DNA from: Winogradskyella wandonensis
Lineage (GTDB): Bacteria > Bacteroidota > Bacteroidia > Flavobacteriales > Flavobacteriaceae
Length of the DNA stretch: 64,000 nt
Reading direction: 5' to 3'
Assembly: GCF_004346845.1 (NCBI RefSeq)
Contig: NZ_SMGI01000002.1
Location: 248,001 to 312,000 of the forward strand
Shown here: positions 1-64,000 of the stretch, in pieces
How the letters are laid out: each line of letters starts with the position of its first letter
Numbering within the stretch: the stretch's first letter is position 1
Notes under the pieces: generated by a model
Told to the model about the DNA's origin: nothing
The model's input: the letters and a program-made list of their open reading frames with translations, nothing else
Databases searched by the model: none
Translations under genes and position numbers: made by a program

Positions 1-1003
1 TGCTATAATAATTTTTTATGATTGGCTCTACTGGTTTATTTTGTGGTGTAAATTGGTTGTTGTCTTTGCCACCAACCTTGTCGTAGTTTATAAACCATTT
101 CCAAATAAAACCACCTGCAAACCAGTCTTCGTGCCAAAAGGTTTCGTACAAGGCTTTTGTTGTATTGACTTGAGCTTCTAGATTAACTTTAGTCATACTT
201 CTGTCGAATTTCCAAGGTTCTTTACCTGAGTAATCTACACTTCGGTAACCGTACTCCGTAAAAAGTATGGGTTTTTGGTAGGTGTCTGAATAACTTTTAA
301 TTACTGGCTTATGCTTTTGCCAGCCTTCCATACTTTTTTCGAAAGATGGGGTTTGCTCATCGCTTACAGGAAAATAGGCATCAATACCTATAAAATCTAA
401 CTTATTCCAAAAAGGGGTACGCTTGTACTCGTCCCAGTTTGCAGCATACGTTAGTTTTCCTTTATAAATTTTCTTTATCTCATCAATAAGGTTATTCCAG
501 TAGTCTGGTCGCTTTGCGATGAAATTTTCGAGTTCAGTGCCTATACAAAGAATTTCTGCATTAATTTCTTGCGCTAAATCGGCATATTCTAAAATAAAAC
601 TGGTGTAAGATTCTTCCAATTTTCTCCAATCTTCCTCAGAAGTCATGTTAAGGAACCCTGTAAATTCTCCTCGTCGAATCCAAATTTGAGGTTTCACCAT
701 AATTTTAATATTCTGCTTACGTAACTCTTCAGAATATTGCTTTGCGCCTGCTCGTGTCTCACCAAACCATTGACGTTCGGTATTATGAATAATCTCTGGG
801 CTATTTAAACCTCTAATAAACCCAAAAGGCATTACCGCAGCGAAATTTGCATTGATTTTTGTAACCAATGGCTTAGTGTGTGTCTCATCGACAGGGATAC
901 CGTAAGCGACAAAACTTGCACCATTAATTTTCTTGTTCTGACTTAGGCAAGACGAAAGTATTATAGCACAAACAAAACAAATTAGGAGCTTAACTCTATT
1001 CAT
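1..1003 (-). CDS. glycoside hydrolase (GH113-like) lipoprotein, C-terminus cut by window edge
   Basis: Translating the minus strand from the ATG at 1003 gives an open frame that runs off the left edge (about 334 codons, no stop). A lipoprotein signal with lipobox L-S-S-C places the acylated cysteine at residue 19. The rest resembles a TIM-barrel glycosidase of the GH113 / GTA TIM-barrel type. GTELENF holds Glu157 as candidate acid/base, and FTEYGYRS holds Glu250 as candidate nucleophile. Aromatic motifs (PQIWIRRGEF, FIWKWF) would line a sugar cleft. By family the substrate could be a beta-mannan-like glycan, but this cannot be fixed from sequence alone. It would be anchored in the outer or inner membrane and face the periplasm or outside. 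The next gene upstream on the same strand ends 34 bases away. Confidence 0.78.
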   Translation of the reverse strand, partial: MNRVKLLICFVCAIILSSCLSQNKKINGASFVAYGIPVDETHTKPLVTKINANFAAVMPFGFIRGLNSPEIIHNTERQWFGETRAGAKQYSEELRKQNIKIMVKPQIWIRRGEFTGFLNMTSEEDWRKLEESYTSFILEYADLAQEINAEILCIGTELENFIAKRPDYWNNLIDEIKKIYKGKLTYAANWDEYKRTPFWNKLDFIGIDAYFPVSDEQTPSFEKSMEGWQKHKPVIKSYSDTYQKPILFTEYGYRSVDYSGKEPWKFDRSMTKVNLEAQVNTTKALYETFWHEDWFAGGFIWKWFINYDKVGGKDNNQFTPQNKPVEPIIKNYYS

Positions 1004-1037
1004 TACACGAATTTTAGCTCCTAAAATAAATATATAT

Positions 1038-1934
1038 TTAAAACAAAGCTCTTAAACCTATATTAAAAGTTTGACCTAAACCTGTGTCGTTTCCTCTTAC
1101 AAAGTTTGAATACAAGAATTCTACATTCAATTCGTCAGACAATTGATACTTTGCTCCAGCTCCAAGAATGGATGCGTCTTGACTAAAATCGTTAAAGCCT
1201 TGGTCGTTGCCTCCAAAAGAAATTAATTGTAAATGTTGTACAAACCCTAAAACTGTAAACCTAGAACTTGGAAAATAACTCAAAAATACACCTGGCGTTA
1301 AGCGCAAACTATTGTAGGCAAAACTATCTTGTTCACCAAAATTGTATTCTGTATTAAGCTCTGTAAAAAACTGCCAATCGCCGCCAGTAAAACTATAATC
1401 ATAGAAAAAGCGATTCTGAAAAATAAAGCCATCTTGGTCTAAAAATACGCCGTCCTCAGTTTCATTATCAATCAACGGAATGTGAAAAGCAGTCTGAATT
1501 GTAAAATTAGACACACTTTTTATAGGATTGAACTTTATGGCCGGTGCAAAAGATGTAAAACCAGAACGAGCCGTTCCGCGTTCGCCATCAAAAGAAAATA
1601 CATCTATGGCATCTCTTCCGCCAATGGCGTTAGAGCGAAATTCTAATAGCAATCCAATATTAACTCTATTACTTTCAGAAATTCCAGTAAAAATATCTAA
1701 AGTCGATGTAAAAAATGTTTGACGAGGAATGTCTTGTTTATCACCATTCGGACCAAATAAATCTGTAGTTTCTGTGTAAAGATTATTAAACCACTTTATA
1801 TCCCATTGTCCTTTTTTTAATAAAATTGAAGGTGTATATTCTTGAATTACACTTTTACTAGTTTCTTCATCTTCTTGAGAAAATCCTGTAAAACTCATAG
1901 CAATTGCAATTGCTGCGATAATAAATTTTTCCAT
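1038..1934 (-). CDS. putative outer-membrane beta-barrel protein
   Basis: 298 residues with a clear N-terminal signal peptide (MEKFIIAAIAIAMSFTGFSQ, cleavage about residue 19). The mature part has alternating aromatic strands (FFYDYSF, WQFFTEL, VFLSYFP) and ends in a C-terminal Phe (LRALF), as in outer-membrane barrels. I recognise no enzymatic motif. Similar flavobacterial proteins are annotated as hypothetical or as transporter-like barrels. It lies between the lipoprotein hydrolase and the DUF547 gene on the same strand, 63 bases downstream of the latter, so the three may be co-transcribed. Function is unknown. Confidence 0.6.
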   Translation of the reverse strand: MEKFIIAAIAIAMSFTGFSQEDEETSKSVIQEYTPSILLKKGQWDIKWFNNLYTETTDLFGPNGDKQDIPRQTFFTSTLDIFTGISESNRVNIGLLLEFRSNAIGGRDAIDVFSFDGERGTARSGFTSFAPAIKFNPIKSVSNFTIQTAFHIPLIDNETEDGVFLDQDGFIFQNRFFYDYSFTGGDWQFFTELNTEYNFGEQDSFAYNSLRLTPGVFLSYFPSSRFTVLGFVQHLQLISFGGNDQGFNDFSQDASILGAGAKYQLSDELNVEFLYSNFVRGNDTGLGQTFNIGLRALF

Positions 1935-1997
1935 GTTTGTTTGGTTTGAAAATCCCTTTTTTGGAATTTAATTTGACTTGTTAGTGGTAATAATATG

Positions 1998-2702
1998 TTA
2001 TTGTTTGTTTAAATTCCAGTTGTAATCAAAGTAACTCAGCTTTGCTTTGTCTGAAACTTTTTCGGTTCGGTATTTATTTATAAAGTCGATTTCTGTAGTG
2101 CCATTCATGGTAAAATCTTCTTTATACCATTCCATAATTTTTGAAGCTGAAACTTTGTTTTTTTTCACTTTTAGGAAACTTCCATTGATAGCTTTTTTTG
2201 TTTGCGCTTCTAATTGTGCATCTAAAGTGCTCGGCAAATACGCTTTGCTGATTAATGGCGGACAGCCAACAGCACCGCAGACTAAAACAAAGTGAAATCT
2301 TGGGTCTTTAAATTTTGGACGTAACAGCTTGTGCTCAATATCATTTAGTGTTATCTGTTTTCCAGCTAAACTATAAGTTGTCTTATCAAAAAAACCTTTG
2401 TTATCTAATGGCGAGTTTGTTGGGTAATTATCAATTATACCTTTAATGACTGAAAGATTATAAGCGTTTATCCAAAAGGCTTGGTAGTTTTTAGCGTCGC
2501 TTTCACTAACAGAAATCGTTTCGGCATTTGCCAAAAGCGCATTTAGTTTTTCCGGATTTTTATGGATGTCGTCATAAGCCACTTTTCCATTTTTTACGTA
2601 GTCCTTAAGGAACTCATCAGCACCTTTAAAAAAAGTATCTAAGTTTTGCGCTTGCAGATTTACTCCAATAATTGTTATAAATATGAAGAAGAATTTTTTC
2701 AT
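1998..2702 (-). CDS. secreted DUF547 domain protein
   Basis: 234 residues from the ATG at 2702. An in-frame TTG at 2711 would add three residues but is unlikely, because MKKFFFIF at 2702 begins a standard signal peptide ending in LQAQ. The mature protein is a DUF547 domain: FWINAYNLSVIKGII, the core HFVLVCGAVGCPPL with its invariant Cys, and a final YKEDF segment. DUF547 proteins are related in fold to papain/transglutaminase-like proteins, and their biochemical role is not established. The neighbours on this strand are envelope proteins, which fits a periplasmic location. Confidence 0.85.
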   Translation of the reverse strand: MKKFFFIFITIIGVNLQAQNLDTFFKGADEFLKDYVKNGKVAYDDIHKNPEKLNALLANAETISVSESDAKNYQAFWINAYNLSVIKGIIDNYPTNSPLDNKGFFDKTTYSLAGKQITLNDIEHKLLRPKFKDPRFHFVLVCGAVGCPPLISKAYLPSTLDAQLEAQTKKAINGSFLKVKKNKVSASKIMEWYKEDFTMNGTTEIDFINKYRTEKVSDKAKLSYFDYNWNLNKQ

Positions 2703-2904
2703 GATATACAAAGTGTAAATTTGTTATAATGGCTCTTCTGTCGATGTTAACTCTTTGTTCTTACATAAATTTTCAAAGAATTTTCGTGTCTCATTTTATC
2801 TTAAATCCTTACAAACTTTTACTATTTAAACTCTTTCTAAATTAAACCTAAAGTTTAAGTTATTACCTTTAGGTGCGACTCACCAACCACTAACAACCAA
2901 TTAT

Positions 2905-4209
2905 ATGGAACATATCGTTATTATCGGAAATGGCATTTCTGGCGTAACCGCTGCAAGACATATCCGTAAACTTTCTGACAAGACAATCACCATAGTTTCT
3001 GCTGAAACAGATTACTTCTTCTCTCGTACTGCTTTGATGTATGTCTATATGGGACATATGAAGTTTGAACATACCCAACCCTACGAGAACTGGTTTTGGG
3101 AGAAAAACAGAATAGACCTTAAAAAGGGTTATGTAAAAACGATTGAAACAAAATCGAAGACTTTACATTTTGCCGACGGCGATACATTGCAATACGATAA
3201 GTTAATCATTGCTACTGGAAGTAAGCCCAATAAATTTGGCTGGCCAGGACAAGACCTTGATGGTGTTATGGGCATGTATCACAAACAAGATTTAGACAAT
3301 CTTGAAAAGCATGCACCAAGCAATGACGTTTGCAAACATGCTGTGATTGTTGGAGGCGGTTTAATTGGAATTGAATTGGCAGAAATGCTTAATTCTAGAA
3401 GTATCCCTGTAACGTTTTTAGTGCGCGAAGACAGCTTTTGGAATGGCGTTTTACCATCTGGTGAAAGCGAGATGATTAATAGACACATTAAAAAACATCA
3501 TATAGATTTACGCTTATCCACTAATCTTCGAGAAATAAAAGCAGATGAAAATGGTAAGGTAAAATCAGTGATTATCGAAGAAACTGGTGAAGAAATTCCA
3601 TGTAATGTCGTTGGTCTTACCGCGGGTGTATCGCCAAATATCGATTTTTTAAAAGGCTCTGACATTGAAGTCGGACGTGGCGTAAAAGTAAATCGTTTTT
3701 TAGAAACTAACATTAAAGACGTTTATGCCATTGGCGATTGTGCCGAACAACGTGAAGCTATTGGAAACAGAAGACCAATTGAAGCTGTTTGGTACACTGG
3801 CCGTATGATGGGCGAAACCTTAGCTCAGACCATTTGTGGAAACCGTATTGAATACAAACCAGGACATTGGTTTAATTCTGCAAAGTTTATGGATATAGAA
3901 TACCAAACTTACGGTTGGGTATTTAGTGAAAGAAACAAGCAAGATTATGAGCAACATTTCCATTGGAAACACAAAGACGATACCAAATGCATTACTGTAG
4001 CTTACCATAAAGACACTAATAAATTTTTAGGCATCAACACCTTTGGTATTCGTATGCGTCATGAGGTTTTTGACCGTTGGCTTACCGAAGAGCGTGATGT
4101 AGATTATGTTATGAAAAATCTACAGGAAGCCAACTTCGACCCAGAATTTTATAGTCATTACGAAGCTGAAATTCTTTCAGCATACAACAACACATTACAA
4201 ACCACTTAA
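2905..4209 (+). CDS. FAD/NAD(P)-dependent oxidoreductase
   Basis: 434 residues, starting at the ATG after a gene-free divergent spacer. An N-terminal Rossmann motif, IIGNGISGVTAARHI (GxGxxG at residues 8-13), binds FAD. A second motif, VIVGGGLIGIELAEML (near 150), fits NAD(P)H. DVYAIGDCAE (near 273) is the C-terminal FAD-contact motif of the pyridine nucleotide-disulphide reductase class. There is no CxxxxC redox disulphide, so it resembles the nitrite-reductase/rubredoxin-reductase-like branch. The next gene, a membrane polyferredoxin, starts three bases after the stop. This suggests that the pair moves electrons between NAD(P)H and a membrane Fe-S carrier. The physiological partner is not known. 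Confidence 0.88.
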   Translation: MEHIVIIGNGISGVTAARHIRKLSDKTITIVSAETDYFFSRTALMYVYMGHMKFEHTQPYENWFWEKNRIDLKKGYVKTIETKSKTLHFADGDTLQYDKLIIATGSKPNKFGWPGQDLDGVMGMYHKQDLDNLEKHAPSNDVCKHAVIVGGGLIGIELAEMLNSRSIPVTFLVREDSFWNGVLPSGESEMINRHIKKHHIDLRLSTNLREIKADENGKVKSVIIEETGEEIPCNVVGLTAGVSPNIDFLKGSDIEVGRGVKVNRFLETNIKDVYAIGDCAEQREAIGNRRPIEAVWYTGRMMGETLAQTICGNRIEYKPGHWFNSAKFMDIEYQTYGWVFSERNKQDYEQHFHWKHKDDTKCITVAYHKDTNKFLGINTFGIRMRHEVFDRWLTEERDVDYVMKNLQEANFDPEFYSHYEAEILSAYNNTLQTT

Positions 4210-4211
4210 CC

Positions 4212-5846
4212 ATGAGTAATAAAATAAATCACAGTATGTCTTTGGCAAAACCAGACGCTCTGGGCATTACTACTAAACAAAAAGTCGCTTTAGCTGTAGG
4301 TATTGTTGGCTTATTTATATTAACCTTAGCCTTATTTAATACTAATTTTCCTAATGAAGGACTCTCTTTAACAGCCGCTTTAGGATTAATTGCTATTGGA
4401 GTAATCATGTATTCTAGAGAGGCTTATCTCACCAAATTAGAAGGCATTAAAAATGATGGCCAATGGTTTAAGTCCGTTTCGTCACGCGGTTTTTGGGGAT
4501 GGGTTCTTGGGGTTATTTTAACTACATTTTATGTTGTACTGTATTTCTATCCTAAATATTTGGGTTTAGGCCAAGGCGTTGATGGCTCTAACAATGGACT
4601 AATAGCCTTATTCGACCCATTAAGCCAACTGCTTTCTGGCCGAAATGCGAGTCAATGGTTTGTTTATGGCACCTTATATACCGTAGCTATTTTAGCTTTT
4701 GGATATAAATTTATTCTAAAATACCGCCATAACCGTTATCAACAAATTCGTACGGTTTCTGTGATGTTTTTTCAATTAGGCTTTGCCTTCTTGATTCCAG
4801 AATTTATGTATGTAATGAATAATGATTTACCATATTATGATTTAAAAAGTGTATGGCCATTAAACTATTATCTTTTCGATGAGTGGTCGGTAAATGCCTT
4901 TTTGTCTAATGGTACCATCGGTTTAGCTTTAATTATTTTTGGTATTCTATCTATTTTCGTTATTACACCAATATTAACTTATAAGTTTGGGAAACGCTGG
5001 TATTGTTCTTGGGTTTGTGGTTGTGGTGGCCTAGCCGAAACTGCTGGTGATTCCTTTAGGCATTTATCCTCGAAAAAACTATCTGCTTGGAAATTAGAAC
5101 GTTGGCTAATCCATACTGTATTGGTATTTGCAGTTGTAATGACAGTCGCCATGGTATCAACTTACTTAGGTTATGATAAGAATGATTTTTGGCTAACAAA
5201 AAAGATATTCATATTACTTTCTGGAATATTCTTAACTATGGTTTATATCTTAGTTATGATTTTTAAAAGAAATTCTTTTCCTAGAAAAACTATCATAAGT
5301 GCTAGTATTTGCTTTGGGGTTGTCATTGCTTTCTTTACGACAATGTACTTTGTAGACATAAGCCAAATAAGGATTAATGCTAAGTATTTTTCTTTTGGTT
5401 TAAATGAAAATACTTATAGTTTAAATGGAGCTTTAAGAACGTTTTATGGCTTTGGAATTGGCTCAATATTTTCAGGAGTCATTGGTACCGGATTTTACCC
5501 AATTTTAGGAAGTCGTGCTTGGTGTCGTTTTGGATGTCCTATGGCAGCAATTTTAGGTTTTCAGCAGCGTTTATTTTCAAAATTCAGAATTACAACAAAT
5601 GGCGGTCAGTGTATCTCTTGTGGTAACTGCTCTAACAGTTGTGAAATGGGAATCGATGTCCGCCATTATGCCCAAAAAGGCGAAAACATTGTACGCTCAA
5701 GCTGTGTAGGTTGTGGCATCTGTTCGGCTGTTTGTCCTCGCGGTGTTCTTAAATTAGAAAACGACTCAATGAAAGGACGTATTAATCCTACTGAAATTCT
5801 TTTGGGTAACGATGTTGATTTAATGGAGCTTGTAAATCAAAAGTAA
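4212..5846 (+). CDS. membrane 4Fe-4S polyferredoxin (NapH/CcoG-like)
   Basis: 544 residues with about ten hydrophobic segments. Four cysteine clusters are visible: CSWVCGCGG near 265, CRFGCP near 436, CISCGNCSNSC near 467 (followed by EMG, not the usual CP) and CVGCGICSAVCP near 498. The last two form a bis-[4Fe-4S] ferredoxin domain; the first two are the membrane-face motifs of NapH/NosR/CcoG relatives. It is longer than typical NapH because of extra N-terminal transmembrane helices. It lies three bases downstream of the flavoprotein gene and overlaps the next start (TAATG). The likely role is electron transfer across or along the inner membrane. The electron acceptor is not evident. Confidence 0.88.
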   Translation: MSNKINHSMSLAKPDALGITTKQKVALAVGIVGLFILTLALFNTNFPNEGLSLTAALGLIAIGVIMYSREAYLTKLEGIKNDGQWFKSVSSRGFWGWVLGVILTTFYVVLYFYPKYLGLGQGVDGSNNGLIALFDPLSQLLSGRNASQWFVYGTLYTVAILAFGYKFILKYRHNRYQQIRTVSVMFFQLGFAFLIPEFMYVMNNDLPYYDLKSVWPLNYYLFDEWSVNAFLSNGTIGLALIIFGILSIFVITPILTYKFGKRWYCSWVCGCGGLAETAGDSFRHLSSKKLSAWKLERWLIHTVLVFAVVMTVAMVSTYLGYDKNDFWLTKKIFILLSGIFLTMVYILVMIFKRNSFPRKTIISASICFGVVIAFFTTMYFVDISQIRINAKYFSFGLNENTYSLNGALRTFYGFGIGSIFSGVIGTGFYPILGSRAWCRFGCPMAAILGFQQRLFSKFRITTNGGQCISCGNCSNSCEMGIDVRHYAQKGENIVRSSCVGCGICSAVCPRGVLKLENDSMKGRINPTEILLGNDVDLMELVNQK

Positions 5847-6244
5847 TGCGCTTCTTAGTTTTTTTATTACTTATCAGTAGTTTTGCAAATGCACAAAAGA
5901 GTTATCAGAAAAATTATTTTGAAAATGGCAAATTAGAATCTGCTGGTTGGATTATTAAAGGAGAAAAAACAGAGTATTGGCGCTTTTATCACTCTAATGG
6001 TAAATTGAAAGAAGAAGGCCATTATAAAGCTGGCGAAAAGGTTAATTGGTGGATTTTTTATGATATTCATGGAAAAGTGAACCATAAATGTCAATTAAAA
6101 GATGGTAAGAAAAATGGTTATTGCTTAATGTATAAAAACCAAAAATTGATATCCGCAGTAAAATACTCCTTAGGCAAAAAAATTAAACAATGGACCGATT
6201 TTAGGTCCTTTAAAAAAGAAAATAGACTAAGAGACCTTCAATGA
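5846..6244 (+). CDS. secreted YwqK/MORN-repeat-like protein
   Basis: 132 residues; the start ATG overlaps the stop of the polyferredoxin gene (TAATG). There is a short signal peptide (MRFLVFLLLISSFANAQ). It is followed by three repeats of about 22 residues of the MORN_2/YwqK kind: YFENGKLESAGW, YHSNGKLKEEGHY and YDIHGKVNHKCQ, each with the G-K-x-x-G pattern. Such repeats form beta-hairpins. They occur in secreted proteins and in some toxin-antitoxin-like systems, but no toxin gene is adjacent here. It ends in an ATGA overlap with the glycosyltransferase that follows, so it is translationally coupled on both sides. Function is unknown. Confidence 0.65.
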   Translation: MRFLVFLLLISSFANAQKSYQKNYFENGKLESAGWIIKGEKTEYWRFYHSNGKLKEEGHYKAGEKVNWWIFYDIHGKVNHKCQLKDGKKNGYCLMYKNQKLISAVKYSLGKKIKQWTDFRSFKKENRLRDLQ

Positions 6245-6969
6245 AAAAAAACCATGCTGAGCGCAGCCTAAGTATCAAAGTTATTATTCCTGCTTATAAC
6301 GAAGAAGAATCTATCCCTCTAGTCATTGCAGACATCCCAAAAATTGTTGACGAAATTATCGTTGTAAGCAACAATTCTACAGACAATACTGAAGCAAATG
6401 CTAAAAACGCAGGTGCAACAGTATTAGTTGAAAACAGAAAAGGTTACGGTTATGCCTGTCTAAAAGGTATGTCGTATATCGCCTCCGCTTCGCTCAATAA
6501 CCAGACAAAGCGACCAGATATTATTGTTTTTTTGGATGGCGATTACAGTGACTATCCAGAAGAGCTTACAAAAATTGTCGCGCCAATAATAGACGACAAT
6601 ATCGATTTTGTTATTGGAGCAAGAGACAAAAATTTACGCGAAGCTGGCAGCATGACTGGACCGCAAATTTTTGGAAATTGGCTTGCAACCTCGTTAATGA
6701 AACTATTTTTTCGTTCTACTTTTACAGACCTTGGACCATTTAGAGCGATAAAATATGACAAACTTTTAGCACTAGACATGGAAGACAAAACCTATGGTTG
6801 GACTGTAGAGATGCAACTTAAAGTTTTAAAGAAAAAGTTTAGTTACAGAGAAATACCAGTTAATTACAGAAACAGAATAGGCGTCTCAAAAGTTTCAGGA
6901 ACGGTAAAAGGTGCTATATTTGCAGGCGTTAAAATCCTAACATGGATTTTTAAATATAGCTTTAAATAA
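6241..6969 (+). CDS. family 2 glycosyltransferase (dolichyl/undecaprenyl-phosphate mannosyltransferase-like)
   Basis: 242 residues, GT-A fold. The core starts at residue 12 (IKVIIPAYNEEESI) and has the nucleotide-sugar motif FLDGDYSDYPEE (Asp98-x-Asp100). The C-terminal half resembles DPM1/GtrB enzymes that load a sugar onto polyprenyl phosphate: PFRAIKYDKL, YGWTVEMQLK, REIPVNYRNRIGVSKVSG. The start overlaps the previous stop as ATGA, and no other Met occurs before the fold begins. Residues 4-11 (NHAERSLS) are encoded by what looks like a copy of the dispersed repeat seen elsewhere in the window, so the normal N-terminus was probably shorter. The stop overlaps the next start. Confidence 0.88.
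   Translation: MKKNHAERSLSIKVIIPAYNEEESIPLVIADIPKIVDEIIVVSNNSTDNTEANAKNAGATVLVENRKGYGYACLKGMSYIASASLNNQTKRPDIIVFLDGDYSDYPEELTKIVAPIIDDNIDFVIGARDKNLREAGSMTGPQIFGNWLATSLMKLFFRSTFTDLGPFRAIKYDKLLALDMEDKTYGWTVEMQLKVLKKKFSYREIPVNYRNRIGVSKVSGTVKGAIFAGVKILTWIFKYSFK
6253..6272 (+). repeat. dispersed palindromic repeat inside glycosyltransferase start
   Basis: CATGCTGAGCGCAGCCTAAG matches the family seen at 10204-10229 (reverse orientation), 16984-17003 and 34811-34833. Here it is read as codons 5-11 of the glycosyltransferase, ahead of the conserved IKVIIPAYNEE. Confidence 0.5.
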
Positions 6970-8459
6970 TGTTTTTAGAATACACCATAATCGTTATTTA
7001 CACGATTGCCATCATACTTATTTTTATGTATGCTTTGGCGCAATTAAACTTGCTTTATAATTACCTGTCTTCAAAAAAGAAAACTGATAATTCTGAGAAA
7101 TTCGATTTTTCTAATCCAGATGAAATTCCTTTCGTAACCATTCAGCTTCCTGTATATAACGAAATGTACGTCATGGATAGACTTTTAGACAACATGGCTA
7201 AAATGGACTATCCAAAAGACAAATTGGAAATTCAGGTATTAGATGACTCTACAGATGAAACTGTTGAAAGTACTCGTGCCCATGTTGAGAAGTTGGCCGC
7301 TACTGGTTTAGACATTAAACATATTACAAGAACCGATAGAACCGGTTTTAAAGCTGGCGCATTAAAAGAGGGTTTAAAAATTGCTAAAGGCGAATTTATT
7401 GCAATTTTTGATGCTGACTTTTTACCACAACCAAATTGGCTAAAACGTACAGTACCTTATTTTAAAAATGAAAAAGTAGGTGTTGTGCAAACACGATGGG
7501 GACATATTAATAGAAATTACTCGTTGCTCACTAAAATCCAAGCGTTTGCTTTAGACGCACATTTTACGTTAGAACAAGTAGGGCGCAACAGTAAAGGCCA
7601 CTTTATAAACTTTAACGGAACAGCTGGTATTTGGCGAAAAACATGTATCATCGATGCTGGAAATTGGGAAGGTGATACGTTAACAGAGGATTTGGATTTG
7701 AGTTATCGTGCCCAACTAAAAAATTGGGAATTTAAGTATCTTGAAGATGTCGAGACACCAGCAGAGCTTCCAGTAGTTATTAGTGCGGCGCGTTCTCAAC
7801 AATTTAGATGGAATAAAGGTGGTGCGGAAAACTTTAGAAAAATGCTAAAACGCGTAATTACTTCTAAAAATATTTCTTTTAAAACAAAAATTCATGGTTT
7901 ACTGCACTTATTAAACAGCACCATGTTTTTAAGCATATTCACTGTTGCTATACTTAGTATTCCAATGTTGTATATTAAAAATGAATATGCACACCTAAGA
8001 AACTACTTTTACGTCATGAGTTTCTTTGTGACAAGCACTATAATCTTCTTTGTTTGCTATTGGTTTATGTATAGAAATATTTACGGAAGCGGTTTCAAAA
8101 AGTTCTTTAGTTACATTGGTATGTTTTTTACGTTTTTCTCGATTGCAATGGGCTTTTCTTTACATAATTCTATTGCGGTAATCGAAGGGCATATTGGTAA
8201 ACGAAGTGAATTTGTACGTACACCCAAATTTAACATTAGTACACTTAAAGATTCCTGGAAAGGCAATAAATACTTACGTAAAAAAATATCGCCTCATGTA
8301 ATTATCGAAGGTAGCCTAATGCTTTACTTTGGTTTTGGCTTATACAGTGCATTTGTGGTTGGCGACCAAGGTGGTGATTTTGGATTGTTTCCATTTCACT
8401 TAATGTTGTTTATTGGTTTCGGTTATGTATTTTTTAAATCTTTAAGTTCTAAAGCTTAA
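6969..8459 (+). CDS. processive-type family 2 glycosyltransferase (cellulose synthase-like)
   Basis: 496 residues. One N-terminal transmembrane helix (about 5-27) is followed by a cytoplasmic GT-A domain and three to four C-terminal transmembrane helices. All catalytic motifs of GT2 synthases are present: VLDDSTDE, FDADFLPQ (near 146-150), LTEDLDLSYR (near 237-243, catalytic base) and QQFRW (277-281). The QxxRW motif is typical of processive or membrane-embedded beta-glycosyltransferases such as CESA/CslA. The gene overlaps the preceding glycosyltransferase stop by one base. With its neighbours it suggests synthesis of a cell-surface glycan or glycolipid. The sugar is not predictable. Confidence 0.88.
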   Translation: MFLEYTIIVIYTIAIILIFMYALAQLNLLYNYLSSKKKTDNSEKFDFSNPDEIPFVTIQLPVYNEMYVMDRLLDNMAKMDYPKDKLEIQVLDDSTDETVESTRAHVEKLAATGLDIKHITRTDRTGFKAGALKEGLKIAKGEFIAIFDADFLPQPNWLKRTVPYFKNEKVGVVQTRWGHINRNYSLLTKIQAFALDAHFTLEQVGRNSKGHFINFNGTAGIWRKTCIIDAGNWEGDTLTEDLDLSYRAQLKNWEFKYLEDVETPAELPVVISAARSQQFRWNKGGAENFRKMLKRVITSKNISFKTKIHGLLHLLNSTMFLSIFTVAILSIPMLYIKNEYAHLRNYFYVMSFFVTSTIIFFVCYWFMYRNIYGSGFKKFFSYIGMFFTFFSIAMGFSLHNSIAVIEGHIGKRSEFVRTPKFNISTLKDSWKGNKYLRKKISPHVIIEGSLMLYFGFGLYSAFVVGDQGGDFGLFPFHLMLFIGFGYVFFKSLSSKA

Positions 8460-8484
8460 GATTTCTATGACATATCTTTAGCTT

Positions 8485-9879
8485 ATGTTATTTAATCAAG
8501 ACTTATTAAAATATCACAGACTACCACTGGTTTGTATTTTATTAAGCTTGATATTGTATGCTTCATTTGTCTATAACTTAGTACGTACAGAAGCCTTAAA
8601 ACTCCTTTTACTTTATAGTGCTCTTTTCGTTTTTGCTTATATTTTAAAAAAATCCCTCGACTCTAACGCCTCTAAGCCCAAGATCAGTTTTGGGTTTTTA
8701 GCAATTGCGGCGGTTTTATTTAGACTCGTTTTCCTGCCTGCAATACCAAATCTATCACAAGATTTTTATCGTTTTATATGGGATGGTCGCATGCTGCTCG
8801 AAGGCTTCAATCCTTATTTATTTACTCCTGACTCATTTATTCTAAACGGTCAATTTCCCATATCGCAAGCGCAAGAGTTATATAACGGAATGGGTGCATT
8901 AAGTGCTTCGCATTATACCAATTACCCTCCAATAAATCAACTGTGTTTTTATTTCGCGGCTTTATTCTCTGGAAATAACATTACAGGCGCGGTAATTATC
9001 TTACGATTACTAATTATAGCGGCAGATATTGGCACACTTTGGTTTGGAAAAAAATTATTAGAGCATTTAAACTTGTCAGCGCATCGCATTTGGTTATATA
9101 TTCTAAATCCGTTTATAATAATAGAATTAACTGGTAACCTACATTTTGAAGGTGTTATGATTTTCTTTCTGGTTTGGAGTTTATATTTACTTCAATCTGG
9201 TAAATGGAAATGGGCTGCTGTGGTGTTGGCATGCTCTATTTCTGTAAAGCTTATTCCGTTAATGTTCTTACCAATTTTCTTTTGGTGGTTTCCAAAAGAG
9301 AAAAACCATAGAATCCCAGATTTAAAAAAGCTTATTGCTTTCTATTCTATTGTTCTAATAACGACAGCAATTTTATTTCTACCCTTTTTCTCAATGGAAT
9401 TTATAGACAACTATGCTCAAACGGTAGGACTTTGGTTTAGTAATTTTGAATTTAATGCAAGCATCTATTACCTAGCAAGAGAAATTGGATATGCCATAAC
9501 GGGTTACAATGAAATAAAAGTAATTGGAAAAATTATGCCTTTAGTATCAATTGCCATAATTCTGTGTTTTTCGCTTTTCAAAAAAAATAACAGTCTGCCC
9601 AAATTGGCAGAATCTATGTTATTAACCTTTACATTTTATTTATTTTTAAGCACTACTGTACATCCATGGTACATAGCTACTTTGGTTATTTTATGTCTAT
9701 TTACCAACTACCGATTTCCTATTATTTGGAGTGCGGTAATTGTTCTTAGTTATTTATCTTACTTAACAATTGGTACTGCTGATAAATCCGAAAATTTGTG
9801 GATTATCGCTCTAGAATACGGTATTGTATTTAGTGTATTCGTATATGAAGTATTGCTGAATAGAAGATTGAAAATCTAA
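8485..9879 (+). CDS. multi-pass membrane glycosyltransferase (GT87/mannosyltransferase-like)
   Basis: 464 residues with about eleven to twelve hydrophobic helices. The first loop carries SQDFYRFIWDGRMLLEGFNPYLFTPD, with the acidic and aromatic residues typical of polyprenyl-phosphate-sugar-dependent GT-C enzymes of the DUF2029/GT87 type. A second marker is VSVKLIPLMFLPIFFWW (helix with KLIP). It follows the two GT2 genes by 25 bases. The GT2 at 6241 could make the polyprenyl-linked sugar that this enzyme uses outside the membrane. The stop codon overlaps that of the convergent gene on the other strand by four bases. Confidence 0.72.
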   Translation: MLFNQDLLKYHRLPLVCILLSLILYASFVYNLVRTEALKLLLLYSALFVFAYILKKSLDSNASKPKISFGFLAIAAVLFRLVFLPAIPNLSQDFYRFIWDGRMLLEGFNPYLFTPDSFILNGQFPISQAQELYNGMGALSASHYTNYPPINQLCFYFAALFSGNNITGAVIILRLLIIAADIGTLWFGKKLLEHLNLSAHRIWLYILNPFIIIELTGNLHFEGVMIFFLVWSLYLLQSGKWKWAAVVLACSISVKLIPLMFLPIFFWWFPKEKNHRIPDLKKLIAFYSIVLITTAILFLPFFSMEFIDNYAQTVGLWFSNFEFNASIYYLAREIGYAITGYNEIKVIGKIMPLVSIAIILCFSLFKKNNSLPKLAESMLLTFTFYLFLSTTVHPWYIATLVILCLFTNYRFPIIWSAVIVLSYLSYLTIGTADKSENLWIIALEYGIVFSVFVYEVLLNRRLKI

Positions 9880-10178
9880 TCTTCCATATCCTCTTCGTCT
9901 GGTGGTTGCACTGCTTCTGGATCATCATCGTCAAAGTCTTCGTAATCATCTTCGTCATAGTTCTCCATAGTCACAGCTAATGTAGAGCTTACTTTTACCA
10001 AATACTTAGTATCCTCGGTGGTAACTTCTACCGCTTCAATTAGTTCGTTTTTAGCGTTTCTAAAAGAAATAATATGGGCATCGTCATAACCATCAGGATA
10101 TTTCTCTACTAATAAAGCTAGTATTTCTGGTGTTAGTTTCTTAAAGTCTACAATAACACGTTTCAAGTTATCTTTCAT
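9876..10178 (-). CDS. small conserved acidic protein
   Basis: 100 residues, no signal peptide. The first about 70 residues form a compact alpha/beta-looking domain (MKDNLKRVIVDFKKLTPEILALL, then a beta-rich part with FRNAKNELIEAVEV). The tail is almost entirely Asp/Glu (YDEDDYEDFDDDDPEAVQPPDEEDMED region). Similar short proteins are common in flavobacteria and are sometimes mislabelled DNA primase. I see nothing to support that name. It converges on, and overlaps by four bases, the glycosyltransferase gene. Confidence 0.7.
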   Translation of the reverse strand: MKDNLKRVIVDFKKLTPEILALLVEKYPDGYDDAHIISFRNAKNELIEAVEVTTEDTKYLVKVSSTLAVTMENYDEDDYEDFDDDDPEAVQPPDEEDMED

Positions 10179-10203
10179 CTGTAAATTTTATTTTCTTTTT
10201 CAG

Positions 10204-10229
10204 TCATGCTTCGACTCCGCTCAGCATAA
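10204..10229. repeat. intergenic dispersed palindromic repeat
   Basis: ATGCT at 10206 and AGCAT ending at 10227 flank CTTCGACTCCGCTCAG-like sequence, so the unit can fold as an imperfect hairpin. It is the same family as the copies in metH (34811-34833) and near 16990. It is the main recognisable feature in the 341-base gap 10179-10519; the rest is AT-rich, with a promoter-like end and a possible mini-ORF (see rejected items). Confidence 0.6.
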
Positions 10230-10486
10230 GGGTGAAATGCTTTAATTATCATCATTCAAATCTTCCATTTTTTTTGGATATGGCATTTCATATTTTAAAA
10301 GTAATAAATGATTTGGTAAAACTAATTTACGAATGAATTTAATTTAAACGACAAAACAAACTTTATTTTTTAAGATTGTATTGGGCTGTTAAAACTTTCC
10401 ATTTTAGAATTAGATATGCTATTTTAGTTCTTACTAAACAAAACAGTCGTTTTACGTTACTAAAAGCTAGGTTGGCTCAATATCCC

Positions 10487-10517
10487 TTTTTATAACAAAT
10501 AGGGGATTATACATTTG
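10487..10517 (+). promoter_or_regulatory. Bacteroidota-type promoter for the 10541 gene
   Basis: TACATTTG at 10510-10517 fits the TAnnTTTG -7 element. Nineteen bases upstream is TTTT at 10487 (consensus TTTG). Transcription would begin near 10523, after the in-frame TTG at 10520, which supports ATG starts at 10535 or 10541. Confidence 0.45.
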
Positions 10518-10540
10518 AGTTGAACAAATATTATATGATT

Positions 10541-10948
10541 ATGAAAACATCTATTTTACACACAAACGCATTACCGAAACAACTTTTTAGTATTGGCTTA
10601 TTCTTTTTAGCTATTCTTGTTTTTAATCCAGTGCAAGCACAGAATAATGCTATTTCTGTAAATGGCGTGGTAAAAGATGCTAATGGTCCTCTCGATGGGG
10701 TAAGCATCTATCTAAAAGGCTCTAAATCTGGCACAGTGTCTAAAGCAAACGGAAGCTTTGCGTTTCCAGAAAAACTCAGTGCTGGAGACGTTTTGATTTT
10801 TAGCTACCTTGGTTACAAAAAAGAATCTGTAGTTATAGACAAAGATTCAAGTTTTATTGAGCTAACGATGTCAGAGGAAGCAATTGATGTGCTAAGCGCA
10901 CTGAACACTAATGTACCTTACAAGAGTAAACGTCAAAGCCGTAATTAG
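10541..10948 (+). CDS. secreted carboxypeptidase-regulatory-like domain protein
   Basis: 135 residues from the ATG at 10541; in-frame TTG (10520) and ATG (10535) starts also exist. The signal peptide is long and ends near PVQAQ. The body is a single CarboxypepD_reg-like beta-sandwich: ISVNGVVKDANGPLDGVSIYLKGSKSGTVSKANGSF, then FSYLGYKKESVVI. This is the domain normally found at the N-terminus of TonB-dependent receptors, here without a barrel. The C-terminus is basic (KSKRQSRN). The next gene starts nine bases downstream, so the two are probably co-transcribed. Confidence 0.75.
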   Translation: MKTSILHTNALPKQLFSIGLFFLAILVFNPVQAQNNAISVNGVVKDANGPLDGVSIYLKGSKSGTVSKANGSFAFPEKLSAGDVLIFSYLGYKKESVVIDKDSSFIELTMSEEAIDVLSALNTNVPYKSKRQSRN

Positions 10949-10956
10949 TAAAATTA

Positions 10957-11985
10957 ATGGCTAGATTTTTAGTTCTTTTCTTGTTTTACTTTGCAAGCTT
11001 CTGTCTTTCTGCGCAGTCCGAAGATTTCTCTTCGATTGACTTTACAGAAGCTGATAAATTAGCAAAACAAAATCGAGGTGCATCTTTAGACGATATGCCA
11101 GAATTGGTCTATAATCTTACGAATAGTCTTGAAACAGATGCCGAACGTTTCAGGGCTATTTACCTATGGGTATGTAATAACGTAAAGAACGATTATGGGC
11201 TGTACGCAAAAAACAAGCGAAAACGTAAACGATTTAAAGACGACAGCTTAAAACTAGAGGCTTGGAACGAAAAGTTTAAGAAAAAAATTTTCTCAACACT
11301 CCTGAGACGAAGACGAACGATTTGCACAGGCTACGCCTACTTAGTTAAAACATTAAGCCAGCTTGCTAATATTGATTGTAAAATAATTAATGGTTTTGGG
11401 AAACCAAGTTCCGGCAATCCCGAAGATTTAGAAGAACCAAACCACAGCTGGAATGCTGTAAATCTTAACGGAAAATGGTACCTCTGTGACCCAACTTGGG
11501 CTAGCGGCATCCAAGATTCCGAAAGTGGACGATTTAAATTTAGTTACAACAATGGCTTGTTTTTAGTCACACCACAACTGTTTGCTATAAGTCATTTTCC
11601 TATTGAACCTAAATGGTTTTTAATGGACAAAACACCTAGTTTTAACGATTTTGTAAACGCACCAATATTATACAATGATGCTTATAAGTTATTATCAAAT
11701 CATATAGGTCCAAATCGATTATATAACGAAATAGAGGTCAATTCGTCTTTAGAGATTAGTTACACCCTAAAGCCTAAAATCAATGCAGAAGATGTTTCGC
11801 TAACTATCGTAGATGGTAGTTCTTCCACCACAAAATTACCTGATAATGTAGAACAGAACGGGAATAGCATAGACATTAGCTATAAGTTTAAACGCAAAGG
11901 CTTTTACGATGTGCATCTACAAATTAATGGTTTTCTTGTTGCGACTTATGTCGTAAGAGTTAAAAAAGAAAAAAGCCTTAATTAA
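10957..11985 (+). CDS. secreted transglutaminase-like protein
   Basis: 342 residues with a signal peptide (MARFLVLFLFYFASFCLSAQ). A transglutaminase-like core has a visible Cys-His-Asp triad: Cys123 in RTICTGYAYLVKTL, His163 in NHSWNAV and Asp178 in LCDPTWASG. The pattern of CxGYA, NHxWN and DPTW is that of the transglut_core/CYK3-like family. The C-terminal about 100 residues form a beta-rich domain (SYTLKPKINAEDVSLTI). Such proteins may act as peptidases or cross-linkers in the periplasm; the substrate is unknown. It shares a promoter region with the preceding small gene. Confidence 0.82.
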   Translation: MARFLVLFLFYFASFCLSAQSEDFSSIDFTEADKLAKQNRGASLDDMPELVYNLTNSLETDAERFRAIYLWVCNNVKNDYGLYAKNKRKRKRFKDDSLKLEAWNEKFKKKIFSTLLRRRRTICTGYAYLVKTLSQLANIDCKIINGFGKPSSGNPEDLEEPNHSWNAVNLNGKWYLCDPTWASGIQDSESGRFKFSYNNGLFLVTPQLFAISHFPIEPKWFLMDKTPSFNDFVNAPILYNDAYKLLSNHIGPNRLYNEIEVNSSLEISYTLKPKINAEDVSLTIVDGSSSTTKLPDNVEQNGNSIDISYKFKRKGFYDVHLQINGFLVATYVVRVKKEKSLN

Positions 11986-12008
11986 ATTGCTAATTAAGAC
12001 TTTTTTAT
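11977..12008. terminator. bidirectional terminator between convergent genes
   Basis: The stem CTTAATTA / TAATTAAG (11977-11984 and 11991-11998) has a six-base loop, followed by a T-rich run on the + strand and an A-rich run before it. It overlaps the stop codon of the + strand gene and serves the convergent pair. Confidence 0.65.
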
Positions 12009-12024
12009 TAACTCAAAGACTTGT

Positions 12025-13131
12025 TTAATCCCAATCCCAACGGAGACCCAGTGAAATATTATTCTGCTCTAAAGATTGGTCTTTAAAAAGCGGGCTTAAA
12101 TCGTACTTTGCATAGAGCGAAATATCTCCCCAACCTACATATCCACTAACACCATACACAAAATTAGAGGCATTAAAGTTACGCTTTTGCTTGTCTTTTA
12201 CTCGGTCTCCATCTGCATCCTCATAGACTAATTTTTGCATTGACCCTAATCTTACGCCACCATATCCGCCAATACCGACTCTAAAATGATTATCTGTAAA
12301 GTATCGAATTCTATCACCATAATCTTTTTTGCGTGATGGCCCAAATTCTAAATGTACTGGGAAAACTAAATTAGTAACTCTAAACTTTGCTTTCTTTAAA
12401 TCCGAAGGAAAATCTTGGAGTGAGGTTATATCACCATTTTCTACAAAATATTGATTGTTCTTAATATCTAATTTGTTCCACTGAAAAGAAAATCCATAAT
12501 TTAATCTTGCAAAATTAGATTCCTTTAACAAACGAGTTTGCCAAGCCCAACCTAACTCTACGAAGCCTGAGCCTCCTAATTTGTAAGGTGTATTATCTAA
12601 ATCCTGACCATCTCCGATAGCATTATTAAATCCAATCGCAAAAACCATTCTATTACCAGTACGAATATCGTATTTTGGCGGTCTCTTTTTACCAGACTTA
12701 ATTGATATTCCAAATTCTGCTCTGTCTTTACCATCTACTAAAAGGCCTACAAACGAAGTACCGTTTTCATCCAAATTTTCGTTATAAGGATTACGTTTTA
12801 CAAGCTCAATTTTTTTATCGACTATAGCCAATCGGTCTTCAATATTAGCCGCGCGTTTTTTTGCTGCCTCTTTTTTTAACTTCTCGGCTTCGTCTGCAGT
12901 AATCTCATCGTTGTCTAATCGTTTATTAATAACTTCGATTTCGGCTTTAAGATATTCACGCTCTTGTATTTTTATATCTTCTTTAAGACGTTCTAGCCTT
13001 TTTATTTTTTGAAGTTTTAAAGTGCTAATTGTGTCTTTCTTAGCATCTGTCTGTTCGGTTTCTTGGGCACTTATATTGCTTACAAATAGGCATAGGATAA
13101 GCGCTACAACGTATTTTGATAGTGTTGTCAT
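12025..13131 (-). CDS. outer-membrane beta-barrel protein with coiled-coil N-terminus
   Basis: 368 residues. A signal peptide (to about residue 22, NISAQ) is followed by a charged, probably coiled-coil segment of about 80 residues (IKRLERLKEDIKIQEREYLKAE and onwards). The C-terminal two thirds is a beta-barrel-like domain with strands such as FVELGWAWQTRLL and FVYGVSGYVGWGDISLYAKYDL, ending in LGLRWDWD. It lies downstream of the ECF sigma factor and its probable anti-sigma partner on the same strand (95-base gap), so it may be part of that regulon. No enzymatic motif is seen. Confidence 0.6.
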   Translation of the reverse strand: MTTLSKYVVALILCLFVSNISAQETEQTDAKKDTISTLKLQKIKRLERLKEDIKIQEREYLKAEIEVINKRLDNDEITADEAEKLKKEAAKKRAANIEDRLAIVDKKIELVKRNPYNENLDENGTSFVGLLVDGKDRAEFGISIKSGKKRPPKYDIRTGNRMVFAIGFNNAIGDGQDLDNTPYKLGGSGFVELGWAWQTRLLKESNFARLNYGFSFQWNKLDIKNNQYFVENGDITSLQDFPSDLKKAKFRVTNLVFPVHLEFGPSRKKDYGDRIRYFTDNHFRVGIGGYGGVRLGSMQKLVYEDADGDRVKDKQKRNFNASNFVYGVSGYVGWGDISLYAKYDLSPLFKDQSLEQNNISLGLRWDWD

Positions 13132-13226
13132 TGTTCGTTAAATTTTAATTAATGAAATTAGTTTCTGTTCGGTTTCTTTAAACACCCTAGTCTTGGCAAC
13201 GGTGTTTTTTTGATTGATGCATTCGA

Positions 13227-14054
13227 TTAATCGTTGCGCTGCGCAACTCTTGTTTTCACTTCCTCGTAACCACCTTTTAAGGTTTCATAAATTCGAGTTC
13301 TAAACGATTGCCCCATTGCCTCTTCAACGTCTTGAAGTAGCGCGTCCGCATTAACAATGTTGGTTTTCTTCTTTATAGTTTTATCCATAAGTAACTCTCT
13401 GTTTGCCACCTTTAAAAGCGAATCGATTTGTTGGTCTGTCACTGTAGTTTTATTACTAGATTTTACCTCTTGCAAGACATCTGCTACTGAATTGAATTCT
13501 ACTTTAGGGGTTTGTATTAAATCTTCAGCAGAACTTTTTTTCAATTTTATCTTATCAAGCTCTAGTAATTTTTGTTTTTCAGCTTTAGCTACTGCACTAT
13601 TTTCTTTCTTAGCACTTACTTTTTGTAGCAATTGATTTTGTTTTCTTTGGTCTGTAACAGCTAAACTCTGTTGTAATTTCTCTTTTTTAGTTGTTTCAGA
13701 TTTATGTTCTAACGTTTCTTTTTGTTCTGTGATTACTAACTGATTCTCTGAATTATCATTGGTTTCATTTTGAAATATACCTTCTGGCTGAGATGATATT
13801 GTTTCTTTAATCTTGTCTTTTACAATAATGTCGTTCAAAGAATTTTCGTCTTCATTATTAAAAAAACTAATCGATAAAAATACCAATGCAGCAACACTTG
13901 CGGCGATACCGAACCACCAAAACGACTTCCTTTTATTGCGCTTATCTTCAGCATCTAACTGCTGCGAAAGCTTAGACCAAGCGTCTGTAGATGGCGTAAG
14001 CGTACGCTGCTCTAACTTGTCTTTTATTTGTTCTTCAAATTTAATTGGTGCCAT
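13227..14054 (-). CDS. probable anti-sigma factor (single-pass membrane protein)
   Basis: 275 residues. The N-terminal about 40 residues (EEQIKDKLEQRTLTPSTDAWSKLSQQLD) are followed by one transmembrane helix (WWFGIAASVAALVFLSISFF, about 45-64). The rest is a long, Lys/Glu/Gln-rich periplasmic region with no known domain. The start codon lies inside the end of the ECF sigma gene (14-base overlap), a standard arrangement for a sigma/anti-sigma pair. The N-terminal pattern is that of flavobacterial proteins that follow sigma factors; it is not a recognisable zinc anti-sigma domain (no HxxxCxxC). The role is therefore mainly inferred from context. Confidence 0.6.
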   Translation of the reverse strand: MAPIKFEEQIKDKLEQRTLTPSTDAWSKLSQQLDAEDKRNKRKSFWWFGIAASVAALVFLSISFFNNEDENSLNDIIVKDKIKETISSQPEGIFQNETNDNSENQLVITEQKETLEHKSETTKKEKLQQSLAVTDQRKQNQLLQKVSAKKENSAVAKAEKQKLLELDKIKLKKSSAEDLIQTPKVEFNSVADVLQEVKSSNKTTVTDQQIDSLLKVANRELLMDKTIKKKTNIVNADALLQDVEEAMGQSFRTRIYETLKGGYEEVKTRVAQRND

Positions 14055-14604
14055 AACCGGTCTTATTTAAATCTTTAATTTTTTGCTGAAGCAATTGTCT
14101 TGCTTTGTATAGTTGCGATTTTGATGTGCCTTCAGAAATCTGAAACATTTCCGCAATCTCATTATGCTTATAACCCTCGATGGCATACATATTAAATACC
14201 ATTTTGTAACCTTCTGGCAAACCATCTATTAGTCTTTGAATCTCTGCAACTTCGATATTAGAATTAATGCTATCTGTAGCGTTTTGTTTAAAATCTATTT
14301 CCTCTACAGGGAATTCTAATTGCTTTTTGCCACGCAAACACGAGATAGCTTCTCTAACCATAATGCGTCGTATCCAACCTTCGAAACTGCCTTCATTTTT
14401 AAAACTTTTGAGATGTTTAAAGACTTTAAAGAATCCGTTAAGCATAACTTCTTCGGCCTGATGCACATCTTTTATATAATAACGACAAACGCTTAACATT
14501 TTTGGCGCGTGTAACTCATATAACACATGCTGAGCTTCGCGATTATTTTTAGCGGCTTTTGCTATGAGTTTCTCCTCGTTATTATGAAGTTGAATGACTT
14601 TCAT
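14041..14604 (-). CDS. ECF-type RNA polymerase sigma factor
   Basis: 187 residues with the two conserved sigma regions. Region 2 is LYELHAPKMLSVCRYYIKDVHQAEEVMLNGFFKVFKHLKSF, with FEGWIRRIMVREAI. Region 4 is LPEGYKMVFNMYAIEGYKHNEIAEMFQISEGTSKSQLYKARQLLQQKI, a helix-turn-helix. Length and layout are typical of ECF sigma factors. It overlaps the downstream membrane protein gene, the probable anti-sigma factor. The target regulon is unknown; the barrel gene at 12025 is a candidate. Confidence 0.9.
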   Translation of the reverse strand: MKVIQLHNNEEKLIAKAAKNNREAQHVLYELHAPKMLSVCRYYIKDVHQAEEVMLNGFFKVFKHLKSFKNEGSFEGWIRRIMVREAISCLRGKKQLEFPVEEIDFKQNATDSINSNIEVAEIQRLIDGLPEGYKMVFNMYAIEGYKHNEIAEMFQISEGTSKSQLYKARQLLQQKIKDLNKTGYGTN

Positions 14605-14752
14605 TCTCGTTTTAAAGTGATGGTTTGCACTTCTATTTATAAAGACGCAAATGGTTGGCTTTTGGTTGCCTGAGGGTTGAAAAATATTTGAGCACTTCTC
14701 ATAATTATTCTCGAAACATCAATAAAATAAATACTTTCAAGATAATAAAAAA

Positions 14753-15730
14753 TTATTTTTTTCTTTCGATGACGTAGTTCACCATTAAGGTTAATGAGGC
14801 TTTAAATTCGGATTTGGGATAAGCATCTAATAGTGTTAAGGCTTCTTTTTGGAACTCTACCATTTTACTTTCTGCATAATCTAGACCTCCTTTTTCAATC
14901 ACAAAAGCAATCACTTCTTTTACCCGCTTTTTATCTTTATTATGATTTTTTACAGAATTAATAAGCCAAGCTTTTTCCTTTTTCGAAGAATTATTGAGCG
15001 CATAAATTAACGGAAGCGTCATTTTTTGTTCCTTAATGTCTATGCCTGTTGGCTTCCCTATTTTAGTTTCGCCATAGTCAAACAAATCATCTTTAATCTG
15101 AAACGCCATACCTATAAGTTCACCAAACTTTCGCATCTGCTCTATCTCTGGCGAATTAGGTTTTACAGATGCAGCACCTAAGCTGCAACAGGCAGCAATG
15201 AGTGTTGCTGTTTTCTGGCGGATAATTTCGTAATAGACATCTTCGGTAATATCTAATTGACGTGCTTTTTCGATTTGAAGTAATTCGCCTTCACTCATTT
15301 CTCGTACAGCAACTGAAATGATTTTAAGCAAATCGAAGTCGTTATTATCAATGGACAGCAGTAAGCCTTTAGATAATAAATAGTCGCCAATAAGTACGGC
15401 AATTTTGTTTTTCCAAAGTGCATTTATAGAAAAGAATCCTCGGCGGCGGTTACTATCGTCCACAACATCGTCGTGAACTAATGTTGCTGTATGAATTAAC
15501 TCAATAACCGAAGCGCCTCGGTAAGTGCGCTCACTTACTTCGCCATTGTTAAGCATCTTAGCTACTAGAAATACAAACATTGGCCGCATTTGCTTACCCT
15601 TTCTGTTTACGATATAATGGGTAATACGGTTAAGGAGTGCCACCTTGCTTGACATCGCCAAACGAAACTTTTTCTCGAAAAGTTCCATCTCGAAAGCTAT
15701 GGGCTGTTTTATTTGTTCAGTTATCTTCAA
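14753..15730 (-). CDS. polyprenyl diphosphate synthase
   Basis: 325 residues. It has both aspartate-rich motifs of trans-prenyltransferases: VHDDVVDDSNRRRG (Asp87, Asp88, Asp91) and QIKDDLFDYG (Asp214, Asp215, Asp218). The signature GKQMRPMFVFLVAKM (substrate-binding Lys/Arg) is also present. It condenses isopentenyl diphosphate units onto an allylic primer to make the long side chain of menaquinone, and is related to IspB/HepT. The chain length cannot be read with certainty. The gene stands alone between the sigma factor and rlmN on the minus strand. Confidence 0.9.
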   Translation of the reverse strand: MKITEQIKQPIAFEMELFEKKFRLAMSSKVALLNRITHYIVNRKGKQMRPMFVFLVAKMLNNGEVSERTYRGASVIELIHTATLVHDDVVDDSNRRRGFFSINALWKNKIAVLIGDYLLSKGLLLSIDNNDFDLLKIISVAVREMSEGELLQIEKARQLDITEDVYYEIIRQKTATLIAACCSLGAASVKPNSPEIEQMRKFGELIGMAFQIKDDLFDYGETKIGKPTGIDIKEQKMTLPLIYALNNSSKKEKAWLINSVKNHNKDKKRVKEVIAFVIEKGGLDYAESKMVEFQKEALTLLDAYPKSEFKASLTLMVNYVIERKK

Positions 15731-15804
15731 TAGATAATTGCGGTTTCGGTATATAGAACAGTTAGATTGTAAAGATACGACCTTATTAAGGTTTGTACTA
15801 AAGT

Positions 15805-16845
15805 TTAAGATTTATTTGCCAATTGCCCGCATGCTGCGTCGATATCTTTTCCACGGCTACGTCTTACAGTTACTGTAATGTTGTTTCTTTCCAGAACATC
15901 TACATACATATCTATAGCTTTAGAGTTAGCCTGCTGGAACATGCCATCGTCAATTGGATTGTACTCGATAAGATTTACTTTACTTGGTGCGAATTTGCAA
16001 AAGTCAACAAGCGCATCTACATCTTTTCGCTTATCATTTATTCCATCCCAAACCACATATTCGTAGGTGATTCTATTTTTTGTTTTGGCATACCAATATT
16101 CTAAGGCTTCTCGCAAACTGGCAAGCGGAAACGTTGCATTAAAAGGCATGATAGATGTACGCACCTCGCCAATGGCTGAGTGCAAAGACACGGCTAGCTT
16201 AAATTTAACACCGTCATCTGCCATTTTTTTAATCATCTTGGGAACGCCCGATGTTGAGACCACTATTCGTTTTGGTGACATGCCTAAGCCTTCATCAGAT
16301 GTTATTTTGTCAATGGCTTTTAAGACATTATTATAATTCATCAATGGCTCACCCATTCCCATAAACACAATATTGCTCAATGGACGATTGTGATATAATC
16401 TACTCTCGTTATCTATAGCTACAACCTGATCGTAAATTTCGTCTGGGTTAAGATTACGCATTCGCTTTAATCTTGCAGTTGCACAAAATTTACAATCTAA
16501 ACTACAGCCTACTTGAGAAGACACACAAGCTGTGGTACGTGTCGCCGTTGGTATAAGAACAGACTCCACTACAAGATTATCGTGTAAACGGACTGCATTT
16601 TTTATAGTACCATCCTCACTACGTTGTATTTGATCTACGCGAATATGGTTTATCACAAAATTATCCTCGAGCATCTGACGAGTTTCTAGAGAAATATTTG
16701 TCATATCCTCGAAACTATGCGCGGACTTTTGCCATAACCACTCGTAAACTTGGTTACCTCTAAAGGCCTTGTCTCCGTTTTTTACAAAAAACTCTCGTAG
16801 TTGGTCTTTAGTGAGTGCGCGTATATCTTTTTTGATCGTTTTCAT
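15805..16845 (-). CDS. rlmN: 23S rRNA (A2503-C2)/tRNA (A37-C2) methyltransferase RlmN
   Basis: 346 residues from the ATG at 16845 (MKTIKKDIRALTKDQLREFF). The frame is open for 17 more codons upstream, but that extension does not resemble the family. The radical-SAM cluster motif is CSLDCKFC (Cys114, Cys118, Cys121). The methyl-carrying cysteine is near the C-terminus (DIDAACGQL, about 339). Other family marks are VFMGMGEPLMNYNNV, SLHSAIGEVRTSIMP and VRRSRGKDIDAACGQL. It methylates A2503 in the peptidyl transferase centre and A37 of certain tRNAs, using SAM both for the radical and for the methyl group. Confidence 0.94.
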   Translation of the reverse strand: MKTIKKDIRALTKDQLREFFVKNGDKAFRGNQVYEWLWQKSAHSFEDMTNISLETRQMLEDNFVINHIRVDQIQRSEDGTIKNAVRLHDNLVVESVLIPTATRTTACVSSQVGCSLDCKFCATARLKRMRNLNPDEIYDQVVAIDNESRLYHNRPLSNIVFMGMGEPLMNYNNVLKAIDKITSDEGLGMSPKRIVVSTSGVPKMIKKMADDGVKFKLAVSLHSAIGEVRTSIMPFNATFPLASLREALEYWYAKTKNRITYEYVVWDGINDKRKDVDALVDFCKFAPSKVNLIEYNPIDDGMFQQANSKAIDMYVDVLERNNITVTVRRSRGKDIDAACGQLANKS

Positions 16846-16983
16846 TTGGTTACAAAGGTAGCAGATATTGGCGATTGTAACAGACACGAATAGCACGAAT
16901 TTTCACTAATTAGCGAGTAAATTGATTTATTAAATTATAAGAGCTACACGTTAGGGATTGTAGCGGCATCTTTTTATTTGTCC

Positions 16984-17054
16984 CTTTGAGCGCAGTCGAA
17001 AAGTCGTCAAATAAAAAATACAGCGAAAAGCCCGACCCCGAAAAAATTTCGGGG
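16984..17054. repeat. dispersed repeat plus strong hairpin in rlmN-queA gap
   Basis: CTTTGAGCGCAGTCGAAAAG (from 16984) is another copy of the repeat found in metH and at 10204. About 30 bases on, CCCCGAAA / TTTCGGGG (17036-17043 and 17047-17054) forms an 8-bp stem with a three-base loop. Neither looks like a terminator for the flanking minus-strand genes. The 228-base intergenic region holds these and the queA terminator. Confidence 0.5.
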
Positions 17055-17061
17055 GAACGCC

Positions 17062-17103
17062 AAAATAAAAAACCTCTCGATTAGAGTTAGTAAATGAGAG
17101 GTT
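17062..17103 (-). terminator. queA rho-independent terminator
   Basis: On the minus strand, AACCTCTC (17071-17078) pairs with GAGAGGTT (17096-17103). A TTTTTTATTTT run follows in the direction of queA transcription. Confidence 0.7.
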
Positions 17104-17124
17104 CTATTTTTTTGTGAGTCGCGA

Positions 17125-18174
17125 TTATATAATCAACATCGCGTCACCGTAAGAATAAAATCTGTATTTTTCTTTTACAGCTTGTGCATAGGCCTCTTTC
17201 ATAAAATCGTGACCTGCAAAAGCAGAAATCATCATTAACAATGTGGACTTTGGCGTATGGAAATTCGTAATCATACTATTAGCGATGCTAAAATCATATG
17301 GTGGGAAAATAAATTTATTAGTCCAACCAGAATAAGGATTTAATGTTCCGCTAGAAGATACCGAACTTTCTATGGTACGCATAGATGTAGTTCCTACGGC
17401 ACATACACGCTTTTTATTAGCGATACCTCTGTTAATTATATCTGCAGCTGATTGTTTAATTTCTATTTCCTCGCTGTCCATTTTGTGCTTTGACAAATCC
17501 TCTACTTCTACTGGATTAAACGTTCCTAATCCCACATGCAATGTTACTTCGGCACGTTCTACGCCTTTAATTTCTAAACGCTTTAATAAGTGTTTAGAAA
17601 AATGTAATCCAGCCGTCGGAGCTGCAACAGCGCCTTCTTTAGCCGCATATATGGTTTGGTAACGTTCCTCGTCTTCTGGCTCTACGTCTCTTTTAATGTA
17701 CTTAGGAAGTGGCGTTTCTCCAAGTTCGTTTAATTTATTTCTGAAATCATTATAACTTCCATCATACAAAAAACGAAGTGTACGACCTCTAGATGTTGTA
17801 TTGTCTATAACTTCAGCAACCAACGTCTCGTCATCGCCAAAATATAATTTATTACCAATTCTTATCTTACGAGCTGGGTCTACTAAAACATCCCAAAGAC
17901 GTTGCTCTTGGTTTAGTTCTCTTAATAAAAAAACTTCGATTCTAGCTCCAGTTTTTTCCTTATTTCCGTAAAGTCTTGCTGGAAATACTTTTGTATTGTT
18001 AAGAATCATCACATCTCCTTCATCGAAATAATCGATAACATCTTTGAACATTTTATGCTCTATCGTCTGGTTTGCTCTATCCAATACCATTAAACGCGAT
18101 TCATCTCTGTGTTCTGCGGGATGCTCGGCTAGTAATTCTTCTGGAAGGTCAAAATTGAAGTGTGATAATTTCAT
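17125..18174 (-). CDS. queA: S-adenosylmethionine:tRNA ribosyltransferase-isomerase QueA
   Basis: 349 residues, full family length. Characteristic segments are [28 protein letters not shown] at the N-terminus, [56 protein letters not shown] and [25 protein letters not shown]. It transfers the ribosyl part of SAM to preQ1 at tRNA position 34 to give epoxyqueuosine, late in queuosine biosynthesis. The gene ends at its own terminator and lies downstream of aroA on the same strand (74-base gap). Confidence 0.95.
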
Positions 18175-18248
18175 AGTTTTAGTTTAAATTTTGAAAGTTG
18201 CAAATATACAATCTCGTGATAGGGGTTGTCAAGTAAACGAGGAATTAT

Positions 18249-19478
18249 TTACGCTTTATCAAAATTGAAACCAATTTGCTCTAGGTCTAACCAAAAATCT
18301 GGGTAAGATTTTGAAACCACATCAGCATCCTTAATAGTTATCGAAGTCTTTAGAGCCAATGGCGCAAAAGCCATAGCCATACGATGATCGTTATAGGTTT
18401 CTATTTGTACATCATCAATAACGGAAGTAGAACTGTAAAGAGTTAGCGTGTCGTTTGTAACCTCAATCTTGGCACCAAGCTTAGTTAATTCAGTTTTTAA
18501 CGCTTCTAGTCTATCTGTTTCTTTGATTTTTAAAGTGTGAAGCCCCGTCAATTGACATTTTAAACCTAAGCCAAATGATGTGACTGCAATAGTCTGTGCA
18601 ATATCTGGCGCGTTGCTTAAATCTAAGTTGATTGACGTTTGATTATTAACGATTGATGATTTCTCTAAAACTATCGTATTTTTTTTAAATGTTGTTCTTA
18701 CACCAAACAGTTTATAAATATCTGCCAATACAGAATCGCCTTGAAGTGAGTCTTTTTTGTAAGAAGACAAAGTAATTTTTGTACCAACATTACTTAAAGC
18801 CACAATACTGTAAAAATAAGATGCTGAAGACCAATCTGACTCCACAACTATCGTTTTGGACTTTATTTCGCTTATGGGTTTAACAGTGATACTATTTCCT
18901 TTAAAAGAATTAGCAACTCCAATCTCATCGAGTAAACTTAGCGTCATTTTTATATATGGTACAGACGTTATCTTTCCATCCAAGGTTAACTCAAGTCCAT
19001 TCTCTAATGTTTGGGCAATAAGTAATAACGCCGATATGTATTGACTACTGACATTAGCTTTTAAGGTCACTTTGGTTTTGGTAAGTCTTTGTCCCTTAAT
19101 TCTTAACGGCGGAAAACCCTCATTCTCAATATATTCGATATTAGCTCCCAATTGCCTTAGCGCTTCGACCAGAACGCCTATTGGGCGCTCTTTCATACGC
19201 TTTGACCCCGTAAGAACAACCTCTCTTCCTTCTTTTGAAGAAAAATAAGCGGTTAAAAACCGCATGGCTGTACCTGCATGATGAATATCTATTACCGCTT
19301 CTGAAGATGTTAGTGCATTTAGCATCAATTGAGAATCGTCAGAGTTAGATACGTTTTCTATTTGTAATTGAGGATAAAGTGCTTGTAGTATCAATAAACG
19401 ATTAGCTTCACTTTTGGAGCCTGTAATCTTAACTTCAGAGATTGATTTTATCGTGGATTTTTGTATATGTAATGTCAT
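18249..19478 (-). CDS. aroA: 3-phosphoshikimate 1-carboxyvinyltransferase (EPSP synthase)
   Basis: 409 residues. EPSP synthase motifs are clear: ITGSKSEANRLLILQAL (shikimate-3-phosphate and PEP contacts), AGTAMRFLTAYFS, RPIGVLVEALRQLGANI, LKIKETDRLEALKTEL (catalytic region) and YNDHRMAMAFAPLAL. It joins PEP to shikimate-3-phosphate in the shikimate pathway. The gene lies apart from the aromatic amino acid operon at 25.8-29.8 kb. Its ATG comes directly after the U-run of the upstream mazG terminator, which leaves almost no 5' leader for transcripts arising from mazG read-through. Confidence 0.94.
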   Translation of the reverse strand: MTLHIQKSTIKSISEVKITGSKSEANRLLILQALYPQLQIENVSNSDDSQLMLNALTSSEAVIDIHHAGTAMRFLTAYFSSKEGREVVLTGSKRMKERPIGVLVEALRQLGANIEYIENEGFPPLRIKGQRLTKTKVTLKANVSSQYISALLLIAQTLENGLELTLDGKITSVPYIKMTLSLLDEIGVANSFKGNSITVKPISEIKSKTIVVESDWSSASYFYSIVALSNVGTKITLSSYKKDSLQGDSVLADIYKLFGVRTTFKKNTIVLEKSSIVNNQTSINLDLSNAPDIAQTIAVTSFGLGLKCQLTGLHTLKIKETDRLEALKTELTKLGAKIEVTNDTLTLYSSTSVIDDVQIETYNDHRMAMAFAPLALKTSITIKDADVVSKSYPDFWLDLEQIGFNFDKA

Positions 19479-19506
19479 AAAAAAAGAATTCCCGCCGAAG
19501 CGGGAA
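19479..19506 (-). terminator. strong terminator ending directly at the aroA start codon
   Basis: Read on the minus strand, TTCCCGC - TTCG - GCGGGAA (19506 to 19489) is a 7-bp stem with a UUCG tetraloop. It is followed by TTCTTTTTTT, which runs into the aroA ATG at 19478. Confidence 0.85.
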
Positions 19507-19511
19507 CAAAT

Positions 19512-19838
19512 TTACTTTAATTTCTTGTTATTGTGATGCCTATCGTGGTCACGCTCGGCTTTTTTATCCATTTTCTTATCAAAGGCTGCTTGTAAGTCTA
19601 TTCCTGTTTGATTTGCTAAACACAGGACTACAAAAACAACATCCGCCAATTCTTCTCCTAAATCTTTATTTTTATCGGATTCTTTTTCACTTTGTTCTCC
19701 GTAACGCCGAGCAATAATGCGTGCAACTTCACCAACCTCTTCTGTGAGTTGTGCCATATTAGTGAGCTCATTAAAATAGCGTACGCCGTGTTCTTTTATC
19801 CAATTATCAACTGCCTTTTGGGCATCATTTATGTTCAT
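19512..19838 (-). CDS. MazG-like nucleotide pyrophosphohydrolase
   Basis: 108 residues, a single MazG domain. The metal-binding helix pattern is ELTNMAQLTEEVGEVARIIARRYGE (ExxE) with KDLGEELADVVFVVLCLANQTGI (ExxD). It belongs to the all-alpha NTP-PPase superfamily, which hydrolyses non-canonical or excess NTPs to NMP and PPi. The C-terminus is Lys/His/Asn-rich (ERDHDRHHNNKKLK). The gene starts three bases after the stop of the upstream 672-residue secreted protein and ends just before a strong terminator. Confidence 0.85.
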   Translation of the reverse strand: MNINDAQKAVDNWIKEHGVRYFNELTNMAQLTEEVGEVARIIARRYGEQSEKESDKNKDLGEELADVVFVVLCLANQTGIDLQAAFDKKMDKKAERDHDRHHNNKKLK

Positions 19839-19840
19839 AT

Positions 19841-21859
19841 CTATACCTTTTTAAGTACGATTTGTTCCATTTGCTTTTCTACAATTTTACTATAAAATTC
19901 TTTAAAAACCTTATAATCTGCAGAATCTATTATCGGAGACTTTAAATCAAACTCCGTACTTAGCTGAATAAAACTACCATTTTGTTTTGCGACAAAAGTG
20001 TACTTTACTGCACCTGATTTATATTCGATAGCTTCACTTTGCGGTATTGCTTCTACTTCGTAACCTGAAGGTAGCATGATATTTACCTTGAACTTATTCT
20101 TAAATGGAATTAAAAAATCTATTGGGTATGCTCTTTCATCAAGCTTAAAAGGGTTTTCTTTTTCTCCCATAAATAAGAGAGGTTTAAAGTATAATTTACC
20201 TCCAATCTCATCAACTGCGTCCGAGAGTTCATAATCATAAGATATTATAAAATCACCATTTTCCTTGTCTTCCAATTCTGTTTCTGAAATTACAATAGCT
20301 CCTTTGTCACTCTCTAATGATTTTACTTTATCGTCTTGACTTAAACCAAGGTATTTTTTTTTGAGATTGAGCGCTAAATTACCTGTCATCATCTGTCTTA
20401 CTTTTCCGCTTACGGTAAAGTCATCTTCAATTTTTATATTTAAAGAGTTAGACTCTACTGCTTGTTGACTAGGCATTAAAGGAACCCAGCTAGATGAACC
20501 ATCTTCTTTAATTAATCGTCCTTGCCAATTTAATACCCTTCTTGGCAACACATTGAAAAGACTATATCTTTCTGAAGCATCAATAAGCACATATTTACCT
20601 TGGTCTTCAACCATGCAAATTACGTAGTTAAACCCTCTTCTAGTTGGATATAATGGTATTCCATTATTTTTAGTACTTACTAACACTGGATTTGCGTTTA
20701 CGCCCTGTGACTTTAACATAGAGATGAGTAAGAGATTAATATCTCCGATGTTTCCGCTACCTTCTTTATAAGCATCCTTTATGCCTTTTTGGCTGTAAAA
20801 CCCGTAGCTTCCGTTCCATTTAACTTTAGATTTAACAAAAGACTGTAGTACAAATGCTTTCTCGAAAGGTACCTCTACACCCTGTAGTAAAGACGCGATG
20901 TCATCTTTAAAGAAATTATTTCTATTTAATTGTCCGCCGAAAGCATCGCTGTCATAAATATTCTTAGAAACTTTTTCCCAATTTGAGGAAAAAGATTTTT
21001 CTATAGCTCCGAAATCGTTCAGTGTAGCAACCATTTCAAAACTCATCTTAGATACATAATTCTCCATACTTCCGACATAAGCTTCTTCTTTAAGGCTTGG
21101 GATATTAGTTTCTGATATTTCTATAACATTATCAAAATAAGTTTCTGTGGATTGACTAAATTTTGTATTCGTAGTATAAAATTCAGATCGTTGTCTGTCA
21201 GTAAATACAACTTTTCTCTCTACTTTTCTTTTACTCAACTTTGGCTGGTAACTTGCTCTAAGATTAGCTAACTTATTATATTGAGCATATTGTGGTGTAG
21301 CCACTTTAATATCAAGTTGATTAATTGGGATTTCGTATTGAAAATATATATCATCTATAGAACTAAACGGAGACTTAATATCGTAAGTATATTCTATAAT
21401 ACAACCATCTTGAACATTTGGCATAGTTATGGTGCTTATGTCCATAAATTCATTTAACTCCTCGTCGAAGATGCCGTCTTTTTTAAGTTTAGTTTTTTCA
21501 ACTTTACCATTAACAAGGTTGTAAGTATAGCCTTTAATACCTATTATTTTTTCTTTTGAAGCTCCAGAAGAGCCTTGATATAAGTAGACTTTTTCTGTTG
21601 CCCAATCATAGCCCTCTTTATTATAAATTTTAATACGTTCGTGTATTTCACGATTTTGAACAAACCCTTCTCCTTGCACGTAATTAAAAGTAATATGCTC
21701 TTTTTTGTAAAGTACTGCCGCATCGGCAGAAGCATCTATTGGATGTGCTTTTTCTTGCAATTCTTGTTTGGACACCTTTCCGAATTTAAAGTCTTGTGCC
21801 ACACTAAATGTAACGAAACTGACAAATATTGTAAGTGTTATAATATTCTTCATTTGCAT
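19841..21859 (-). CDS. secreted DUF3857/transglutaminase-like protein lacking catalytic Cys and His
   Basis: 672 residues; ATG at 21859, or two codons later at 21853. A signal peptide ends near FSVAQ. The N-terminal DUF3857 beta domain (about 60-290) is followed by a transglutaminase-like fold and a C-terminal beta domain of the DUF3858 kind. Where transglutaminase-like proteins have GDCxD this one has GNIGDINLLLISMLKSQGV, and where the His should be it has GFNYVICMV; the Asp in YVLIDAS is kept. It is therefore probably not catalytic. The paralogue immediately upstream keeps Cys and His. The two genes are 16 bases apart. Confidence 0.8.
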   Translation of the reverse strand: MQMKNIITLTIFVSFVTFSVAQDFKFGKVSKQELQEKAHPIDASADAAVLYKKEHITFNYVQGEGFVQNREIHERIKIYNKEGYDWATEKVYLYQGSSGASKEKIIGIKGYTYNLVNGKVEKTKLKKDGIFDEELNEFMDISTITMPNVQDGCIIEYTYDIKSPFSSIDDIYFQYEIPINQLDIKVATPQYAQYNKLANLRASYQPKLSKRKVERKVVFTDRQRSEFYTTNTKFSQSTETYFDNVIEISETNIPSLKEEAYVGSMENYVSKMSFEMVATLNDFGAIEKSFSSNWEKVSKNIYDSDAFGGQLNRNNFFKDDIASLLQGVEVPFEKAFVLQSFVKSKVKWNGSYGFYSQKGIKDAYKEGSGNIGDINLLLISMLKSQGVNANPVLVSTKNNGIPLYPTRRGFNYVICMVEDQGKYVLIDASERYSLFNVLPRRVLNWQGRLIKEDGSSSWVPLMPSQQAVESNSLNIKIEDDFTVSGKVRQMMTGNLALNLKKKYLGLSQDDKVKSLESDKGAIVISETELEDKENGDFIISYDYELSDAVDEIGGKLYFKPLLFMGEKENPFKLDERAYPIDFLIPFKNKFKVNIMLPSGYEVEAIPQSEAIEYKSGAVKYTFVAKQNGSFIQLSTEFDLKSPIIDSADYKVFKEFYSKIVEKQMEQIVLKKV

Positions 21860-21875
21860 GTTTAATTAATTCTTT

Positions 21876-23780
21876 TTAATCTATTTTTAATACGATTTTG
21901 GTCTTATCTAGTTTAACAATGCGTTTTCTAAAATCTCTAAACGCATTATAATCTTCTTTTTCATAATTTCCCTTATTCATTGTCCATGAACGAGAATACT
22001 TTAATTTAGTATTTGATAGTTTTTCAATTTTATACTCGTAAACACCAAACTTAGATTCTATTTTTTCTCCTTCTGTCATTGCTTCTACTTTAACGCCTTC
22101 TGGTAAATTAATAATAAACTCATCCACATCTTTATATCCACGTTGTATTCTGAAATCTAAATTTCGGCTATCGTATCTTGGAGGAATACTTCTGACTCGA
22201 TTAAATATATTTGGCATAATAATTAATCGATTTCCACTTTTAGATGTATAGTTCGTGGCTCGAAGCTTTACATTTTCAGTTAAAATAACTTCATCACGAT
22301 TGTTATTTATGTCTATGGACATAATTTCTAAATTGTTTACATTATCCCAGTACTCTTTATAATATAATTTTTGGTCTCTTAAAGATTTGCTAATAATATC
22401 TTCGTGAATTGCATATTGATAACCCGTTGTTTTTACGCTTACATTGGCGTCAAACGACCCGTCTTTTATTAGATTTATCTCCGCAGTTGTAATTTGCAAG
22501 CTCTCTTCTGAATCATAAACCTTGGTGTGAACTATTTTGCCTCCTTCAGGTGTGACTAATAGCACATCTCTATCATCTGTAAAACCAGCCGTAAAACCAA
22601 AAGGTGCTGTTTGACTTGTACATTCTAAAAAAATATTTTCTTCATTAGTAGGGACACATAGTATTACGTGGTTTCCCTCTGTTACAGAAAAATCACTATC
22701 TATGTCTTTTATATCGTTGTCTCCCCAAACTACAGTATAATAGGATGGTACACCCACAGCCTCTAAAAGTGCTTTGGTGTAGTTAGTGAGACCCTTACAA
22801 TCTGAATAGCCCAATTTATCAACCTCTGAAGCATTCATTGGTTTCCAACCACCAATACCAACTTGTACGCTTATATATCTGGTTTTGTCTTGCATGAACT
22901 CATAAATTATCTTCGCTTTTTCAATATTATCAGTGACCCCTGAAGTAAGTGACCTAACATTATCAATTACCGATTGAGGTATTTGACCAGTCCCAGAGAT
23001 TAAATCGTTATACATCCATTTTCCAAAATCTTCCCAGCTGTTATTTATTCCTTTTACACCTTCCATGTTAAAAGTGGTCAAGGCGGTCTTAAAAATTGGA
23101 ACAATATTTGAAATCCCAGGATTATAAGCTTCGTATTTAATTCCTTTTAAATTTTTGGCTTTTAAATGCGTATCACTAAGCTTTTCTATATTATAATTAT
23201 CAAAGTTCTCTGTTTTAGTCTTTATTTCAATACCAGAGTTATTAACCAGCTCATACTCCGAATATTGAACTGAAACGTAATACCCATCTATTGGTCGCCA
23301 TTGAGGGACAAAGGCAGTACTTTTCATTTGAACTTCTGAACTATACTCTATTGTATATGGATATTTTACAGGCGTGTAACTTAGATATTTTACACGATTA
23401 TCGGAATAGAGTGTCCCGCCGCTTACAGCACTTTGATCCGTAAAATCCCTAATCTTAAACTTTTTGATTTCTTTACCAAACTCATTATATATTTTAGCCT
23501 CCATTTTCTTTATCTTGGTGTTATTGTCATAACCCTCAAAGGCATTTGTATGCTGATCACCATACTCGTTAAGAACGGTTACCACTCGTTTAGTAGTAAC
23601 ATACATATCATCAAAATCATTGATTTCGATAGTTTGTTTTTCGTATCTGACTACGGCGTTGGCCTTAATAGTAAGTTCTGGGGAAATTCCGCTCGTTTTA
23701 AAATCTGAGTCTGACTGGGAGGAAGCAACTGCAAACAAAAGAGAAAAAACGCAAGCAGAGAGCGCTTTTGTAAATTTCAT
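21876..23780 (-). CDS. secreted DUF3857 transglutaminase-like protein
   Basis: 634 residues with an N-terminal signal peptide (MKFTKALSACVFSLLFAVASSQ). A DUF3857 beta domain precedes a transglutaminase-like core in which KLGYSDCKGLTNYTKALLEAVGVPSYY supplies the Cys and EGNHVILCVP the His. The third triad position reads IFLECTSQ (Glu in place of the usual Asp). A C-terminal beta domain ends with the RIVKLDKTKIVLKID tail. Substrate is unknown; such proteins are abundant in Bacteroidota envelopes. It is the first gene of a pair with the inactive-looking paralogue at 19841. Confidence 0.82.
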   Translation of the reverse strand: MKFTKALSACVFSLLFAVASSQSDSDFKTSGISPELTIKANAVVRYEKQTIEINDFDDMYVTTKRVVTVLNEYGDQHTNAFEGYDNNTKIKKMEAKIYNEFGKEIKKFKIRDFTDQSAVSGGTLYSDNRVKYLSYTPVKYPYTIEYSSEVQMKSTAFVPQWRPIDGYYVSVQYSEYELVNNSGIEIKTKTENFDNYNIEKLSDTHLKAKNLKGIKYEAYNPGISNIVPIFKTALTTFNMEGVKGINNSWEDFGKWMYNDLISGTGQIPQSVIDNVRSLTSGVTDNIEKAKIIYEFMQDKTRYISVQVGIGGWKPMNASEVDKLGYSDCKGLTNYTKALLEAVGVPSYYTVVWGDNDIKDIDSDFSVTEGNHVILCVPTNEENIFLECTSQTAPFGFTAGFTDDRDVLLVTPEGGKIVHTKVYDSEESLQITTAEINLIKDGSFDANVSVKTTGYQYAIHEDIISKSLRDQKLYYKEYWDNVNNLEIMSIDINNNRDEVILTENVKLRATNYTSKSGNRLIIMPNIFNRVRSIPPRYDSRNLDFRIQRGYKDVDEFIINLPEGVKVEAMTEGEKIESKFGVYEYKIEKLSNTKLKYSRSWTMNKGNYEKEDYNAFRDFRKRIVKLDKTKIVLKID

Positions 23781-23849
23781 TAATTATTATTTCTGGGAAC
23801 AATATAATAATTGAATAAAAAAAATCAAAAGTTGGATGTCGTTTTATTC

Positions 23850-24302
23850 TTACATTTTATTCTTACTATCAATAAGAATCGTAACCGGTCCGTCGTTAAC
23901 TAACATTACTTTCATGTCGGCACCAAACTCTCCGGATTGTATTGGCTTTTTGATATAAGCTTCTAACGTTTTTTTATAACTCTCGTAAACTGGAATAGCA
24001 ACTTCTGGCTTAGCTGCCTTAATATAACTTGGACGATTCCCTTTCTTTGTACTTGCATGAAGTGTAAACTGACTTACAACAATAACATCACCGCCAATTT
24101 CAGTAATGCTTTTATTCATTACACCATTTTCGTCTGGGAAAATTCGTAATCCAGAAATCTTACGACACAGCCATTCAATATCTTCTTGTGTATCGGCATC
24201 CTCAATACCAACAAGAATAAGTAATCCTGTATTAATAGATGCTACAACTTTTTTACTTATTGTTACTGATGCTTCAGAAACACGTTGTATCACAACTCTC
24301 AT
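23850..24302 (-). CDS. dtd: D-aminoacyl-tRNA deacylase
   Basis: 150 residues, full length for Dtd. Signature segments are the N-terminal MRVVIQRVSEASVTI, VVSQFTLHASTKKGNRPSY (SQFTL catalytic motif) and the C-terminal NDGPVTILID (GPVT motif). It removes D-amino acids, and glycine from tRNA-Ala, to protect translation. The start lies three bases after the rsgA stop, so the two genes are co-transcribed. Confidence 0.95.
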   Translation of the reverse strand: MRVVIQRVSEASVTISKKVVASINTGLLILVGIEDADTQEDIEWLCRKISGLRIFPDENGVMNKSITEIGGDVIVVSQFTLHASTKKGNRPSYIKAAKPEVAIPVYESYKKTLEAYIKKPIQSGEFGADMKVMLVNDGPVTILIDSKNKM

Positions 24303-24305
24303 AGT

Positions 24306-25256
24306 CTAATTTTCTTCCCAATTATCAGTTCTGTAATGCTCATCTTCTCCTTCTAAAATTTGAAGATAACTTCTGTATCTAGAATAAGACACCTCATCGT
24401 TTTCTAAAGCTTCTTTAACTGCGCATTTTGGCTCTTTTAAATGCAAACAATTATTGAATTTACAATCTTGCTTTAACTCAAAAAACTCAGGGAAATAATC
24501 ACCAACCTCTTCTTTTTCCATGTCAACCACTCCAAAACCTTTGATACCTGGAGTGTCGATTATTTTTGCATCAAAACTTAAATCGAACATTTCTGCAAAA
24601 GTAGTCGTATGTTGCCCTTGCATATGCTGATTAGATATCTCCTTTGTTTTTAAATCTAAAGTTGGCTCAATAGCATTGACTAAGGTCGATTTTCCCACGC
24701 CAGAATGACCAGCAAACATACTGGTCTTTCCTTCCATCAATGCTTTTACTTTGTCGATATTCTTTCCTGTCGTTGCAGAAATTCCGATACATTCGTAACC
24801 TATTTTTCTGTAGATACTCGCTAAGTATTTTACTTCAATTAGACTTTCCTCATCGTAAGTATCAATTTTATTAAAAAGCAGTATTGTTTTTATACTGTAG
24901 GCTTCTGCTGTCACTAAAAACCGATCTATAAAACTTGAGAATGTTGGCGGGTTATTAATGGTAATTAATAAAAATACCTGATCTATATTTGATGCTATAA
25001 TATGTGTTTGCTTAGATAGATTTACCGATTTCCGGACTATGTAGTTTCTACGTTCTTCAATGCGTTTAATAACTCCTGTTTCGGTATTATTTTTAGTTTC
25101 TACATCAAATTCTACCACATCTCCTACAGCAATAGGATTGGTGCTTTTAATATCTTGAATACGAAATCTACCCTTTATTCTGCACTCGTAGAATTTACCA
25201 TTTGGTGTTTTTACGGTGTACCAACTTCCGGTCGATTTGTAAACTGTTCCTGTCAT
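24306..25256 (-). CDS. rsgA: ribosome small-subunit-dependent GTPase A
   Basis: 316 residues with the circularly permuted GTPase order. An N-terminal OB domain is followed by G4 (LLFNKIDTYD), G1/P-loop (GHSGVGKSTLVN) and G3 (DTPGIKGF). The C-terminal zinc-binding part is CKFNNCLHLKEPKCAVKEAL. It acts late in 30S subunit maturation. It heads a two-gene unit with dtd. Confidence 0.95.
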   Translation of the reverse strand: MTGTVYKSTGSWYTVKTPNGKFYECRIKGRFRIQDIKSTNPIAVGDVVEFDVETKNNTETGVIKRIEERRNYIVRKSVNLSKQTHIIASNIDQVFLLITINNPPTFSSFIDRFLVTAEAYSIKTILLFNKIDTYDEESLIEVKYLASIYRKIGYECIGISATTGKNIDKVKALMEGKTSMFAGHSGVGKSTLVNAIEPTLDLKTKEISNQHMQGQHTTTFAEMFDLSFDAKIIDTPGIKGFGVVDMEKEEVGDYFPEFFELKQDCKFNNCLHLKEPKCAVKEALENDEVSYSRYRSYLQILEGEDEHYRTDNWEEN

Positions 25257-25341
25257 TAATTACAAAGAAACAACATTTACCAAAAACCATAATCATATAT
25301 TAATTGTATATTCAATGAAAATAATTTTAATATCATTTACT

Positions 25342-25803
25342 ATGAAAAAAATAGTGTTGCTGCTTTCAATTGCATGCTTTTCTTTTGTTGAAGTTTATTC
25401 TCAAGTAGAATATAAAGTAATTACAAGTGTAGAATCAATCGTCCCCAATGGTTTAGGGCGTTCTCGATTATTATCTTCTAATGAACAAAGAGATTATAAT
25501 GAATTTACTTCAGAAAGGTCCAGTGATAAAAAAGAGGATGAAAGAAACAAATCTAAAAGAGGTGACATCAGAGTAAAAGATTTTGAAGAAACTAAGCTCT
25601 TAAACTTCTATAATCTTGGCGGAATTAGATTTCAGAATATAGTTGCCAATGACGCCGTGATAAGCTCTAAACTTACAGCAATGGCAGAAGATGGCTGGGA
25701 ACTTATGTTTGTTGCAAGTGCTGTAGAAAGTGATGCTGGCACAAACGATGGTCAAGGTATATTTGTAACCAGATATATATTTAAAAGAAATAGGAAAGTC
25801 TAA
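25342..25803 (+). CDS. small secreted protein of unknown function
   Basis: 153 residues from the ATG at 25342, the start that gives a clean signal peptide (MKKIVLLLSIACFSFVEVYSQ); an upstream in-frame ATG at 25315 is less likely. The middle is a low-complexity charged stretch (SERSSDKKEDERNKSKRGDI). The C-terminus, LTAMAEDGWELMFVASA...FVTRYIFKR, resembles the DUF4177-like fold (GWEL motif). Function is unknown. It has its own terminator, which also serves the convergent aromatic operon. Confidence 0.6.
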   Translation: MKKIVLLLSIACFSFVEVYSQVEYKVITSVESIVPNGLGRSRLLSSNEQRDYNEFTSERSSDKKEDERNKSKRGDIRVKDFEETKLLNFYNLGGIRFQNIVANDAVISSKLTAMAEDGWELMFVASAVESDAGTNDGQGIFVTRYIFKRNRKV

Positions 25804-25814
25804 CGTAAATGAAT

Positions 25815-25861
25815 AAAAATGCTCGCTAACTTAAATAAGCCATGTGCCAGCGAGCATTTTT
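25815..25861. terminator. bidirectional terminator
   Basis: The perfect 13-bp stem AAAAATGCTCGCT / AGCGAGCATTTTT (25815-25827 and 25849-25861) lies between convergent genes, with A/T runs built into both arms. Confidence 0.9.
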
Positions 25862-25870
25862 GCTTTTACA

Positions 25871-26953
25871 CTAATTATTAATAATCTTTTCTTGATGATT
25901 AATAGACTCTTGGTGAATGGCTTTAAAGACTCTTAGAATAAACTCCTCGCTAAGGTTCTTTTCTTCGCCTTGAAGAATCATTTTACCCAAAATTTCGTTC
26001 CAGCGTTTAGATTGTAACACAGCTACATTGTGGTCTTTTTTAAGTTGACCTATAGCGTCCGCGATAGTCATACGTTTTCCTAACATTTCAATAAGTTGAT
26101 GATCTACCACATCTATCTGGGTACGCAGGGTATTTATCTTGTTTTTAAACTCAGCAGCCTCACCCACTTCTTTACGTATACGTAAATCTTCTGTGTATTT
26201 TATAAGTGTTTCTGGTGTAATTTGTTGTGCTGCATCACTCCACGCTTTATCTGGATTGTGATGTGTTTCTATCATTAAGCCATCGTAGTTTAAGTCTAAA
26301 GCGGTCTGGCTTAATTCAAAAATAATATCTCTTCGACCCGCAATATGCGATGGGTCTAAAATCAATGGTAAATCTGGAAAGCGATTTTGTAAATCTACTG
26401 CAACTTGCCATTCTGGATTGTTACGGTATCTTGTTTTTTCGTATGTTGAGAAACCTCTATGAATTACCCCTAAATTATTTACATCTGCCGTATAAAAACG
26501 CTCAACAGCACCTAACCATAATGCCAAATCTGGATTAACTGGATTTTTTATCAATACCGGTTTGTCTGTTCCTTTAAGTGCATCGGCAATATCTTGAACG
26601 ATAAATGGACTGACGGTTGTTCTGGCTCCAATCCATAAAATATCAATATCATGCTTTAGAGCTAACTCTACATGATTGGCATTAGCTACCTCAGTAGTAG
26701 TAAGCATACCTGTTTCTTCTTTGGCGCGCTGCATCCATTTAAGACCTAGAGCACCTACACCTTCAAAGTTTCCTGGTCGTGTTCTTGGTTTCCAAATACC
26801 TGCTCTAAATACGGTAGCGTCACTATCTTTTAATTGATGTGCTATTTTTAAGACTTGCTCTTCTGTTTCAGCACTACATGGACCAGCGATAACCAATGGA
26901 TGGTCTAATCCAAAGGCATCTAACCAGTTTCTAAGTTCTTTTTTATTTTCCAT
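25871..26953 (-). CDS. bifunctional DAHP synthase / chorismate mutase (type II)
   Basis: 360 residues. Residues about 1-260 are a KDPG-type DAHP synthase: HPLVIAGPCSAETEEQVL, FRAGIWKPRTRPGNFEGVG, KNPVNPDLALWLGAVERF, LPLILDPSHIAGRRD. Residues about 270-355 are an AroQ chorismate mutase helix bundle: INTLRTQIDVVDHQLIEMLGKRMTIADAIGQLKK. It opens the shikimate pathway (PEP plus erythrose-4-phosphate) and converts chorismate to prephenate. Fusion of the first step with the branch-point mutase is common in Bacteroidota. It is the last gene of the aromatic operon, 18 bases after tyrA, and ends at the bidirectional terminator. Confidence 0.94.
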   Translation of the reverse strand: MENKKELRNWLDAFGLDHPLVIAGPCSAETEEQVLKIAHQLKDSDATVFRAGIWKPRTRPGNFEGVGALGLKWMQRAKEETGMLTTTEVANANHVELALKHDIDILWIGARTTVSPFIVQDIADALKGTDKPVLIKNPVNPDLALWLGAVERFYTADVNNLGVIHRGFSTYEKTRYRNNPEWQVAVDLQNRFPDLPLILDPSHIAGRRDIIFELSQTALDLNYDGLMIETHHNPDKAWSDAAQQITPETLIKYTEDLRIRKEVGEAAEFKNKINTLRTQIDVVDHQLIEMLGKRMTIADAIGQLKKDHNVAVLQSKRWNEILGKMILQGEEKNLSEEFILRVFKAIHQESINHQEKIINN

Positions 26954-26971
26954 AATTTTTCTTTTCCTTTT

Positions 26972-27823
26972 CTATTTAATTCCGTTGAGAATTTGCTTTA
27001 TATAATTTGTTGATTCCATTTCTTGATAGACCGATTGAAAATCGTCTTTTTCCATCAAGCTTTTAAAATGTTTTAAATTGTTAATATATTCGTCCAAGGT
27101 TTCAATGACATTGGTTTTATTCTGTTTAAAAATTGGTGTCCACATTGCTGGTGAACTTTTTGCTAAACGTACCGTGCTCTCAAAACCACTACCAGCCATA
27201 TCAAAAATATCACGCTCGTTTTTTTCTTTTTCAATGACAGTTTTACCTAGCATAAACGAGCTAATATGCGATAAATGAGAGACATAAGCAATATGCTTAT
27301 CGTGGGCCTTTGGATTCATGTAACGAATTCGCATTCCTAAGTCTGAAAAAAGTGCTAGAGCTTTCTCTTGAAGCTTAAAGGCTGTTTCTTCTACTTCGCA
27401 AATAATGTTCGTTTTATCCTTAAACAATCCTTTTATTGCCGCACTTGGCCCTGAAAATTCTGTACCTGCAATTGGGTGCGCTGCTAGATAATTTCTGCGA
27501 TTAGGATGATTTTTTACCTTCAGACATATATCTTCTTTTGTTGAACCTACATCAAAAACAATTGTATTTTCCGCAACGTTATCTAATACTTCTGGAAGTA
27601 ACACTAATGTAGCATCAACAGGAATGGCAATGATTACCAAATCTGCTTTAGATAATTGATTTATCGATATTTCAGCATCAATAACTCCAAGACTAATCGC
27701 TTCTTCTAGGTGTTTTTTATTTGTATCTATACCATAAATAGTTACATCAGGAAACTTATTCTTTATATCTAAAGCAAAACTTCCGCCAATTAATCCAACT
27801 CCAATGACTACAACATTTTTCAT
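26972..27823 (-). CDS. tyrA: prephenate dehydrogenase
   Basis: 283 residues. An N-terminal NAD(P) Rossmann motif (VVVIGVGLIGGSFALDI) is followed by the TyrA segments FDVGSTKEDIC, HPIAGTEFSGPSAA and HDKHIAYVSHLSHISSFML. No ACT or chorismate mutase domain is fused. It oxidatively decarboxylates prephenate to 4-hydroxyphenylpyruvate for tyrosine. The start lies one base after the aminotransferase stop. Confidence 0.93.
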   Translation of the reverse strand: MKNVVVIGVGLIGGSFALDIKNKFPDVTIYGIDTNKKHLEEAISLGVIDAEISINQLSKADLVIIAIPVDATLVLLPEVLDNVAENTIVFDVGSTKEDICLKVKNHPNRRNYLAAHPIAGTEFSGPSAAIKGLFKDKTNIICEVEETAFKLQEKALALFSDLGMRIRYMNPKAHDKHIAYVSHLSHISSFMLGKTVIEKEKNERDIFDMAGSGFESTVRLAKSSPAMWTPIFKQNKTNVIETLDEYINNLKHFKSLMEKDDFQSVYQEMESTNYIKQILNGIK

Positions 27824-27824
27824 C

Positions 27825-28970
27825 CTACTTAACTCGTGCTATTGCTTCTTTAATAATTTCTTCTTCTTCACAAATTGAAAACCGCACGTAACCTTCGCCA
27901 TTAGAACCAAAAACTGTTCCTGGAGCTATAAATAGGCTATGTTCTTTTAATACTAAATCTGTAAATTCTTCACTCTTTACATGTTCTGGTAATTTTGCCC
28001 AAACAAATAAACCCGACACATCTTCATTATATGTGCAATTGAGAGCTTCAGCTAATTCCCAAACCAATTGACGTCTTTTACGATAGATGCTATTTAAACT
28101 CTCGAACCACATGTCAGAACTTTTTAAAGCTTCAACAGCACCTTTTTGGATACCATAAAACATCCCAGAATCCATATTACTCTTCACCTTTAGAATTGCA
28201 TTGACAAAATCGTAGTTGCCTACAACCATTCCGGCACGCCAGCCTGCCATATTAAAGGTTTTACTTATAGAATTTAGCTCTAAACAAACATCTTTGGCTT
28301 GCCTGTATTGCAAAATACTTTTGGGCTTATCGTTTAGTATAAAACTGTATGGATTGTCATTAACAATTAAGATATCATGGCGTTTCCCAAACGCAATGAT
28401 ATCGTCGTAAAACTTATGAGGTGCGTTTGTACCCGTTGGCATATTTGGGTAATTAATCCACATTAACTTTACCTTACTTAAGTCCATACGCTCTAAGGCG
28501 ATAAAATCTGGAAGCCAGTTATTATCTTCTTTCAAATCGTAGTACAATGGCTCTGCTTGCAGCAACTTTGCAACACTGGAATAGGTAGGATATCCAGGAT
28601 TGGGAATTAACACGCCATCACCAGGATTTAAAAAAGCCATAGAAATATGCATCACACCTTCTTTACTTCCCATAAGTGGTAAAACTTCAGTCTTAGCGCT
28701 TAAGTTTACATTGTAATGTGTCTTATAAAAATTGGCCACAGCATCCCTAAATTCAGGAATACCTTGATAACTCTGATATTTATGAGCGCCTGCGTGATTT
28801 AAACTCTCTTCGAGCGCCATTACGGCTTTGAATGGCGGGTCTAAATCTGGACTACCAATCCCTAAATTAATGATTGGTTTGCCTTGAGACTTTAAAAAAG
28901 CAACTTCTTTAAGCTTCTTAGAGAAGTAATATTCTTCAACATGTTTTAGTCGGTCTGCTACTTCTATCAT
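27825..28970 (-). CDS. PLP-dependent aminotransferase, probably aromatic
   Basis: 381 residues, fold type I class I/II aminotransferase. Visible marks are PIINLGIGSPDLDPP, KYQSYQGIPEFRDAVANFY, PGYPTYSSVAKLL, WINYPNMPTGT, NDNPYSF and the PLP-lysine motif SISKTFNMAGWRAGMVVGN. It lies between prephenate dehydratase and prephenate dehydrogenase, with a four-base overlap with the former and one base from the latter. The substrate is therefore inferred to be phenylpyruvate/4-hydroxyphenylpyruvate, although the wider family includes aspartate and LL-DAP aminotransferases. Confidence 0.85.
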   Translation of the reverse strand: MIEVADRLKHVEEYYFSKKLKEVAFLKSQGKPIINLGIGSPDLDPPFKAVMALEESLNHAGAHKYQSYQGIPEFRDAVANFYKTHYNVNLSAKTEVLPLMGSKEGVMHISMAFLNPGDGVLIPNPGYPTYSSVAKLLQAEPLYYDLKEDNNWLPDFIALERMDLSKVKLMWINYPNMPTGTNAPHKFYDDIIAFGKRHDILIVNDNPYSFILNDKPKSILQYRQAKDVCLELNSISKTFNMAGWRAGMVVGNYDFVNAILKVKSNMDSGMFYGIQKGAVEALKSSDMWFESLNSIYRKRRQLVWELAEALNCTYNEDVSGLFVWAKLPEHVKSEEFTDLVLKEHSLFIAPGTVFGSNGEGYVRFSICEEEEIIKEAIARVK

Positions 28971-29797
28971 GATTTTGCATTTTTATATTCGCCCAAAATT
29001 TTAAAATTTTCTGCCATAATTTTTACAATAGACTTTGCTTTGTCAAAATCTGAATACGCATCAAAGGTAACATCTATAAAAAAAGCGTATTTCCAAGGTG
29101 TATTAATCTTTGGTAACGACTGAATTTTGGTAAGGTTGAGTTTGCAATCGCTAAGCACATTAAGTATGACTGCCAAACTTCCTCTTTTGTGGTCTAGCTC
29201 AAACTTAAGAGAAGCTTTATTAATATCGTTTTCCAATATTTCATCATCTCTTTTAACAATTACAAAACGCGTTTCATTATGCGTAATTGTTTGGATGCTC
29301 CTTTGTAAAATATTAAGTGCATATAAGTTTGAAGCCGTTTCGCTAGCGATTGCCGCAATACCAAAAAGCTGTCTGTCTGAAATTTCTTTGGCGACATCTG
29401 CAGTATCTCTAGCTTCTACCAATTTAATTTCAGGGTATGATTTAAAAAATTCTTTACACTGCAACAAAGCCATTGGGTGCGAATGCACTTCCTTTATATC
29501 TTCGATTGATTGATTGGGCAATGCCATAAGGTGATGCTGGATATCTAAATAATATTCTCCGACAATCCTTAAATCATTAACATCTATTAATGCGTAATTA
29601 GGAATTATTGAACCCGCAATAGAATTCTCTAAAGCCATTACGGCAACATCAGATTTGCCATTTAGAAGACAATCTACCAAAATATCAAAAGTCATGCATT
29701 CTTCAAAAACTTCTGAATTACCGAAATAGTTTTCGGCAACACTATGATGGAATGATCCTTTTATACCTTGTATTGCTATGTTCTTAATTTTATTCAT
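28967..29797 (-). CDS. pheA: prephenate dehydratase
   Basis: 276 residues. The catalytic domain shows IAIQGIKGSFHHSVAENYF, VMALENSIAGSI, DTADVAKEI and the TRF motif in HNETRFVIV. The C-terminal ACT domain is KRGSLAVILNVLSDCKLNLTKIQSLPK; the usual phenylalanine-contact ESRP reads QSLP here. It converts prephenate to phenylpyruvate. It is the first structural gene of the aromatic operon and lies about 115 bases after a leader ORF whose product is packed with Phe and Tyr, so it is probably controlled by attenuation. Confidence 0.93.
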   Translation of the reverse strand: MNKIKNIAIQGIKGSFHHSVAENYFGNSEVFEECMTFDILVDCLLNGKSDVAVMALENSIAGSIIPNYALIDVNDLRIVGEYYLDIQHHLMALPNQSIEDIKEVHSHPMALLQCKEFFKSYPEIKLVEARDTADVAKEISDRQLFGIAAIASETASNLYALNILQRSIQTITHNETRFVIVKRDDEILENDINKASLKFELDHKRGSLAVILNVLSDCKLNLTKIQSLPKINTPWKYAFFIDVTFDAYSDFDKAKSIVKIMAENFKILGEYKNAKS

Positions 29798-29851
29798 TTT
29801 GTTTAATCAGATACTGAAACAATCTCAGTACCATCAACCCTTAAATTTTGA

Positions 29852-29882
29852 TAAAAAAAAATCTCGATTTTCATCGAGACTT
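29852..29882 (-). terminator. attenuator terminator upstream of pheA
   Basis: On the minus strand, TCTCGAT pairs with ATCGAGA (29879 to 29862) around a short loop, followed by nine T. It stands between the aromatic leader ORF and pheA. Its 5' arm (AAGTCTCG, 29882 to 29875) can instead pair with CGAGGCTT (29921 to 29914) in the end of the leader ORF: eight pairs, one of them G-U. That pairing excludes the terminator. Confidence 0.85.
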
Positions 29883-29911
29883 TAATAATTTTTATGTTTA
29901 AACATTACATA

Positions 29912-29977
29912 CTAAGCCTCGCTTCTTTTGTTAAAAAAGTAGTAAAACCAGTTGTAATATGTTGCGTTTGGATTCAT
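29912..29977 (-). CDS. aromatic-rich leader peptide of the pheA operon
   Basis: A 21-codon ORF on the minus strand, ATG at 29977 and TAG at 29914-29912. Residues 7-15 read YYNWFYYFF: four Tyr, three Phe and one Trp in nine codons. The last codons (Ser-Glu-Ala-stop) contain the bases that can form the antiterminator with the 5' arm of the downstream terminator. By analogy with the classical pheA/pheST/trp attenuators, a ribosome stalled on Phe or Tyr codons would leave this segment free and keep the operon on. A ribosome that reaches the stop would cover it and let the terminator form. The peptide itself needs no other function. Confidence 0.85.
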   Translation of the reverse strand: MNPNATYYNWFYYFFNKRSEA

Positions 29978-29995
29978 AGTTAATTATAACTTTGG

Positions 29996-30025
29996 CTAAA
30001 GTAACTAATTATTTAAAAAAACAAA
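29996..30025 (-). promoter_or_regulatory. promoter for the aromatic operon leader
   Basis: On the minus strand, TTTG (30025-30022) and TACTTTAG (30003-29996) are separated by 18 bases, close to the TTTG / TAnnTTTG consensus. Transcription would start about 12 bases before the leader ATG. Confidence 0.55.
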
Positions 30026-30094
30026 ATTGTTGAAATACTTTTTTGCAGCTTTCGTTTTCTCTATTAATACTTACTTTTACAAAAATAGTTATAG

Positions 30095-30988
30095 ATGTCA
30101 ATAGAGGTAAAAGATATAAGCAAGTTATACGGAGAGCAAAAAGCACTAAACTCCATTTCTTTTTCTGTCAATTCTGCTGAAATTGTTGGATTTCTTGGTC
30201 CTAATGGCGCAGGGAAATCTACAATGATGAAAATATTAACCACTTACATCAATCCTTCTGAAGGTGATGCAAAAGTTAATGGATATGACATTGATAAAAA
30301 TAAAAAAGAAGTACAACAATCTGTTGGCTATTTACCAGAACACAACCCATTATATACCGATTTGTACGTAAGGGAATATCTTAAATTTAACGCAGATGTG
30401 TATAATGTTAGTAAAAAACGGATTGAAGAGGTTATCCAGATGACAGGACTGACACCTGAGGTAAATAAAAAAATTGGGCAACTTTCCAAAGGGTATAGAC
30501 AGCGTGTTGGTCTAGCTAATGCACTTTTACACAACCCTGATGTTTTAATCTTGGACGAACCTACTACTGGATTAGACCCTAATCAATTAGTGGATATAAG
30601 ACATCTTATAAAAACCATAGGAAAAGAGAAAACTGTATTTCTATCTACACATATTATGCAAGAGGTAGAAGCTATGTGCGACCGCGTAATTATTATTAAT
30701 AAAGGTGAAATTGTTGCTGACAAATATCTTGACGACTTACGCGAAGGACAAGAACAAATCGTGGTTGTAGAGTTCGATTATCGTGTGGAAGACACGTTTT
30801 TATTAAAATTACCCAAGGTGAAATCTGTAAAAAACACACACGACTTTATCTATGAGATTACATTTTCAACAACTGAGGATATGCGCTCTCATGTATTTGA
30901 TTTTGCTCATGATAATGAATTAAAAATTCTTCAGCTTAATCAGAAAAATGCGAGTTTAGAAAGCTTGTTTAGAGAGTTGACTAGTTAA
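30095..30988 (+). CDS. gldA: gliding-motility ABC transporter ATP-binding protein GldA
   Basis: 297 residues. A standard ABC ATPase: Walker A GPNGAGKST (35-43), Q-loop region VGYLPEHNPLYTDLYV, signature LSKGYRQRVGLA, Walker B VLILDEPTTGLDP and the H-loop STHIM. Both sequence and length fit flavobacterial GldA. GldA partners the membrane proteins GldF and GldG, which are not in this window, as is usual. In flavobacteria this transporter is needed for gliding motility in some species. The last bases overlap the convergent GIN-domain gene. Confidence 0.88.
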   Translation: MSIEVKDISKLYGEQKALNSISFSVNSAEIVGFLGPNGAGKSTMMKILTTYINPSEGDAKVNGYDIDKNKKEVQQSVGYLPEHNPLYTDLYVREYLKFNADVYNVSKKRIEEVIQMTGLTPEVNKKIGQLSKGYRQRVGLANALLHNPDVLILDEPTTGLDPNQLVDIRHLIKTIGKEKTVFLSTHIMQEVEAMCDRVIIINKGEIVADKYLDDLREGQEQIVVVEFDYRVEDTFLLKLPKVKSVKNTHDFIYEITFSTTEDMRSHVFDFAHDNELKILQLNQKNASLESLFRELTS

Positions 30989-31724
30989 AAATTAATCTTC
31001 CATTAAAGACCTCTTCGACATCAACTATTGGTGGCAGATTATAAGAAATGACATTTCCTGTCGATAAAATTCTTCCTGTTAAAGATTGTTGCGGATTTAC
31101 CAGTATATCATTTGTTCCCCGATGAAAAACGGAAATGTTTTCTGCCACTAAATTTTCGCCTTCAAAACGTCCGTTACCGTTAGCAAAATTAATGTTTACG
31201 TTCTCTGCTGTACCAGACAAATAGAATAAAGAGAGATTGTTAGACGTAATTTGCAAATTCTCCACATCTAGCTGTAGCCTATAATCTCCAATAGGAAAAC
31301 TATCTGGCAACGAGAAATCTTCAGAAATTAAAGCCAAATTATCGTAGGTGAGTATGCCATCGGATTTAATTTCAAATTGTGTTGAACATCTAATCTCTGT
31401 AAGATTTGGAGATGAAACATACACTTTTGTAATGCCGTAATCGCGAACAAAATTACATGTGTTATTATCCGTTAGGACAAGCTGATTACCGACGACTTCA
31501 ACCTCTATATCGTTCAAAAGATTTTCACCAGTTTCTACGATAACTTGTTGCGGACCTTCTTTGATAATCAATTCTATATCTCTATTTACTAAAACACGGC
31601 TAAAATTATCTACAGTAAATTCTTCTTGTACGAGTGTCCCAGCTGTTTGAAAACAATCCGAGGCATTCTCGCTATCGCACGCAAAAAGAATAAAGCAACA
31701 ATAGATATATATTATTTTTTTCAT
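30981..31724 (-). CDS. GIN-domain (DUF2807) lipoprotein
   Basis: 247 residues. A lipoprotein signal (MKKIIYIYCCFILFAC, Cys16) is followed by a DUF2807 beta-helix-like domain with repeats such as FTVDNFSRVLVNRDIELIIKEGPQQVIVETGENLL, VYVSSPNLTEIRCST and FANGNGRFEGENLVAENISVFHRGTNDILV. Such putative auto-transporter adhesin domains are common in Bacteroidota; no enzymatic role is known. The ATG overlaps the stop of the PagL-like gene (ATGA), so the two are translationally coupled. Confidence 0.82.
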   Translation of the reverse strand: MKKIIYIYCCFILFACDSENASDCFQTAGTLVQEEFTVDNFSRVLVNRDIELIIKEGPQQVIVETGENLLNDIEVEVVGNQLVLTDNNTCNFVRDYGITKVYVSSPNLTEIRCSTQFEIKSDGILTYDNLALISEDFSLPDSFPIGDYRLQLDVENLQITSNNLSLFYLSGTAENVNINFANGNGRFEGENLVAENISVFHRGTNDILVNPQQSLTGRILSTGNVISYNLPPIVDVEEVFNGRLIFN

Positions 31725-32812
31725 AGTCTAATACCTAATCCAAGTTCAACCGCCTCAGCTCTTGCGCCGTGTGACTTTAGGGTTAAAGCGGCAAACCATT
31801 TGTCTCCAAAATAACGTTTAAGTCCTGCTCTAAAATAAACGCGTGTTTCAAAATCAAAAGGATAATAAAAATAGTATCCCAACTGCGACTCCACAGAATA
31901 TCGATTTATAAATAATTCGTGACCTACAAAAACACCTGCGCGCTTATAATCTTCATCTCCCGTAACGCCATTATTAAGCAAGGCTGTACTTTCGTATTGT
32001 ATTAATTCTTTTAAGAAGTTAGAGAAGAACATATCTACTCCAAATTGAAGCGCGCTTTTGTGAGTTACACGTTTATCTGCATAGGCAGAAACAATATAAA
32101 ACGGATACTGTGCACTACCAACAATATCGCTTTGGTTAATGCCCGTTCTAAATGCAAAATTATACTTTATAGGCTGTGTAAAGGCATCTTCTTTTTCTTT
32201 CTTAACATACTCAGTATCAATTTCATCAACATTGTATGTCACGCCTACATTTAACGCTATTGTATTAATACTTGTATTTGGCGCTTTTACATTTGCATTA
32301 GAATAATGCACAAAGGTTAAACCGGTCTGCAGGCCAAATCTATCGAAAACTCGCTCTTTCTTGTAGTTTAACATTAAATAGGTACTACTTAACAACCTTG
32401 ACCCAAATGCAATATTTTTTGGATTGTTTAATCTATCGTAAGGATTAGATGTATGCGCTAAACCTTGTCCGACTCTAAGCATTAAATTTCGGTTTAAGAA
32501 ATAGAAATTGTAATGCCCATATATTCCGAAATTATTACCAAGACTTTCATTTTTTAAATTTTGATAAATAAAAGAAGCTCCATAATCTGGGTAATTATAG
32601 CGTTGTTCCCAAGCCTCTTCACCGAAGGTTTTTTTATTCCAACTTAATATAAAACCCTCTGGCTGACCTGTTATAAGTCCTAGAATTTTATTGTTGTGAA
32701 GCGCAATATTTCCTTTGAAATAATTTAAGTCTAAGTAAGATTCGGTTTTTTTTTCTTGTGCTAAAAGCTGAAGTGAAAGAAAAAAAATAAAACTGAAAAA
32801 AAATCTGCGCAT
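31721..32812 (-). CDS. PagL-like acyloxyacyl hydrolase (outer-membrane beta-barrel)
   Basis: 363 residues. The signal peptide ends near LQLLAQ. The barrel resembles lipid A 3-O-deacylase PagL, with the catalytic pattern HYSNAN (His and Ser of HxSNA) in TGLTFVHYSNANVKAPNTSIN. There are many amphipathic strands, and the C-terminus is LGLGIRL. It is longer than PagL of Pseudomonas because of added N- and C-terminal strands. PagL removes the 3-O-linked acyl chain of lipid A. It is coupled to the GIN-domain lipoprotein gene. Confidence 0.78.
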   Translation of the reverse strand: MRRFFFSFIFFLSLQLLAQEKKTESYLDLNYFKGNIALHNNKILGLITGQPEGFILSWNKKTFGEEAWEQRYNYPDYGASFIYQNLKNESLGNNFGIYGHYNFYFLNRNLMLRVGQGLAHTSNPYDRLNNPKNIAFGSRLLSSTYLMLNYKKERVFDRFGLQTGLTFVHYSNANVKAPNTSINTIALNVGVTYNVDEIDTEYVKKEKEDAFTQPIKYNFAFRTGINQSDIVGSAQYPFYIVSAYADKRVTHKSALQFGVDMFFSNFLKELIQYESTALLNNGVTGDEDYKRAGVFVGHELFINRYSVESQLGYYFYYPFDFETRVYFRAGLKRYFGDKWFAALTLKSHGARAEAVELGLGIRL

Positions 32813-32875
32813 TAAACCAAGTTAAAGTCGCAAATGTAATCAAAAATGATAGTTTATATTAATTCTACTTTACTA

Positions 32876-32974
32876 TTAAAACCATAGATATGCCAAAGTT
32901 AAAGAAATGCCTGTTAATAATAGGATTTGGAAAACAAACCTTAACTCAGTTTTGTACTTTTCTAAAATTTTCAT
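32876..32974 (-). CDS. possible 32-residue single-pass membrane protein
   Basis: The gap between pagL-like and metF (32813-33046) contains a minus-strand ORF from the ATG at 32974 to the TAA at 32876. It starts MKILEKYKTELR, continues with one hydrophobic segment (FVFQILLLTGISLTLAYLW) and ends in Phe. A short charged head, one helix and an AAGAAG-like purine stretch before the ATG are what a real small membrane protein would show. I cannot name it. It could also be chance. Confidence 0.4.
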   Translation of the reverse strand: MKILEKYKTELRFVFQILLLTGISLTLAYLWF

Positions 32975-33046
32975 CTTCTTTACTTTTACAAAAATGAAGA
33001 TGAAAGTTGTCTTAAAGGTTAAATGAATAAGAAACTAATATTAAAT

Positions 33047-34003
33047 TTAAAAAACGGCCTTTGCTACTTGCTGAATATTATTACTTTTTCCCATGGAATA
33101 GTAATGTAAAACAGGGATACCTGCCTTTTGTAATTCTTTAGATTGCTTAATACACCATTCTATACCAACTTGTTTTACTGCACTGTTGTCTTTGCACTTT
33201 ACAATCTCTATAACCAATTCTTCAGGTAAATCCACATGGAACCTATGTGGAATTAAGTTTAACTGTTTCTTTGTAGCAATTGGTTTTAGACCTGGAATAA
33301 TAGGCACAGTGATTCCTTCTAATCGGCATTTGTCTATAAAATCGAAATACTTTTGATTATCGAAAAACATCTGGGTAACAATATATTCAGCACCATTTTT
33401 AATTTTCTTTTTTAAAAAATGAATATCGCTGTCTAGACTTGGCGCTTCCATATGTTTTTCTGGATAAGCGCCAACACCAATACAAAAATTTGTGCTAGAG
33501 CAATTTTCGAGTTCGTTATCTAGATAAATCCCTTTGTTCATACCTGCAATTTGATGTACCAACTCACTTGCATAATTATGCCCATCTTTTTCGGGTTTAA
33601 AGTATGTTTCTGTTTTAACAGCATCCCCACGAAGTGCCACTACGTTGTCAATTCCTAAAAAATCGAGATCTATCAAAAAGTTTTCCGTGTCTTCTTTTGT
33701 AAAGCCACCACACAATATATGCGGTACGGCATCTACGCCATACTTATTTTGTATTGCTGCACAAATACCAACAGTTCCTGGTCGTTTTTTTACCACTTGC
33801 TTTTTTAATAAGCCATTACCAGCATCTTTATACGTGTACTCTTCTCTGTGATAAGTTACATCTATAAATGGCGGATTAAACTCCATTAGTGGGTCTATAT
33901 TATTGAAAATAGATTGAATGTTCTGTCCCTTTAAAGGTGGCAAAATCTCGAAAGAAAATTGAGTAATTCCGTTGGCATTCTTTATATGTTCAGTTACTTT
34001 CAT
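33047..34003 (-). CDS. metF: 5,10-methylenetetrahydrofolate reductase
   Basis: 318 residues, typical MetF. Marks are FSFEILPPLKGQNIQ (FAD/folate barrel start), PPFIDVTYHRE, GIDNVVALRGDAVKTE, IGVGAYPEKHMEAPSLDSDIHFLKKKIKNGAEYIVTQMFFDNQKYFDFI and VPIIPGLKPI. It makes the 5-methyl-THF used by methionine synthase. It is the last gene of the minus-strand metH unit controlled by the upstream SAM-I riboswitch. The 186-base gap to metH is filled by a repeat-bounded element that ends two bases before the metF ATG. Confidence 0.94.
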   Translation of the reverse strand: MKVTEHIKNANGITQFSFEILPPLKGQNIQSIFNNIDPLMEFNPPFIDVTYHREEYTYKDAGNGLLKKQVVKKRPGTVGICAAIQNKYGVDAVPHILCGGFTKEDTENFLIDLDFLGIDNVVALRGDAVKTETYFKPEKDGHNYASELVHQIAGMNKGIYLDNELENCSSTNFCIGVGAYPEKHMEAPSLDSDIHFLKKKIKNGAEYIVTQMFFDNQKYFDFIDKCRLEGITVPIIPGLKPIATKKQLNLIPHRFHVDLPEELVIEIVKCKDNSAVKQVGIEWCIKQSKELQKAGIPVLHYYSMGKSNNIQQVAKAVF

Positions 34004-34005
34004 AA

Positions 34006-34188
34006 GCCTCTCTTAATCTCTCCAAAGGAGAGAAATTGTTATCGTTTTATATTTACATTCATTTTTTAAAAGCTTTACCTTTTATTCACATCTATAAGAT
34101 TATTAAACTCTTCAGGAGTCCAATAATTCCTTCCCTTACGCCTCCACTAAAGCTTCAGCGCCACGCGGATGGGAAGGTTAGGATGGGC
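34006..34188. mobile_element. MITE-like element filling the metH-metF gap
   Basis: One end (34006-34032) reads GCC..TTAAT..CTCTCCAAAGGAGAG. The other, inverted, end (34188-34171) reads GCCCATCCTAACCTTCCC, whose palindrome is completed by GGGAAGG 35 bases further in. Both match the ends of the DUF559 element inside metH (GCC, TAA, then a CCAAAGG-centred palindrome). The unit starts two bases from the metF ATG and ends two bases from the metH stop. Its interior has no nuclease gene. It holds only a short open stretch (WTPEEFNNLIDVNKR on the minus strand) without an obvious start. Confidence 0.6.
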
Positions 34189-34189
34189 T

Positions 34190-37100
34190 TTAATCTGCCA
34201 AATTTGGGCTTAACCATTTTTCGGCATCATCAATACTAATTTGTCTTCGAGTTGCATAATCTTCTAATTGATCTTTAGTGATTTTTCCTAATCCAAAATA
34301 TTTGGCTTCTTTATTTCCAAAGTAATATCCACTCACACTTGCTGCAGGCCACATGGCTAAACTTTCTGTTAGCTTTACACCAATAGTTTCTTCAACTTTT
34401 AGCAAGTCCCAAATTGTTTTTTTCTCTAAATGGTCTGGACAAGCTGGATAACCGGGTGCTGGACGAATGCCTTTGTAAGCTTCTTTTATCAATTCTTCAT
34501 TAGATAAATTTTCTGACGTGGCATATCCCCAATGCTTTGTGCGTACTTCTTTATGAAGATACTCGGCAAAAGCTTCAGCTAATCGGTCGGCAAGCGCCTT
34601 TATCATTATAGAATTATAATCATCGTTATTTTCCTCAAACTTCTTTGCTAATTCTGCTGTTCCAAAACCTGTTGTAACGCAAAATGCGCCTATATAATCT
34701 TGTTTTCCTGTTTCTTTTGGAGCTATGAAATCTGCTAAGGCGTGATTTGGAACACCTTCTCGCTTTTTGAGTTGCTGGCGGAGTGTTAGGAATTTTAGGG
34801 TGTCTTTGTCTTCGACTGCGCTCAGACTGACAGAAACCTCAATATCATCATCATTAATTGAATTTGCTGGGAACAATCCAAAAATGGCTTTCGCTTTTAG
34901 CAATGTTTCATTAAAAATCCGTTTCAGTAAATCTTGGGCATCTTTATACAATTCTGAAGCTTGCTCGCCTACGATATCATCTTTTAATATCTCTGGAAAC
35001 TTTCCATGCAAATCCCAACTTCTAAAAAATGGAGACCAGTCGATAAAACTCTCAAGTTTTGTAATATCGAAATCTTCAATGACTTGAATCCCTAATTCGT
35101 TTGGCTTTACGATTTCGGTCTCATCCCAATTGATTTGATATTTGTTTTTACGAGCATCTACAATAGACAAATATTCCTTTCGTTTTCCACGAGATACAAA
35201 TTGCTCTCTAAACTTATCGTATTCCTCTCTGATTTGTTCTTTATAAACCTTGTTATCCTGCTGTAGTAAATTACCAACCACCGTCACTGCTCTTGATGCG
35301 TCATTGATATGTACCACCGTATTATTATAATTCGGTGCAATTTTTACTGAGGTGTGTGCTTTTGATGTTGTAGCTCCACCAATGATTAAAGGAATGTCTA
35401 ATTTTTCCTTTTCCATAGCCTTAGACACATACACCATCTCGTCTAAGGACGGCGTTATAAGCCCACTTAAGCCTATAATATCTACATTTTCTTGCTTTGC
35501 AGTTTCAATAATTTTTTCTGGTGGCACCATAACGCCCAAATCAATAATCTCATAATTATTACAGCCCAAAACCACACTCACAATATTTTTACCAATATCG
35601 TGAACATCGCCTTTTACAGTTGCCATGAGAATCTTGCCCTGCCTTCTAACCTCCAAAGGAGGAACCGCAAGATTCTCTCTAATACTATTTAAAACAAAGT
35701 CAAGATTAGATAAAACTTGATTGTTCGTAAATCTAATTACTCTGAAGCCTTCATTTTCTAGCCATTTTTTTCTCTCTTGGTCAGATACTTTATTTTCAGG
35801 AAGTTGGTGAATAAGTCCATCGATTTCGATAATTAAATTTGTTTTTAAACAAACAAAATCGGCAATGTAAGAACCGATAATATGCTGTCTTCTAAACTTG
35901 TAGCCATCTACTTTTTTGTTATTTAAAACATCCCATAAAAGCGCTTCGGCTTCAGTGGGTTTGTTTCGCATCTCCTTAGCATATGCTTTAAGTAAACTGT
36001 AATTTAGTGGGTCTGCAGTTTTCCAGTGTAAAGTCCCCTTTGGGGATTTAGGGGCTTTTTTTTCTGCTTCAATAAAAGGTTGTAGATATGCCACCGCTTT
36101 TTTCATAACTCGAGCAGACTTTACTACTTGAGGTAAGAACATTTTCCCACTTCCAAAAAGATCTCCAACGACATTCATTCCTGCCATTAAGTTGTCTTCA
36201 ATAACCTCAATAGGTTTTGAAGCTTGCTGTCTTGCTTCTTCAACATCTTCAACTATAAAAGCATCAATCCCTTTCACCAAACTATGCGTAATTCTATCTT
36301 GAAGTGGAGCATTACGCCATTCTAAAACTTTAGTTTCGTCTTCTTTCTTTTGACCTTTGACCGTTTCTGCAAAATCTAAAAGGCGCTCTGTGGCATCTTC
36401 TCTTTTATTAAAAAGTACATCTTCTACATGCTCTAATAAGTCTTTGGGGATTTCGTCATAAACCTCCAAAAGTGTTGGATTAACTATCCCTAAATTCATA
36501 CCATGTTGTATCGCATGATACAAGAATGCTGAATTAATTGCTTCTCTAACAACAGTATTCCCTCTGAACGAAAATGATACATTACTTACACCTCCAGAAA
36601 CGTTAGCATAAGGTAAGTTTTCACGAATCCATTTTGTAGCATTAAAAAAATCGAGTGCATTTAGTTTATGCTCATCCATACCTGTAGCGACAGGAAAAAT
36701 ATTCGGATCGAAAATGATATCTTGAGGTGGGAAATTGACAATATCTGTAAGTATTTTATAAGAACGTTCACAGATTTCAATTCTACGCTCGTAGGTATCG
36801 GCCTGTCCCACTTCATCAAATGCCATAACAATTACCGCGGCACCGTAACGTTTTACAAGTTTTGCTTGGCGAATAAATTCAGCTTCGCCTTCTTTAAGGC
36901 TGATAGAATTCACCACACATTTTCCTTGAACGACTTGCAAACCAGCTTCGATAATTTCCCACTTAGAGCTATCTATCATTATAGGCACACGCGCAATATC
37001 TGGCTCTGAAGCGATAAGGTTTAAGAATTTTACCATGGCATACTTTCCGTCAAGCATACCTTCGTCCATATTTACATCTATAATTTGTGCACCACCTTCA

Positions 37101-37276
37101 ACTTGGTCACGAGCAACATCGAGTGCTTCGTTATATTTTTCTTCTTTAATAAGTCGAAGAAATTTTCTTGAACCTGTAACATTGGTACGCTCTCCAATAT
37201 TGATAAAATTAGACTCTGGTGTAACCACTAATGGCTCAAGACCTGAAAGCGTTAAATATTTATTCTCTTTACTCAT
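34190..37276 (-). CDS. metH: cobalamin-dependent methionine synthase, C-terminal subunit, with inserted DUF559 domain
   Basis: 1028 residues. The layout is: pterin-binding barrel ([16 protein letters not shown], about 15-280); helical cap (about 320-405); a foreign DUF559 nuclease-like domain (407-546); cobalamin domain ([18 protein letters not shown], cobalt-ligand His559); SAM-dependent reactivation domain (about 720-1020, [12 protein letters not shown] and [13 protein letters not shown]). All methionine synthase motifs after the insert are intact and in frame. Without the insert the length would be about 890, normal for the flavobacterial C-terminal MetH. The homocysteine-binding part is the separate gene eight bases upstream. 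Together they remethylate homocysteine using 5-methyl-THF. The reactivation domain also holds an in-frame copy of a dispersed repeat (VSLSAVE). Confidence 0.93.
34811..34833. repeat. dispersed palindromic repeat in frame inside metH reactivation domain
   Basis: TTCGACTGCGCTCAG followed by ACTGACAG on the + strand. Read on the minus strand it encodes SVSLSAVE, between NDDDIEV and [12 protein letters not shown]. In E. coli MetH the same loop (after GDDIEI) has unrelated sequence. Other copies lie at 6253, 10204 and 16984. Confidence 0.65.
35641..36055 (-). mobile_element. DUF559-encoding element inserted in frame in metH
   Basis: The ends are inverted repeats. The right end on the + strand (35641-35662) is GCC, TTC, TAA, then CCTCCAAAGGAGG. 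The left end on the minus strand (36055-36035) is GCCCC, TAA, AT, then CCCCAAAGGGG. Between them a DUF559 domain is encoded: [35 protein letters not shown] and [12 protein letters not shown]. The PD-(D/E)xK/Vsr-like residues Asp473, Glu484, Asp486 and His490 (MetH numbering) are present, so the nuclease may be active. Even the repeat ends are translated (APKSPKGT and VPPLEVRRQ). No stop, frameshift or obvious internal start is seen, so it is made only as part of MetH. No clear target-site duplication was found. Confidence 0.8.
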
Positions 37277-37284
37277 ATAGTATC

Positions 37285-38286
37285 TTAAGCTGTTACAGAA
37301 ATTGTTCTTGGTTTGTAATTCTTTGCTACTTCTGCAATGGCATTAATGTGTTCTGGATTAGTCCCACAACAACCTCCAATAATATTTATTAGTCCGTCTT
37401 TGAGGTAATCCTCAATATAAGACTGCATTTCTTTTGGGGATTGGTCGTACTCACCAAAAGCATTTGGCAAACCTGCATTAGGATGCGCTGACGTAAAGAA
37501 CTCTGTTTTGTTAGATAATCTCTGCAAGTATGGCTTCAACTGTTCTGCTCCAAGGGCACAATTAAATCCAACAGTGAGTAATGGAATATGCGAAACAGAT
37601 GTCAAAAATGCTTCAACCGTTTGTCCTGATAAAGTACGCCCTGAAGCATCTGTTATTGTTCCCGAAACCATAACTGGAATTGAAATATTTCGGTCTTCCT
37701 TTACTTCTTCAATAGCAAATAATGCAGCTTTAGCATTTAACGTATCGAAAATGGTTTCGACTAAAAGTACGTCTACACCACCATCAAGCAACGCTTCAAC
37801 TTGTTGTTTATATGCCACTCTAAGGTCTTCAAAAGTCACGGCACGAAATTCTGGCCTGTTTACATCTGGTGACATGCTCGCTGTTCTGTTTGTAGGACCA
37901 ATACTTCCAGCTACGAATCGAGGTTTTTTAGGATTTAGCTCTGTAAACTCTTCAGCTACCTGCTTCGCAATCTTAGCCGATTCGTAATTAAGTTCGTAAA
38001 CTAAATCTTCCATTTGGTAATCCGCCATAGCGATTGTAGTCCCAGAAAACGTGTTGGTCTCTACAATATCTGCACCAGCTTCAAAATACTTCTGATGTAT
38101 TTCTGCAATGGCTTGGGGTTGGGTTAAGGACAGTAAATCGTTATTGCCTTTTAACGGCAATGGATAGTCTTTAAAACGCTCACCGCGAAAATCTTCTTCT
38201 GTAAAATTGTATTGTTGGAGCATGGTTCCCATGGCGCCGTCGAGCACTAAAATTCGTTTTTGTATTTCTTTTACTATGTTATACAT
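37285..38286 (-). CDS. metH: methionine synthase, homocysteine-binding subunit
   Basis: 333 residues, a stand-alone Hcy-binding barrel equivalent to the N-terminal domain of MetH. Marks are [44 protein letters not shown] and [31 protein letters not shown]. The zinc ligands are in VGFNCALG (Cys) and [13 protein letters not shown] (two Cys). It transfers the methyl group from cobalamin to homocysteine together with the downstream gene. The split into two genes is common in Bacteroidota. It is the first gene after the SAM-I riboswitch and its terminator. Confidence 0.93.
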
Positions 38287-38294
38287 ACCAAATA

Positions 38295-38342
38295 TTAAAA
38301 ATAGATTCCCGCTTAACTCTACACAAAGCCAAAACGGGAATC
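38295..38342 (-). terminator. terminator of the SAM-I expression platform
   Basis: On the minus strand GATTCCCG (38342-38335) pairs with CGGGAATC (38311-38304), followed by TATTTTTAAT, directly before the metH start at 38286. A second perfect stem, TTTTAAGA / TCTTAAAA (38347-38354 and 38369-38376), lies just upstream. The two may be part of the riboswitch decision. Confidence 0.65.
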
Positions 38343-38458
38343 CTAATTTTAAGACCCAAAAAGGAGCCTCTTAAAATTGAACACACATCTTAATTAAGAT
38401 GTAATAAAGAATATGTTATTAAGAAATAATAGCAATTGCAGATGAGCAATTACGATGG

Positions 38459-38580
38459 GTTATCTATCTAAAATCAGCGAGAAATGATTCGCTTCTTCGA
38501 GTAGAATTTAGCACCTTCTTAGTAATTCTAAGGGTTGCTAAGGCGTCGTCGGGTCTATTCCCTCAGCCTTTCTTGATAAC
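38459..38580 (-). ncRNA. SAM-I (S-box) riboswitch controlling metH-metF
   Basis: On the minus strand the aptamer opens with GTTATCAAGAAAGG, followed by GAGGGA, GACCCGACGA, CCTTAGCAACC and AAGGTGCTAAATTCTAC, the conserved core of SAM-I. P1 closes by GTTATC (38580-38575) with GATAAC (38464-38459). It is followed by terminator stems and then the methionine synthase genes. By family, SAM binding stabilises the aptamer and turns the operon off. Confidence 0.93.
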
Positions 38581-38611
38581 ATTTTCAGTAAAGTTTTGAA
38601 CTTTTAAGGTA

Positions 38612-38644
38612 CAAATATGCGATAGAAAAGAATTAAAATCCAAA
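38612..38644 (-). promoter_or_regulatory. promoter upstream of the SAM-I riboswitch
   Basis: On the minus strand TTTG (38644-38641), 21 bases, then CATATTTG (38619-38612), one mismatch from TAnnTTTG. The transcript would begin near 38606, about 25 bases before the aptamer. Confidence 0.45.
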
Positions 38645-38721
38645 TCTTTTGGACTTTTTATCAGTTTTTAACAAAAATCATCTTTGATTTCTATTTTTAA
38701 GAATTAGTTATGAGTCAAGAC

Positions 38722-38751
38722 TTTGTTAAAAGCTATAAATGTGTACTTTTG
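38722..38751 (+). promoter_or_regulatory. metK promoter
   Basis: TTTG (38722-38725), 18 bases, then TACTTTTG (38744-38751), a full match to TAnnTTTG. The start would be near 38757, giving a leader of about 115 bases that contains the SAM-II-like aptamer. Confidence 0.6.
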
Positions 38752-38768
38752 CATTTCAAAATAACAAA

Positions 38769-38820
38769 AGAGGAATGATTTGACTGATTGCAACCTCTGG
38801 AAAAAAATGCTAAAGACAGT
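38769..38820 (+). ncRNA. SAM-II-like riboswitch in the metK leader
   Basis: P1 is AGAGG (38769-38773) with CCTCT (38794-38798). The loop contains TGATTTGACTGATTGCAA, close to the SAM-II loop (UGAUUUAACC..UUGCAA). After P1 comes an A-rich linker and TGCTAAAGACAGT. The pseudoknot is supported: ACTG (38783-38786) pairs with CAGT (38817-38820), and TTGCA (38788-38792) can partly pair with TGCTA (38808-38812), as in SAM-II where GCUAAAAA follows. The aptamer ends about 50 bases before the metK ATG, suggesting translational or co-transcriptional control. The call rests on motif recall, not a covariance search. Confidence 0.72.
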
Positions 38821-38871
38821 GTTATACTTCCTATACAATTACGTCAAATCTTTAGATAAACAAATAAAATT

Positions 38872-40128
38872 ATGGCGTATTTATTTACTTCAGAAAGTGT
38901 TTCTGAAGGTCATCCAGACAAGGTAGCAGACCAAATTAGTGATGCATTAATTGATAACTTTCTAGCCTTTGACCCAGACTCTAAAGTTGCATGCGAAACT
39001 CTAGTAACTACTGGGCAAGTTGTACTAGCTGGTGAGGTAAAATCTAATACTTACCTAGACGTACAAAAAATTGCTAGAGATACGATTAACAAAATCGGTT
39101 ACACTAAGGGCGAATATATGTTCGATGGCAATTCTTGCGGTGTATTCTCTGCAATCCACGAACAGTCCGAAGATATTAATCGCGGTGTAGACCGTGCTTC
39201 TAAAGAAGAGCAAGGTGCTGGTGACCAAGGTATGATGTTTGGCTACGCAACAAAGGAGACGGATAACTACATGCCTTTGGCTTTAGACATTTCGCATTTA
39301 ATTTTAAAGGAGTTAGCCGCACTCAGGAGAGAGAATAAGGATATTACCTATTTACGACCAGATTCTAAAAGTCAAGTCACTATTGAATATAGTGACGATA
39401 ATACACCTCAACGTATAGATGCTATTGTTGTTTCTACGCAACATGATGATTTTGACTCTAGTGATGAGATAATGCTAGCAAAAATTAGAAAAGATATCGT
39501 TGAGATATTAATACCAAGAGTGATTGCAAAATTACCAGAGCATATTCGCCCATTGTTTGATGATAATATCAAGTATCATATTAACCCAACAGGGAAATTT
39601 GTAATTGGTGGACCGCATGGCGATACTGGCTTAACTGGTCGTAAAATTATTGTAGACACCTATGGCGGAAAAGGCGCTCACGGCGGTGGTGCGTTTTCTG
39701 GAAAAGATCCTAGTAAAGTAGACCGTAGTGCCGCATATGCTACTAGACATATTGCTAAAAACCTTGTAGCTGCAGGATTGTGTGACGAAGTTTTAGTACA
39801 AGTATCCTACGCCATTGGTGTTGTAGAGCCAATGGGGATTTTTATTGACACGTACGGAACTTGTCCGTTTAACCTAACCGACGGTGAAATTGCCGAAAAA
39901 GTGTCTGAGATTTTTGATATGCGTCCCGCGGCAATTGAAGCACGCTTAAAATTACGCCAACCCATGTATAGCGAAACCGCTGCATACGGACACATGGGGC
40001 GCGTAAACGAAGTTGTTTCCAAAACCTTTGAACAGCCTAATGGCGAATCTAAAACCATGGATGTTGAATTATTTACTTGGGAAAAATTAGATTATGTAGA
40101 TAAAGTGAAAACTGCTTTCGGAATTTAA
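38872..40128 (+). CDS. metK: S-adenosylmethionine synthetase
   Basis: 418 residues, full length. Marks are [23 protein letters not shown] (ATP site), [12 protein letters not shown] (signature 1) and [35 protein letters not shown] (signature 2, P-loop-like). It makes SAM from methionine and ATP. The leader carries a SAM-II-like aptamer, which would allow feedback by the product. It is transcribed divergently from the metH operon and ends at a bidirectional terminator. Confidence 0.97.
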
Positions 40129-40146
40129 TTCTTAAAAGAATGACAT

Positions 40147-40176
40147 AAAAAGCCTTCTCAAATGAGAAGGCTTTTT
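40147..40176. terminator. bidirectional terminator
   Basis: AAAAGCCTTCTC / GAGAAGGCTTTT (stem 11-12 bp, loop of about six bases) with a T-run on each exit, between convergent metK and the M28 peptidase. Confidence 0.9.
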
Positions 40177-40180
40177 TATT

Positions 40181-41737
40181 TTAGTTTCTACCACCATCTC
40201 TATTTGGTGACCGTGGTGTTGGCCAAGTGCGTTGTTCTCCAGTTCTAGGGTTTATTGGTAATACAATCTGCTCTCTAGAAGTTTTCTCAGCATCTTCCGA
40301 AGCCATATATGCTAAAATTGCTGTTAGAATAGCATTGTTTCTTACATCATCGAAAACAATCTTGTCGTAAGTATCTCTATTGGTATGCCATGTATAATTC
40401 CAGTAAGACCAGTTTAACGCACTTAAATTAAATGCTGGTGCACCTTTAGCTAAAAAAGAAGCATAGTCAGAACCTCCACCACCTGGAAGTCCCGGAAATG
40501 TAGTTTCGATATGCTCTGTAATATCATTAGGCACAGCATATAACCAGCGTGATAAATAATCGTATGAGTTTAAAAAGCCCCCGCCAGAAATACGCACAAC
40601 ACGACCAGTACCATTATCTTGATTAAATAAGGCTTGTAATCCGTCCACAACTTCTGGGTGGTCTTCAACAAATGCTCTAGAACCATTTAAGCCTTGTTCT
40701 TCACTGCCCCAATGTCCTGCAATTATAGTACGTTTAGGGTTTGGATAAAACTTTTTTAATAAGCGCATGGCTTCCATCATTACCAAAGTCCCAGTACCAT
40801 TGTCTGTTGCTCCGGTAGCGCCATCCCAAGAATCGAAATGGGCGGAAAGAATAATATATTCATCTGGTTTTTCAGAGCCTTTAATTTCTGCAATAGTGTT
40901 AAATGTAGGTACGCGTCCTAATTCTTTAGATTCTGCAACAATTTTCAGTTTTGGCGTATGTCCAGATTCTGCTAAGCGATATAACATGGTATAATCCTCC
41001 AATTCTAAATCTACAGTTGGTATTTTCTTTGTACGTGCACTAAAAATTTTATTTACACCAAATCCTCTCGACCAATTACTTGCAATAATCCCAGCAGCAC
41101 CTGCTTCTTCTAATACTGGAATAATTGAACGTGTATTATAACCAGTTTTACTAATATTTTCGCGCCACGCTTTTGTCTGGGTATCTCTTTCATCTTTCAT
41201 TTTCTGAAAAGATTCTTCCGTTGCAAACTCTTCCCAATTATAATCTGGACGGCCAGTAGGTTGCTTCATTGATATTAAAACGAGCTTATCCTTTACGTTA
41301 GGCAACCAATTTTGAAATGAAATAGAGTCCTTGATATTTTCTGGAAGTACAATAACCTCTGCTGTAACACCTTTAGAACCTGTGCTAGGATTCCAAGCCA
41401 ATTGTGTTCCTCTAAGCGATTGTACTCGTGGCTCTATCATATCTATATGCGTAATACCACGCTCCCATCCGCGCCACTCGCCCCATTTTTCTTTTTTAGC
41501 ATTTATTCCCCAAGATTTATATTTTTCAATGGCCCAATTATGTGCATTGAGCATTTGCGGTGTACCTACCAATCTAGGACCAACAACATCCATTAGTTCA
41601 TGACCAATATTTTCTAATTGAGAATTTTCATTAGCTTCTTTTACAATAGCTTCAATAATTGGGTCTTTATCTTGTGCTTTAACATTGGTTATGTTAAATG
41701 CAAAAGCAATAATGAATAAGTAAATAACACGTTTCAT
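40181..41737 (-). CDS. secreted M28-family metallopeptidase
   Basis: 518 residues with a signal peptide (to about NVKAQ). An inserted PA-like domain probably lies between about 120 and 270. The M28 zinc site is visible: ILSAHFDSWDGATGATDNGTGTLVMMEAM (His and bridging Asp), GHWGSEEQGLNGS (Glu-Glu pair, catalytic base and ligand), and later metal-ligand regions around FNQDNGTGR and WNYTWHTNRDTYDKI (His). The family removes N-terminal amino acids or acts as a carboxypeptidase (PGCP-like); the specificity here is not known. The gene is monocistronic with a flanking terminator. Confidence 0.86.
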   Translation of the reverse strand: MKRVIYLFIIAFAFNITNVKAQDKDPIIEAIVKEANENSQLENIGHELMDVVGPRLVGTPQMLNAHNWAIEKYKSWGINAKKEKWGEWRGWERGITHIDMIEPRVQSLRGTQLAWNPSTGSKGVTAEVIVLPENIKDSISFQNWLPNVKDKLVLISMKQPTGRPDYNWEEFATEESFQKMKDERDTQTKAWRENISKTGYNTRSIIPVLEEAGAAGIIASNWSRGFGVNKIFSARTKKIPTVDLELEDYTMLYRLAESGHTPKLKIVAESKELGRVPTFNTIAEIKGSEKPDEYIILSAHFDSWDGATGATDNGTGTLVMMEAMRLLKKFYPNPKRTIIAGHWGSEEQGLNGSRAFVEDHPEVVDGLQALFNQDNGTGRVVRISGGGFLNSYDYLSRWLYAVPNDITEHIETTFPGLPGGGGSDYASFLAKGAPAFNLSALNWSYWNYTWHTNRDTYDKIVFDDVRNNAILTAILAYMASEDAEKTSREQIVLPINPRTGEQRTWPTPRSPNRDGGRN

Positions 41738-41800
41738 AAGTTTTGATACTTTAATTGGTTAAAGGAACAAATTACAATATTTGCTGCACATCTAAAATAT

Positions 41801-41833
41801 AAAGCCCATTTTACTTAAAGCAAAATGGGCTTT
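41801..41833 (-). terminator. terminator after the TonB-receptor-like gene
   Basis: AAAGCCCATTTT and AAAATGGGCTTT form a 12-bp stem with a nine-base loop. On the minus strand it follows the stop at 41856 and has a T-rich exit. Confidence 0.8.
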
Positions 41834-41855
41834 ATGATTGTATTGCAAAACTTAT

Positions 41856-44594
41856 TTAAAGCGTATAAATAGCTCTAAATGTTATAAATCTTGGCTGAAG
41901 AAAAGTCGCAGAATTAGTTACAAATACATTGTTTGCCCCATTATTAATTCTAGCATCAATATTAAGAATATTGTTTGCTCTGATTTCATATTCCCATTTT
42001 GCATCTCTGTCCTTTCTGTAACCCAAACGTGCACTCCATGTCGTAAAAGATTCTGATCTACCATTGAAATTTTGATTGTTATACTCATAATCTGTGACAA
42101 ACGTTACAGAATCCCATATGTAAGCATCAAAACGTACTGACGGCCTATTAGTTATAATCTCAGTACTTGTATTACCTTGATTATTAGTTGTTACAGAATA
42201 GGTGTATCTCAACCTTACATTAGGTGCTTCTCTAAAATTTGTACGAAACTCTGGTGTATAACTTTGAATGAAAGATTCGTTAATTCCTCTTACATTATTA
42301 ATAAACTGATTATTTAGATTGTAGTTAAATGTAGCGGTACCACCAACACGGATTTTACCAAAACGTTTATTCCACAAACCAAATACACTTAAACTTTCGT
42401 CAGCAAATTGTGAATTAAAAAATGTGTTTGTCCTAATGACATTCTCTAGGTTTGTACGATTACGAATTTGGTCTTCTCTTTTAGAATAACTAACTCTGGC
42501 TACAACCTGAGTATTATTAAACAAATTAAAACTTCTATAAAACAAACTAACATTTTGACTTAGTCCATTAAGTAATTCTGAATTACCAAATGATAAATTT
42601 GTTGGGCTATTATTTAAAAGTAAACCTTCGGCTATATTTGTTACGTCTGTAAATTGATTAGACATACGGTAGTTAAGGGTTAAACTTTCGGATTTTTTAA
42701 ATTGTACTCTAGCTTCAAAATCGGGTAACACTCTAAAGAAATTATCTTCAAATTTAACACCAAATTGCTCATTTTGATTACCATAGGCATGAAATGAAAC
42801 TCCTGGTCTAAACGTAAATTTACCTACTCTTACATTATAACGCACGCCTGCATAAATATCACTGAAATTATATTGCGTGTCATTCTCTGCTCTTAAAAGG
42901 TTGCCATCGCCGTCATCAAGAGTTGGTGTGGGATTTAGAGTATTTCCGTTTTCTAAAAACTGGAAAATATTAGAATTAAAATCTTGACGACTTAGAATGG
43001 TTCCGAAGGTAAAATTTAAGTTGCTTTTTGGATTAAGTATATTATAATAATCAACTTTAGCATCTAATTGATTGGTTTTGACCAATTGATTTTGTCCTAA
43101 ATCGTAAACATCTAAACTTTGGTCTAATCCGATACCTTCTGCTGTATCGTCATAAGCATCATTATCACTTGCTGGGTCATTATTTAAAACAGCATTTAAA
43201 AAAGGGTCTTCGTTACGCAATAAATGTGCTGCCTCTAAGGCGAAGATGTTATTCTCATCTAAGGTATAATAGTAGTTTAAGTTTTGATTTATGCTAAATG
43301 GAGTTACCTCTGCTAATTGCGATGTTTCACCTATTACAGAAGAAAACTCAGATTGTCCCTCAATGTCTTTTGACAAACGTCCTAAAATATCGTAATCTAG
43401 TTGATTATTTGGATTTGGTTTATAAGTGGCACTTAATTTTGCCAAACCTTGATCAGACGCTTCTTTACCTGTACTTACTGTTTCCTCATCCACTTGTCCT
43501 GCACCTGCATCAAGAAATCGTCTAAATCTTTCCTCTCTTGTATTTAATCTTGTCGTATTATAAATTATAAAACCACTTAAATCTAAGGCTGAGTTTGGCG
43601 AATAACTAAAGTTGGTCGCTAATAACTTTGACTCAACGCGTTGAGCGTCTGCAACACTAGTTAAACCACTTAAACCATTATTCCCTAGATTTATGTTGGT
43701 ACCACTATCGCGACTCGGCGCTCTAAAACCTCCTCCAAAATTACGTACTTCTCTATTGGTTAAGGCTGGTTCACCGATATTATTCATATCACCGATAACA
43801 TTGACACTGTATTTTGGGCTGTAATAAAACAGTTTTGGCTGCACTAAATACAACTCATCATTTGGCGAAGGTGCAGAACCTACTCCAGCAGTAATATCTC
43901 CAAACCAAAAGTTTTCTTTCCCTTCTTTTAGTTTAATATTAATCGCTACATTATTTTGATTATTAGTAACACTTCGTAATTGTCCTACCTCAGAGAAGTT
44001 TCTTAATACCTCTATTTTATCTACTGCGTTAGATGGTATATTTTGCGTTGCAAGTTTTGTGTCCCCATCAAAAAAATCCTTTCCGTTTACGGTGATTTTC
44101 TGCACGGGATTTCCTTCAACTTCTAATTGTCCATTTTCGTTAACTTCAACTCCAGGAAGCTTTTCTAATACATCACCGAGCTTTCGTTCCGTACCGTTTT
44201 TAAAAGAATCTGCATTATATACAATCGTATCTCCTTTTATAGTAACAGGCATTTCGTAGGTTAATTCTACAGCATCAAGAGCATTGTCTAATTGCATTGT
44301 AAAGTCTTTTTTGATATCTGCCTCTTTAGTTTCTAGAATAAGGTCAATAGTTTTCATACCAATGTATGTGACTTGTACTTTGTATTTACCGTTTTTACCT
44401 AGGGACAATCGATATTCGCCTTTTGCGTCTGTAATTCCGTAAGACTCTAAAGCTTTTGATTCTTGATTTATGGCAATAACATTTGCTAACTCTAAAGGTT
44501 GACCTATACTATCTTTAACTACTCCGGAGAGCTTAACTTGAGAATAGGAACTTAATGCTACTACAAATGTGAGTAGCGTGAATATTTTCTTCAT
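41856..44594 (-). CDS. outer-membrane beta-barrel receptor with carboxypeptidase-like and plug domains
   Basis: 912 residues. A signal peptide (to about SYSQ) is followed by a CarboxypepD_reg-like domain (VKLSGVVKDSIGQPLELANVIAIN, about 20-110). A plug-like region (GDTIVYNADSFKNGTERKLGDVLEKLPGVEVNENGQLEVEGNPVQKITVNGKDFF) precedes a long barrel rich in Asn/aromatic strands, ending FITFRAIYTL. This is the Bacteroidota outer-membrane beta-barrel/TonB-dependent receptor-like family. No SusD partner is present. Downstream of three GLPGLI genes on the same strand, with a 43-base gap to the nearest, it may act with them. Confidence 0.82.
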   Translation of the reverse strand: MKKIFTLLTFVVALSSYSQVKLSGVVKDSIGQPLELANVIAINQESKALESYGITDAKGEYRLSLGKNGKYKVQVTYIGMKTIDLILETKEADIKKDFTMQLDNALDAVELTYEMPVTIKGDTIVYNADSFKNGTERKLGDVLEKLPGVEVNENGQLEVEGNPVQKITVNGKDFFDGDTKLATQNIPSNAVDKIEVLRNFSEVGQLRSVTNNQNNVAINIKLKEGKENFWFGDITAGVGSAPSPNDELYLVQPKLFYYSPKYSVNVIGDMNNIGEPALTNREVRNFGGGFRAPSRDSGTNINLGNNGLSGLTSVADAQRVESKLLATNFSYSPNSALDLSGFIIYNTTRLNTREERFRRFLDAGAGQVDEETVSTGKEASDQGLAKLSATYKPNPNNQLDYDILGRLSKDIEGQSEFSSVIGETSQLAEVTPFSINQNLNYYYTLDENNIFALEAAHLLRNEDPFLNAVLNNDPASDNDAYDDTAEGIGLDQSLDVYDLGQNQLVKTNQLDAKVDYYNILNPKSNLNFTFGTILSRQDFNSNIFQFLENGNTLNPTPTLDDGDGNLLRAENDTQYNFSDIYAGVRYNVRVGKFTFRPGVSFHAYGNQNEQFGVKFEDNFFRVLPDFEARVQFKKSESLTLNYRMSNQFTDVTNIAEGLLLNNSPTNLSFGNSELLNGLSQNVSLFYRSFNLFNNTQVVARVSYSKREDQIRNRTNLENVIRTNTFFNSQFADESLSVFGLWNKRFGKIRVGGTATFNYNLNNQFINNVRGINESFIQSYTPEFRTNFREAPNVRLRYTYSVTTNNQGNTSTEIITNRPSVRFDAYIWDSVTFVTDYEYNNQNFNGRSESFTTWSARLGYRKDRDAKWEYEIRANNILNIDARINNGANNVFVTNSATFLQPRFITFRAIYTL

Positions 44595-44637
44595 TTTTTA
44601 GTGATGTCTTATAAATTGGTTAGTAATGTAGAAATGG

Positions 44638-45510
44638 TTAATTTCTTCGTCCGCCTCGTCTACCACGCCAGTTATCCCTCATTTCTTGCATCTTTTTTGT
44701 AGTAATATCTGTGTATTCTTGTTGTGTTACCACTTCTCCTTTTTCAGGTTTTTTAATATTGTCTTTTTCTTTAGGATTCATTACAATCTTGGTACATAGA
44801 ATGGTTGTTCTGTCTGCGTTAACCTCTAAAATTAAACCTGGTAAGCCCCAATAGTCATCTGGCCCTTGATTAATAGGAATTTGCGGTGTGTACCAAGCTA
44901 CAACCTCTATAGTTTTAGGAATCTCTACTTCGTTCATTGGGTCATCGGCGTCAGTAGATTTTGTGGAATCTTTTTCTTTCTTATTATTCTCAGGTTGACG
45001 ACGTCTCATGCTCCTCCAATCGAATCCTGTGACAGGTTTTGTTGCAGTAGCTTTAAAAACGGTATAATTACCAATTTGCTTAGTTTCCGAACCCATTTTC
45101 CATTCTAGGTTTTTAAGCTGGTCCTTTATTAAAAACTGCTTTCCAAAAAATTCTTGATCTTGTATTAGCTCTTTGTCTTTTACATTTTTATATTTTGGTC
45201 CACCAGTAAAACTACTTGCGAATCCACCCCAACCACCAGAGCCTTGTGCTTCGAGGCGTTCTTCTTCTTTATAAATCGATTCTTCTTTGTTAAATGTTAA
45301 AACGTATTCTTTTTCGAGGAAACTTTTCATTCGCTCTTGCATACGTTTCATTTGGTCTGGACTTATCTGTCGTCCACCACCAAATTGACTCATATCTATA
45401 GTCGTTTTTGTTTTGTAATACGCCTTTCCTTGGAAATCTTGTCCGAAAGAGAATGTACCTATACATGCAACAACGGCAAGTACAAAAGTTTTAAGTAGAG
45501 ATTGTTTCAT
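44638..45510 (-). CDS. GLPGLI family protein (paralogue 1)
   Basis: 290 residues, signal peptide to about TFSFGQ. The family signature YWGLPGLILEV is present, preceded by VVAWYTPQIPINQGPDDYW. Other shared segments are QGKAYYKTKTTIDM, KEYVLTFNKEESIYKEEE and KMGSETKQIGNYTVFKATA. The C-terminus is Arg/Gly-rich (NWRGRRGGRRN). The biochemical role of GLPGLI proteins is not known. It is the third of three tandem paralogues, directly upstream of the receptor-like barrel gene. Confidence 0.9.
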   Translation of the reverse strand: MKQSLLKTFVLAVVACIGTFSFGQDFQGKAYYKTKTTIDMSQFGGGRQISPDQMKRMQERMKSFLEKEYVLTFNKEESIYKEEERLEAQGSGGWGGFASSFTGGPKYKNVKDKELIQDQEFFGKQFLIKDQLKNLEWKMGSETKQIGNYTVFKATATKPVTGFDWRSMRRRQPENNKKEKDSTKSTDADDPMNEVEIPKTIEVVAWYTPQIPINQGPDDYWGLPGLILEVNADRTTILCTKIVMNPKEKDNIKKPEKGEVVTQQEYTDITTKKMQEMRDNWRGRRGGRRN

Positions 45511-45603
45511 CAGTAATTGAGTTTAAACTTTATGTTATCTAATTTTAGACTTGTGAAATAACAAAAAGTTAAACCGCTGTTCGTTAAACTTAAGTTAAAC
45601 AAA

Positions 45604-46437
45604 TTAACCTCTTCGGCGACTTGGTCTATTGTTTCTAAAATCTTTCATCTTTTCTATAACAGTAGCTTGATAATCTGCTTTATTAATCTCCTCGCCACGT
45701 TTTGGGGCTTCAATTTCTACTGTTTCTTTAGGATTAATAACAATTTTGGAACACAGCATCGTATTATTATCTGCACTAACTTCTAAAATCAAACCTGGTA
45801 ATCCCCAATATTCTGATGGGCCATGACTAACAGGAATTTGAGGAGTATACCATGCTTCTACCTGCGTCATTTTTAGTTCTGGTTCTTTAACTGCTCCTGT
45901 TGAATCTACCTGAGGCTCTTGATTTCTTAATTTATCCCAAGAGAAATTATACCAAGACAACTCATCAGACGGAATTAAAGCCATAGCTTTAAAACAAGTA
46001 TAGTTTCCTATCTGCTTAGTTTCCGAACCCATTTGCCAGTCTATTTTTTGAAGCTTATCTTTTACTAAGAATTTTTTACCATAAAATTCTTGACTTTGTA
46101 CAAGCTGATTGTCTTTCACATTTTTATACTGGTCACCTTGCGCAAAATTCTTTCCCCAAGAATCTGTGGCTCCAGACATGGCATCTAGCTTTTCATCTTC
46201 TTTAAAAAACGACTCGGTTTTATTAAATGATAATACATACGTTTTTTCAAGTCTATTCTTCATCCTAGCCATGACTTGCTTTTTTTGTGCCTCGCTTAGT
46301 CTAGCGCCCCATCGTCCTAAATCCATAGTTGATTTTGAGAAATAATACGCCTTTCCTTGAAATTCTTGTGCTTTACTCTGTAGTGAAAAACTAAGAACAA
46401 CTACTAAAATGCTAAGTTTTAAGAAAATTGATTTCAT
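45604..46437 (-). CDS. GLPGLI family protein (paralogue 2)
   Basis: 277 residues. The signal peptide ends near LQSKAQ. The order of motifs is the same as in the neighbours: FQGKAYYFSKSTMDL, TYVLSFNKTESFFKEDE, MGSETKQIGNYTCFKAMA, VEAWYTPQIPVSHGPSEYWGLPGLILEV, then a basic tail (NNRPSRRRG). It is most similar by eye to paralogue 1. The 93-base intergenic gaps on each side are AT-rich and show no clear terminator, so the array may form one transcript. Confidence 0.9.
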   Translation of the reverse strand: MKSIFLKLSILVVVLSFSLQSKAQEFQGKAYYFSKSTMDLGRWGARLSEAQKKQVMARMKNRLEKTYVLSFNKTESFFKEDEKLDAMSGATDSWGKNFAQGDQYKNVKDNQLVQSQEFYGKKFLVKDKLQKIDWQMGSETKQIGNYTCFKAMALIPSDELSWYNFSWDKLRNQEPQVDSTGAVKEPELKMTQVEAWYTPQIPVSHGPSEYWGLPGLILEVSADNNTMLCSKIVINPKETVEIEAPKRGEEINKADYQATVIEKMKDFRNNRPSRRRG

Positions 46438-46528
46438 GATGATGGTCTAAAATTATTGTTTTGTTTAACAAATCTAAACAATCATTGAACACAATTTATC
46501 TGTTTATCAAAACATTAACACCTTATTT

Positions 46529-47386
46529 TTAGCCTCCAATACGAATATGAATGCTTTCGCCATCTCTATTTCCCCGTTGTGGCTTAAAACGTTCTAACAT
46601 TTCTTTTTGCTTAGCATCCATGATTTTTTCGTATTCTGCTTGATTAACTTTTTTACCTTTTGTAGGCTCTTTAATATCAATCGCATCTTCTGGATTGATT
46701 ACAATTTTACTACATACGATATTAAGCTTGCCATCATGGACTTCTAGTATTAATCCCGGTAAACCTTGATACTTGGCTGGTCCGTTATTTACAGGAATTT
46801 GTGGTGTATACCATGCTGTTACAGTACGTTCTTCTAACTCCGGTTCTTTATCCTCTTCTTGGGATTTACCAAACGTTTTTAGGTCAACTGGCTTGGGTAC
46901 CATTTTAGTAAAAGTGGCTTTAAAACACTGATAATTACCAATATATTTTGTTTCGCTTCCCAATTGCCAATCTATAGACTCTAAGTCGTCCTTGACTAGA
47001 AAAATTTTGCCCATGGTATCCTTTTTTTCTGAATACGTATTGGTTTTAGTATTCTTATAAAGAATGTCACTACCGCCTCCGATTCCAATAGTCATAACTT
47101 GCATTCCGTTACCACCAACTTGCGGTGGCGCCAGACTTTCGTCTTCTTTATAAATGGAAGACTCTTTGTCGAACGTAAGTGTGTACGTTTTTTGAAATTG
47201 TTTTTTTAGCATTTCGGACATTTGCTTTTGTAAATCCGAAGTCATATTTGGATTACTACTACTGTCTATTTTAATATCTACTGCTCGCTGCGTTTTATAA
47301 GTCGCAACTCCTTTAAAATCTTGAGCACTAGCACTGGAAAAAACCAGTGCTAAACTAAGGACGACAACTCTAATAACTGTTTTCAT
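46529..47386 (-). CDS. GLPGLI family protein (paralogue 3)
   Basis: 285 residues. The signal peptide ends near SSASAQ. The family motif appears as VTAWYTPQIPVNNGPAKYQGLPGLILEV (W of YWGLPGLI replaced by Q). An Asn/Gly insert (NGMQVMTIGIGGGSD) separates the first beta segment from KMVPKPVDL. The tail is GNRDGESIHIRIGG. It is the most divergent of the three copies and lies 12 bases after the small secreted protein at 47399. Confidence 0.9.
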   Translation of the reverse strand: MKTVIRVVVLSLALVFSSASAQDFKGVATYKTQRAVDIKIDSSSNPNMTSDLQKQMSEMLKKQFQKTYTLTFDKESSIYKEDESLAPPQVGGNGMQVMTIGIGGGSDILYKNTKTNTYSEKKDTMGKIFLVKDDLESIDWQLGSETKYIGNYQCFKATFTKMVPKPVDLKTFGKSQEEDKEPELEERTVTAWYTPQIPVNNGPAKYQGLPGLILEVHDGKLNIVCSKIVINPEDAIDIKEPTKGKKVNQAEYEKIMDAKQKEMLERFKPQRGNRDGESIHIRIGG

Positions 47387-47398
47387 TTTTTGATAATT

Positions 47399-47770
47399 TT
47401 ATTCTTTTGATTTATAATATTTAATTGCTGCTTTTCTTAGTTTTTTAATATTCTTAAGAAACTCTTTTTTATCATTAGTGTTTCCTTTTATTTCATAGCT
47501 CATGCTAGACTTTACACCATTAGACATGGTCTTTCCGTTACATTTTATTTTAAAACTCAGTTCTTCACCTTTTTCGGTAATATCTAATAGTTCTTCAAAA
47601 TCTTTGATTGAAAAGGTAGATTCGATTTCTTCTGCAGAATCAACTTCGACACTAATGCTCATATTTTCGATTTTGTTGTCTCCTAACTTAACTTCTCCTT
47701 TTAAATTATTGGACTGAGCAAAAACTGAGGTTACCATAATAATTGCAACTACTGTGATTAAATTTTTCAT
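47399..47770 (-). CDS. small secreted protein of unknown function
   Basis: 123 residues. Signal peptide MKNLITVVAIIMVTSVFAQ, then a short acidic region (VEVDSAEEIESTFSI) and a Lys-rich C-terminus (KKLRKAAIKYYKSKE). No family is recognised. It is the first gene of the minus-strand GLPGLI array and is divergent from the two-component system (125-base spacer), which makes it and the array candidates for control by that system. Confidence 0.65.
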   Translation of the reverse strand: MKNLITVVAIIMVTSVFAQSNNLKGEVKLGDNKIENMSISVEVDSAEEIESTFSIKDFEELLDITEKGEELSFKIKCNGKTMSNGVKSSMSYEIKGNTNDKKEFLKNIKKLRKAAIKYYKSKE

Positions 47771-47895
47771 GTTGTATTTGTTTTTTTGATTAGTACACTA
47801 CAAATATGTCAACTTCTTTACGATTTTAAAGTTAACCAACGTTAATGTGTGTTAACCGATTAGTCTGCTATTAGAATATCCTCTACTTTTGAAGT

Positions 47896-49434
47896 ATGAA
47901 TGATAAACGCTATAGATATATACTTTATGTAATTACCCTTGTAATTATCGCAACCATAGGCATACAAATTTATTGGAATTACAAAAACTATCTTACCAAT
48001 AAGCAACAGTTTATAAACGACGTACAAACGAGTTTAGATAAAGCCGTAGATGATTATTATGCAAAGATTGCTGAGCAAACTACTATGGCAATGACGTTTG
48101 ATAAAATACCGGTATCTAAGTTTACTGAAGAAAAAAGTACTTTCAACGACATTTTTAATAATCTTGATTTTAAAAACGGTAAAATAGAGCAGATAGACAC
48201 AAATAAAACCAAAAAAATTAAAGGATTTTCTGTTTTAAGAGGTTTTAAAGCAGATTCCATGATGGCTGCTCGTCGCAAAAAAAATAAATCATTGAACATT
48301 GATTCTTTTCAACTTAAAATGAAAGAATTAAAGCAAGCTGATGGAAATGCCAAACTAGACAACATTAAAATCTTAACAAATCAGATAATGATTTCGATAA
48401 CCAATGACACTTTAAATTTAAGAGTCATAGACACGTTACTTAAGAAGGAACTTCAGCGCAAAAAAATAAATATGACTTATAATTTAGCGTATGAAAACCC
48501 AAAAGAATCAAACACCTCAATTGATGAGGTAATTATTGTTGAGGCGGATACTACAAATCTAAAGACCAAAGATATTTTAAGTGTATGCTCTGAATCTACT
48601 TTTTTACCTAAAGAAAGTAATCTTAAAGTAAATTTTACTAACGAAACCAAAGTGATTTTAGGCCGAATGCTTGGTGGAATTAGTATTTCTACATTATTAG
48701 TATTAAGTGTAATTGCCTGCTTGTTTTATCTACTAAAAATCATCCAAAATCAAAAACAACTAGCCGAAGTTAAAAATGACTTGATAAGCAATATTACTCA
48801 CGAATTTAAAACACCAATCGCTACCATTAGTGCTGCTCTAGAAGGCATTAATAACTTTAACATTATCGACGACAAAGAGAAAACTAAAAAATATATAGAT
48901 ATGTCTTCTACTCAGTTGTCTAAGCTAAATATAATGGTAGAAAAACTGCTTGAAACTGCAACTTTAGACAGTGAAAGTTTAGAACTTAATAAAGAAGAAA
49001 TAGATATTGTTCCGCTAATAGCATCGCTATGCAGGCGATACCAAACTCAACATACTAACAAAATAATCCAAACAAGTTTTAAAGTAAAAAGCTTACTATC
49101 TAAAGTAGATGTTTTTCATTTCGAAAACGCGATTAATAACATTCTAGACAATGCCATAAAATACGGTGGCGAAATAATTACAATAGATGTAATACCAAAC
49201 AAAAATTCGTTTAACATCAATATTTCAGATAACGGAACAAGTTTAGCTAAAGTGAATAAAGAACGAATTTTCGAAAAATTCTATCGTGTTCCTAAAGGCA
49301 ATAAACACGATGTTAAAGGTTTTGGTATTGGTTTGTTTTACACTAAGAGTATTATAGAAAAGCATGACGGTACCATTAAGCTAGACCTAAATAATCAACT
49401 TACAACATTTAAAATCTCCCTTCCAAATGGCTAA
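47896..49434 (+). CDS. sensor histidine kinase
   Basis: 512 residues. One transmembrane helix near residues 9-27 and a second near 255-282 bracket a periplasmic sensor of about 225 residues with no known fold. The kinase core has the H-box SNITHEFKTPIATISAALEG (phospho-acceptor His302), an N-box (NAINNILDNAIKYGG), G-boxes (ISDNGT, KGFGIGLFYTKSIIEKHDG) and an F-box (IFEKFYRVP). No HAMP domain is evident. The stop overlaps the response regulator start by eight bases. Confidence 0.92.
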   Translation: MNDKRYRYILYVITLVIIATIGIQIYWNYKNYLTNKQQFINDVQTSLDKAVDDYYAKIAEQTTMAMTFDKIPVSKFTEEKSTFNDIFNNLDFKNGKIEQIDTNKTKKIKGFSVLRGFKADSMMAARRKKNKSLNIDSFQLKMKELKQADGNAKLDNIKILTNQIMISITNDTLNLRVIDTLLKKELQRKKINMTYNLAYENPKESNTSIDEVIIVEADTTNLKTKDILSVCSESTFLPKESNLKVNFTNETKVILGRMLGGISISTLLVLSVIACLFYLLKIIQNQKQLAEVKNDLISNITHEFKTPIATISAALEGINNFNIIDDKEKTKKYIDMSSTQLSKLNIMVEKLLETATLDSESLELNKEEIDIVPLIASLCRRYQTQHTNKIIQTSFKVKSLLSKVDVFHFENAINNILDNAIKYGGEIITIDVIPNKNSFNINISDNGTSLAKVNKERIFEKFYRVPKGNKHDVKGFGIGLFYTKSIIEKHDGTIKLDLNNQLTTFKISLPNG

Positions 49435-50110
49435 TCCTATCAAAATATTACTTGCTGAAGATGAAGCCGCACTTGGCCAAATTATAAAAGAGAGTCTAGA
49501 AACTAGAGATTTTGAAGTACTACTTTGCGAAGATGGGGAAATGGCATTTAAAACGTACAAAGCTGAAGCTCCAGAACTTTTGGTTCTAGACGTTATGATG
49601 CCCAAAAAAGATGGTTTTACGCTTGCTAAAGAGATAAGAGCGATAGACGACGCTATTCCTATAATATTTCTGACTGCAAAATCCCAAACGCAAGATGTTG
49701 TTGAAGGCTTTACTATTGGAGGTAACGATTACTTAAAAAAACCATTTAGTATGGAAGAGCTAATCGTTAGAATTCATAATTTAATTGGGCGCACGAAGCT
49801 TCAGAAATCATCAGAAATTTTAGAACTCGGCGATTATAGTTTCGATTTCCCAAAGCAACTTTTAACCTACAAAACAGAAGATGCCGTGCAACTTACCCAC
49901 CGCGAGGCACATTTACTATTTCATCTCATTAAAAACAAGAATGCTGTACTAGACCGCTCACTTATTCTTAACAAGCTCTGGGGAACAGACGATTTCTTTA
50001 CAGCTAGAAGTATGGATGTTTTTATTTCTAAACTTCGGAAAAAATTAAAACAAGACGAAAGCATACAGATTTTAAATGTGAGAGGCTTTGGTTACAAGTT
50101 GACGATTTAG
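49427..50110 (+). CDS. OmpR-family response regulator
   Basis: 227 residues. The receiver domain has the acidic pair EDEAA, the phosphorylation site Asp55 in LLVLDVMMPKKDG and the conserved Lys in FLKKPF-like DYLKKPFSMEELIVRI. The C-terminal winged helix is LTHREAHLLFHLIKNKNAVLDRSLILNKLWGTDDFFTARSMDVFISKLRKKL. It is co-translated with the upstream kinase. Target genes are not known; the divergent GLPGLI array is the nearest candidate. Confidence 0.94.
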   Translation: MANPIKILLAEDEAALGQIIKESLETRDFEVLLCEDGEMAFKTYKAEAPELLVLDVMMPKKDGFTLAKEIRAIDDAIPIIFLTAKSQTQDVVEGFTIGGNDYLKKPFSMEELIVRIHNLIGRTKLQKSSEILELGDYSFDFPKQLLTYKTEDAVQLTHREAHLLFHLIKNKNAVLDRSLILNKLWGTDDFFTARSMDVFISKLRKKLKQDESIQILNVRGFGYKLTI

Positions 50111-50170
50111 AAGCTAAAAAAGTATATTGAAGCAATTAAATGGTTCAATTTTTGTACTTTTCTGGCTATA

Positions 50171-50953
50171 ATGAAACGTATATTCTACATTATTCTTTGT
50201 CTTTGCTCTTTTAGTTTTTCGCAAGAAAATATAGAGCTTAAACTTGAAGCTACCGCCGAATTAAAAGCATATAAAATTTTTGGTGTAGATACATTTGGCA
50301 CACTTTATTATTCGGACAAAAACCATAGTTTTTACAAAAAATCTACAGATACCATTATTAGCTACGCCAACTTTCAGCTCGGCGAAATATCATCTGCAAA
50401 TACGTTTAATCCTCTTAAAATAAATCTTTTTTATCAAGATTTTAATACCATGGTTGTATTAGACAATCGGCTCGCAGAAATTACTAAAGTAGATTTTAAC
50501 ACACTTTCAGATTATAAAAATGTGACTCTTATTTCTACAGGTTACGATAATTTTATCTGGCTTTTTAATCAAGATTTACAGCAATTAGAACTATTTGATT
50601 ACCTCTCCAAAAAAACACGAATTAAAACCGTACCCGTACAATCCCAGGCGTTATCTCTAAAAAGTGACTATAATTATTGCTACCTACTCACTGAAAACTA
50701 CTTGTACGTTTACAGCTATTTTGGAAGTTTAATCCATAAAATTGAAAACAACAACTTTACAGACATGGCTTTTAGTAAGGGTCAACTGATTTTAAAGTCG
50801 GGTAATAACCTATTTCTACTTGCAAAAAATAGTAAAGAATTAAAGACTATAAACACCGAGGATTTGTTAATAAATCAGTTTTTGGTAACCGACGAAACCT
50901 TGTATATTTACAACGACGAAAAGCTACGTCGCTACCAACTAAAATCTCAATAA
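50171..50953 (+). CDS. secreted protein of unknown function
   Basis: 260 residues with a signal peptide (MKRIFYIILCLCSFSFSQ). The remainder alternates short beta strands with aromatic residues (IFGVDTFGTLYYSDKNHSFYKKS, GYDNFIWLFNQDLQQLELFDYLSKKTRIKTV). This could be a beta-propeller or similar all-beta fold, but no family is recognised. It lies three bases upstream of the deoxynucleoside kinase gene, a pairing often seen in flavobacteria without a known functional link. Confidence 0.6.
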   Translation: MKRIFYIILCLCSFSFSQENIELKLEATAELKAYKIFGVDTFGTLYYSDKNHSFYKKSTDTIISYANFQLGEISSANTFNPLKINLFYQDFNTMVVLDNRLAEITKVDFNTLSDYKNVTLISTGYDNFIWLFNQDLQQLELFDYLSKKTRIKTVPVQSQALSLKSDYNYCYLLTENYLYVYSYFGSLIHKIENNNFTDMAFSKGQLILKSGNNLFLLAKNSKELKTINTEDLLINQFLVTDETLYIYNDEKLRRYQLKSQ

Positions 50954-50956
50954 ACT

Positions 50957-51571
50957 ATGCATGTTGCCGTTGCTGGAAATATAGGCGCTGGAAAAACAAC
51001 GCTCACAAAATTATTAGCGAAACATTACAAATGGGAAGCACAACTAGAAGATGTTGTAGACAATCCTTATTTAGATGATTTCTACAACCAGATGGAGCGA
51101 TGGAGTTTCAATCTTCAGGTATATTTTTTAAATAGCAGATTTCGTCAGGTAAATCAAATCCAACAAGGTAAAAAAGACATAATTCAAGATAGAACCATCT
51201 ACGAAGATGCTTTTATTTTTGCGCCAAATCTCCATGCCATGGGCTTGATGACTAACCGAGATTTTGAAAATTATTCGTCGCTATTCGAACTAATGGAGTC
51301 TTTTGTAAAAGGTCCTGATTTGTTAATTTACTTACGAAGTAGCATTCCTAATCTGGTTGCGCAAATTCATAAAAGAGGACGTGATTATGAAAATACTATT
51401 AGTATTGATTATTTAAGCCGACTAAATGAACGTTATGAAGCTTGGATAACAAAATACAACAAAGGAAATTTATTGATTATCGATGTAGATAATTTGGACT
51501 TTGTTGCAAATCCTGAAGATTTAGGAGGTATAATTAATAAAATTGATGCTGAGATAAACGGTTTATTCTAA
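50957..51571 (+). CDS. deoxynucleoside kinase
   Basis: 204 residues. P-loop VAGNIGAGKTTLTKLLA (residues 5-18), EDVVDNPYLDDFYNQMERWSFNLQVYFLNSRF (substrate specificity region), DRTIYEDAFIFA (DRS-like motif) and a lid with RGRDYENTISIDYLSRLNERYEAW. It phosphorylates deoxynucleosides for salvage; the dAdo/dGuo or dCyd preference cannot be read reliably. The start follows the upstream stop by three bases. Confidence 0.9.
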   Translation: MHVAVAGNIGAGKTTLTKLLAKHYKWEAQLEDVVDNPYLDDFYNQMERWSFNLQVYFLNSRFRQVNQIQQGKKDIIQDRTIYEDAFIFAPNLHAMGLMTNRDFENYSSLFELMESFVKGPDLLIYLRSSIPNLVAQIHKRGRDYENTISIDYLSRLNERYEAWITKYNKGNLLIIDVDNLDFVANPEDLGGIINKIDAEINGLF

Positions 51572-51623
51572 TCGCTAGCACGACCAAACAATAGTTTCTA
51601 TATTCTTTTCAATACAATGGGGT

Positions 51624-52604
51624 TTACATAGTGATAAAACCGTTAGCCCTTGCGTGCTTAATAGCTTCTGTACTATTATCTACTATTAAAACAGGAAGCT
51701 TTCTATAATCTTTAAAAAGTCTATTGATGCGTTTCATACGCTTTTTATCATTTACACTACGCAGGTAAATAGCAGCTATTCGATTAGGAAATTTTTCGAC
51801 GACATCTAGATATATATCCGCATCTTTTTCTCCACAATCCCCTATTAAAATAAACTTTAAGCTAGGATAGGTTTCTAAAATATTGAATACTTCTTGGTAC
51901 TTATGTGCCAATTCTGGCTTAGGCGTTTTGTCAAAAGGTGTTCTAAAATCACGAAGTAAAATGGGACCTTTTGGAAATTTGTTCGATTTTAGAAAAAACT
52001 CAAGGTATCTATATAAATTCCATGGGCTATTACTCACGTAGAAAATAGGGTTAACCGTATTATGAAGTAGGTCGTAAAACTCGGCTGTACCGTCGAGCGC
52101 TTTTCGTTTAAGAGGTGTCTTGAATAACGTGTTAACAATAACTCTCCATTTTAATCTAGAGGTAACACCGGTGTGCAATATAGTATCGTCTATATCGCTT
52201 ATAACACCAAATTGAGCCTCTTGAGATGGCACTAACATTTTGCCTTTAAATACATTTTCTTGTTGAATTTTGCGCTTTATCGTTAGTGCATTATAACTCA
52301 CGGAATAGTCTAACCAACCTTCAATATCTGTTTTAAATTCTTTGCTTATAGGTGAATCGTAAAGGTAATAGCCTTCGGCATCGGTTTTTAGATTAAACAG
52401 ATTCTCCTGAATTTTAATTGTTATTGCTGTATTCCGAATTTCATCTGTTTCGAAACGTTTCCAAGAATTTACTAATAAGCTAAACCAGCCTTTTTTAGAC
52501 AAATCGATATCCTCGTCTTCTAAGGCACGCCCGCGTAAGTATAGATGCTCAGAAGTTCCGTAAGTTAAAAACGGAATGATTTGTAAAGGGTCTTTTTTTA
52601 GCAT
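51624..52604 (-). CDS. App1-like (DUF2183) phosphatase
   Basis: 326 residues from the ATG at 52604 (a TTG one codon earlier also fits). The C-terminal domain has the HAD-like motif FGVISDIDDTILHTG, then IFYVSNSPWNLYRYL (Ser in motif 2) and FILIGDCGEKDADIY (motif 4). In yeast App1 this domain is a phosphatidate phosphatase. The N-terminal half (KDPLQIIPFLTYGTSEHLYLRGRALEDEDI) is a beta-rich domain also found with DUF2183. It ends at the shared region with the convergent deoxynucleoside kinase gene. Confidence 0.82.
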   Translation of the reverse strand: MLKKDPLQIIPFLTYGTSEHLYLRGRALEDEDIDLSKKGWFSLLVNSWKRFETDEIRNTAITIKIQENLFNLKTDAEGYYLYDSPISKEFKTDIEGWLDYSVSYNALTIKRKIQQENVFKGKMLVPSQEAQFGVISDIDDTILHTGVTSRLKWRVIVNTLFKTPLKRKALDGTAEFYDLLHNTVNPIFYVSNSPWNLYRYLEFFLKSNKFPKGPILLRDFRTPFDKTPKPELAHKYQEVFNILETYPSLKFILIGDCGEKDADIYLDVVEKFPNRIAAIYLRSVNDKKRMKRINRLFKDYRKLPVLIVDNSTEAIKHARANGFITM

Positions 52605-52610
52605 CAATCA

Positions 52611-52657
52611 AATATAAAAAAAACCACACTTATCTTAATTAGAAAGACAGTGTGGTT
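52611..52657 (-). terminator. hppA terminator
   Basis: AAAACCACACT (52618-52628) and AGTGTGGTTTT (52647-52657) form an 11-bp stem. On the minus strand it is followed by a run of eight T. It lies after the hppA stop. Confidence 0.85.
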
Positions 52658-52679
52658 TTCCTGTTATAAATTAAATCTA

Positions 52680-55040
52680 TTATCCTTTAGATATATCTAC
52701 TTTCTCTACTTTTATTTCTTTTTCAGAAGCATTTTTCATTGAACTTTCAAAATCCAAAAGTTGCTTTTCTACTTGAGATTTAGTTCCAGTAAACGTTTTG
52801 GATTTAGAAACTTCCTCTCCATTCACTACCATTGTATATTCTATAGTAGCTTCTGCTAAATCTGCATCAGTAAGTATAATTTCTTTATTAACTTCTTGTG
52901 TTTCGTAAGTCGAAACTTTAGCATTATCTAATGCCAAACTAGGAGCGATAACTAAAGCCACAACAGACATTAACTTTAACAAAATGTTTAAAGAAGGTCC
53001 TGATGTATCTTTAAAAGGATCTCCAACTGTATCGCCAACTACTGCTGCCTTATGCGCATCAGTACCTTTGCGTCCTTGCTCTTCTATCATTTTCTTTGCA
53101 TTATCCCATGCACCACCAGCGTTAGATTGGAAAATTGCCATTAAAACACCACAAGTTGTAACACCGGCCAAAAGACCACCTAACATTTCTGCACCGCCTA
53201 AAAATCCTACCGCAACTGGTACGGCAATGGCTAATAAACCTGGTAGCACCATCTCTTTAATAGACGCCTGAGTAGAAATAGCGACACACTTCTCGTATTC
53301 TGCCACGCCATCAGCTTCGTCAAAGATTTTTCTTTGAGCTTCAGTAGCTTTAGACATATCAGAATCTACTGCTCTCATTACTTCTAAAGCCGCTTTTAGT
53401 TTTGGAATATCTCTAAACTGTCGTCTGACTTCTTCAATCATGGCCATCGCTGCTCTACCTACTGCATTCATTGATAATGCCGAAAAAACAAACGGTAGCA
53501 TTCCACCAACTAATAGACCTGCCATAACAGTAGGTTTAGACACGTCGATTGCAATGACATTAGCCGTTTTCATAAATGCTGCAAATAAAGCTAAGGCTGT
53601 AAGCGCTGCAGATGCAATAGCAAAACCTTTTCCAATGGCTGCTGTTGTATTACCAACCGCGTCTAATTTGTCTGTACGCTCTCTAACCTCACTTGGTAAT
53701 TCTGCCATTTCTGCAATTCCCCCAGCGTTATCTGAAATTGGTCCGTAAGCATCAACCGCTAATTGTATACCTGTATTTGCAAGCATCCCAACTGCCGCAA
53801 TAGCAATACCATATAATCCTGCATAATGGTGAGATACCAAAATCGCAGCTGCAATTAATAAAATAGGAATCATCGTGGACATCATTCCAACACCTAACCC
53901 TGCAATAATATTTGTTGCGCTACCCGTTTCAGATTGTTTTACGATAGACATCACTGGTTTTGTTCCGGTACCAGTGTAATACTCCGTAACTTTACCAACA
54001 GCTAAACCAGCAACTAAGCCCGCGATTACAGCAATAAATACACCCATTGCACCTGCTGGCAATCCTTCTACTGTCTCAGGAATTAAGGCATGAATAATAA
54101 AATAAGAAGCTACTAGCATTAAACCTGCAGAACCAAATTCTCCAATATTTAATGCTGTCTGTGGATTACCACCATCTTTTACTCGAACAAAGAATGTTCC
54201 TATAATTGACATAACTATACCAACAGCTGCTAAGACCATTGGTAAATACACAGCGCCTAATCCATTAAAATCTGGTGTAATGATAAATGCTCCCAATACC
54301 ATTGTTCCGATTATTGAGCCTACGTAAGATTCGAATAAATCGGCGCCCATTCCGGCTACGTCTCCAACGTTGTCTCCAACGTTATCAGCTATGGTTGCAG
54401 GGTTTAAAGGGTGATCTTCTGGAATTCCAGCTTCAACTTTCCCTACTAGATCAGCTCCTACGTCGGCAGCCTTTGTGTAGATACCACCACCTACACGAGC
54501 AAATAAAGCAATAGAAGAGGCACCTAGAGAAAATCCTGACAGTACATTTAAAACCTCATTAATTCCCCAGCCCATTTCGCTATATATCATGAATAAACCA
54601 CTAAGGCCTAAAACTCCAAGACCAACAACGCCTAAGCCCATTACTGCACCACCAGCAAAAGCCACTTCTAAAGCTTTGCCCAAAGATGTACGAGCAGCAC
54701 TGGTTGTTCTTACATTTGCTTTTGTAGCCACTTTCATGCCTATAAAACCAGCTAGAGCAGAACATATAGCTCCAATAATAAATGATACAGCTACCATACC
54801 GTTAGACCCAGATTCATTGGCGCCTTTGAAATAAAGTAAAATTGCAACTGCAACTACAAAGATTGATAATATTTTATATTCGGCCTTTAGAAAAGACATT
54901 GCCCCATCTGCAATGTTTTTTGCGATTCTTTTCATTTTATCGTTTCCTTGGTCTTGTTTGCTTACCCATGCACTTTTAATAAATACAAATAGTAAAGCCA
55001 AAACCCCAAACGCAGGTAGTCCTTTAATAAGTAATTCCAT
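52680..55040 (-). CDS. hppA: membrane-bound ion-translocating pyrophosphatase
   Basis: 786 residues with about 16 transmembrane helices. The catalytic loops show [52 protein letters not shown] ([11 protein letters not shown] signature), [16 protein letters not shown] and [18 protein letters not shown]. In [13 protein letters not shown] the position that distinguishes the classes is Ala, which marks the K+-dependent class; such bacterial enzymes often pump Na+. It hydrolyses PPi and pumps Na+ or H+. A soluble C-terminal tail of about 80 residues follows the last helix ([19 protein letters not shown] onward). It is next to a soluble pyrophosphatase gene on the same strand. Confidence 0.95.
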
Positions 55041-55103
55041 ATTTTAATATTAAGTTAATTAGTTAATAAAATTCGGGATCTAAAATAGAAAAATATACCT
55101 GAT

Positions 55104-55132
55104 AAAAAAAGCCACCTTTAATTAAAGATGGC
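55104..55132 (-). terminator. ppa terminator
   Basis: GCCACCTTTAATTAAAGATGGC (one mismatch in the stem, 55111-55132), followed by seven T on the minus strand, between ppa and hppA. It should separate the two genes transcriptionally. Confidence 0.8.
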
Positions 55133-55166
55133 TCAAAATTTTTAGCTAAATATTATTGATAATGCA

Positions 55167-55694
55167 TTAAATTGAAAAGTCTCCATTTTTCTTATGCTCA
55201 CTACTATCAAAACGCTCCATACATTTCGTTACAATATCGTATGCTTCTTGGGCATTTCCCCAACCACCGACATCTACTTTTTTCTCTTCTAAGTCTTTGT
55301 AAACTTGGAAAAAATGCGTTATTTCATCAAGTCTGTGTGGATTTAAATCGAATATGTCATTTCTTAAACTCCAAATGGGGTCAGATACAGGAACACATAC
55401 TACTTTTTCGTCTGGACCTTTCTCATCTGCCATATGAAAAACACCTATTGGCTTAACTTCCATAACGCACATAGGAAACGTAGGCTCATGGCCTAAAACC
55501 AACACATCTAAAGGGTCACCATCTAACGCTAAAGTTTCTGGGATAAATCCATAATCTCCAGGATACATCATTGATGAAAAGAGCATTCTATCGAAACGAA
55601 TCTTCTTTAGGTTAAAATCGTACTCGTATTTATTTCTACTTCCTTTTGGTATTTCTATTAAAACATCAAAGGTTAATTGTCCATTACCAGTCAT
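55167..55694 (-). CDS. ppa: soluble inorganic pyrophosphatase (family I)
   Basis: 175 residues, family I length. Marks are FDVLIEIPKGSRNKYEYDFNLKKIRFDRMLFSSMMYPGDYGFIPETLALDGDPLDVLVL, containing the ExxxKxxxE-like and DxDPxD (DGDPLD) metal site, and DEKGPDEKVVCVPVSDP. It hydrolyses PPi to two phosphates in the cytosol. It is immediately upstream of hppA, so soluble and energy-conserving PPi hydrolysis lie side by side. Confidence 0.95.
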   Translation of the reverse strand: MTGNGQLTFDVLIEIPKGSRNKYEYDFNLKKIRFDRMLFSSMMYPGDYGFIPETLALDGDPLDVLVLGHEPTFPMCVMEVKPIGVFHMADEKGPDEKVVCVPVSDPIWSLRNDIFDLNPHRLDEITHFFQVYKDLEEKKVDVGGWGNAQEAYDIVTKCMERFDSSEHKKNGDFSI

Positions 55695-55806
55695 AAATCA
55701 TTCATTTTTTAGGGGTGCAAAGATAATTTAATGTTTGGTTATTACAACGTAATGACAGAAAATATGTATTGGAATTTTGAGATACTGATATTTTGATATC
55801 TTATTG

Positions 55807-58317
55807 CTAGAAGTAAAAACCAAAACTTCCTGTTACACCAAATCTTCTGGCATCTGGTAAGTCTAAATAATTCCCTCTGAAATTAAAATCGATTCTTAGC
55901 ACTTTAAAAATATTTGCTACTCCAAAACTATATTCGTAATAAACTCTAGAGTCTGGAGCTCTTAATATAATTTCAGCAGGATTTCCTGTGGTACTTAAAA
56001 GACGGTTTGCATCGGATAATTCTCCCCATACACCGCGAATTCCCAAAATAGCTCTTAGATTGTATTTTTTAAGAAAAGGAATACGAGAAAAAATGCGCCC
56101 ATTAAAATTGTGCTCTACATGCAGAGATGTGTAGGTATCTGTAACAAATTCGTAAAAATCTAATTGAGGAAACGTGTTATAAATTGAAAAATAAGTTTGG
56201 TTTCCAGGAACAACGCTAAGTAGCGCTAATGGAACGTCTCCGAAAGTCTTACCTAACTCTACCGAGGTCGTTAATCTACCAAAACCCCCAATCTGCCATG
56301 GCTGAATGTAAGAGAACTGAAGTTTGGTGTAATCGAAATCACTGTTAAACAAATCTTTATCTCCGCGACTATATTGCGCAAATAGTCTAGCAAAATTATC
56401 ATTCTTTTCCTTGCGTTCTACTCCAAAACCTGTCATTTGGCGTTTTGGATAATAACCTAAAGAAAAACGAGTTTCAAACTGGTTGACTTCAGAAGAAATC
56501 CCTGAAGCCGATTCAGGGTCATTATAATCAAGACTAAAAGTTGGCGATGCAGAACGCATTTCTCGATAGCTTCCGTCTAATCGAAATACAACATTTCTAA
56601 ACGGCTCTATTGAGAAACCAAAATTTGATAAATTAATATTGGTCAGTTTATCGTTTGTTCCACCGGCAATAACGGCAGAGGAAGCTAAACTCCTTCCAAG
56701 GACATCTGTAGAACTCGTTAAACTCGCACCTATTTGCTCTACATCTCTACGGTTACCTCCAAATATGGTAAGTCGACTGCGTTTATCTAGCAACCATTTT
56801 CCTGATATCCCATATTTAAACTTGTCGTCTCTAAATCCGTAGGCCAAAAACCCCTCTAGTCGCCATAAATCATTTGGTCCAAAATAGGTTCTTCCGCCTG
56901 CACGTAAACGCACACCTTCTACATCATTGAAACCAAAGGTTGAGAATATTGGACCATAATCCATATTAATACTTGGAAATTCGATATAACCAGATGCTAA
57001 AATGCTTCCTAGATTATAAAGTCGTTTAAATTTCTTTACGGTCTTTAAGGTGTCTAGCATTTTATAGACACCTTTTTCATCTTTATTTAAAGCTTCTAAT
57101 CTATTCTTCTCCCAGAATTCTTCTTCCCTATTGTAGACATCCTCATCGTAATTGTAGACTTCCTTATCGTAAAAATCAGGCTCTTTTTTTATGTCGAATT
57201 TATAATTATCGAAAAGTGTGGTTCGTTTTCCGTAAACACCACGTGATTTCTCCTTTTTATTAAGGGCAAAATCTGATAAGAAATAATCTCTCTTAATAAG
57301 GAATATTGAATCGTTAAGCACCTCGAACTCTTGCTCTATATAAATTTCTTTTACCCAGTTAATGTTCGCACTTTTTGAAGCTTGAAGATTAATTTCTTTT
57401 ATAGCGTAAGTTGAGTCGTTAACCCAAAAATCACCTTTAAAGGTCAATTCGTTTTTGCGTCTCGGATAGTAAATGATATTATAGCACCATTTATTATCAA
57501 TAAATGCGCTATCCGACAAGACATAATTATAGGTCTGAATACCTGTACGGCTTAATGGACTCACAAAACTTTTATCAAAAAACTTAAGATAGTTATCGTA
57601 GATGTTATAATCTGAATATAAATCGTCTATAAAGTCTATGATTATCTGATTATTGCTAAAACCAGAATTCTTGTTACCTACTAATTCTTCGCGCTTTTTA
57701 CCAATAACATTATCACCCGAAATCTTTTTTACAGATTCATTTAAAAAAATAGGCAGATAGGTCTTACCTGTAACACGAGAAGTATCTACTTCTTCAAAAA
57801 CAAACTCCATCCCTTTAAAAAGCTTACTTTTTATAAGGGCACTGTCTATGGTATTTAAGTCGAATTCTACTTTCTCGTATTGGTCATATTCGTACTGTTT
57901 AAACTGTTTAAGACCGTTTTGGCGCTTACGCTCCCATATTTTCTTAAGAATTCGAATGGCTGGATTTTCCGAAGCTTTCTTGGACTGCTTTCCAGTGACA
58001 ATAACTACAGCGTCTAAGGCTGCAGCTTCTTCTTTTAATGTGAATTTTAAATCGTAATTGACGCGTTTTGGAAGTTGATAAGTAAATACTTCAAAACCTA
58101 GAAAAGAAATCTCGAGAGTATCCCAATTTTCATCGGACTCTAAATAAAATTTACCATCCTCATTGGTAATGGTACCAATAGTAGAGCCTTTAAAGATAAC
58201 ATTTGCAAAAGCAATTGGCTGATTACTTTCATCGAAAACATAACCGCTAACCTTAGTTTGGGCTAAGACGATTATAGAATTTAGGGCTAAAAAAAGAAAA
58301 AGTAATTTTTGCTTCAT
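55807..58317 (-). CDS. DUF5686 outer-membrane protein with carboxypeptidase-like regulatory domain
   Basis: 836 residues from the ATG at 58317 (a TTG two codons upstream also fits). The signal peptide ends near IIVLAQ. A CarboxypepD_reg-like beta-sandwich (TKVSGYVFDESNQPIAFANVIFKGS, about 20-105) is followed by the DUF5686 domain (NPAIRILKKIWERKRQNGLKQFKQYEYDQYEKVEFDLN). The C-terminal half is barrel-like and ends RRFGVTGSFGFYF. The family is very common in Bacteroidota and its function is not established. Confidence 0.86.
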   Translation of the reverse strand: MKQKLLFLFLALNSIIVLAQTKVSGYVFDESNQPIAFANVIFKGSTIGTITNEDGKFYLESDENWDTLEISFLGFEVFTYQLPKRVNYDLKFTLKEEAAALDAVVIVTGKQSKKASENPAIRILKKIWERKRQNGLKQFKQYEYDQYEKVEFDLNTIDSALIKSKLFKGMEFVFEEVDTSRVTGKTYLPIFLNESVKKISGDNVIGKKREELVGNKNSGFSNNQIIIDFIDDLYSDYNIYDNYLKFFDKSFVSPLSRTGIQTYNYVLSDSAFIDNKWCYNIIYYPRRKNELTFKGDFWVNDSTYAIKEINLQASKSANINWVKEIYIEQEFEVLNDSIFLIKRDYFLSDFALNKKEKSRGVYGKRTTLFDNYKFDIKKEPDFYDKEVYNYDEDVYNREEEFWEKNRLEALNKDEKGVYKMLDTLKTVKKFKRLYNLGSILASGYIEFPSINMDYGPIFSTFGFNDVEGVRLRAGGRTYFGPNDLWRLEGFLAYGFRDDKFKYGISGKWLLDKRSRLTIFGGNRRDVEQIGASLTSSTDVLGRSLASSAVIAGGTNDKLTNINLSNFGFSIEPFRNVVFRLDGSYREMRSASPTFSLDYNDPESASGISSEVNQFETRFSLGYYPKRQMTGFGVERKEKNDNFARLFAQYSRGDKDLFNSDFDYTKLQFSYIQPWQIGGFGRLTTSVELGKTFGDVPLALLSVVPGNQTYFSIYNTFPQLDFYEFVTDTYTSLHVEHNFNGRIFSRIPFLKKYNLRAILGIRGVWGELSDANRLLSTTGNPAEIILRAPDSRVYYEYSFGVANIFKVLRIDFNFRGNYLDLPDARRFGVTGSFGFYF

Positions 58318-58321
58318 AATC

Positions 58322-58376
58322 AAAAAACTTCATCAACTATTGTGCTAAACTTAAATTACAATAGAAGATGAAGTTT
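58322..58376 (-). terminator. pdhB terminator
   Basis: AAACTTCATC-aa-CTATTGT pairs with ACAATAG-aa-GATGAAGTTT: 17 bp with a two-by-two internal loop. It is followed on the minus strand by TTTTTT, between the pdhB stop and the DUF5686 start. Confidence 0.8.
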
Positions 58377-58402
58377 AATTAACGCAGAAATATGCGAATT
58401 AT

Positions 58403-59380
58403 TTATTTGTACATCACCTTTTTTACAGCTTTAATAACATCTGTATGATTAGGCAACCACTCTTCTAACAATACAGGAGAATATGGTGCTGGTGTATCTG
58501 CAGTATTAATTTTTACAATTGGTGCGTCTAGATAATCAAATGCTTCAGACTGTACTAGGTATGTTATTTCTGTAGCAACATTTCCAAAAGGCCACGCTTC
58601 TTCAAGAACAACCAAGCGATTCGTTTTCTTCACAGAATTAACAACTGCTTTTCTGTCCATTGGACGCACGGTTCGTAAATCTATAATTTCACAAGAAATG
58701 CCTTCTTTTTCAAGTTCGTCAGCAGCTTTGTAAGCTTCTTTTATAATTTTACCAAAAGAAACAATAGTAACGTCTGTACCCTCGCGTTTAATATCTGCAA
58801 CACCTAATGGAATTGTGTATTCTCCTTCTGGAACTTCTCCTTTATCGCCATACATCTGCTCACTTTCCATAAAGATTACTGGGTCATCATCTCTAATGGC
58901 TGATTTTAATAAACCTTTTGCATCATAAGGATTTGATGGCACTACAACTTTAAGCCCTGGAGTATTTGCAAACCAATTCTCAAAAGCTTGTGAGTGCGTT
59001 GCTGCTAACTGACCCGCAGATGCAGTTGGACCTCTAAATACAATAGGACACTTAAACTGCCCTCCAGACATTTGTCTAATTTTTGCGGCGTTATTTATAA
59101 TTTGGTCGATACCAACTAAAGAAAAGTTAAACGTCATATACTCTACAATAGGTCTATTACCCGTCATTGTAGAGCCAATAGCAACACCAGCAAAACCAAG
59201 CTCTGCAATCGGTGTATCTATAACTCGTTTTGGTCCAAACTCATCAAGCATACCTTTAGATGCTTTGTATGCACCATTATATTCAGCAACTTCTTCACCC
59301 ATTAAATAGATGCTCTCGTCCCTGCGCATCTCTTCACTCATAGCCTCTGCAATCGCTTCTCTAAATTGAATCGTCTTCAT
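58403..59380 (-). CDS. pdhB: pyruvate dehydrogenase E1 component, beta subunit
   Basis: 325 residues. Marks are REAIAEAMSEEMRRDESIYLMGEEVAEYNGAYKASKGML, VIDTPIAELGFAGVAIGSTMTGNRPIVEYMTFNF, FRGPTASAGQLAATHSQAFENWFANTPGLKVVVPSNPYDAKGLLKSAIRDDDPVIFMESE and IIDLRTVRPMDRKAVVNSVKKTNRLVVLEEAWPFGNVATEI. With the alpha subunit and E2/E3, which are not in this window, it oxidatively decarboxylates pyruvate (or possibly branched-chain 2-oxo acids) to acyl-CoA. It is divergent from etfB across a 240-base spacer. Confidence 0.92.
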   Translation of the reverse strand: MKTIQFREAIAEAMSEEMRRDESIYLMGEEVAEYNGAYKASKGMLDEFGPKRVIDTPIAELGFAGVAIGSTMTGNRPIVEYMTFNFSLVGIDQIINNAAKIRQMSGGQFKCPIVFRGPTASAGQLAATHSQAFENWFANTPGLKVVVPSNPYDAKGLLKSAIRDDDPVIFMESEQMYGDKGEVPEGEYTIPLGVADIKREGTDVTIVSFGKIIKEAYKAADELEKEGISCEIIDLRTVRPMDRKAVVNSVKKTNRLVVLEEAWPFGNVATEITYLVQSEAFDYLDAPIVKINTADTPAPYSPVLLEEWLPNHTDVIKAVKKVMYK

Positions 59381-59564
59381 CCTTTAAATTTTAATAGAAA
59401 AGCAAAAATAGGAATAAAAGAAAAACTTTATTGATGAAATTTCTTTAAAATTTATTATGCACGCATAGTAAATATTCGAAAAAAAGTATTTATCTTCGTA
59501 ACCACTTAATTTAAAAGGGTGTTTTCAGCTTTAATCCCTGTAAAATATAGTGTTTCAGAATAAA

Positions 59565-59584
59565 TTACGATAACGTTATCGTAA
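59565..59584. promoter_or_regulatory. 20-bp perfect palindrome upstream of etfB, probable operator
   Basis: TTACGATAAC followed by its exact reverse complement, 37 bases before the etfB ATG. The centre AACGTT with flanking GAT/ATC is a typical dyad for a dimeric repressor of the TetR or LacI type. It is the only such perfect dyad of this length I noticed in a non-terminator context. The remaining spacer (59381-59564) is AT-rich with no other clear site. Confidence 0.6.
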
Positions 59585-59620
59585 ATAAAATTATAGTTAT
59601 TTAAACAAAAAAGAAGAGTT

Positions 59621-60367
59621 ATGAAGATTTTAGTTTGCATTAGTCACGTGCCTGATACGACTTCGAAAATCAATTTCACAGATGGTGATACAAAATTTGA
59701 CACCAATGGCGTACAATATGTTATAAATCCTAATGATGAATTTGGTTTAACACGTGCCATGTGGTTTAAAGAAAAACAAGGTGCATCCGTCGATGTTGTT
59801 AATGTCGGTGGCCCAGAAACAGAACCAACATTACGTAAAGCGTTAGCTATTGGAGCAGATTCTGCAATTCGTGTTAACACAGAAGCTAAAGATGGTTTTG
59901 CTGTAGCAAAAGAATTAGCAAAAGTAGTTACAGATGGTGGTTACGATTTAGTAATTGCCGGTAGAGAGTCTATTGATTACAATGGCGGAATGGTTCCAGG
60001 AATGTTATCGGAATTAGTTGGTGCTAATTTTGTAACCAACTGTATAAGTTTAGAAGTAGATGGCACAAATGCAAAAGCTGTAAGAGAGATTGATGGCGGA
60101 AAAGAAACTGTAAACACGTCTTTACCATTAGTTATTGGCGGACAAAAAGGTTTAGTAGAAGAAAGTGATTTGCGTATTCCTAACATGAGAGGTATTATGA
60201 TGGCTCGTAAAAAGCCTTTAAACGTTGTTGAACCTATTGGAGCGAATGCAGAAACTGCCGCAAACAGTTTTGAAAAACCTGCACCAAAAGGTGCTGTTAA
60301 ATTGGTAGATGCAGATAATATAGATGAATTAATAAACTTACTTCATAACGAAGCTAAGGTGATTTAA
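59621..60367 (+). CDS. etfB: electron transfer flavoprotein, beta subunit
   Basis: 248 residues. Marks are MKILVCISHVPDTTSKINF, GVQYVINPNDEFGLTRAM and YDLVIAGRESIDYNGGMVPGMLSELVGANFVTNCISLEV, with the conserved LVEESDLRIPNMRGIMMARKKPLNVVEP near the C-terminus. It forms a heterodimer with EtfA and passes electrons from acyl-CoA and other dehydrogenases to the quinone pool. A purine-rich stretch (AAAAAAGAAGAG) lies just before the ATG. Confidence 0.95.
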   Translation: MKILVCISHVPDTTSKINFTDGDTKFDTNGVQYVINPNDEFGLTRAMWFKEKQGASVDVVNVGGPETEPTLRKALAIGADSAIRVNTEAKDGFAVAKELAKVVTDGGYDLVIAGRESIDYNGGMVPGMLSELVGANFVTNCISLEVDGTNAKAVREIDGGKETVNTSLPLVIGGQKGLVEESDLRIPNMRGIMMARKKPLNVVEPIGANAETAANSFEKPAPKGAVKLVDADNIDELINLLHNEAKVI

Positions 60368-60379
60368 ATTCCCAAAGAC

Positions 60380-60486
60380 GTCCATTGAGGCACTCGAAAT
60401 GGACATTTAGGGATAGGTCACTTCGAGAACCTCAGTGACCAAAGCTTTTAAAAATTAATAATACGTTTCCCGTTTTCACGGGAACC
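60380..60486. repeat. three hairpin repeats between etfB and etfA
   Basis: GTCCATT / AATGGAC (60380-60404), GGTCACT / AGTGACC (60416-60440, with a TTCGAGAACCTC loop) and TTCCCG / CGGGAA (60467-60484) lie in tandem. The second resembles the CTTCGA..CTCAG repeat family. Together they fill most of the 137 bases between two genes that usually lie close together. Confidence 0.6.
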
Positions 60487-60504
60487 ATAAATAAAAGATT
60501 TATT

Positions 60505-61467
60505 ATGTCAGTTTTAGTATATACAGAATCAGAAAACGGAAAACTTAAAAAAGCAGCTTTAGAATGCGTGTCTTACGCAAAAGCAATTGCTAATGATATG
60601 GGAACAAGCGTTACTGCAATTGCTATAAATGCAAACGATGTTGATACCTTAGGAAATTACGGAGCAGATAAAGTTCTTAATGTAAAAGACGATGCTCTAA
60701 ATCCTTTCAACGCAAAAAAGTATGCAGGCGTTATCGAACAAGCTGCTAAAAAAGCGGACTCGAAAGTAGTCGTCGTTAGTTCTAGTGCAGATAGCAAATA
60801 TTTAGCACCATTATTAGCAGTCGGTTTAGAAGCAGGTTATGTTTCTAACGTTGTAGAAAAGCCATCTAGCCTCTCGCCTTTTACTGTTAAGCGCACCGCA
60901 TTTACTAATAAAGCATTTGCAAATACAGAGATTTCGACAGACGTAAAATTAGTTGGCTTATCTAATAATTCATTCGGATTAGTAGAATCTGGTGGTTCCG
61001 CATCGATTGAAGATTTTTCACCTTCAATTTCAGAATCTGGCGTAACTGTAGAATCAGTAGACAAAGCCGCAGGAAAAGTAACTATAGCCGATGCCGAAGT
61101 TGTTGTTTCTGGTGGTCGTGGATTAAAAGGTCCTGAAAACTGGGGATTAGTAGAAGATTTAGCAGAAGTTCTTGGTGCTGCAACAGCATGCTCTAAGCCG
61201 GTAAGTGATTTAGGATGGCGTTCGCATAGCGAGCACGTAGGCCAAACAGGTAAGCCTGTTGCTACAAACCTTTACATTGCTATTGGGATTTCTGGAGCTA
61301 TTCAGCATTTAGCAGGTATTAGTGCTTCAAAAGTTAAAGTGGTTATCAATACAGACCCAGAAGCTCCTTTCTTTAAGGCAGCAGATTATGGTATTGTAGG
61401 TGATGCTTTCGAAGTTGTACCTGTGTTAACCGAAAAGTTAAAAGCATTTAAGGCACAAAACGCTTAA
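60505..61467 (+). CDS. etfA: electron transfer flavoprotein, alpha subunit
   Basis: 320 residues. The N-terminal part is MSVLVYTESENGKLKKAALECVSYAK. The C-terminal FAD-binding domain is DAEVVVSGGRGLKGPENWGLVEDLAEVLGAATACSKPVSDLGWRSHSEHVGQTGKPVATNLYIAIGISGAIQHLAGISASKVKVVINTDPEAPFFKAADYGIVGDAFEVVPVLTEKL, with the GxGGRG, SEHVGQTG and GISGAIQH motifs. It is the partner of EtfB, from which it is separated by a repeat-filled gap of 137 bases. Confidence 0.95.
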   Translation: MSVLVYTESENGKLKKAALECVSYAKAIANDMGTSVTAIAINANDVDTLGNYGADKVLNVKDDALNPFNAKKYAGVIEQAAKKADSKVVVVSSSADSKYLAPLLAVGLEAGYVSNVVEKPSSLSPFTVKRTAFTNKAFANTEISTDVKLVGLSNNSFGLVESGGSASIEDFSPSISESGVTVESVDKAAGKVTIADAEVVVSGGRGLKGPENWGLVEDLAEVLGAATACSKPVSDLGWRSHSEHVGQTGKPVATNLYIAIGISGAIQHLAGISASKVKVVINTDPEAPFFKAADYGIVGDAFEVVPVLTEKLKAFKAQNA

Positions 61468-61487
61468 ATTTTATTATCTTTAAAATT

Positions 61488-61546
61488 CAAAGAACTGTTT
61501 AGATTTAACCAGTAGTTGGTAAATTCAAAATTTAAACGGTTCTTTG
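61488..61546. other. long inverted repeat between etfA and the nuclease gene
   Basis: CAAAGAACTGTTTA (61488-61501) pairs with TAAACGGTTCTTTG (61533-61546) over 14 bp with a single G-U pair and a 31-base loop. A weak TTTT follows. It may end the etfA transcript, or be a protein- or RNA-structure site. Confidence 0.5.
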
Positions 61547-61583
61547 TGTTTTAGTATATTTAAATCTCGATTATCGAGAAATT

Positions 61584-62198
61584 ATGAGTTTAGTACGCTT
61601 AAACATAAAAGGCATATCGTATAGCCAAACACAAAATGGCGCTTATGCTTTGATATTAAATGAGGTAGATGGCGACCGTAAATTACCAATAGTTATTGGT
61701 GCTTTTGAAGCCCAATCTATTGCTATTGCTCTCGAAAAAGAAATTAGACCACCTCGACCGCTTACTCACGATTTGTTCAAAAACTTCTCTGACCGTTTCG
61801 CTATTGTTGTAAAGCAAGTTATTATTCACAAACTCGTGGATGGTGTCTTCTACTCTAGCCTTATTTGCGAACGCGATAATATAGAAGAAATCATCGATGC
61901 TAGAACTAGTGATGCTATAGCTTTAGCATTACGTTTTCAGGCACCAATATTTACTTACAAAAATATCTTAGACAAAGCTGGAATCTATCTTAAAGTTAAT
62001 CCCAAGAAGGACGAGCAAGATGACGATAGTATTTTAATGGATGAGCTTATTGCTGAAGAAATTGAAACAGCTGCTTTTGGTGATGACATATACAAAGACA
62101 AATCGTTAGAAGAATTGCATAATCTTTTAGACGAAGCTGTAGCTAACGAAGACTACGAAACAGCAGCAAAGATTAGAGACGAGATTTCTAAACGCTAA
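61584..62198 (+). CDS. bifunctional nuclease family protein (DUF151) with UVR motif
   Basis: 204 residues. The DUF151/BFN domain (about 1-140) has YALILNEVDGDRKLPIVIGAFEAQSIAIALE, RPPRPLTHDLFKNF and DARTSDAIALALRFQAPIFT. A C-terminal UvrB/UvrC-type helical hairpin is LEELHNLLDEAVANEDYETAAKIRDEI. The family is named from a plant homologue with reported RNase and DNase activity; the bacterial role is unclear. It lies 11 bases upstream of the nucleoside transporter gene. Confidence 0.9.
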   Translation: MSLVRLNIKGISYSQTQNGAYALILNEVDGDRKLPIVIGAFEAQSIAIALEKEIRPPRPLTHDLFKNFSDRFAIVVKQVIIHKLVDGVFYSSLICERDNIEEIIDARTSDAIALALRFQAPIFTYKNILDKAGIYLKVNPKKDEQDDDSILMDELIAEEIETAAFGDDIYKDKSLEELHNLLDEAVANEDYETAAKIRDEISKR

Positions 62199-62209
62199 AT
62201 CAATCCTAA

Positions 62210-63859
62210 ATGAAACATATTTTATTAGCTATAACAGCTATTTTTTTTGGACTTTCTGTAAATGCTCAAGGTATCGAAAAAACATGGCAATACGAATCTG
62301 GAAATATCTTTGAATTTAAAGATGGCAGTTTTAAATATGAAGATTTAGAAGGAGATTACATTAGACAGAATAATTTAATGATTTTGTACATCAACGACTC
62401 AATTAATAGTGTTGAGCGTTATAAAATTTCTGAATTAACAGACTCTACGTTTGTCTTTAGTAACGAATCAAAAACTTTTAATCTAAAATATAATTTCGAA
62501 GACAGAACTTCAACCTTAAGCAAAACATCTTCGGAAGACCAACTTATACCTAGTCAAGGTTTTTCACTTAATAGTCTATGGCGCGGTGCCTTAGGCATGG
62601 TCACGCTTATCTTTATTGCCTTTTTATTTAGTAGTAACAGAAGAGCAATAAACTGGAAAACTGTTGGTATTGGTTTAGCTTTTCAGTTAATTATTGCCAT
62701 AGGCGTTTTAAAAGTAGGCTTTGTAAAAACAGCTTTCGAATGGGTAGGAAGTCTTTTTGTAAGCGTATTAGATTTTACTAGAGCAGGAAGTAAATTCTTA
62801 TTTGAAGGACTTGTAATGGATATGGATACTTTTGGATTCATTTTCGCTTTTCAAGTATTGCCAACCATCTTATTTTTCTCAGCCTTAACATCTGTACTAT
62901 TCTATTTGGGTATTATACAAAAGGTAGTAAAAGCCTTTGGATGGTTACTATCTAAGCTTCTTAAAATTTCGGGTGCGGAAAGCTTGAGTGTTGCCGGAAA
63001 TATTTTTCTTGGACAGACCGAAGCACCACTTTTAATAAAAGCTTACCTCGAAAAAATGAACAAGTCTGAAATACTACTTGTTATGATTGGTGGTATGGCA
63101 ACTGTTGCAGGAGCAGTATTGGCAGCTTATATTGGTTTTCTCGGAGGTGACGACCCAGCGCTTCGTTTGGTTTACGCCAAGCACCTCTTAGCGGCATCGG
63201 TAATGGCGGCTCCTGGCGCTATTGTGATTTCAAAAATATTATATCCACAAACTGAAGACATCAACACAGACGTAAGTGTATCTCAGGAAAAAATTGGGTC
63301 AAACATATTAGATGCTATTTCTAACGGAACTACAGAAGGCTTAAAACTAGCTGTTAATGTAGGCGCAATGCTATTAGTATTTGTTGCTTTTATTGCAATG
63401 ATTAATGGTGTTTTAGGCTGGGTTGGGGATGTTACTACCCTAAATGAATGGGTAATGGCAAACACACCTTACCAAACACTTTCGCTAGAGCTTATTTTGG
63501 GTTATACTTTTGCACCACTCATGTGGTTAATCGGCGTATCATCAGAAGACATGGCACTTATGGGGCAACTTCTAGGTGTTAAATTAGCAGCTAGTGAATT
63601 TATTGGATACATTCAGTTAGCAGATCTTAAAAATGTTGCAAATGCCACTCACCTTAATTACAACAAGTCTGTAATTATGGCCACTTACATGCTTTGTGGT
63701 TTCGCCAACTTTGCCTCTATAGGAATTCAAATTGGCGGTATCGGTTCTTTAGCGCCAGGTCAACGTAAACAATTGTCCAAATTTGGAATGAAAGCCTTAA
63801 TTGGTGGAACTATCGCCTCTTTAATTTCTGCAACAATTGCAGGAATGATTATTGGGTAA
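62210..63859 (+). CDS. Na+/nucleoside symporter (NupC/CNT family) with N-terminal periplasmic domain
   Basis: 549 residues. A signal peptide (MKHILLAITAIFFGLSVNAQ) and a beta-rich domain of about 95 residues (TWQYESGNIFEFKDGSFKYEDLEGDYIRQNNLMILYI) precede a CNT transporter core with about nine helices from about residue 130. CNT marks are GQTEAPLLIKAYL and MIGGMATVAGAVLAAYIGFLGG, with YMLCGFANFASIGIQIGGIGSLAPGQR near the C-terminus. It imports nucleosides with Na+ or H+. The N-terminal domain is absent from NupC of E. coli and its role is unknown; it has a lipocalin-like strand pattern. Confidence 0.9.
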   Translation: MKHILLAITAIFFGLSVNAQGIEKTWQYESGNIFEFKDGSFKYEDLEGDYIRQNNLMILYINDSINSVERYKISELTDSTFVFSNESKTFNLKYNFEDRTSTLSKTSSEDQLIPSQGFSLNSLWRGALGMVTLIFIAFLFSSNRRAINWKTVGIGLAFQLIIAIGVLKVGFVKTAFEWVGSLFVSVLDFTRAGSKFLFEGLVMDMDTFGFIFAFQVLPTILFFSALTSVLFYLGIIQKVVKAFGWLLSKLLKISGAESLSVAGNIFLGQTEAPLLIKAYLEKMNKSEILLVMIGGMATVAGAVLAAYIGFLGGDDPALRLVYAKHLLAASVMAAPGAIVISKILYPQTEDINTDVSVSQEKIGSNILDAISNGTTEGLKLAVNVGAMLLVFVAFIAMINGVLGWVGDVTTLNEWVMANTPYQTLSLELILGYTFAPLMWLIGVSSEDMALMGQLLGVKLAASEFIGYIQLADLKNVANATHLNYNKSVIMATYMLCGFANFASIGIQIGGIGSLAPGQRKQLSKFGMKALIGGTIASLISATIAGMIIG

Positions 63860-63864
63860 AAGAA

Positions 63865-63900
63865 GCCCCATTGTCCTACGGACATTTCCCCAAAGGGGAA
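63865..63900. repeat. end-like copy of the CCCCAAAGGGG repeat family
   Basis: GCCCC, then a small hairpin TGTCCTACGGACA (63872-63884), then TTCCCCAAAGGGGAA (63886-63900), starting five bases after the nucleoside transporter stop. It matches the element ends in metH and between metH and metF. Its partner end, if any, lies beyond the window. The last 100 bases hold nothing else recognisable. Confidence 0.55.
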
Positions 63901-64000
63901 AACATATACTTGTGAAAATTAGTTAATAACTTTTGATATCTGCCTGGTCATATTAAAAGAATGAATTATTCAATTTACTTAAATTCGTTTATCATTTATT

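Follow-up and report, generated by a model that had tools for sequence, protein, structure and literature searches.

The methionine synthase gene (metH) of Winogradskyella wandonensis is interrupted, in frame, by a DUF559 nuclease gene lying between two inverted palindromes, and related elements lie at sites that, from one related species to the next, are empty, hold a palindrome alone or carry the whole element. Mobility of the element is strongly supported, and in our view it is quite likely a homing-like, transposable element of REP type that is never spliced and lives on as a passenger domain in host enzymes.

The insert in MetH and its nuclease

The window, by which we mean the whole 64,000-nucleotide stretch of the W. 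wandonensis genome (G000) that was analysed, contains the following features:

34190..37276, (-) strand: metH (folate/cobalamin/activation part), 1028 aa, carrier of the in-frame element
35641..36056, (-) strand: inserted element, about 416 bp (MetH residues ~407-546)
35669..36010, (-) strand: Vsr-like nuclease domain (DUF559) at MetH residues 423-536, with an independent fold in the structural model
36031..36056, (-) strand: left terminal repeat, AGCCCC-TAAA-TCCCC-AAA-GGGGA-CTT, translated APKSPKGT
35641..35665, (-) strand: right terminal repeat, an inverted copy with palindrome CCTCC-TTT-GGAGG and a degenerate outer arm, translated VPPLEVRR
34018..34032, no strand: palindrome CTCTCC-AAA-GGAGAG (outer arm CCTCTC) standing alone in the metF-metH interval, a nuclease-free member of the repeat family that borders the insert
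63886..63900, no strand: isolated palindrome TTCCCC-AAA-GGGGAA, which also matches the repeat pattern

The metH frame is open throughout, without stop or frameshift, and a Pfam scan of its product places DUF559 at residues 429-536 (E 2.6e-35), flanked by B12-binding_2 (326-398) and B12-binding (547-639); the insert scores 121 bits against PF04480 (DUF559), for which the curated cut-off is 20.6. It thus sits at a domain junction, just before the cobalt-ligand motif (GDVHDIGKN). Its border palindromes, TCCCCAAAGGGGA (36034-36046) and CCTCCAAAGGAGG (35650-35662), stand in inverted orientation, and outside each of them lies one more arm, which at the right end is degenerate. The limits of the element were set by analogy with the sharp edges of two copies in another MetH (L054, AGCCCC...GGGGCT; see below) and by comparison with the empty site of W. 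jejuensis DSM 25330 (G018). An initial annotation, made from the letters of the window, had described a nuclease-like DUF559 domain in frame in MetH between inverted palindromes, free of stops and frameshifts, and the open frame, the Pfam match and the palindromes bear this out. Its picture of a pure insertion holds only in part: the DUF559 insert is real, but it is not purely added, since the DNA alignment with W. jejuensis, the nearest empty relative, has some 6-7 host residues (DGKAEF there) replaced by the element.

Neither MetE (PF01717; control: a match in 10 of 14 known genomes) nor a second MetH was found in the W. wandonensis genome, where the fused metH is the only MetH detected. On this genomic evidence the fused enzyme must therefore be functional, unless the strain is a methionine auxotroph. 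The AlphaFold model of the fusion (pLDDT 78, pTM 0.48), a check that the initial annotation had proposed, folds the insert into a domain of its own (423-536), joined to MetH by low-confidence linkers (407-421 and 539-545), and the modelled MetH modules align to solved MetH structures. Modelled alone (pLDDT 87), the DUF559 domain matched 3hrl (E 4e-9), I-Bth0305I (3r3p, E 4e-4) and Vsr (1cw0, E 0.012) in Foldseek, so that its predicted fold is of the Vsr / PD-(D/E)XK type and resembles that of I-Bth0305I, an EDxHD homing endonuclease. Both this fold and the acidic and histidine residues had been anticipated by the initial annotation: E, D, D, H and R, which we take to be the EDxHD residues, are invariant in 116/116 fused copies, and a further conserved E is missing in 2 of the 116. 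EDxHD is one of the recognised families of homing endonucleases, as set out in PMC3943268.

The median dN/dS of the nuclease is 0.19 at the MetH site (8 usable of 120 pairs) and 0.06 at the RecG site (7 of 171), compared with 0.10 and 0.04 for the respective hosts; by this measure the nuclease is shown to be under purifying selection. Insert dS is lower than host dS in all eight usable MetH pairs and in the three closest RecG pairs, and higher in the other four RecG pairs. With 8/8 MetH pairs but only 3/7 RecG pairs in agreement, a lower insert dS was rejected as a sign of recent transfer.

Hosts, ends and mobility of the element

The W. wandonensis genome has one more DUF559 match and no others: an in-frame domain of RecG (848 aa) that immediately precedes the motif MTATPIPRT. 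Matches were found in 48/68 genomes of the genus, in 107/299 genomes of a family sample (E<=1e-15) and in 155/395 genomes of a phylum sample (E<=1e-22). We examined 100 regions, picked mostly for large frames, and scanned 31 host ORFs with Pfam, which placed DUF559 in or on 21 named host families: MetH, RecG, IleRS, LeuRS (two sites), HsdR, PALP dehydratase, HemD, HisD, HsdM, Eco57I-type methylase, HemF, HisF, RNase H, M23 peptidase, a mutase/MeaB fusion, type ISP, PurL-like, N6_N4 methylase, MmeI-like, UvrD-type helicase and FGase. Three scanned ORFs (L144, L162, L174) had no domain naming a host. Fusion of DUF559 within unrelated conserved proteins, for which the initial annotation had proposed a search, was found in many enzymes, and its recurrence in many genomes excludes an assembly artefact as the origin of the fusion. 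Recognised host domains lie on both sides of DUF559 in 9 of the 21 families, and in others it is N- or C-terminal. Judged by eye, a highly conserved motif often follows the insert directly: GDVHDIGKN in MetH, TATPIPRT in RecG, GWAGSSW in LeuRS, HTQGSGKS in HsdR and DPAVGSGHF in the methylases. Restriction-modification hosts might make use of the nuclease; metabolic and tRNA-synthetase hosts hardly can.

Two host labels were revised. The host of L036, first taken for a dihydroorotase, is HsdR by Pfam; L032 and L084, first labelled ValRS, fit IleRS better, which we take them to be from the DUF5915 tail (Pfam, in L032) and from length. N-terminal fusions of DUF559 to HemD (L056, L065, L067, L071, L075-L077, L079, L083) and to PALP dehydratase (L037-L040, L045) recur in many genomes, as seen by Pfam in L071 and L039 and by eye in the rest. 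Among the strong DUF559 matches of the genus, a stop was found in 6/29 unfused and 0/39 fused copies, the latter count being partly built into how fused copies are recognised.

Palindromes occur at both ends of 96/117 fused copies and 4/14 solo nuclease copies, against 21 of 786 background windows from the same loci; taking the 131 distinct nuclease copies together, the left flank carries a palindrome in 114 and the right flank in 115, and shuffled flanks gave 3 and 0. A third arm copying at least 4 bases of the stem lies on the outer side at 155/229 ends and on the inner side at 90/229, the inner position being that of the palindrome type with a TTGA loop. Four palindromes like those at the borders of the insert lie in the window, where five first-order simulated sequences held 0, 1, 3, 1 and 1. 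The genome-wide search proposed in the initial annotation matched YCYCCAAAGGRGR at 13 places in the 2.96 Mb of G000 and its reversed pattern at none, so the insert ends are indeed repeated elsewhere in the genome.

Many of these repeats stand alone. The W. jejuensis counterpart (L137) of the palindrome at 63886..63900 is in no frame longer than 52 codons. Elsewhere in G000, palindromes without a nuclease also lie in frame in genes that by eye encode LeuRS, an E2 acyltransferase, an amidohydrolase and the C-terminus of RuvC. The LeuRS palindrome, VDSSPLGKSDGA, is common to G000 (L280) and G029 (L264); the other aligned LeuRS genes are without it, most having a VNDAEPTKDN-type sequence there. 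In G010 and G019, LeuRS (L282/L283) has another in-frame solo palindrome at a different place, which the other aligned LeuRS genes do not have. Translated palindromes can thus be set against empty relatives in two conserved genes, LeuRS (G000, G029) and, at a second site, MetH (L059).

That second MetH site gives the clearest view of the mobile unit. In genome G281 a single MetH (L054) contains two copies of the element, 83% identical without gaps over exactly 418 bp, from AGCCCC to GGGGCT, with unrelated flanks, and we take this AGCCCC...GGGGCT segment, from its sharp borders, to be the mobile unit. Both copies are entered at codon phase 2 and left at phase 0, and no target-site duplication was seen. 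At the second site, the relative L059 has an in-frame palindrome alone (VSPLGGDLEAAVFRTLRQQ), and L001 (W. wandonensis) and L196 (W. jejuensis) have none; five further MetH genes that were tried gave no match to the search pattern.

The site occupied in W. wandonensis is also variable. A search of 68 Winogradskyella genomes with the fused MetH protein found 4 occupied (G000, G010, G019, G030) and 44 empty, with 20 not showing both gene halves. The MetH of W. jejuensis, which has no insert, is 97% identical to that of W. wandonensis over residues 1-407 and 95% over residues 546-1028. On a MetH tree (115 rows, 27 occupied), occupancy changes at least 14 times, 10 of these changes being forced by starred branches. 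Neither an insert common to all relatives with vertical phylogeny nor unrepeated ends, the two outcomes that the initial annotation had named as speaking against it, is what we observe. Its idea of a mobile element kept open in frame inside essential genes gains support from this patchy occupancy, the repeated ends, the RecG copy and the many hosts. A donor of the MetH insert was sought in vain, the nearest relative having only 74% DNA identity.

A nuclease tree (128 rows) has 25 changes of insertion-site label, the least possible number being 12 and the shuffled mean 88; it was built from only 110 columns, with 13/125 branches starred and with site labels that a motif script had assigned wrongly in a few rows (e.g. 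L045). All 18 RecG-site nucleases fall in one clade, and 16/18 of those from LeuRS site 1 group together. The MetH-site nucleases, split into 16 + 6 + 6 singles, are not one clean clade. Distances of nuclease and host correlate weakly for MetH (r 0.36) and strongly for RecG (r 0.845), so that RecG-site occupancy appears largely vertical. Nuclease lineages that are mostly faithful to their site, combined with repeated gain and loss at the site, correspond to the pattern of homing elements.

How the element may spread

From these comparisons we infer nuclease-driven homing, which would proceed as follows. The element is a small mobile unit, complete in itself, with a DUF559 nuclease gene between two inverted REP-like palindromes; over its whole length, read in the phase that MetH uses, it has no stop. 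The nuclease would cut the conserved DNA around an empty site, and an occupied allele, serving as repair template, would copy the element into the cut. Rarer ectopic events, guided by the palindromes, may put the element, or a palindrome alone, at new sites. Splicing would not be needed, because the nuclease would fold as a passenger on flexible linkers, namely the translated repeats, and an essential host gene would shield it from nonsense and frameshift decay.

An unlikely alternative, though one with several observations on its side, is that the nuclease is mere cargo: the palindromes would be spread by other machinery or by repeat recombination, and occupied alleles would move by ordinary homologous recombination. 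The solo palindromes at many places fit this account, as does the history of the gene. The metH2 tract (37732-34214) is ~95% identical to that of W. jejuensis (L196) and its flanks mostly ~75-85%, so the whole gene was itself probably exchanged between the two lineages, and ordinary recombination seems to move it. Nor was there any co-conversion gradient in identity toward the flanks of the insert in 9 pairs. Just downstream of the W. wandonensis insert, identity to W. jejuensis is 89%, compared with 94-98% in four other host segments and 81% in a fifth; as a trace of co-conversion, this one-sided drop is only suggestive. What mere cargo would not need is a preserved enzyme, and yet the five scored active-site residues never vary among the fused copies and the nuclease is under purifying selection; its site-specific lineages also argue against this reading, as do the palindromes found on both sides of DUF559 in 10/14 records from outside Bacteroidota (see below).

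RAYTs are HUH/Y1 transposases, and the RAYT-type Y1_Tnp (PF01797) has a match in 31/68 genomes of the genus, in keeping with the cargo account; against that account, there were 0 matches in G000 and G018, both of which bear the palindromes. TTGA-loop palindromes are commoner in genomes with the matching nuclease type, assigned by eye from frame length and score (median 14 vs 0, p 1e-7, before phylogenetic control), and at least 3 copies occur in 21/22 genomes with that type and in 15/46 without it; G011, G014, G022 and G055 are among the exceptions, with many TTGA-loop copies and no listed nuclease of that type. With phylogenetic control (30/68 genomes, 5 independent pairs), palindrome copy number was not significantly related to the nuclease. 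As the copy-number link fails this control, which again suits the cargo account, the physical linkage of palindromes and nuclease is the stronger argument.

That the host might benefit from the fusion, using the nuclease in repair, defence or regulation with linkers derived from repeats by chance, seems to us improbable. A nuclease could be useful to the several hosts that act on DNA (RecG, HsdR, HsdM, Eco57I-type, type ISP, UvrD-type), purifying selection is compatible with such use, and a Caulobacter DUF559 protein acts as a Vsr-like enzyme according to PMC12907096. However, no DNA-related function is known for MetH, LeuRS, IleRS, HemD, HemF, HisD, HisF and PALP, some genomes of the genus have the MetH insert and others lack it, and the same repeats also occur as solo palindromes. 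Still more improbable is the removal of the insert before the enzyme works, as an unrecognised intein, intron or translational-bypass element. This would accord with a nuclease fold shared with an intron-type homing endonuclease and with a place next to conserved motifs, which inteins habitually adjoin. No Hint/intein splicing domain was detected by the Pfam scan of the fusion (E<=1e-6), in agreement with the initial annotation, and no Rfam family exceeded its gathering score in 35000-36700, which led us to reject an intein and a group I/II intron, respectively.

Comparison with known systems and occurrence outside Bacteroidota

The proposed homing element shares features with several known systems: (i) Rickettsia palindromic elements (RPE) are in-frame palindromes translated inside proteins; we know of none that bears a nuclease, and here, unlike in RPE, two inverted repeats enclose a nuclease gene that is read through as a segment of the host enzyme. 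REPs inside genes, and REP families linked to RAYTs, are known from several taxa (PMC3733652), and the solo palindromes reported here resemble both RPE and the intragenic REPs described in that source in being short, in frame and translated in conserved proteins. (ii) Inverted palindrome-with-tail units, doublets and a repeat-flanked nuclease gene are also features of REP/REPIN-RAYT systems, treated in PMC3733652 (further papers on the topic: PMC3116915 and PMC6006769); these differ in having an HUH/Y1 transposase where we find DUF559, and ends of GTAG/CGTC, not AGCCCC...GGGGCT. (iii) With inteins and group I introns, as treated in PMC3943268, the element has in common site-bound lineages beside conserved motifs, patchy occupancy and an I-Bth0305I-like nuclease fold, whereas no splicing module was found here and the host protein seems to retain the nuclease. 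(iv) Homing elements comprise, in the account of PMC7282813, two self-splicing classes and the yeast WHO elements, which are free of splicing and lie downstream of the host gene. Homing into an essential gene without protein splicing is common to WHO and our model; WHO genes, however, are placed by that account downstream, replacing the 3' end of FBA1, and here the coding sequence is interrupted in frame. (v) Stand-alone DUF559/Vsr-like proteins (3hrl; Caulobacter VsrA, as presented in PMC12907096) have the same domain but are not embedded in another enzyme. Judged by its sequence features, the element thus seems to have one feature of each system and to fit none, failing the intein, intron and RAYT tests.

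We found no description of this in-frame DUF559 element in the openly licensed literature, and one may exist elsewhere; it looks like an undescribed life-style of selfish DNA. We put at about even the chance that it represents a homing element structurally distinct from introns, inteins and WHO elements, a class of its own: a transposable REP-type element whose Vsr-like (EDxHD-type) nuclease would home into conserved genes and remain there permanently as a translated passenger, with the palindromic ends as linkers. Selfish elements in coding DNA have been thought to need splicing, as introns and inteins do, or tiny size, as in RPE. A different way out appears to be used here: a nuclease that folds by itself is tethered by disordered linkers where the host protein tolerates an insertion, next to catalytic motifs of essential enzymes, and host selection prevents its decay. 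The widespread DUF559, a domain of unknown function, would thereby gain a natural role, strains that lack RAYT would have a mobiliser of their REP-like palindromes, and the excess length of LeuRS, RecG and MetH proteins in Bacteroidota would be accounted for. The empty, solo-palindrome and occupied alleles of related species are, in addition, natural experiments on how new domains enter proteins. If true, a family of palindromic repeats that occurs in Bacteroidota, Cyanobacteria, Deinococcus and Alphaproteobacteria would have its nuclease partner in DUF559, and this would be a second, RAYT-independent kind of REP system.

Some features of the repeats in the genus deserve mention in this context. 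Among the matches listed, TTGA-loop palindromes often form inverted doublets, REPIN-like, with match starts ~52-54, 74 or 120 bp apart. One palindrome doublet spans the ruvC-hemW junction (L131-L133, names by eye), where one copy gives the SSPLGKLE-type sequence at the N-terminus of hemW. In W. wandonensis, three genes that by eye are pyrF, a topoisomerase A subunit gene and atpG have a palindrome immediately upstream of the start codon, also placed by eye (L122, L123, L126); there the GGAGG-like arms resemble Shine-Dalgarno sequences.

Plasmid and phage records gave 27 plasmid matches to DUF559 (none from Bacteroidota, some chromosome-sized) and 3 phage matches (two without a named host). On these records, carriage of the element by phages or plasmids was rejected. 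The 14 non-Bacteroidota records sampled (13/27 plasmid and 1/3 phage) comprise 6 cyanobacterial, 2 Deinococcus, 5 alphaproteobacterial and 1 phage record. A looser hairpin finder detected C/T-rich palindromes on both sides of DUF559 in 10 of them and on one side in 3, with none in the phage; shuffled flanks gave 0 to 0.95 palindromes per record, the highest value in the GC-rich L302. Chance association may exceed the Winogradskyella level in the cyanobacterial records, because palindromes are repeated around genes there. One clear in-frame case was seen among the 14, in Pseudanabaena (L303/L306), where DUF559 lies inside an Eco57I-type methylase. On a Sphingomonas plasmid (L296), a DUF559 gene with palindromes on both sides stands between sufB and sufC of the suf operon, and on cyanobacterial plasmids (L292, L294, L298, L304) DUF559 genes adjoin DUF1156 or BREX PglX methylase genes, a defence-like neighbourhood.
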